A DNA stretch of 21,061 nucleotides, taken from positions 1-21,061 of the forward strand of contig JAJFGK010000151.1 of assembly GCA_021776195.1 (NCBI GenBank), written 5' to 3'. Below the pieces are notes generated by a model that did no database searches, had not been told where the DNA came from, and saw only the letters and a program-made list of their open reading frames with translations. Positions 1 to 21,061 of the stretch are shown in pieces. The stretch is from Kiloniellaceae bacterium. Lineage in GTDB: Bacteria > Pseudomonadota > Alphaproteobacteria > Kiloniellales > Kiloniellaceae. The position numbers and the translations under genes were made by a program. How positions within the stretch are numbered: position 1 is the stretch's first letter; every line of letters begins with the position of its first letter.

Positions 1-143
1 GGCGATGCCGGAGGCTGGCCAAGGACTGGGAAAAATCAATCGCCAGCGCAGAGGCCTGGGTCCTCATTGCCCACATCCGCCTCGTCACCCGCCGCCTCGC
101 AAGGTATTGTTATGTCCCATAGAGTTTTGAGTCAGACTCTCAG
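1..143 (+). mobile_element. Right end of an IS5-family insertion sequence (partial, left copy)
   Basis: Positions 5-143 recur exactly, in inverted orientation, at 20923-21061. The segment holds the last 39 codons of a transposase gene followed by a short tail ending near GAGTCAGACTC (128-138), which looks like the terminal inverted repeat. The next bases, TCA, could be a TNA-type target site as used by some IS5-family groups. Only the 3' end of the element is in the window, so the other end and any target duplication cannot be seen. The element ends about 30 bp from the nrdJ stop codon. Confidence 0.8.
3..122 (+). CDS. IS5-family transposase, C-terminal fragment
   Basis: An open frame enters from the window edge and ends at TAG (120-122), giving 39 residues. 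It contains RRLAKDWEKSIASAEAW, then LIAHIRLVTRRLAR. This matches the C-terminal tail of IS5-family DDE transposases, which usually reads RRLAKD(Y/F/W)E...A(W/F)..IA.I.L..RR(L/I)AR. The catalytic DDE residues lie upstream and are not visible. An identical fragment is at the other end of the window on the opposite strand. The cut is at the window edge and need not be a real truncation. Confidence 0.8.
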   Translation, partial: RCRRLAKDWEKSIASAEAWVLIAHIRLVTRRLARYCYVP

Positions 144-173
144 GCTTTCGCCGCGGCACTCACGTCGCCCCGG

Positions 174-3100
174 TCAGGAACAGCCGCTGGTGCCGCCGCA
201 GGTGTCGCACTTCATGCAGGTGCCGTTGCGCAGCAGGGTGAAGTTGCCGCACTCGCCGCAGGAATCGCCTTCATAGCCCTTCATACGCGCCTCGCGGATT
301 CGCACCAAGCGTCCGTCGACGGCTTCCTTCGCGCCATTTCCCAGGACCACGGTCTCGGACTTGGTCTCTGTCAGGGTCTCGGTGGAGACGGCGAAGGACC
401 CTTGGTGCGCGGCCACGGCCTGGGCGGTGGCGGCGCTGGTCGCGGCCCCGGTCGCGCCTTGCCGCTCGCCGCCCTCGACGACCAGCAGCTGGTTGCGCAC
501 ATAGCCCGTGGAGGCCATGCGGCGGAGCTGCTCGACCACGGTCTGTTGCTGGCCCTCGGGCAGGTCGCCCTCGTGGCTGCCGCTGCCCACCGAATCCGGC
601 GTCAGGTCGGCCGGCTGCACGTGGGCCAGATCGCTGCGGCCGAGGTAGGAGATCGCCAGCTCGCGGAAGATGTAATCGAGCACCGAGGTCGACATCTTGA
701 TGGTGTCGTTGCCCTCGACCAGCCCCGAGGGCTCGAAGCGGGTGAAGGTGTAGGCCTCGACGAACTCCTCGAGCGGCACGCCGTACTGCAGGCCGATCGA
801 GATCGCGATGGCGAAGTTGTTCATCAGCGAGCGGAAGGCGGCGCCTTCCTTGTGCATGTCGATGAAGATCTCGCCGATCTCGCCGTTCTGATACTCGCCG
901 GTGCGCAGATAGACCTTGTGACCGCCGACGATGGCCTTTTGAGTGTAGCCCTTGCGGCGCTCGGGCAGGCGCTGGCGGTCGCGCGAGCGCTCGATGACTC
1001 GCTCGATGATCCGCTCGGCGACGATCTGGGCGCGCTGTGGCGGGTTGGCCGCGGCGACCTGTTCTTCCAGGGTCTCCTCCTCGTCGTCCTGGTCGATCCC
1101 CTCGAAGAGGCTGGAGGACAGCGGCTGGGAGAGTTTCGAGCCGTCGCGGTAGAGCGCGTTGGCCTTGAGGCAGAGACGCCAGGACAAAAGATAGGCCTCG
1201 GCGCAGTCTTCCACGGTGGCGCCATTGGCCATGTTGATGGTCTTGGAGATCGCCCCGGAGATGAAGGGCTGGGCCGCCGCCATCATGCGGATGTGGCTCT
1301 CGACCGAGAGGTAACGCTTGCCGTCGCGCCCGCAAGGGTTGGCGCAGTCGAAGACCGGCAGGTGTTCGGCCTTCAGGTGCGGCGCACCCTCCAGCGTCAT
1401 GGCGCCGGTGCAGTGGGTGTTGGCCGCTTCGATTTCTGCTTTGCCGAAGCCGAGCGAGGTCAGCATGTCGAAGGAAACGTCGTTCAACTCGGCGTCGGTG
1501 AAGCCGAGGATGGCGGTGCAGAACTCGTCGCCCAGGGTCCAGCGGTTGAAGGTGAACTTGATGTCGAAGGCGCTGGCCAGCGCGCTCTCCACGGCGTTCA
1601 GCGCGGCTTCGGTGAAGCCCTTGTCGCGCAGGCTGTCGTGGTTCACCCCCGGCGCGTCCTTCAGGCTGCCGTGGCCGACCGCGTAGCGCACGATCTCGTC
1701 GGCCTGCTTCATGCTGTAGCCGAGCGCGCCCAGGGCCTCGGGGACGGTGCGGTTGATAATCTTGAAGTAGCCGCCGCCGGCCAGCTTCTTGAACTTGACG
1801 ATGGCGAAATCGGGCTCGATGCCGGTGGTGTCGCAGTCCATCACCAGGCCAATGGTCCCGGTCGGGGCGATGACCGTGGCCTGGGCGTTGCGATAGCCGT
1901 GCGCCTGACCCAGCGCCAGGGCCTGATCCCAGGCCGCCCGGGCCGCCCCGGCCAGGGTCTCGTCGGGGCAGTCGGCGGCATCGAGCGGCACCGGCGAGAT
2001 CGAAAGCCCCTCGTAGCCCTTGCGGTCGCCATGGGCGGCGCGGCGATGGTTGCGCACCACCCGCAACATGGCCTCGCGGTTCTCTTCGAAGTGCGGAAAG
2101 GGGCCCATCTCGCCGGCCATCTCGGCCGAGGTGGCGTAGGCGACGCCGGTCATCACCGCCGTGATCGCCGCCGCCATACTGCGGGCCTTCTCGGAATCGT
2201 AGCTCAGGCCCGAGGCCATCAGCAGGCCGCCCAGATTGGCGAAGCCGAGCCCCAGGGTGCGGTACTGATAGGACAGCTCGGCGATGCGGGCCGAGGGGAA
2301 CTGCGCCATCATGACGGCGATTTCCAGGGTGACGGTCCAGAGCCGCACGGCGTGCTGGAAGGCCTCGATGTCGAGCCGGCCGTCGGGGCCGCGCAGCGCC
2401 ATGAGGTTCAGCGAGGCCAGATTGCAGGCCGTGTCGTCGAGGAACATGTACTCCGAACAGGGATTGGAGGCATTGATCCGCCCCGAGTTCGGGCAGGTGT
2501 GCCACTCGTTGATCGTGCTGTCGAACTGCACGCCCGGATCGGCACAGGACCAGGCTGCGTAGCTGATCTGCTCCCACAGGTCCTTGGCCTTGATGGTCTT
2601 TTCCACCTTGCCGTCGGTGCGGCGGATCAGGGACCAGTCGCCGTTCGCCAGCACCGCCTCGATGAACTCGTTGGTGAGGCGCACGGAGTTGTTCGAGTTC
2701 TGGCCCGAGACCGTCAGGTAGGCATCTGAATCCCAGTCGGTGTCGTAGGTCTTGAAGTCGATCTCGCTATAGCCCTGCTTGGCGAACTGGATTACGCGAA
2801 GGATGTAGTTCTCCGCGATCAGGGCCTTGCGCGCCGCGCGCATGGCCTGGCGCAGGGCGGCATTTTGTTTCGGATCGAAGGCGGCCTCGTTGTCGGTTTC
2901 CTTGCCCGCTGCAAGTCTGGCGCCATGGCAGGCCGCCATGATGGCGTTCAGGTGCTTGTTGCAGAGCTTCGAGCCGGCGACCAGGGCCGCCACCTTCTGC
3001 TCTTCGACCACCTTCCAGTTCACATAGGCTTCGATATCGGGATGATCGACATCGACCGTCACCATCTTGGCGGCGCGCCGGGTGGTGCCGCCGGACTTGA

Positions 3101-3965
3101 TCGCGCCGGCGGCGCGGTCGCCGATCTTCAAGAAGGACATGAGGCCCGAGGAGCGGCCGCCGCCGGAGAGCGATTCGCCGGCGCTGCGCAGCCGGGAGAA
3201 GTTGGTGCCGGTGCCCGAGCCGTACTTGAAGAGCCGCGCCTCGCGGACCCAAAGGTCCATGATGCCGTTCTCGTTCACCAGGTCGTCTTCGACCGACTGG
3301 ATGAAGCAGGCGTGGGGCTGCGGGCGCTCATAGGCGCCGGTCGAGCGCTTCACCTTGCCGGTTTCGTGGTCGACATAGTGGTGGCCCTGGCTCGGGCCGT
3401 CGATGCCGTAGGCCCAGTGCAGGCCGGTGTTGAACCACTGCGGCGAATTTGGCGCGCCCATCTGGCGGGCCAGCATGACGCGCATCTCGTCGAAGTAGGC
3501 CTGCGCGTCCGCCTCCTGGTCGAAGTAGCCGCCCTTCCAACCCCAATAGGTCCAGGTTCCGGCGAGACGGTCGAAGACCTGCTTGGCCGAACTCTCGCCG
3601 GTGGTGCCGGAATCGCCCTTCTCGGAGGCTTTCGCGGCCGCCCCGTTTTTGGTCGCCCCGCCTTTGGCTGTCCTGCCTTTGGCCGAGTCGCTTTTGGCGG
3701 CCTCGTCCGGGACCGAGCGCCAGAGCCAGGCGGGAACGTCCTTTTCCTCGACGCGCCGCCGCTTGACCGGCAGGCCGCGCTTGCGGAAGTACTTCTGCGC
3801 CAAGATATCGGCGGCGACCTGGGACCAGGCCGCGGGAACCTCGATGTCGTTGGCCTGAAAGACCACCGAGCCGTCCGGATTGCGGATCTCGCTCGAGGTT
3901 TTCCGGAACTCGATCGAGTCGTAGACGTCCTGGCCTTGGGTGGTGAAGCGACGCGAAATCCGCAT
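174..3965 (-). CDS. nrdJ: Vitamin B12-dependent (class II) ribonucleoside-diphosphate reductase NrdJ
   Basis: Makes deoxyribonucleotides using adenosylcobalamin as radical generator, so it needs no oxygen-dependent small subunit. The 1263-residue protein shows the catalytic set: N501-P-C503-S-E505 (NPCSE; thiyl-radical Cys503 with Asn and Glu), a likely redox pair Cys220 (PHACF) and Cys514 (TACNLASLN), and the APTGTIG loop. The C-terminus is a Cys-rich tail, [15 protein letters not shown] then [11 protein letters not shown], typical of the long alphaproteobacterial NrdJ and thought to act as swivel or metal-binding tail. The ATG at 3965 is chosen because AGGAGAGGG lies about 7 nt upstream and the family begins with MRISRRFT; a further 51 upstream in-frame codons are unlikely to be translated. 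Residues about 88-128 are a Lys/Ala/Gly/Ser linker encoded partly by a 15-bp repeat. The gene is monocistronic. Paired NrdR-like sites lie upstream, and no cobalamin riboswitch was seen. Confidence 0.96.
3646..3705. repeat. 15-bp minisatellite (four units) inside nrdJ
   Basis: Four consecutive 15-bp units share a TTTGG core on the plus strand: TTTTTGGTCGCCCCG, CCTTTGGCTGTCCTG, CCTTTGGCCGAGTCG and CTTTTGGCGGCCTCG. Being a multiple of three, they encode a five-residue repeat of the form (A/T)-K-x-x-x in the linker between the N-terminal part and the reductase core. Copy-number change would keep the frame. Confidence 0.75.
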
Positions 3966-4337
3966 AGTGCCCTCTCCTGGTTTCTTGCTCTTTGCCTTGC
4001 GCACCGCGGCCAACAACGGGTCGCGCGGTGCCGGCGCGCGTTTATAATCCAACTTCGGCCCCAGCCGTGATCCGTGACGGCGACCGAGATCATGTGGGAA
4101 AGAACGAGGAGACCACAAAAACCCTAGGCGGGCTACAACAATTTGTGAACGAAACTCCCCGTCGCCACATCATCTAGTGAAATCGCAAATGATTAATAAA
4201 AAGTTTATCGAAAAAATATGACGCGATTTCAGTTAGTTATGAAATCTCTCTGCGAATCGGACGCAAGCGACTCTGTGCGTGATCCAGTGGTGCTTACCGG
4301 CTACCCCATGTAGGGGGGACCACACCATCTCTAGGGG
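3966..4337. other. Intergenic region upstream of nrdJ
   Basis: A 372-bp stretch with no convincing gene. It contains the nrdJ ribosome site (just above 3965), two NrdR-box-like palindromes (4133-4180), an AT-rich stretch at about 4181-4250 unlike the rest of the window, and at 4287-4323 a possible weak hairpin (GTGGT/ACCAC outside CCCC/GGGG) just after the stop of the upstream flavoprotein gene. That hairpin has no T run, so it is a poor intrinsic terminator. I could not assign a sigma-70 promoter with confidence. Confidence 0.6.
4133..4180 (-). promoter_or_regulatory. Tandem NrdR-box-like operator pair upstream of nrdJ
   Basis: Two 16-bp imperfect palindromes, CTACAACAATTTGTGA (4133-4148) and CCACATCATCTAGTGA (4165-4180), match 11 and 12 of 16 positions of the NrdR consensus as I recall it (ACACWATATNTWGTGT). 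Their centres are 32 bp apart, about three helical turns, which is the arrangement usual for paired NrdR boxes. They lie 168-215 bp upstream of the nrdJ start, implying a long leader if they overlap the promoter. nrdR itself is not in the window. Confidence 0.5.
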
Positions 4338-6410
4338 TCAGACGAGACCCGGATCTTCGCGCAGAAATGGCGCCCGACCGGCTCTTTCCGCGGACCCGCT
4401 CGCGTCCATGTCACGGGCGGCGAGGTGTCCGGCGTGGACCGCCGCGGCGATCGTGGCCGGCGCATGGCAATCGCCGATGGCCTGGAGCTGGACGATGCCG
4501 GCGGCGGCCAGGGCCGCCGAATCGGCCAGGAGCTCCTGGTACAGCGCGTCGTTGGGCAGGCGGCTGGTCACCATCACCACCGTGGCGGCCTCCAGGGTCT
4601 CCCGGCGGTCGCTATAGATGCAGGCGATCTCGACCTGGCCGGCGCCGATTTCCATCAGGTCGCGCTGGGTCGCCAGGGTGACGCCGCGTTCCAGCAGCCG
4701 GGTTTGGATGCGCTCCATTTCCATGGTGTGGGTCGACCACTGGGAGGCATTGTCGGCCGGCGTCACCAGGGTGACCGCGAGGCCCTCGTCGCGAAGTTTC
4801 TCGGCCAGCACGCCGCCCAGGTAATAGTGGTCGTCGTCGTAGATCACCACCGGCCCCTCGGGGCGCGCGCCGTCGATGACGGTATCGGGCGTGATCACAT
4901 GGGGCAGCTCGCTGCCGGGGATGGCCTGGCGATGGGCGCGGCCGAAGCCGTCCTGGCGCCAGCGCGCGCCGGTCGCCAGCAGCACCTTGGGAAAGCCGAA
5001 CTCTCTGACGTTCTCCGCCGTCAGCCGGCTCGCCGGGTAGATCTCGACATTGACCATTTTCTGCAGCTGCTGGACCCGGTAGTCGCGCACCCGGCTCCAG
5101 GCCGACAGACCCGGCAGGCGGCATTCCCGGGCGACCCGGCCGCCCAGTTCCTCGCCGGCCTCGGCCAGGGTCACCCGGTAGCCGCGCTGGCCGAGCGCCC
5201 GGGCCGCTTCCAGCCCGGCCGGGCCGGCACCGACCACCAGGACGGCATCGTCCGAGCCCTTGGGTGCGATGGTCTCGGGGTTCCAGCCGCGGCGCCACTC
5301 CTCGCCCATGGTCGGGTTCTGGGTGCAGCGCATGGGGACCATGGTGTAGTCGCCGGAGACGCAGATGTTGCAGCCGATGCACTCGCGGATGTCCTCCAGG
5401 CGGCCCTCTTCGATCTTCTTTGGCAGGTAGGGGTCGGCGATCGAGGGCCGCGCCGCGCCGATGAAGTCGAGCACCCCGCGCTTGATCTGCGAGACCATGG
5501 TGTCGGGCGAGGTGAAGCGCCCGACCCCGACCACCGGCTTGCTGGTGACCTGCTTGACGAAGGCCACGTAGTCCTCCTGGCTGCCCTCGGGCCCAAAGCG
5601 CGAGGTCACCGAATCGTTGGGCCAGGCCGAGACGTTGACGTCCCACAGGTCGGGCAGCTCGGCCAGCATCTCGACCACCTCGCGGCCCTCGCCGGCGGCG
5701 GTGATGCCTTCGGGACCGAGCAGTTCGTCGACGGCAAAGCGCACGGCGACGGCGCAGCTGTCGCCGACCGCCTCCTTGGTGTCCTCCAGGACCTCGCGGA
5801 ACAGCCGCACGCGGTTCTCCAGCGAGCCGCCGTACTCGTCGCCGCGGTGGTTGTGGCGGCGCGACAGGAAGTGCATCAGCATGGTCAGGTCATGGCCGGC
5901 ATAGACGTAGACCAGGTCGTAGCCGGCCTTCTTCGAGCGCAGGGCGGCGGCGCGGTAGGTCTGGCGCAGGGCCTTGATGTCGGCCTTGTCCATGGCCCGC
6001 GCCTGGACCGGGTGATAGCTGTCGATCGGCGTGTGGGAGGGCGACATGGGCGCGATGCGGCTGAACAGGTTGGTCGCGGAATGGCCGTTGTGGACCAGCT
6101 CGATCCCGGCCAGGGCGCCATGCTCCTGGATCGCCTCGACGACCCGCGCATGGTTGGCGATATCGCTGTCGTCCCACAGCCGCCCCTCGGCGAAGGGCGA
6201 GACCTCGCCGTCGGGGCTGATCTCGACCTCCTCGGTACAGACCACCGCCCAGCCGCCGGCCGCCTTGACCCCGCGCATGGCCGCCAGCGTGCGCGGTTGG
6301 CGGTGGCCCATGCCGTTGCAGTGCGGCACCTGATAGAAGCGGTTCTTCGCCGTCACCGGGCCGATTTTCACCGGCTCGAAGAGAATGTCGTAACGCGGAT
6401 CGCGGCTCAT
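4338..6410 (-). CDS. Trimethylamine/histamine dehydrogenase-family FMN and [4Fe-4S] flavoprotein
   Basis: A 690-residue relative of trimethylamine dehydrogenase (TMADH), which oxidatively cleaves or deaminates amines and passes electrons to an ETF. The N-terminal FMN barrel starts MSRDPRYDILFEP, almost as in TMADH. Cys31 (VPHC) matches the Cys that binds FMN covalently. Tyr170 and His173 (YAGH) and Asp266 match the catalytic residues. The iron-sulphur cluster cysteines are C344, C347, C350 and C362. A Rossmann motif VVGAGPAGLEAA starts near residue 392. In the TMADH aromatic bowl Tyr60 is replaced by Glu61 and Trp355 by Asp354, while Trp264 is kept (Trp263). Trimethylamine is therefore an unlikely substrate and a primary or polar amine is more likely. 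The start at 6410 follows family alignment; a 14-bp duplication places a minicistron over it. Alternatives are a dimethylamine, dimethylglycine or N-methyl amino acid dehydrogenase. Confidence 0.88.
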   Translation of the reverse strand: MSRDPRYDILFEPVKIGPVTAKNRFYQVPHCNGMGHRQPRTLAAMRGVKAAGGWAVVCTEEVEISPDGEVSPFAEGRLWDDSDIANHARVVEAIQEHGALAGIELVHNGHSATNLFSRIAPMSPSHTPIDSYHPVQARAMDKADIKALRQTYRAAALRSKKAGYDLVYVYAGHDLTMLMHFLSRRHNHRGDEYGGSLENRVRLFREVLEDTKEAVGDSCAVAVRFAVDELLGPEGITAAGEGREVVEMLAELPDLWDVNVSAWPNDSVTSRFGPEGSQEDYVAFVKQVTSKPVVGVGRFTSPDTMVSQIKRGVLDFIGAARPSIADPYLPKKIEEGRLEDIRECIGCNICVSGDYTMVPMRCTQNPTMGEEWRRGWNPETIAPKGSDDAVLVVGAGPAGLEAARALGQRGYRVTLAEAGEELGGRVARECRLPGLSAWSRVRDYRVQQLQKMVNVEIYPASRLTAENVREFGFPKVLLATGARWRQDGFGRAHRQAIPGSELPHVITPDTVIDGARPEGPVVIYDDDHYYLGGVLAEKLRDEGLAVTLVTPADNASQWSTHTMEMERIQTRLLERGVTLATQRDLMEIGAGQVEIACIYSDRRETLEAATVVMVTSRLPNDALYQELLADSAALAAAGIVQLQAIGDCHAPATIAAAVHAGHLAARDMDASGSAERAGRAPFLREDPGLV

Positions 6411-6433
6411 GGATCGCGGCTCATGGATCGCGG
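6397..6433. repeat. 14-bp tandem duplication over a start codon
   Basis: The unit GGATCGCGGCTCAT is present at 6397-6410 and 6411-6424, followed by a partial copy GGATCGCGG (6425-6433). On the minus strand each full unit carries ATGAGCCGCGATCC, so two ATGs lie 14 nt apart and out of frame with each other. Confidence 0.9.
6407..6424 (-). CDS. Five-codon minicistron MSRDP overlapping the flavoprotein start
   Basis: The upstream ATG (6424) reads ATG AGC CGC GAT CCA TGA, encoding MSRDP, the same first five residues as the flavoprotein. Its TGA (6407-6409) overlaps the flavoprotein ATG (6408-6410) in the arrangement ATGA. A good ribosome site, GGGGAGG, is placed about 10 nt before the upstream ATG and about 24 nt before the downstream one. 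The downstream gene would then depend on termination and reinitiation. Whether the small frame is translated is inference. Confidence 0.5.
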   Translation of the reverse strand: MSRDP

Positions 6434-6448
6434 GCCTCCCCGGGCTCT

Positions 6449-6463
6449 GGGGCCTCTGGCCCC
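6449..6463 (-). other. Short perfect hairpin in the flavoprotein leader
   Basis: GGGGCC TCT GGCCCC is a 6-bp perfect stem with a 3-nt loop, in the 145-bp gap between coq4 and the flavoprotein gene. It is just upstream of the GGGGAGG ribosome site. There is no T run, so it is more likely a leader structure or processing stop than a terminator. Confidence 0.4.
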
Positions 6464-6555
6464 GATTGTTGGGGCGCATGCTATCGGGCAGAGGCCGGCC
6501 TGCCAATCGCCGGCTTGTCGGGCGACCGATTTTACGTTTTCAAGAGCGCCGCCCC

Positions 6556-7170
6556 TCAAGCCAGCAAACGATACTCCCGCCGGAGGGCGTCCAGCGGCTC
6601 GGCAAAGCGCTCTTCCAGGGGCTCGCCGAGCAAAAAGACGGCCTCGCGCCCGCGCCGCCAACCCTGACCCAGATGGGCGAGGATGCGCCGGACCCGATGG
6701 GGCGCGCAGAGCGGGTAGAACAAGGTGGCGAGGACCAGGGCGGCGGTCATTCTGCGGCCGTAGCCCTGGGCCGTGGCGAAGGCCAGGACGCCGATTTCTC
6801 CGGCCAGGCTGGTGTCGTAGCCGAGCATGACGTGAAACATGTCATGGGTGACCAGGTAGCGCAGCGCGAAGCGGTTGCGCTGCACGACCGCCGCGAGGTC
6901 GGGCGAGACCGTGAGCGGGGTCAGGCCGCCGCCGATCAGGGCCTCGGCATAGGCCCGCCCGAAACTTCCCTGGGGCAGGCCGCGCAGCTGCTCGAGATCG
7001 ATCTCCGGCGGGGGGCCGGCGACCCGTTCGAGCCGGGCAAGCATTCGGGGATTGTCGCGGCCCCCCAGGGCATCGGCCTTCAGCAAGGCGAAGTCGCCGG
7101 CCGCGCCGTTTCTTCGATAGCGGCGAATGCCTTCGAAAAGCCGTCCGAGGCGGGACCGGGGCAGCGCCAT
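6556..7170 (-). CDS. Coq4 family protein (ubiquinone biosynthesis)
   Basis: A 204-residue protein with the Coq4 signature HDxxH-x11-E: His109, Asp110, His113 and Glu125, in THDMFHVMLGYDTSLAGE. Coq4 organises or assists the coenzyme Q synthesis complex and has been linked to oxidative decarboxylation of the ring C1 in Q biosynthesis; the motif is a proposed metal site. The start at 7170 fits the family length and lies 10 bp after the doxX stop, so the two are probably co-transcribed. A longer reading frame upstream would overlap doxX and is improbable. The start codon is inside a perfect 7-bp hairpin. Some bacterial Coq4 homologues have no proven role in Q synthesis, so the biochemical role is tentative. 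Confidence 0.85.
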   Translation of the reverse strand: MALPRSRLGRLFEGIRRYRRNGAAGDFALLKADALGGRDNPRMLARLERVAGPPPEIDLEQLRGLPQGSFGRAYAEALIGGGLTPLTVSPDLAAVVQRNRFALRYLVTHDMFHVMLGYDTSLAGEIGVLAFATAQGYGRRMTAALVLATLFYPLCAPHRVRRILAHLGQGWRRGREAVFLLGEPLEERFAEPLDALRREYRLLA

Positions 7171-7180
7171 TCGATGGCGC
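7164..7180 (-). promoter_or_regulatory. Hairpin covering the coq4 start codon
   Basis: GCGCCAT-TCG-ATGGCGC is a perfect 7-bp stem with a 3-nt loop. It fills the doxX-coq4 gap and includes the coq4 ATG (7170-7168). It could make coq4 translation depend on ribosomes finishing doxX. No T run follows. Confidence 0.5.
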
Positions 7181-7651
7181 CTAGTCGGTGCCCTGCGCCC
7201 GCCGCGCCGCGAGCCAGGCGTCGAGCGACCAGTTGTCGCGGCGGCGCAGCAGCCAGAGGGCGGCAAAGCCGGCCAGCACGGCCAGGGCGATGGCCTGGTT
7301 GCGGTTGGTCGGAAAGCCGTCCTTGATGACGAAGGGCGCGAGCAGGCTGGGCAGGATCACCGCCACGGTCACGCCGTGCATCAGGAAGCCCAGGGCATAG
7401 CTGACGACCCGCCAGAGCCCGAGGGCGATGGCCAGGCAGATGACGATCTGCGCCCAGCCCATGACCAGGGGCAGGGTCGATCCGATCTCGATGCCATGGA
7501 AATAGCCCCAGATCTTCTCGTACTGCGCCGGGGCCAGCAGTTTGTTCACCGCCCAGACGAAGAGGAACCAGGCGAGCCCGACCCGCAGGATCACCAGGCC
7601 GAGGGAGTCTTGCCAGGGGGGAGGGTTTGTGTCGGTCATTGTCTCACTCAT
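7181..7651 (-). CDS. DoxX-like integral membrane protein
   Basis: A 156-residue protein with four hydrophobic segments, roughly residues 18-40, 58-78, 84-106 and 120-138, and short polar termini. This size and the N-terminal VILRVGLAWFLFVWAVNKLL segment fit the DoxX family of small quinone-associated or unknown-function inner-membrane proteins. Two in-frame ATGs (7651 and 7639) are possible; neither has a strong ribosome site. It is upstream of coq4 with a 10-bp gap, so a shared quinone or membrane theme is plausible but not shown. The exact biochemical role is unknown. Confidence 0.7.
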   Translation of the reverse strand: MSETMTDTNPPPWQDSLGLVILRVGLAWFLFVWAVNKLLAPAQYEKIWGYFHGIEIGSTLPLVMGWAQIVICLAIALGLWRVVSYALGFLMHGVTVAVILPSLLAPFVIKDGFPTNRNQAIALAVLAGFAALWLLRRRDNWSLDAWLAARRAQGTD

Positions 7652-7682
7652 GCTTTATGGCGCGACCTGGTGGCGCCGGTGT

Positions 7683-7796
7683 CACCCCCCTCTCGGTCTC
7701 CCCCCGTCAAGCAGGGAGAAGATTACAATGGGTCCTTGCCCCATCTTACCTCACCCTTGACGGGGGAGGTCGACGCGTCAGCGTCGGGTGGGGGTG
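7683..7796. repeat. Long imperfect inverted repeat in the eutA-doxX gap
   Basis: In the 201-bp gap the inner arms CTCCCCCCGTCAAG (7698-7711) and CTTGACGGGGGAG (7756-7768) are reverse complements apart from one C. The outer ends CACCCCC (7683-7689) and GGGGGTG (7790-7796) also pair. It resembles the dispersed intergenic palindromes common in alphaproteobacterial genomes, and it may also act as a transcript end for eutA. No coding function is seen. Confidence 0.6.
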
Positions 7797-7852
7797 GAGC
7801 CGCCGTGCCGCGGTCTGTTCGATCATCTGGTTTGATCTGCCTGGCAGGTCCC

Positions 7853-8635
7853 TCACAGCTCGCGCAGCAGCCGGCCGTAGCCGGGGATGGCATCGGTGAT
7901 CCCGGCCAGGCGCAGGCAGTCCCAGGCCATGGCCTGGTTGGAGGTCACCACCGGTTTGTTGGTGGCGGCTTCCAGGCGGTCGATGATCTCGACCGAGCGC
8001 AGGGCGCCGCAGGAGATGAAGATTGCCTCGGCCTCGGGCCGGTCGAGCGATTGGGCGAAGTCCAGGATAAAGTCCGGGGCGACCCGCACCATGTCGCTGT
8101 CCTTACGGATCTGCAGTCCCTCGTAGGCCAGAAGCTCGAAGCCGTCGCGCGCCAGGGTTTCGGCCTCCAGGCGGTTGATCTCCTCCAGGTAGGGCGTCGC
8201 CATGACGATCTTCTTCGCGCCCAGGGCGCCGAGGGCCTTGCGCACGCCGCCATAGAGGCTGGTCGCTTTGGCCTTGGGCGCGCCCTTCTGGAGCAGTTGG
8301 CAGACCCGTTCCTCGCCGACCACGATGGTGCCCGAGGTGCAGGCGTAGCAGACCACCTCCAGGCTGCCGTCGGGCAGGATCAGCGCGGCGGCCTCGGACA
8401 GGCTCTCGGCGACTGCCATCAGCGTGGCGTTGTTGATGTCGTCGGGGATCGGCACCCGGGTGAAGTGGACGCCGATGCCGGCCGGGATGATGGCCAGCAT
8501 GTCCTCCTGCACGGTCTGCTCGGTGGCCAGCAGCACGAAGCCGATCTTGCCGCGCGGATGGCGCCCGGCATCCAGGCGCACCCGGTCCGACCAGGGCGTC
8601 TGGGTTGTCGCTTTGGGGGCGGCTGTCACGGTCAC
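7853..8635 (-). CDS. eutA: Asp/Glu racemase-superfamily protein, EutA-like (ectoine utilisation)
   Basis: A 260-residue member of the maleate isomerase/arylmalonate decarboxylase branch of the Asp/Glu racemase superfamily. Two conserved cysteines sit in the expected places: Cys99 in CYACTSG and Cys209 in FISCGALR. The segment KPVVTSNQAMAWDCLRLAGI is typical of the branch. In ectoine degradation clusters eutA lies with the deacetylase gene doeB/eutE, and here doeB is directly upstream with an 18-bp gap, which supports the name. The precise reaction of EutA is not settled. The start is GTG at 8635, with GGAG 7 nt upstream; a second GTG lies two codons in. Alternative: a maleate isomerase or decarboxylase for another amino-acid route. 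Confidence 0.75.
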   Translation of the reverse strand: MTVTAAPKATTQTPWSDRVRLDAGRHPRGKIGFVLLATEQTVQEDMLAIIPAGIGVHFTRVPIPDDINNATLMAVAESLSEAAALILPDGSLEVVCYACTSGTIVVGEERVCQLLQKGAPKAKATSLYGGVRKALGALGAKKIVMATPYLEEINRLEAETLARDGFELLAYEGLQIRKDSDMVRVAPDFILDFAQSLDRPEAEAIFISCGALRSVEIIDRLEAATNKPVVTSNQAMAWDCLRLAGITDAIPGYGRLLREL

Positions 8636-8653
8636 GGTATCACTCCAACGGTC

Positions 8654-9661
8654 TCATCCGGGGATGTCCTGGGCGATCATGAAGAGGAAGTCGCCGATCG
8701 TCGAGGGGCCCTGGCCGCGCCGGCAGATGATGGTGCCGGCAATCTCGGCGCTGTGGACCACCGGCTCGCGCTCCGGTTCGGCCTGGAAGTGCAGCAGGCC
8801 GACCGCCTGGCCGGGGCCGACCTCGTCGCCCAGGGCCACGAAGGGCTCGAACAGACCGTCGCCCCGGCACATGATGACGGCGCCCTGGTCGGGGGTCTCC
8901 ATCATCCGGCTCGGGGTGGCGGGCAGCTCCGGCTCGCCCTCGATGATGCCGAAGTGCTTCAAGGTGTTGCGCAGGCCGCGGTCGGCCACCGCGACGGTCT
9001 CGGGGGTCAGCGCGCCGCTGCCGCCCAGCTCGGTGGAGATGAAGATCTTGCCCAGGTTCTCCACCTCGCTGTCCAGCATGCCGACCATGTCGAGTTCGAT
9101 CAGCACGATGGAGATCGGCGCGGCGAAGGCCTTCAGCGCGGCCAGGGAGCGCTGGAAGTGGTCCGGGTCCTCCAGGTGATGGATCATGGCGAGCGGGACG
9201 AAGTGCAGCGACTTGCCGCCGGAATGCAGGTCGACCGCCGCGTCGATCCGAGGCAGCAGTTCGCTCTGGACGTAGCTGGCGATCTTGGCGGTCAGGCCGC
9301 CCCGGGGGTCGCCGGGGAAGGTGCGGTTCATGTTGCCGCCATCGACCGGCGAGACCCGGCTGTGGGCAAGTGCTGCCGGCAGGTTCAGCGCCGGGATCAT
9401 GATCACCTGGCCCTGGACCGCCGCCGGGTCGAGCGCCCGGGCGAGCTTCATCAGGGCGACCTGGCCCTCGTACTCGTCGCCGTGATTGCCGGCGGTGAAG
9501 AGCACCGTCGGACCGGTGCCGTTCTTCACCGAGACGATCGGCAGCATCAGCGTGCCCCAGCCCGATTCGTCGCGTGAATGGGGGAACAGCACGTGGCCGT
9601 AGTGCTTGCCGTCGGCCCCGAAATCGACCGTGGCGGCAAAGGGAGATGTTCCGATGGTCAT
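8654..9661 (-). CDS. doeB: N-acetyl-diaminobutyrate deacetylase DoeB/EutE-like (AstE/AspA family)
   Basis: A 335-residue zinc-dependent deacylase of the succinylglutamate desuccinylase/aspartoacylase family. Zinc ligands appear as H60-G-D-E63 (AGNHGDEYEGQ) and His146 (DLHSGGKSLHFVP); the substrate-loop sequence NMNRTFPG is also present. DoeB removes acetate from N-alpha-acetyl-L-2,4-diaminobutyrate in ectoine breakdown. The adjacent eutA strengthens this assignment, but doeA (ectoine hydrolase), the transaminase and the semialdehyde dehydrogenase are not in the window. The ATG at 9661 follows AGAGGG at about 8 nt. It is the first gene of a minus-strand doeB-eutA unit and is divergent from the Ldh2-family gene. 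A related N-acyl amino acid deacylase is the alternative. Confidence 0.82.
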   Translation of the reverse strand: MTIGTSPFAATVDFGADGKHYGHVLFPHSRDESGWGTLMLPIVSVKNGTGPTVLFTAGNHGDEYEGQVALMKLARALDPAAVQGQVIMIPALNLPAALAHSRVSPVDGGNMNRTFPGDPRGGLTAKIASYVQSELLPRIDAAVDLHSGGKSLHFVPLAMIHHLEDPDHFQRSLAALKAFAAPISIVLIELDMVGMLDSEVENLGKIFISTELGGSGALTPETVAVADRGLRNTLKHFGIIEGEPELPATPSRMMETPDQGAVIMCRGDGLFEPFVALGDEVGPGQAVGLLHFQAEPEREPVVHSAEIAGTIICRRGQGPSTIGDFLFMIAQDIPG

Positions 9662-9720
9662 GCCGCGTGCCCTCTTGGATTTTCCTGCCCTCCGGCTTAT
9701 CAGTGTCCCGCGGCCTTGTC

Positions 9721-9768
9721 GATTCGGGACTGGGTCAATTCAGGACTGGGTCGATCCGGGACTGGCCA
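9721..9768. repeat. Three tandem 16-bp repeats, candidate operator array
   Basis: The units are GATTCGGGACTGGGTC (9721-9736), AATTCAGGACTGGGTC (9737-9752) and GATCCGGGACTGGCCA (9753-9768). Differences from the first unit are 2 and 4 positions. They lie 60-107 bp upstream of the doeB start in a divergent promoter region, where regulators often bind iterated sites. No regulator gene is adjacent. Confidence 0.75.
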
Positions 9769-9934
9769 GCCGGCCGCTCCTGTACCGAGGGCGTCGCGCC
9801 GCGCGGCGGAGCGATTTGCTCTCTTGTTGTCCACGGGCTTGACCCCTGGACCCAGGGATGGCGCGGTAGAGGGAAGGGCAGTGCGTCAGGCGGCAAAGGC
9901 AGACAATCGCAAGCATGACGTGGCAATTCCTGGG

Positions 9935-9955
9935 TTGCCGGATCAAGTCCGGCAA
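9935..9955. repeat. Alphaproteobacterial intergenic palindrome
   Basis: TTGCCGGA-TCAAG-TCCGGCAA has 8-bp perfect arms and a 5-nt loop and is followed by TGACA. The reverse strand, TGTCATTGCCGGACTTGATC and onward, resembles a dispersed repeat often seen between genes in alphaproteobacteria. The nearby CCCTGG-AC-CCAGGG at about 9846-9859 may be the other half of the same composite element. Confidence 0.6.
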
Positions 9956-10031
9956 TGACAGTTTGGTATCCGACGACACGTTCTGGCCTAGCCCGGGCCA
10001 CCGAAAACGAACAAGAGGGGAGAGACCAACC

Positions 10032-11033
10032 ATGACCGTGACCTTGAGCCTGGCCGAGGTGGAGGACCTGACCACCCGGGCGCTGCGTGCCTCGGGCACC
10101 AACGAAGCCAACGCGCGCGCCGTTGCCGATTCGGTCGTGGCCTCGGAGGCCGACGGCATCCACTCCCACGGCCTGGCGCGCCTGCCGACCTACTGCGAAC
10201 ATGCCCGCTGCGGCAAGATCGACGGCAATGCCACGGCGACCGTCGAACAGGTCAGCCCCGCCGGGCTGCGCGCCGATGCCTGCGACGGCTTTGCCCATCC
10301 GGCCATCGACCTGGGATTCGAAAAGCTCCTGCCCCTGGCCAAGGAGACTGGGATCGCCGCCCTGGCGGTGGTCCGCTCCTACAACTGCGGGGTCTGCGGC
10401 TATCACGTCGAGCGCATCGCCAAGGCCGGCCTGGTGGCGCTCGGTTTCGTCAACGCCCCGGCCTCGATCGCGCCCTGGGGCGGCACCAAGGGGGTCTTCG
10501 GGACCAACCCGATCTCCTGCGCCGTGCCGCGCGCCGGGGCCGCGCCCATCGTGATCGACCAGTCCTCCAGCGTGATCGCCAAGTCCGAGGTCTCGGTCCA
10601 CGCCCAGCGCGGCGAGCCGATCCCCGAGGGCTGGGCCTTCGACGCCGAGGGCAAGCCGACCACCGACGCCAAGGCCGGCCTGGCCGGGACCATGGTCCCG
10701 GCCGGCGCCTACAAGGGCGCCGGCATCGCCCTGATCGTCGAGATCATGGCCGCCGCCGTCACCGGCGCCACGCTCTCGATCAACGCCTCGTCCTTTGCCG
10801 ACAACAGCGGCGGGCCGCCGCGCACCGGCCAGTTCTTCATCGCCATCAACCCGGCCAGCTTTGCCGGCGCCGGTTTCTCGGACCAGGTCGAGGGCCTGGT
10901 CGGGGCGATCACCGGCCAGGAGGGCGCGCGCCTGCCCGGCGAACGCCGGGTCGCCATGCGCGCCAAGACCGCCGCCGAGGGCGTCACGATCCGCCAGGCG
11001 CTGCACGAGAAGCTGCTGGGCTACTGCGGGTGA
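10032..11033 (+). CDS. Ldh2/MLD-family NAD(P)H-dependent reductase (delta-1-pyrroline-2-carboxylate reductase-like)
   Basis: A 333-residue member of the malate/L-lactate/sulfolactate dehydrogenase type 2 family. Family marks are the N-terminal SHG motif (residues 45-47, with Arg50), the glycine-rich APWGGTKGVFGTNPIS (147-162) and the C-terminal PAGAYKGAGIALIVEI. In malate-type members a His sits in an SNHFG-like motif; here the matching stretch is SYNCG with Asn118. A role on an imino acid such as delta-1-pyrroline- or piperideine-2-carboxylate is therefore more likely than on malate. The ATG at 10032 follows GAGGGGAGAG and matches family length. The gene is divergent from doeB and lies 1.7 kb from a proline-racemase-family gene, which fits hydroxyproline-type metabolism. 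Substrate is inferred. Confidence 0.8.
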   Translation: MTVTLSLAEVEDLTTRALRASGTNEANARAVADSVVASEADGIHSHGLARLPTYCEHARCGKIDGNATATVEQVSPAGLRADACDGFAHPAIDLGFEKLLPLAKETGIAALAVVRSYNCGVCGYHVERIAKAGLVALGFVNAPASIAPWGGTKGVFGTNPISCAVPRAGAAPIVIDQSSSVIAKSEVSVHAQRGEPIPEGWAFDAEGKPTTDAKAGLAGTMVPAGAYKGAGIALIVEIMAAAVTGATLSINASSFADNSGGPPRTGQFFIAINPASFAGAGFSDQVEGLVGAITGQEGARLPGERRVAMRAKTAAEGVTIRQALHEKLLGYCG

Positions 11034-11097
11034 GGGGTGCCGGGCCAACGGCAGGGGAGCGAACTGGGGTCGCGGGGAGTATTCTTCCCTGCGCGAG

Positions 11098-11129
11098 ATA
11101 CCGGATCAAGGCGGTGCCTTGTCCGGTAT
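11098..11129. terminator. Bidirectional hairpin between convergent genes
   Basis: ATACCGGATCAAGGC (11098-11112) and GCCTTGTCCGGTAT (11116-11129) pair over 14 bp with one bulged T and a 3-nt loop. It lies between the stop of the plus-strand reductase (11033) and the stop of the minus-strand acetyltransferase (11138), where a two-way transcript end is expected. No T tract follows. It shares CCGGATCAAG and TCCGG plus ATGAC with the palindrome at 9935-9955 and may belong to the same repeat family. Confidence 0.55.
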
Positions 11130-11137
11130 GACGATCC

Positions 11138-11632
11138 TTAGTCTTCCGCCAGCGCGTCCCAGTCGTCCCAGGTAATGGTGCGGCCGGGGTAGGCTGGCTT
11201 GGCGAAGGGCCATTCGTCGGCGATCCAGTTTCGCGCGGCCTCGTAGAGGTGAGCGTCGAGGCCGCTGTCGGCTTCCGATTGCCGCACCCACATGGAGATC
11301 TCGGCGTCATGACCGCCCCTGGCCGTGGGGTGGATGTAGAGACAGCCGAGGACCCGGGTCTCGTCCAGGCTGACCACGGTGTAGGCAAAGGAGCGGCGCA
11401 GCTGGAACTCGTGCTGATGCCAGCCCAGTTCGATGAGGTTCTGCTCCAGGGTCAGGCCTTCGGGCCAGTGGCCGTTCTGGCGAAAGACCGTGCGCAGGCG
11501 CACGGCGCTGGTCATGACCGCGTCGTAGTCCCTGACCGCGTCGTGGATGGTCAGCATGCGCAGCCGCAGGCGCTCGGTTTGCAGGCCCGCCGGGATTTCG
11601 AAGCCGACGGGAACGAGGGTGAACATGGGCAT
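11138..11632 (-). CDS. GNAT-family N-acetyltransferase (putative)
   Basis: A 164-residue protein that fits the GNAT fold: an N-terminal TERLRLRMLTIHDAVRDYDAVM segment as in the RimJ/RimL-like group, and a central strand SLDETRVLGCLYIHPT where GNATs hold the beta4 strand. The usual acetyl-CoA loop (Q/R-x-x-G-x-G/A) is not clear, so the protein may be divergent or have lost activity. It follows the DUF6352 gene with only 2 bp between stop and start, so the two are almost certainly translated from one transcript. The substrate is unknown. The first ATG is used; a second ATG two codons on is possible. Confidence 0.6.
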   Translation of the reverse strand: MPMFTLVPVGFEIPAGLQTERLRLRMLTIHDAVRDYDAVMTSAVRLRTVFRQNGHWPEGLTLEQNLIELGWHQHEFQLRRSFAYTVVSLDETRVLGCLYIHPTARGGHDAEISMWVRQSEADSGLDAHLYEAARNWIADEWPFAKPAYPGRTITWDDWDALAED

Positions 11633-11634
11633 GA

Positions 11635-12651
11635 CTAGCTTCGCTCCCTCAGCGGTAGGTTGATCAGCAGGTTCTGCGGCTTGAAGCGCAGCAGGCCGGT
11701 TTCGGTCTTGCAGAGCCCCAAATAGACCGGCTTGCCGGCCATCGACTCCAGCAGCATCGAGGAGTCGCGAAAATCCATGCGGAAGAGGTTCAGGAGGTCG
11801 GCCAGGCGCGCCTCGCCGACCTCGACGCCATTGTAGAGGTCGTTCATCAAGCGGCTGGCCACCTGATCGAGACCGATGTGCCAGGACCAGCGCTCGTCGC
11901 TGATCTTCTGCACCGGCTGCACCGAAACCTTCAAGGTCAGGAAATGCTCGATCCAGGCCTCGAGCAGGCGGGCGAAGGCGTCCAGGCCGTCACTGGCGAA
12001 GGTCAGGTTGAGGACCGTGTCGTGGGCCGATTCCCGGCCCCAGTAGAGCGCGGCGTTGGCGGCGTCCAGCACATCCAGCGACACCGAGCGGACCGGTGTC
12101 TGGGCCTCGACCAGCAGCCGCCCGAGGTCGCCCATACCGCCGCTCGCGGCGTGCATCTCGACGGTGTCCCGGTCGGCCGCCATGATCGTGCCGTCCTGGA
12201 TCGTGATGGTCTGCTCGCGGAAAAACAGCTCGCCGGCCCGTGCGCGCAGGCCGTTCTCGCAGGGCTCGAGGATCGAGCGCATGATGACGTGGGCCATCTG
12301 GTCGATGAAAAGACCGGGTATCGTCACCGGGCCGTCGCCCAGAAAGAGCTGCAGGTAGCAGGCCTCCAGGGTCTCGGCGCTCGCCAGGCGGTCGCGGAAG
12401 TCCAGCACCACCTGGTAGTTCTCGCGCGCATCGGGGTCGGCCAGGCCGGCCAGGCGGTCCGCGCCGACGGCTTCGCGCGGATTCTGCAGGAGCGCTGCGT
12501 GCAGCCGGCGCTCGGCATCGCAGGACTCCTCGACCGGCGCGACCTCGGGCCGCAGGAAGTAGGCGCGCAGGAAGTCGTCGGTCACCAGGAGGTGGCCGTC
12601 GTCGCGGCGGTTCAGCAGGGCATAGCCGGAATTGGTCCAGAAATCGGGCAT
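11635..12651 (-). CDS. DUF6352 family protein, function unknown
   Basis: A 338-residue protein beginning MPDFWTNSGYALLNRRDDG, then VTDDFLRAYFLRPEVAPVEESC. This matches a conserved alphaproteobacterial family of unknown function (DUF6352, by memory). There is no signal peptide or clear membrane segment; it looks cytoplasmic and mostly helical, with no catalytic motif I recognise. The start at 12651 is chosen from the family N-terminus; an in-frame extension of 27 codons upstream would reach into the divergent promoter region. It is the first gene of a two-gene unit with the GNAT protein and is divergent from the proline-racemase-family gene. Confidence 0.7.
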   Translation of the reverse strand: MPDFWTNSGYALLNRRDDGHLLVTDDFLRAYFLRPEVAPVEESCDAERRLHAALLQNPREAVGADRLAGLADPDARENYQVVLDFRDRLASAETLEACYLQLFLGDGPVTIPGLFIDQMAHVIMRSILEPCENGLRARAGELFFREQTITIQDGTIMAADRDTVEMHAASGGMGDLGRLLVEAQTPVRSVSLDVLDAANAALYWGRESAHDTVLNLTFASDGLDAFARLLEAWIEHFLTLKVSVQPVQKISDERWSWHIGLDQVASRLMNDLYNGVEVGEARLADLLNLFRMDFRDSSMLLESMAGKPVYLGLCKTETGLLRFKPQNLLINLPLRERS

Positions 12652-12717
12652 CGCGGTTGTATAGAGAGGTGGCAGGCCTTTTGGAAGGTTCGGTCTTTGC
12701 CGGATAGGGACTTGCCC

Positions 12718-12733
12718 GTTGGACTTCGCCAAC
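12718..12733. promoter_or_regulatory. Candidate operator GTTGG-N6-CCAAC
   Basis: GTTGG (12718-12722) and CCAAC (12729-12733) are perfect inverted half-sites with a 6-bp spacer. They sit in the 128-bp divergent gap between the DUF6352 gene and the proline-racemase-family gene, 47 bp before the latter's start. The spacing suits a dimeric regulator. No regulator gene is nearby, and a chance occurrence is possible. Confidence 0.3.
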
Positions 12734-12779
12734 TTCCTCTGTTACGGGCTTGGGACCGATGGCGCACCGGGAGGACACC

Positions 12780-13820
12780 ATGCGTTGGAAACGAACGATC
12801 TCCATGATCGACGTCCATGCCGAAGGCGACGTCGGCAAGGTGATCACGGGCGGTGTCATCGATGTTCCCGGCGCGACCATGCTGGAGAAGATGAACCACA
12901 TCAATGAGGTCGACGACACGATCCGGCGCCTGACGGTGTTCGAGCCGCGCGGGGCCTGCGCGACCAGCGTCAACCTACTGCTGCCGCCGACCCACCCGGA
13001 GGCCGATGCCGGGTTCATCATCCTCCAGGCCGACCGGGCCCATGCCATGTCGGGCTCCAACTGCATCTGCGTGGTCACCGCCCTGCTGGAAACCGGCATT
13101 CTGAAAATGCGGGACCCGGAAACAGAAGTCACCTTGGACACGCCCGCCGGCCTGGTGCGGGCCACGGCCCTTTGCCGGGACGGCAAGGTGGAATCCGTCT
13201 CGCTGTTGAACGTGCCGTCCTACGCCGACCAGTTGGACGTAACCTTGGAGGTCGAGGGCCTGGGCCGCATCGTTATCGACCTGGCCTATGGCGGCGTGTT
13301 CTACGCCCTGGTCGATGTCGAGCAGGTCGGATTGAAGATCGAGCCCGCGGCGGCCCGGGAGCTGGTGTCCTGGGGCATGAAGATCAAGCGGGCGGCGCGC
13401 GACCAGGTTCGCGTGCGCCATCCCGAGTTGGCGGCGCTCGACCAGGTCAGCTACGTCATGTTCCGCGATCGGCGCGGTGACGATTCGCGCGTGGTGCGTA
13501 CCTGTACCTGTGCCGTGCCCGGCCGCGCCGACCGCTCGCCCTGCGGCACCGGCTCCTCGGCCCAGCTCGCCGTCATGCATGCCAGGGGCGAGATCGCGGT
13601 CGGCGACCGGCTGACCACCCGTTCGATCATCGACAGCGCCTACGAGATGGCGTGTGTGGCCGAGACCGAGGTCGCCGGTCGCCCCGCGATCATTGCGCGC
13701 ATAACCGGCCGCGGCTGGATCTTCGGGTTTCATCAGCTGGGCCTGGATCCCAGCGATCCCTATCCCCTGGGTTACGTTCTCTCGGATACCTGGGGCGAAG
13801 GGGTCGACGAAATTCTTTAA
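12780..13820 (+). CDS. Proline racemase-family enzyme with Ser/Cys pair (hydroxyproline epimerase-like)
   Basis: A 346-residue proline racemase superfamily protein. The family uses two acid/base residues on either side of the substrate alpha-carbon. Here the first site reads AMSGSNC, with Ser91 where proline racemase has Cys (MCGHN) and Ser93 where it has His. The second site keeps Cys255 in DRSPCGTGS. The Ser/Cys type has been tied to hydroxyproline 2-epimerases, whereas trans-3-hydroxyproline dehydratases have Cys/Thr, so an epimerase is the better guess. The ATG at 12780 has GGGAGG 6 nt upstream. The nearby Ldh2-family reductase could handle a cyclic imine from the same route. Substrate remains inferred. 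Confidence 0.85.
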   Translation: MRWKRTISMIDVHAEGDVGKVITGGVIDVPGATMLEKMNHINEVDDTIRRLTVFEPRGACATSVNLLLPPTHPEADAGFIILQADRAHAMSGSNCICVVTALLETGILKMRDPETEVTLDTPAGLVRATALCRDGKVESVSLLNVPSYADQLDVTLEVEGLGRIVIDLAYGGVFYALVDVEQVGLKIEPAAARELVSWGMKIKRAARDQVRVRHPELAALDQVSYVMFRDRRGDDSRVVRTCTCAVPGRADRSPCGTGSSAQLAVMHARGEIAVGDRLTTRSIIDSAYEMACVAETEVAGRPAIIARITGRGWIFGFHQLGLDPSDPYPLGYVLSDTWGEGVDEIL

Positions 13821-13846
13821 CCCATCGAGGGCGCGCCGCGAGACGC

Positions 13847-13874
13847 TGGACGGTGCCCGGCCAGTGTGTATGAT
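13847..13874 (+). promoter_or_regulatory. Candidate sigma-70 promoter of the NDUFA12-like gene
   Basis: TGGACG (13847-13852), a 16-bp spacer, and TATGAT (13869-13874), which matches the -10 consensus at five of six positions. It lies 40 bp upstream of the start codon at 13915 and just after the stop of the proline-racemase-family gene. Confidence 0.5.
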
Positions 13875-13914
13875 GCGCGCGCAACGACAGACGACACCCG
13901 AATCCGAGGGCACC

Positions 13915-14292
13915 ATGGGCATCCACCTAGGCACCCGACTCTATTCCTGGCTGCGCGGCGTCGCGGTTGGCGAGGATCAGTACGGCAACCGCTATTTCCG
14001 CGCCAAGGGCGGCGGCCGAGTGCATGGCGATTCCCTGCGCAAGGAGCAGCGCTGGGTCCTCTACAAGGACGAAATCGAAGCCAGCCGGGTGCCCGCGGAC
14101 TGGCACGCCTGGCTGCATCACACGGTCCAGGAGGCGCCGCCGCCGGGCGGCTTTGCGCGCCAGCCCTGGCAGCGCGACCACGAGCCCAACCTGACCGGCA
14201 CCCTGGCGGCCTACCGGCCCCCGGGGGCGGTCCTGAAAGGCGGTCGGCGCGACAAGGCGACGGGCGACTACGAGGCCTGGACGCCGGAGTGA
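13915..14292 (+). CDS. NDUFA12-like NADH:ubiquinone oxidoreductase accessory subunit
   Basis: A 125-residue protein of the NDUFA12 (B17.2/17.2 kDa) family, one of the few complex I accessory subunits shared by alphaproteobacteria and mitochondria. The start MGIHLGTRLYSWLRGVAVGEDQYGNRYF, with GNRYF and the later RRWV-like QRWVLYKD, is characteristic, as are VPADWHAWLHHT and the tail KATGDYEAWTPE. The ATG at 13915 has GAGGG 6 nt upstream and is preceded by a good promoter candidate. The neighbouring mlaD is a common arrangement in this class. No other complex I genes are in the window. Confidence 0.9.
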   Translation: MGIHLGTRLYSWLRGVAVGEDQYGNRYFRAKGGGRVHGDSLRKEQRWVLYKDEIEASRVPADWHAWLHHTVQEAPPPGGFARQPWQRDHEPNLTGTLAAYRPPGAVLKGGRRDKATGDYEAWTPE

Positions 14293-14318
14293 TTGAGAGC
14301 GGCGTGCTTGCCGGCGGC

Positions 14319-14342
14319 AAACCGGCATCCCGGCGGTTTTTT
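14319..14342 (+). terminator. Weak intrinsic terminator candidate after the NDUFA12-like gene
   Basis: AAACCG (14319-14324) and CGGTTT (14334-14339) form a 6-bp stem with a 9-nt loop that runs into TTTTTT (14337-14342). An alternative stem TGCCGG/CCGGCA competes in the same stretch. Termination is likely partial, since the next gene begins only 38 bp further on. Confidence 0.35.
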
Positions 14343-14380
14343 CCTCCAGCCACCAAGCCACCAGCCAAAGGGTAGAGCCC

Positions 14381-14842
14381 ATGAAGCGCAGCTTGATCGA
14401 GACCGCGATGGGGGCTCTGGTCCTGTTCGTGGCGATCTTTTTCGTCGTCACGGCCTTTCAGAGCACCTCCGCCGGCGGCGCCCAGACCTACAGCCTGTTC
14501 ATCGAACTGGATGACGCCTCGGGCGTGACCCGTGGCACCGACGTGCGCATCGCCGGGGTCAAGGTCGGCGCCGTCGCGGAACAGCGGCTCGATCCCGAAA
14601 CGCTCTATGCCAAGGTCGAGCTGGCGATCGACCAACGCTTCAAGCTGGCCAAGAATTCCCGCACCCGGGTGCTGCCCGACGGGCTGCTGGGCGGCGTCTT
14701 CGTGAAGATCGAGCCCGGCAACGGCGAGGAGATGCTGGCCGCCGGCGAGACCATCGCCGATGCCGAAGGGCCGGTGAACGTCGTCGATCTGATCGGCAAG
14801 ACCATCTTTCTCGCGGTCGACAAGGCCGAGGGCGAGAACTGA
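14381..14842 (+). CDS. mlaD: MlaD-like MCE-domain lipid transport protein
   Basis: A 153-residue inner-membrane-anchored MCE protein. One N-terminal membrane segment (about residues 8-27) is followed by a single MCE domain (about 36-115) with the typical SGVTRGTDVRIAGVKVGAV and RVLPDGLLGGVFVKIEPG. MlaD forms a periplasmic hexamer in the MlaFEDB phospholipid transporter that keeps outer-membrane lipid asymmetry. The transporter genes mlaE and mlaF are absent here, as usual for this mlaD location in alphaproteobacteria. A second MCE gene lies 340 bp downstream on the same strand. Confidence 0.88.
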   Translation: MKRSLIETAMGALVLFVAIFFVVTAFQSTSAGGAQTYSLFIELDDASGVTRGTDVRIAGVKVGAVAEQRLDPETLYAKVELAIDQRFKLAKNSRTRVLPDGLLGGVFVKIEPGNGEEMLAAGETIADAEGPVNVVDLIGKTIFLAVDKAEGEN

Positions 14843-15182
14843 GGCCCAGGTCTGGACCCCGGGTCGTACGAGTACCGACTATCACAGAAGGGTGCGTCGT
14901 ATGACGACTTGGCAAGGTTTTCGGCAAAGAACGGGGGGCGAGATGATGCCCCGCATCACGAGCGCCACGGTCTGCCGCCCAAAGCCACAGGGGCCGAAAG
15001 CCTTGCCAAGTCGCCCTTCGGGTCGCCTCGGCGCCCGACCGGGTGCGTCAGCGCCGCTCACCGATGGCCCGCATCGCTGTCGCGACGCTTCCTTCCCGGA
15101 TCGAACGCCGAGACGATCAGACGATGCACCTTTCTGTGATAGGCGGTACTAGAGCAAACCCCAGCAAGGGAGGGCGCGCAGC
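14843..15182. other. Intergenic region between the two MCE genes
   Basis: A 340-bp gap within what should be an operon. Nearly all of it (14871-15150) is one element with nested inverted repeats, described separately. The remainder has 28 bp after the first mlaD and 32 bp before the second, including the latter's ribosome site AAGGGAGGG. Confidence 0.8.
14871..15150. repeat. 280-bp MITE-like element with nested inverted repeats
   Basis: The terminal arms, 14871-14900 and 15121-15150, are reverse complements at 27 of 30 positions and end AGTACC and GGTACT. Inside are two further stems: 14906-14925 with 14993-15012 (19 of 20 positions) and 15023-15033 with 15106-15116 (10 of 11). The whole would fold into a Y: one long outer stem and two arms. 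No transposase-like reading frame is present, and no clear target duplication flanks it. It could be a non-autonomous transposable element, or a structured RNA in the mlaD transcript. Confidence 0.8.
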
Positions 15183-15674
15183 ATGGCCCCCGTCGTCCGT
15201 CGCGAACTATCGGAAGTCCTGCTCGGCGCGGCGATTATCGTGATCGCCGTGGCCTTCGTTGCCTTTGCCTTTCGCGATACCTCGGGCGATGCGCCGGCGG
15301 GCTACAGGGTGAGCCTGCAGGTCGACAACGCCTTCGGCCTCGAGCCGGGATCCGAGGCCCGCATGGCCGGCATTCCGGTGGGGAGGGTGGCCAGGCTGGA
15401 TCTCGATCCCAAGAGCTACTTCGCGCGTATCGTGTTGGATCTCGACCCGGGGGTCGAGCTGCCGACCGATTCCTCGGCCCGGGTGCTGCCCGATGGACTG
15501 GTCGGTTCCTCCTACGTCGAGTTGGAAGTCGGCGGCGAGCTGGACATCCTGCAGCACGACGATTCGATCCTCTATACCCAGGGCGCGGTCAATATCATCG
15601 ACCTGCTGGCCCGGGTCATCATGGGACCTAAAGTCGAGCCGGGGGGCGAGGAGCCCGCCGATGAAACCCAGTAA
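15183..15674 (+). CDS. Second MlaD-like MCE-domain protein
   Basis: A 163-residue protein with one N-terminal membrane segment (about 10-30) and one MCE domain (about 41-118): AFGLEPGSEARMAGIPVGRVARLDLDP, then RVLPDGLVGSSYVELEVGG. It has the same layout as the upstream MlaD but is clearly diverged, so it is an old duplicate or a partner subunit. Two MCE proteins could form a mixed ring or replace each other; that is inference. The ATG at 15183 has a strong ribosome site, AAGGGAGGG, independent of the element inserted upstream. Confidence 0.85.
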   Translation: MAPVVRRELSEVLLGAAIIVIAVAFVAFAFRDTSGDAPAGYRVSLQVDNAFGLEPGSEARMAGIPVGRVARLDLDPKSYFARIVLDLDPGVELPTDSSARVLPDGLVGSSYVELEVGGELDILQHDDSILYTQGAVNIIDLLARVIMGPKVEPGGEEPADETQ

Positions 15675-15721
15675 CGAGGCGCCCCAATGACGCTTCCTGT
15701 TTTCGCTCCTGTTTCTGGGCC

Positions 15722-16504
15722 ATGACTGAGAACAAGCCCACCCAGCATTGGGACCCCCGGCGTTACGCCGAGAACGCCCGCTTCGTCGCCGACCTGGGGC
15801 TGCCGGTGGTCGAGCTGCTGGACCCGCGGCCCGGCGAGGCGGTTCTCGATCTCGGCTGCGGCGACGGCGCCCTGACGCTCAAGCTGGTCGAGGCCGGGGC
15901 CAAGGTGGCGGCGGTCGATGCCTCGCCGGACCAGATTGCCGCGGCCGCCACGCTGGGCCTCGATGCCCGGGTTCTCGACGGCGCCGCGCTGGACTACGAG
16001 GCGCGCTTCGACGCGGTCTTCAGCAATGCCGCCCTGCATTGGATGTGCGATCCGCAGGCGGTGCTGCGCGGCGTCTGGCGGGCCCTGAAGCCGGGCGGCC
16101 GCTTCGTCGGCGAGATGGGCGGCGGCGCCAATGTTCGCACCCTGCAGCTCGCCCTGGTCGCCGGCCTGGAGGCGCGCGGCTACGATGGCTGGGCCGCCAG
16201 CCCCTGGTACTTCCCGGCCCTGGAGGAGTACCGCGATCTGCTCGAGGCGCAGGGCTTCCAGGTCCGCGCCATCGAGGAGATCGAGCGGCCGACCCGTCTG
16301 CCCGGCGAGATGGCCGGCTGGCTGGCAACCTTCGGCGAAGCCTTCATCAAGACCCTGCCCGAGGCCGACCAGGCGGCCTACATTGCCGAGGTCGCCGCCG
16401 CCGTGGCCCCGCGCCTGCGCGACCCGGAAGGCGTCTGGTGGGCCGACTACGTCCGCCTGCGCTTCGCCGCCGACAAGCCGGTCGCGAAAGTTGATCTGGC
16501 GTAG
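15722..16504 (+). CDS. Class I SAM-dependent methyltransferase
   Basis: A 260-residue methyltransferase with motif I VLDLGCGDG (41-49), an acidic motif II residue Asp66 (AAVDASP), a post-motif VFSNAALHWM (about 99-108) and ALKPGGRFVGEM. The NAALHW motif and overall length resemble the trans-aconitate methyltransferase/UbiE-like group acting on small molecules. It follows the second MCE gene by 47 bp and may share its transcript. There is no strong ribosome site before ATG 15722. The gene ends 9 bp from the convergent efflux gene. The substrate is unknown. Confidence 0.8.
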   Translation: MTENKPTQHWDPRRYAENARFVADLGLPVVELLDPRPGEAVLDLGCGDGALTLKLVEAGAKVAAVDASPDQIAAAATLGLDARVLDGAALDYEARFDAVFSNAALHWMCDPQAVLRGVWRALKPGGRFVGEMGGGANVRTLQLALVAGLEARGYDGWAASPWYFPALEEYRDLLEAQGFQVRAIEEIERPTRLPGEMAGWLATFGEAFIKTLPEADQAAYIAEVAAAVAPRLRDPEGVWWADYVRLRFAADKPVAKVDLA

Positions 16505-16513
16505 ACATTGCGG

Positions 16514-17704
16514 TCAAGCTTCGCGCCTGTCGATCCAAACCACATAAAGGGCGGCAGTTAGACCCAAGACCGCTGACAGCAGCATCATTCCGAGCATTCC
16601 ATAGGCCGCATTCTCCACCGTGAGGACCGCACCGGTGACCGCGGACATCGCGGCGCCGCCCGACACCGTGAGTGCCCCGGACAGGCCCGATGCGCTACCC
16701 GCCAGATTGGGCCGGACCGACATGGCACCGGAACTGCTGCTCGGCATGGTTATGCCGTTGCCGATGCCGAAAAAGACACAGGCGCCGAACAGGGTGACCT
16801 CGTGCAGGACCCCGGCCAGCAGGATCGACAGGCCCAGGATCAACCCACCACAGGCGACCAGCCGTCCGGCGATCATCATTGTCGTGAGCGCGTGGCGCGC
16901 GGCAAACCGACCGGCCAGGAAAGAGCCGAAGATGAAGCCGGCCGTAATGCTCCCCATGTAGACGCCGAGCCTTGCGGGCGAGATGTCGAACAGGACGGAG
17001 GCGACCAAGGGCGCGCCACCCAGGAAGGCATAGAAGCCGCCATTCGAGAAGGCCATGCAGAGGGCATAGCCCCAGAAACGGCGAGAACGAAACAGGGCCG
17101 GATAGGTGCTGAACTGTTTCCTGAGCGTCTCCGATGGGTTCTTGTTGGTCTCGTGCAGATCGAACCAGCTCAGAGCGAACGCCGCGCTGCCAAAGCACAG
17201 AAAAGCCCAGAAACTCGCGCGCCAGCCAAACAGCTCGTCCAAGGCACCCCCGAACATCGGCCCCAGCATGGGGGCGATGGCCCAGGCCATGGCCATGTAG
17301 CCCATCAGGCTGGCGGCTTTCTGGGTCCCGGACGTGTCGCGGATGACAGCCAGCGAAACCGCGTATCCGGAGGCGACCGCCGCCTGCATCATCCGAAAGA
17401 ACAGAAAGCTCGCGATGTCGGTTGCCAACGAACAACCAAGCGACGCCAGGCAGAAAATCGCCAATCCCGCCAGGATGACCGGCCGGCGCCCGAAGCGATC
17501 GGATAGAGGCCCCATGACCAGTTGCAGGGCCGCCGTCATGGCCGCGTAACCGGCGATGGATAGGTTCACGAGCGCATAGTCGGCCTCGAACTCGACCGCG
17601 ATGTTCGAGAGCGAGGGCAGGAACATGTTCAGCGAGACGACCGAAAGCCCGCTCAGCAGTATAAGCGTGGTAAGTCTCGGCGAAGTGACGGTGGCCTGGC
17701 TCAT
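16514..17704 (-). CDS. Bcr/CflA-type MFS drug efflux transporter
   Basis: A 396-residue, 12-segment major facilitator. Motif A is clear, GPLSDRFGRRPV (65-76), and the first segment contains NMFLPSLSNIA, close to the (D/N)M(Y/F)LP(A/S)LP signature of Bcr/CflA multidrug exporters. SAVTGAVL and GMLGMMLLSAVLG form the last segments. Such proteins export bicyclomycin, chloramphenicol, sulfonamides or other small molecules with proton exchange; the substrate here is not predictable. The ATG at 17704 is chosen over one at 17722 because GCGAGG lies 6 nt upstream of it. The gene is preceded by a leader ORF and an intrinsic terminator, so its transcription is probably attenuated. Confidence 0.88.
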   Translation of the reverse strand: MSQATVTSPRLTTLILLSGLSVVSLNMFLPSLSNIAVEFEADYALVNLSIAGYAAMTAALQLVMGPLSDRFGRRPVILAGLAIFCLASLGCSLATDIASFLFFRMMQAAVASGYAVSLAVIRDTSGTQKAASLMGYMAMAWAIAPMLGPMFGGALDELFGWRASFWAFLCFGSAAFALSWFDLHETNKNPSETLRKQFSTYPALFRSRRFWGYALCMAFSNGGFYAFLGGAPLVASVLFDISPARLGVYMGSITAGFIFGSFLAGRFAARHALTTMMIAGRLVACGGLILGLSILLAGVLHEVTLFGACVFFGIGNGITMPSSSSGAMSVRPNLAGSASGLSGALTVSGGAAMSAVTGAVLTVENAAYGMLGMMLLSAVLGLTAALYVVWIDRREA

Positions 17705-17749
17705 CTGATCCTCGCCGCCCATCAGCGACAGTTCCGCTGGCGAATGGGC

Positions 17750-17781
17750 AAAAAAAAACGCCCCCGATGGTGTCGGAGGCG
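17750..17781 (-). terminator. Intrinsic terminator in the leader of the efflux gene
   Basis: On the minus strand CGCCTCCGA-CACCA-TCGGGGGCG forms a 9-bp stem (one T-G wobble) with a 5-nt loop, followed at once by nine Ts (17758-17750). It is 45 bp upstream of the efflux start codon and downstream of the leader ORF, so it can stop leader transcripts before the gene. It would also end any transcript arriving from the sensor kinase gene. Confidence 0.9.
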
Positions 17782-17823
17782 CATGGGGTCTCGATTTGGA
17801 GTCCGTTACCGGTCCAAGCGCCT
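17777..17823 (-). promoter_or_regulatory. Candidate antiterminator pairing
   Basis: AGGCGC (17823-17818, the codons AGG CGC of the leader ORF) is the exact complement of GCGCCT (17782-17777), which includes most of the 5' arm of the terminator. The two pairings exclude each other. A second hairpin in between, TTGGA-CCG-GTAA-CGG-AC-TCCAA, has a GNRA-type loop over the leader stop codon, and GATTTGG before the leader ATG can pair with CCAAATC after it. This overlapping set of stems is what ribosome-controlled attenuators look like. Confidence 0.55.
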
Positions 17824-17853
17824 TTCTCCCACGACGACGACGGCGATTTTCAT
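17806..17853 (-). CDS. Leader peptide MKIAVVVVGERRLDR upstream of the efflux gene
   Basis: A 15-codon ORF: ATG at 17853, TAA at 17808-17806. The ribosome site GGGGAG lies 9 nt before the ATG. It holds four consecutive Val codons (GTC GTC GTC GTG) directly after ATC GCC, giving IAVVVV. It starts about 24 nt after the predicted transcription start, and its last codons overlap the candidate antiterminator. Val runs occur in ilv-type leader peptides; IAVV is also the arrest motif of the ErmAL1 class of macrolide-responsive leaders. Translation is not proven, but position, ribosome site and downstream terminator all fit. Confidence 0.65.
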   Translation of the reverse strand: MKIAVVVVGERRLDR

Positions 17854-17883
17854 AGCGGTAGGCTCCCCAAATCTGCGACCCGC

Positions 17884-17912
17884 ACGTTAGGTAGGGCCAT
17901 CCCCAGTGTCAA
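17884..17912 (-). promoter_or_regulatory. Sigma-70 promoter of the leader and efflux gene
   Basis: TTGACA (17912-17907) is a perfect -35 box, followed by a 17-bp spacer and TAACGT (17889-17884) as a weaker -10 box. Transcription would start near 17877, giving a leader of about 128 nt up to the end of the T run. It lies 53 bp after the stop of the sensor kinase gene. Confidence 0.7.
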
Positions 17913-17965
17913 CGGCGCGGCCCGAGCAGAAGTATCCGATTTCGGTGCCGAACTGCCGATGGACG

Positions 17966-20824
17966 TCAAGCAAGGGCTTCGCGCAGTGCCACGGCAAGCT
18001 GCTGGATCTGGAAGGGCTTGTTCAGGAGCACTTTGTCCGCTCCAAGGGTTCCGCTGCGCTTGGCGGCTTCCACCGGGTAGCCGGACATGAAGATCACCTT
18101 GAGGTCTGGATACAGCGCGCTTGCCGTTTCGGCGAATTCCGGCCCACTGATGCCGCCTGGTAGGACCACGTCGGAGAGCACGAGGTCAGGCATCTCGCCG
18201 CCTGCCAAGGTGGCGCTGGCGCTAGGGGCATCGGCCACACAGATTGTCCGATAGTCTAGCCTTTCGAGCGCATTGGCCGCGAGCTCCCGCAAGTCCGCAT
18301 CATCCTCGATGACCAAGATGGTCTCACCGCGTCCTTGCGGAATAGGCCCGGACTGGCTCTTTGCCTCGTCCTGGGCCTCCTCCGCGGCTTGCGGCAGGTA
18401 AATCTTCACGGTCGTGCCCCGGTCCGGCTCGCTGTAAATTGTCACCTGGCCCCCTGACTGCTTGGCAAAGCCATAGACCATCGAAAGCCCGAGGCCACTT
18501 CCCCTGCCTACTTCCTTCGTCGTGAAGAAGGGCTCGAAGACATGCTGTTGAATTTCGGGCGACATTCCCGTGCCGGTGTCGCTCACTGCGAGAACCACAT
18601 AGTCGCCAGCCAGGGCTTCCGGATTCTGCACCGCATGAATGTCGTCCAGGTGGACGTTTTCGCACTCAATGGTCAACTTGCCGCCTTCCGGCATGGCATC
18701 GCGTGCGTTGATCGCCAGGTTTAGAAGGGCGTTTTCCAACTGGCCCGGATCGGCAATCACGTGGGCGAGGTCGTCCTTGGCCCTGGTTTCGACTTCGATC
18801 GTCTCGCCCAGAGTGCGCTTCAACAGATTGTTCATACTGCCTACCAAACCCGCCAAATTGGTGGACTGGGGCCGCAAGGATTGCTGTCGCGAGAAGGCCA
18901 GCAACCGGTGGGTCAGTTCAGAGCCTCGCCTCGACGCACGAATGACCGACTGCATCATGGGGTTTTCGGGTCCGATTTCCTCGGCGAGCAATTCGGCGTT
19001 GCCCTGGATGACCGCCAGCAGGTTGTTGAAATCATGCGCCACACCGCCGGTCAGTTGGCCCACTGCCTCCATCTTCTGCGCCTGCGCCAAGCGCGCCTCT
19101 GCCTCCTTCATCTCGGTGATGTCGCTGGACAGGCTGCAGACCCCGGCAATCTGGCCCTGGTCGTCGCGCAAGGGAAACTTGGAATTCAGCCAATGGCGGA
19201 TTTGACCGTCTCGGTCCTCGGTCACCGCTTGCTGGCGCGGCTCGCCCGTGGCCATCACCTCTCGGTCGGCGGCCATATAGTGTTCGGCGATCTCTGGCGG
19301 CAGGAAATCGGCGGTGGTGCGGCCGACGAACTCGCTTTGGTCGAGACCCATCTCCGTCGCGGTGTTGCGGCTGACCGCCATGAGGCGGCAGTCCGTGTCC
19401 TTCAGGGCGATCTGGATCGGCGCGTTGTCGAGGATCGCGCGCAGCCAGGCATCGCGTGTCCGTATCGCTTCCTCGGCGCGCTCGCGTTCCTCCGTCTCCC
19501 GTTGCAGGACCCCGTAAGCTTCGCGCAGCTCCTCGCGGGCGACCTCACGCTCGGTAATCTCGGCGCGGAGTTGTTCGTTAAGCCGTTCGAGTTCGGCTGT
19601 CCGCTTGCCGACCAGAATCTCCAGGTCGCCGTAGGAGCGCTGCAAGGCTTCTTCCGCGACGACGCTTCTGGTGATGTCCGACCCGGTGCCGCGATAGCCG
19701 CGAAAAGCACCGTCCTCGCTGAAGACCGCCTTGCCGTTAACTGATAGGTACGTGGTTTCGCCATTGGAGTTTCTGCGGGGGTGGCGAAAGTCGCGGAACG
19801 ACCTGTGTGCCGCCAAGTCCGCCAGGTGTTGGCGCCACTCCTCGTCCGGGACACCGGGTAGCCCGGTTTCTTGGCGCGTCTTTCCCAGAAGAGCCTCATG
19901 TGGAACCCCGGTGATCTCTGTAAATCGTTCGGAGAAAAAGGAAAAGCGAAGTTGCGCGTCCATTTCCCAGAACCAGTCGGACGAGACATCGGCGAAATCA
20001 CGGAAACGAGCCTCCTTGGCCAGGAGTTCGGAGTGCCGGTAGTCGGAGAGATGTTTCATAAGCGCGTTCAGCGCGTCGACCATGTCGCCAACTTCATCCT
20101 TTTTAGGATGATGCAACGCAAAGGAATCGGCCTCTCTCGGATCTTTCTGGACCGCGACAAGCTTTTCCCGGATTTTGAGCATGGGCCGCAAGACCCAGAG
20201 ACCGACCATCAGGAGCGTCGCCGAGGATACGAAGAATGTTATGAGAAACACCAATCCGACGATCCGCCATACGAAGGCGGTCAACTTGTCGGAGACCCGG
20301 CTCGCGTCCAGGTGGGCGATAACATCAAAGGGAAGGTCGGTGCGCGCGCTCCTGTAGGCGGCCGACAGGCGATTGCCGTCCTGCGAGCGCAAGCTGTTAA
20401 CGCCGTGCTGGCGCGCCTGAATCAAGGTCAGGCCGGGTGTCTCTCCAAGGGTGCCGACGAGTTCGCCGTCGACCCCATAGATCGCTAGTCCAGTCACTTC
20501 GGGGGATTCCAGGAGCCTTGCCCCGGCAGCTCGAAGACCGGCTCCCGCCGCCACCTCTCGCTGCGCGAATCCGACGCGCACTGAAGCCAACCCAACATCT
20601 TCGAGCTTTTTCAGTAGGTCTCGTTCGTAGTTGACATAAGAGGGGATGAGAATTGCGGCCTCGATTGCAACGATGCAAAAAATGACGATCAGTGCAATTT
20701 GCCAGCAAAGGCGGCAACCAAATAGGTTGATTGTGTTCAAGCGTGTCAGGCCAACGACAGAGTCTGTGTCAACGTCACGTGCATTCTTACTGGGCATAAC
20801 TGGAAAAGCGGCTTTGAATGCCAT
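17966..20824 (-). CDS. Membrane-bound hybrid sensor histidine kinase with PAS and receiver domains
   Basis: A 952-residue hybrid kinase. In order: membrane segment (about 41-60), periplasmic sensor (61-183), second membrane segment (184-210), HAMP (about 211-263), PAS 1 (about 270-390), a charged coiled coil (about 390-455), PAS 2 (about 456-575), dimerisation domain with phospho-acceptor His597 (GGVAHDFNNLLAVIQGN), ATPase domain (N box ENALLNLAINARDAM, DTGTGM, FEPFFTTK, GRGSGLGLSMVYG), and a C-terminal receiver (about 834-952) with Asp841/Asp842, phospho-acceptor Asp885 and Lys936. All catalytic residues are present. No separate response regulator is adjacent, so its output partner is elsewhere. 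The periplasmic sensor is unlike domains I recognise. The ATG at 20824 follows TGAGGT. An IS end lies about 100 bp upstream. Confidence 0.93.
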   Translation of the reverse strand: MAFKAAFPVMPSKNARDVDTDSVVGLTRLNTINLFGCRLCWQIALIVIFCIVAIEAAILIPSYVNYERDLLKKLEDVGLASVRVGFAQREVAAGAGLRAAGARLLESPEVTGLAIYGVDGELVGTLGETPGLTLIQARQHGVNSLRSQDGNRLSAAYRSARTDLPFDVIAHLDASRVSDKLTAFVWRIVGLVFLITFFVSSATLLMVGLWVLRPMLKIREKLVAVQKDPREADSFALHHPKKDEVGDMVDALNALMKHLSDYRHSELLAKEARFRDFADVSSDWFWEMDAQLRFSFFSERFTEITGVPHEALLGKTRQETGLPGVPDEEWRQHLADLAAHRSFRDFRHPRRNSNGETTYLSVNGKAVFSEDGAFRGYRGTGSDITRSVVAEEALQRSYGDLEILVGKRTAELERLNEQLRAEITEREVAREELREAYGVLQRETEERERAEEAIRTRDAWLRAILDNAPIQIALKDTDCRLMAVSRNTATEMGLDQSEFVGRTTADFLPPEIAEHYMAADREVMATGEPRQQAVTEDRDGQIRHWLNSKFPLRDDQGQIAGVCSLSSDITEMKEAEARLAQAQKMEAVGQLTGGVAHDFNNLLAVIQGNAELLAEEIGPENPMMQSVIRASRRGSELTHRLLAFSRQQSLRPQSTNLAGLVGSMNNLLKRTLGETIEVETRAKDDLAHVIADPGQLENALLNLAINARDAMPEGGKLTIECENVHLDDIHAVQNPEALAGDYVVLAVSDTGTGMSPEIQQHVFEPFFTTKEVGRGSGLGLSMVYGFAKQSGGQVTIYSEPDRGTTVKIYLPQAAEEAQDEAKSQSGPIPQGRGETILVIEDDADLRELAANALERLDYRTICVADAPSASATLAGGEMPDLVLSDVVLPGGISGPEFAETASALYPDLKVIFMSGYPVEAAKRSGTLGADKVLLNKPFQIQQLAVALREALA

Positions 20825-20854
20825 GCTGTGACCTCAGTTTTCTTGGCTGTTTAG

Positions 20855-20922
20855 CCCTATACCACTAATAATGGTAGAAGTAGTTAACTATACTATTAAT
20901 ACATATTTTATTGATCCTGACT
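20855..20922 (-). promoter_or_regulatory. AT-rich upstream region of the sensor kinase gene
   Basis: A strongly AT-rich stretch in an otherwise GC-rich window, between the kinase start and the IS end. It contains ACCACTAATAATGGT (20861-20875), palindromic at six of seven paired positions, and the perfect palindrome TAGTTAACTA (20881-20890). These are candidate operator or promoter parts. No clear -35/-10 pair could be fixed. Confidence 0.4.
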
Positions 20923-21061
20923 CTGAGAGTCTGACTCAAAACTCTATGGGACATAACAATACCTTGCGAGGCGGCGGGTGACGAGGCGGATGTGGGCAAT
21001 GAGGACCCAGGCCTCTGCGCTGGCGATTGATTTTTCCCAGTCCTTGGCCAGCCTCCGGCAT
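20923..21061 (-). mobile_element. Right end of an IS5-family insertion sequence (partial, right copy)
   Basis: It is identical, as reverse complement, to positions 5-143. The element runs out of the window, and its terminal sequence GAGTCTGACTC (20927-20937) faces inward. The flanking bases differ from those at the left copy, so each copy sits in different DNA. The sequence just outside, TGACTC, repeats part of the element end and gives GACTC-TGA-GAGTC at the junction. Confidence 0.8.
20944..21061 (-). CDS. IS5-family transposase, C-terminal fragment
   Basis: The same 39-residue C-terminal tail as at the left end (RRLAKDWEKS onward, ending RLARYCYVP), read on the minus strand and ending at TAG (20946-20944). 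It is cut by the window edge. Together the two fragments show that the element occurs at least twice in this genome, or that one element closes both ends of an assembly piece. Confidence 0.8.
   Translation of the reverse strand, partial: CRRLAKDWEKSIASAEAWVLIAHIRLVTRRLARYCYVP

Follow-up and report, generated by a model that had tools for sequence, protein, structure and literature searches.

An ilvI-type leader, probably a branched-chain amino acid attenuator, precedes a putative efflux transporter gene in alphaproteobacteria

The DNA analysed here, called the window, is the whole stretch of 21,061 nucleotides of contig JAJFGK010000151.1 from a Kiloniellaceae bacterium. It carries a gene whose product passes the TIGR00710 model of the Bcr/CflA subfamily (score 230.7 bits, cut-off 200.9) and matches Pfam MFS_1 as well. 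The open reading frame spans 16514-17722 and opens at 17722; translation probably starts at ATG 17704, Met7 of the frame, because several homologues align only from that residue, and this ATG has its own GAGGA. Among proteins of solved structure, those closest to it in sequence are 'Multidrug resistance protein D' (2gfp) and MdfA; no solved relative listed for the transporter bears the name of a branched-chain amino acid (BCAA) transporter. The original prediction placed a ribosome-controlled attenuator upstream of this gene, and the promoter, the 15-codon leader ORF, the GGGGAG ribosome site and the terminator with its nine T are all present in the minus-strand sequence (Table 1). A terminator scan gives the stem 10 pairs, one of them G-U. 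Two adjacent small genes on the plus strand (14381-14842 and 15183-15674) each encode an MlaD domain. When the ORF lists of the window and of 21 loci were inspected by eye, no conserved neighbour gene was seen, BCAA-related genes included. At locus L011 an ORF (4194-5798) that resembles acetolactate synthase, judged by its first residues, is convergent to the MFS gene; it was not seen elsewhere.

Table 1. Elements of the leader and transporter locus in the window, and sites of leaders matched by Rfam RF02502 at other loci
Feature	Position	Strand	Details and basis
Promoter TTGACA-N17-TAACGT	17884..17912	-	-35 at 17912-17907, -10 at 17889-17884; sequence
GGGGAG ribosome site of leader ORF	17863..17868	-	Nine bases 5' of ATG 17853; sequence
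Leader ORF MKIAVVVVGERRLDR, 15 codons + TAA	17806..17853	-	Start ATG 17853, stop TAA 17808-17806
Presumed control codons, four Val (GTC GTC GTC GTG)	17830..17841	-	
Antiterminator 5' arm GGCGCUUGG	17814..17822	-	Within leader ORF
Hairpin UUGG-A-CCG-GUAA-CGG-AC-UCCAA	17796..17817	-	Loop holds stop codon
Antiterminator 3' arm CCAUGCGCC	17778..17786	-	Overlaps terminator 5' arm; pairing counts and folding
Intrinsic terminator	17750..17782	-	Stem 17782-17758, nine T 17758-17750
Bcr/CflA family MFS transporter gene	16514..17704	-	Pfam MFS_1, NCBIfam TIGR00710
RF02502 leader sites	L084:1503-1624, L106:1296-1417, L111:1295-1416, L228:2989-3109		

As a lone sequence the leader region is statistically unremarkable. 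The terminator scan gave one terminator-like site where 1.6 are expected, a consensus scan returned no score for the promoter, and the fold of the leader has a z-score of -1.2, with 20 of 200 shuffles equally stable. An Rfam search of the window found nothing at gathering score. The best weak match, to RF02502 (18.3 bits, E 0.32), led to the link with ilvI described below. That the leader is real is shown instead by its conservation among orthologues.

We scanned genome contigs for the MFS protein and checked the DNA upstream of the resulting 67 loci with a script and partly by visual reading. The leader is present at 26 of the 67: 25 of the 28 loci with at least 56% identity have it, as opposed to one of the 39 below 56% (L043, Rhizobium pisi), these 39 having been screened by script and six of them also by eye. 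The three leaderless loci in the closer group (L003, L008 and L013) encode transporters of 65-76% identity and come from metagenome bins titled Gammaproteobacteria or Arenicellales, which points either to transfer of the gene without its attenuator or to mis-binned contigs. On a maximum likelihood tree of 85 transporters, 47 with the leader and 38 without, leader presence changes four times, compared with a mean of 28.2 for shuffled assignments; L065 (short), L066 and L067 were omitted from the tree, and the rows from L114 upward were found through their leaders, so that leader frequency there is biased. Control of the ilvI type is thus clustered on the transporter tree. The metagenome-assembled genome RHO1_bin_48 has two copies of the transporter (L004 and L007) with a leader before each, and the L004 copy, when translated, shows an internal stop.

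Twenty-three of these leaders were aligned (alignment A1), leaving aside L007, which comes from the same genome as L004, L012 and L019, where the script missed a leader seen by eye, and L043, whose leader is of rhizobial type. Conservation is strong in the 3' half, GGCGCNTGGACCGGTAACGG, and in the terminator. An exact GTTGAC-N18/19-TA promoter lies 57-60 nt 5' of the leader in 13 of the 23 rows; with one base changed it occurs in three rows at 58-61 nt and in one row at 78 nt, and in the remaining six rows none was found nearby.

The original prediction proposed that AGGCGC near the end of the leader ORF pairs with the 5' arm of the terminator, and this pairing is conserved. In the window GGCGCUUGG can pair with CCAUGCGCC, and across 35 aligned leaders 89.2% of the 315 cells of this helix are paired, versus 28-69% for slid versions; the terminator helix is paired in 96.1% of cells. 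Terminator and antiterminator are mutually exclusive, and the 5' arm of the latter lies inside the ORF, where a ribosome at the stop codon would cover it. The comparison of orthologues that the original prediction had put forward as a check came out well for the leader ORF, which is conserved, and for the stop-codon hairpin and terminator, which covary, but not for the antiterminator, in which no compensatory change was found (0 cells within the close family, equalled by shuffles, the core being nearly invariant). In the hairpin and terminator, 19 cells have changed on both sides; none of 500 shuffles matched this count of cells or the covariation score, and 92 of the 500 reached the number of double-changed pairs. 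When the RNA was folded with everything from the antiterminator arm onwards free, the minimum-energy fold kept the terminator in all five cases printed, so that read-through must rest on kinetics.

The leader peptide is likewise conserved. The stop codon keeps its place in the alignment in all 35 aligned rows, with no in-frame stop among the 11 preceding codons. Among the 31 leaders of efflux genes the peptide is 15 residues long in 22, and the leaders have in common the position of the Val block and an ending like R(M/L)(D/G)R. At the four positions of the block, codons -8 to -11 counted from the stop, 102 of 124 residues are Val, Ile or Leu, and the three residues interchange. Single-base codon differences at these positions are synonymous in a fraction of 0.64 of pairs, compared with 0.32 expected, while at codons -1 to -4 the fraction is 0.15, compared with 0.20 expected; the pairs are not independent, owing to shared ancestry. 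From this contrast we read selection on the peptide in the Val block and on the RNA at the end of the ORF. The leader thus has the short ORF of a ribosome-mediated amino acid attenuator, its block of presumed control codons being conserved at the amino acid level.

These counts bear on the drug response favoured by the original prediction, in which a macrolide or a similar drug arrests the ribosome at IAVV, in the manner of ErmAL1-class leaders, and so turns on the pump. The window peptide does contain IAVV, a string that we take to be the motif of ErmAL1-class macrolide leader peptides, and the gene downstream is from a drug-efflux family. Antibiotic-responsive RNA attenuators before resistance genes do exist, going by the accessible part of PMC5418344. 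However, IAVV occurs in only one of the 31 efflux-gene leaders and in none of four ilvI leaders, Val, Ile and Leu interchange at the Val block, and the same leader serves ilvI. The window gene is moreover not of the erm kind, and the Val block of its leader is shared with ilvI leaders. With the motif not conserved, we rejected arrest at IAVV as extremely unlikely.

The relation to ilvI emerged from genome surveys with covariance models. The first model, R1, was built from the 23 efflux-gene leaders only and run on 385 alphaproteobacterial genomes, where it returned 24 matches, 16 of them strong (E <= 6e-10). Twelve of the strong matches precede the gene for this MFS transporter, including the four training leaders L001, L002, L015 and L031. 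The other four, none of them in the training set, precede ilvI, the gene for acetolactate synthase, with E-values from 1.7e-17 to 5.7e-25 and a best score of 97.3 bits; their peptides are MHRLVVIVGKWRMGR, MKILVVVVGTTRMGR, MNNVVLIVGKQRMGR and MTGVVVILGNTRMGR. The eight weak matches (E 1e-5 to 1e-3) all lie before neither gene. Over 101 positions the window leader and the ilvI leader L181 are identical at 81. By sequence and structure, then, the window leader belongs to the family of ilvI BCAA leaders. This assignment covers the leader and not the operon, the gene downstream in the window being a Bcr/CflA MFS gene rather than one for BCAA synthesis. Where the original prediction preferred a drug over valine as the signal, the homology to ilvI leaders makes valine the better reading.

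A second model, R2, was built from 35 leaders, four of them from ilvI. It matched at E <= 0.001 in 95 of the 101 genomes searched in the order to which one ilvI-type genome belongs (four of them in R2 training), and the 30 best-scoring loci fetched all precede ilvI. Twenty further regions were fetched, 18 of them from the matches in this order, so that classification there covers the 30 best loci and these 18; the other two (L209 and L210) are second RF02502 matches from the rhizobial survey described below. Thirteen of the 20 lie before ilvI, one before the MFS gene, and six, all weak, before neither; among the seven with E >= 1e-7, six lie before neither gene and L218 lies before ilvI. Of the 61 genomes searched in the order that includes Pelagibius, 21 match, with one match each, and ten of these are training leaders; all 18 classified loci precede the MFS gene, and the other three were already known to do so. 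Among the Pelagibius-type genomes searched, no gene other than this transporter was found to have the leader. In the order of genome G007, only G007 itself, a training genome, matches among 11. One genome of the ilvI-type order, G620, has a strong leader match and, in addition, a diverged second leader (L208) before a gene whose MFS product is 54% identical to that of the window.

We also inspected 24 ilvI loci from 23 of the 24 genomes that have the leader before the MFS gene. The script found no ilvI leader at 17 of the 24. It called leaders at L106 and L111, both from R. pisi, and possible ones at L104 and L110; its calls at L089 and L100 were judged spurious. At L098, a Bradyrhizobium ilvI locus, there is a different leader rich in Val, Ile and Leu, MRNIITKLLIVVVPRHTAGDG, and the MFS gene of that genome has a leader of the window type (L021).

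The rhizobial leaders connect this family to an existing Rfam entry. RF02502, "Rhizobiales sRNA Atu_C8", matches the ilvI leader of R. pisi at 121.4 bits, a second acetolactate synthase leader at 94.1 and the leader of the R. pisi relative of the window MFS at 91.4; overall, its scores are 94-121 bits for ilvI leaders of R. pisi and S. meliloti and 85-113 for rhizobial leaders of this MFS gene. In a named S. meliloti record the leader is directly 5' of acetolactate synthase and ilvN. Seventy-seven of 150 genomes of the order of R. pisi match RF02502 at E <= 0.001, 23 of them passing the family cut-off, and 29 of the 30 loci fetched precede ilvI, the remaining one preceding the gene for this MFS transporter. 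By position, then, "sRNA Atu_C8" is the 5' leader of ilvI. In plasmid records of Rhizobium sp. CC1099, R. lusitanum and Phyllobacterium sp., which have no gene annotation at the locus, RF02502 leaders of 105-113 bits stand before MFS relatives of 51-53% identity. The window leader falls below the gathering score (18.3 bits against 50), while rhizobial orthologues of the locus pass it. The MFS leader of R. pisi agrees with the ilvI leader of its own genome at 96 of 114 positions and with the window leader at about 70 of 100, and this closer likeness suggests that transporter and local ilvI leader were either joined more than once or exchanged.

The design of RF02502 leaders is the same as that of the window leader, with peptides that are often longer. 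Among 30 diverged leaders from rhizobia (29 of ilvI and one of the MFS gene, with near-identical relatives included), the long helix formed by a leader's own arms has -25.2 kcal/mol, compared with -19.1 for foreign arms and -16.3 for a shuffled 3' segment, and own-arm pairing beats the median foreign-arm pairing in 30 of 30. Unlike in the window, this long-range helix has no visible overlap with the terminator stem, so that mutual exclusion is evident only in leaders of the window's type.

The filing of the rhizobial relative in Rfam as an sRNA raises the question of whether the terminated RNA, or the leader peptide, has its main role in trans as a small RNA or peptide, control of the transporter in cis being secondary. 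Precedent comes from S. meliloti, where rnTrpL and peTrpL act in trans, according to the accessible parts of PMC7143759 and PMC7298713. We consider such a main role very unlikely here, given that the position of the leader directly 5' of the transporter is conserved at the classified MFS loci, as is the overlap of terminator and antiterminator.

Taken together, the window most probably holds a ribosome-mediated BCAA attenuator, mainly for valine and of the ilvI type, that controls the putative efflux transporter; we hold this reading with considerable confidence. What is observed is the conservation of the leader, its homology to ilvI leaders, the selection for amino acids at the Val block and the conserved alternative pairings. 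In the mechanism we envisage, RNA polymerase would make a leader of about 127 nt and a ribosome would translate the leader peptide. With charged Val-tRNA (and Ile- and Leu-tRNA) ample, the ribosome would reach the stop codon and cover the GGCGCNUGG arm, and the terminator would form. With charged Val-tRNA, and perhaps that for Ile or Leu, in short supply, it would stall on the Val codons, GGCGCNUGG would pair with CCAUGCGCC, the terminator would be blocked and the transporter gene would be read. The spacing suits such a scheme: between the last Val codon and the AGG/TGG codon in which the antiterminator arm begins there are two codons, so that most of the arm would be expected to stay accessible while a ribosome is stalled at Val and to be covered by a ribosome at the stop codon. 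From these presumed footprints we infer the layout of a classical attenuator. The gene annotated as a drug pump would thus probably be controlled by amino acid shortage rather than by a drug, and its role would be tied to that shortage. Against this stands the lack of an obvious purpose for an exporter induced by amino acid shortage.

Two readings of the transporter's role remain. One is that the transporter imports BCAA, peptides or keto acids, or keeps a BCAA-related metabolite in balance, in which case its control is simple feedback; this is compatible with a BCAA attenuator, and Bcr/CflA would then be a family name only. The clustering of ilvI-type control on the transporter tree speaks for it, as does the fact that rhizobial members have the rhizobial ilvI leader, and the MFS models that the protein matches below their cut-offs include PunC (NF008270) and FslD (NF041041), importers by name. 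Yet the protein passes the cut-off of the Bcr/CflA efflux subfamily, and neither the names of the listed solved relatives nor the neighbourhood as seen by eye connect it to BCAA. We give import or balancing not quite an even chance.

Alternatively, the attenuator may be of the BCAA type and its signal an antimicrobial, namely an inhibitor of BCAA synthesis, of the Val-, Ile- or Leu-tRNA synthetases or of translation generally, which would then induce the very pump that removes it. This proposal, too, is compatible with the BCAA attenuator and concerns the role of the transporter. It would unite a sensor of the ilvI type with a drug-efflux family whose relatives include 2gfp and MdfA, and the S. 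meliloti trp leader peptide takes part in the control of multidrug resistance, by another mechanism (accessible part of PMC7298713). We regard this reading as possible but doubtful. A related and, in our estimate, unlikely scenario is that a BCAA attenuator was taken over for the transporter annotated as a multidrug pump, apparently more than once, and would sense inhibitors of BCAA synthesis or tRNA charging through the shortage they cause, answering with export.

The original prediction knew of no such leader before an alphaproteobacterial Bcr/CflA gene; the kind of leader described here is itself not new. A leader peptide of alphaproteobacterial ilvB was described by Vitreschak et al. 2004, as cited in the accessible part of PMC1273637, and we infer that the leaders found here are those. 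The ilvI/ilvB leader and that of the window share a Val-rich peptide of mostly 15 codons with an R-x-(D/G)-R ending, a stop codon in a hairpin loop, the GCGCAUGG/CCAUGCGC pairing and a terminator. The window differs in having RLDR rather than RMGR and in preceding a putative drug-efflux MFS gene rather than acetolactate synthase. As for the gene preceded, the prediction stands: among the titles and starts of abstracts listed from open-licence papers, we found no description of a BCAA-type leader before an efflux gene, the Bcr/CflA gene included, and nothing useful on Atu_C8. The S. meliloti trp leader (rnTrpL/peTrpL) is likewise an alphaproteobacterial amino acid attenuator tied to multidrug efflux; its tie, in the accessible parts of PMC7298713 and PMC7143759, is post-transcriptional and in trans, whereas the window leader stands immediately before the efflux gene.

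These results have consequences for annotation and for the family itself. Judged by its position, the Rfam entry "sRNA Atu_C8" represents the ilvI leader, and the same type of leader also stands before this MFS transporter. An efflux annotation need not mean a response to drugs. In alphaproteobacteria, a conserved clade of genes labelled "multidrug efflux" is apparently under BCAA control, and this gives experiments a way to find out what an uncharacterised family of transporters really does.
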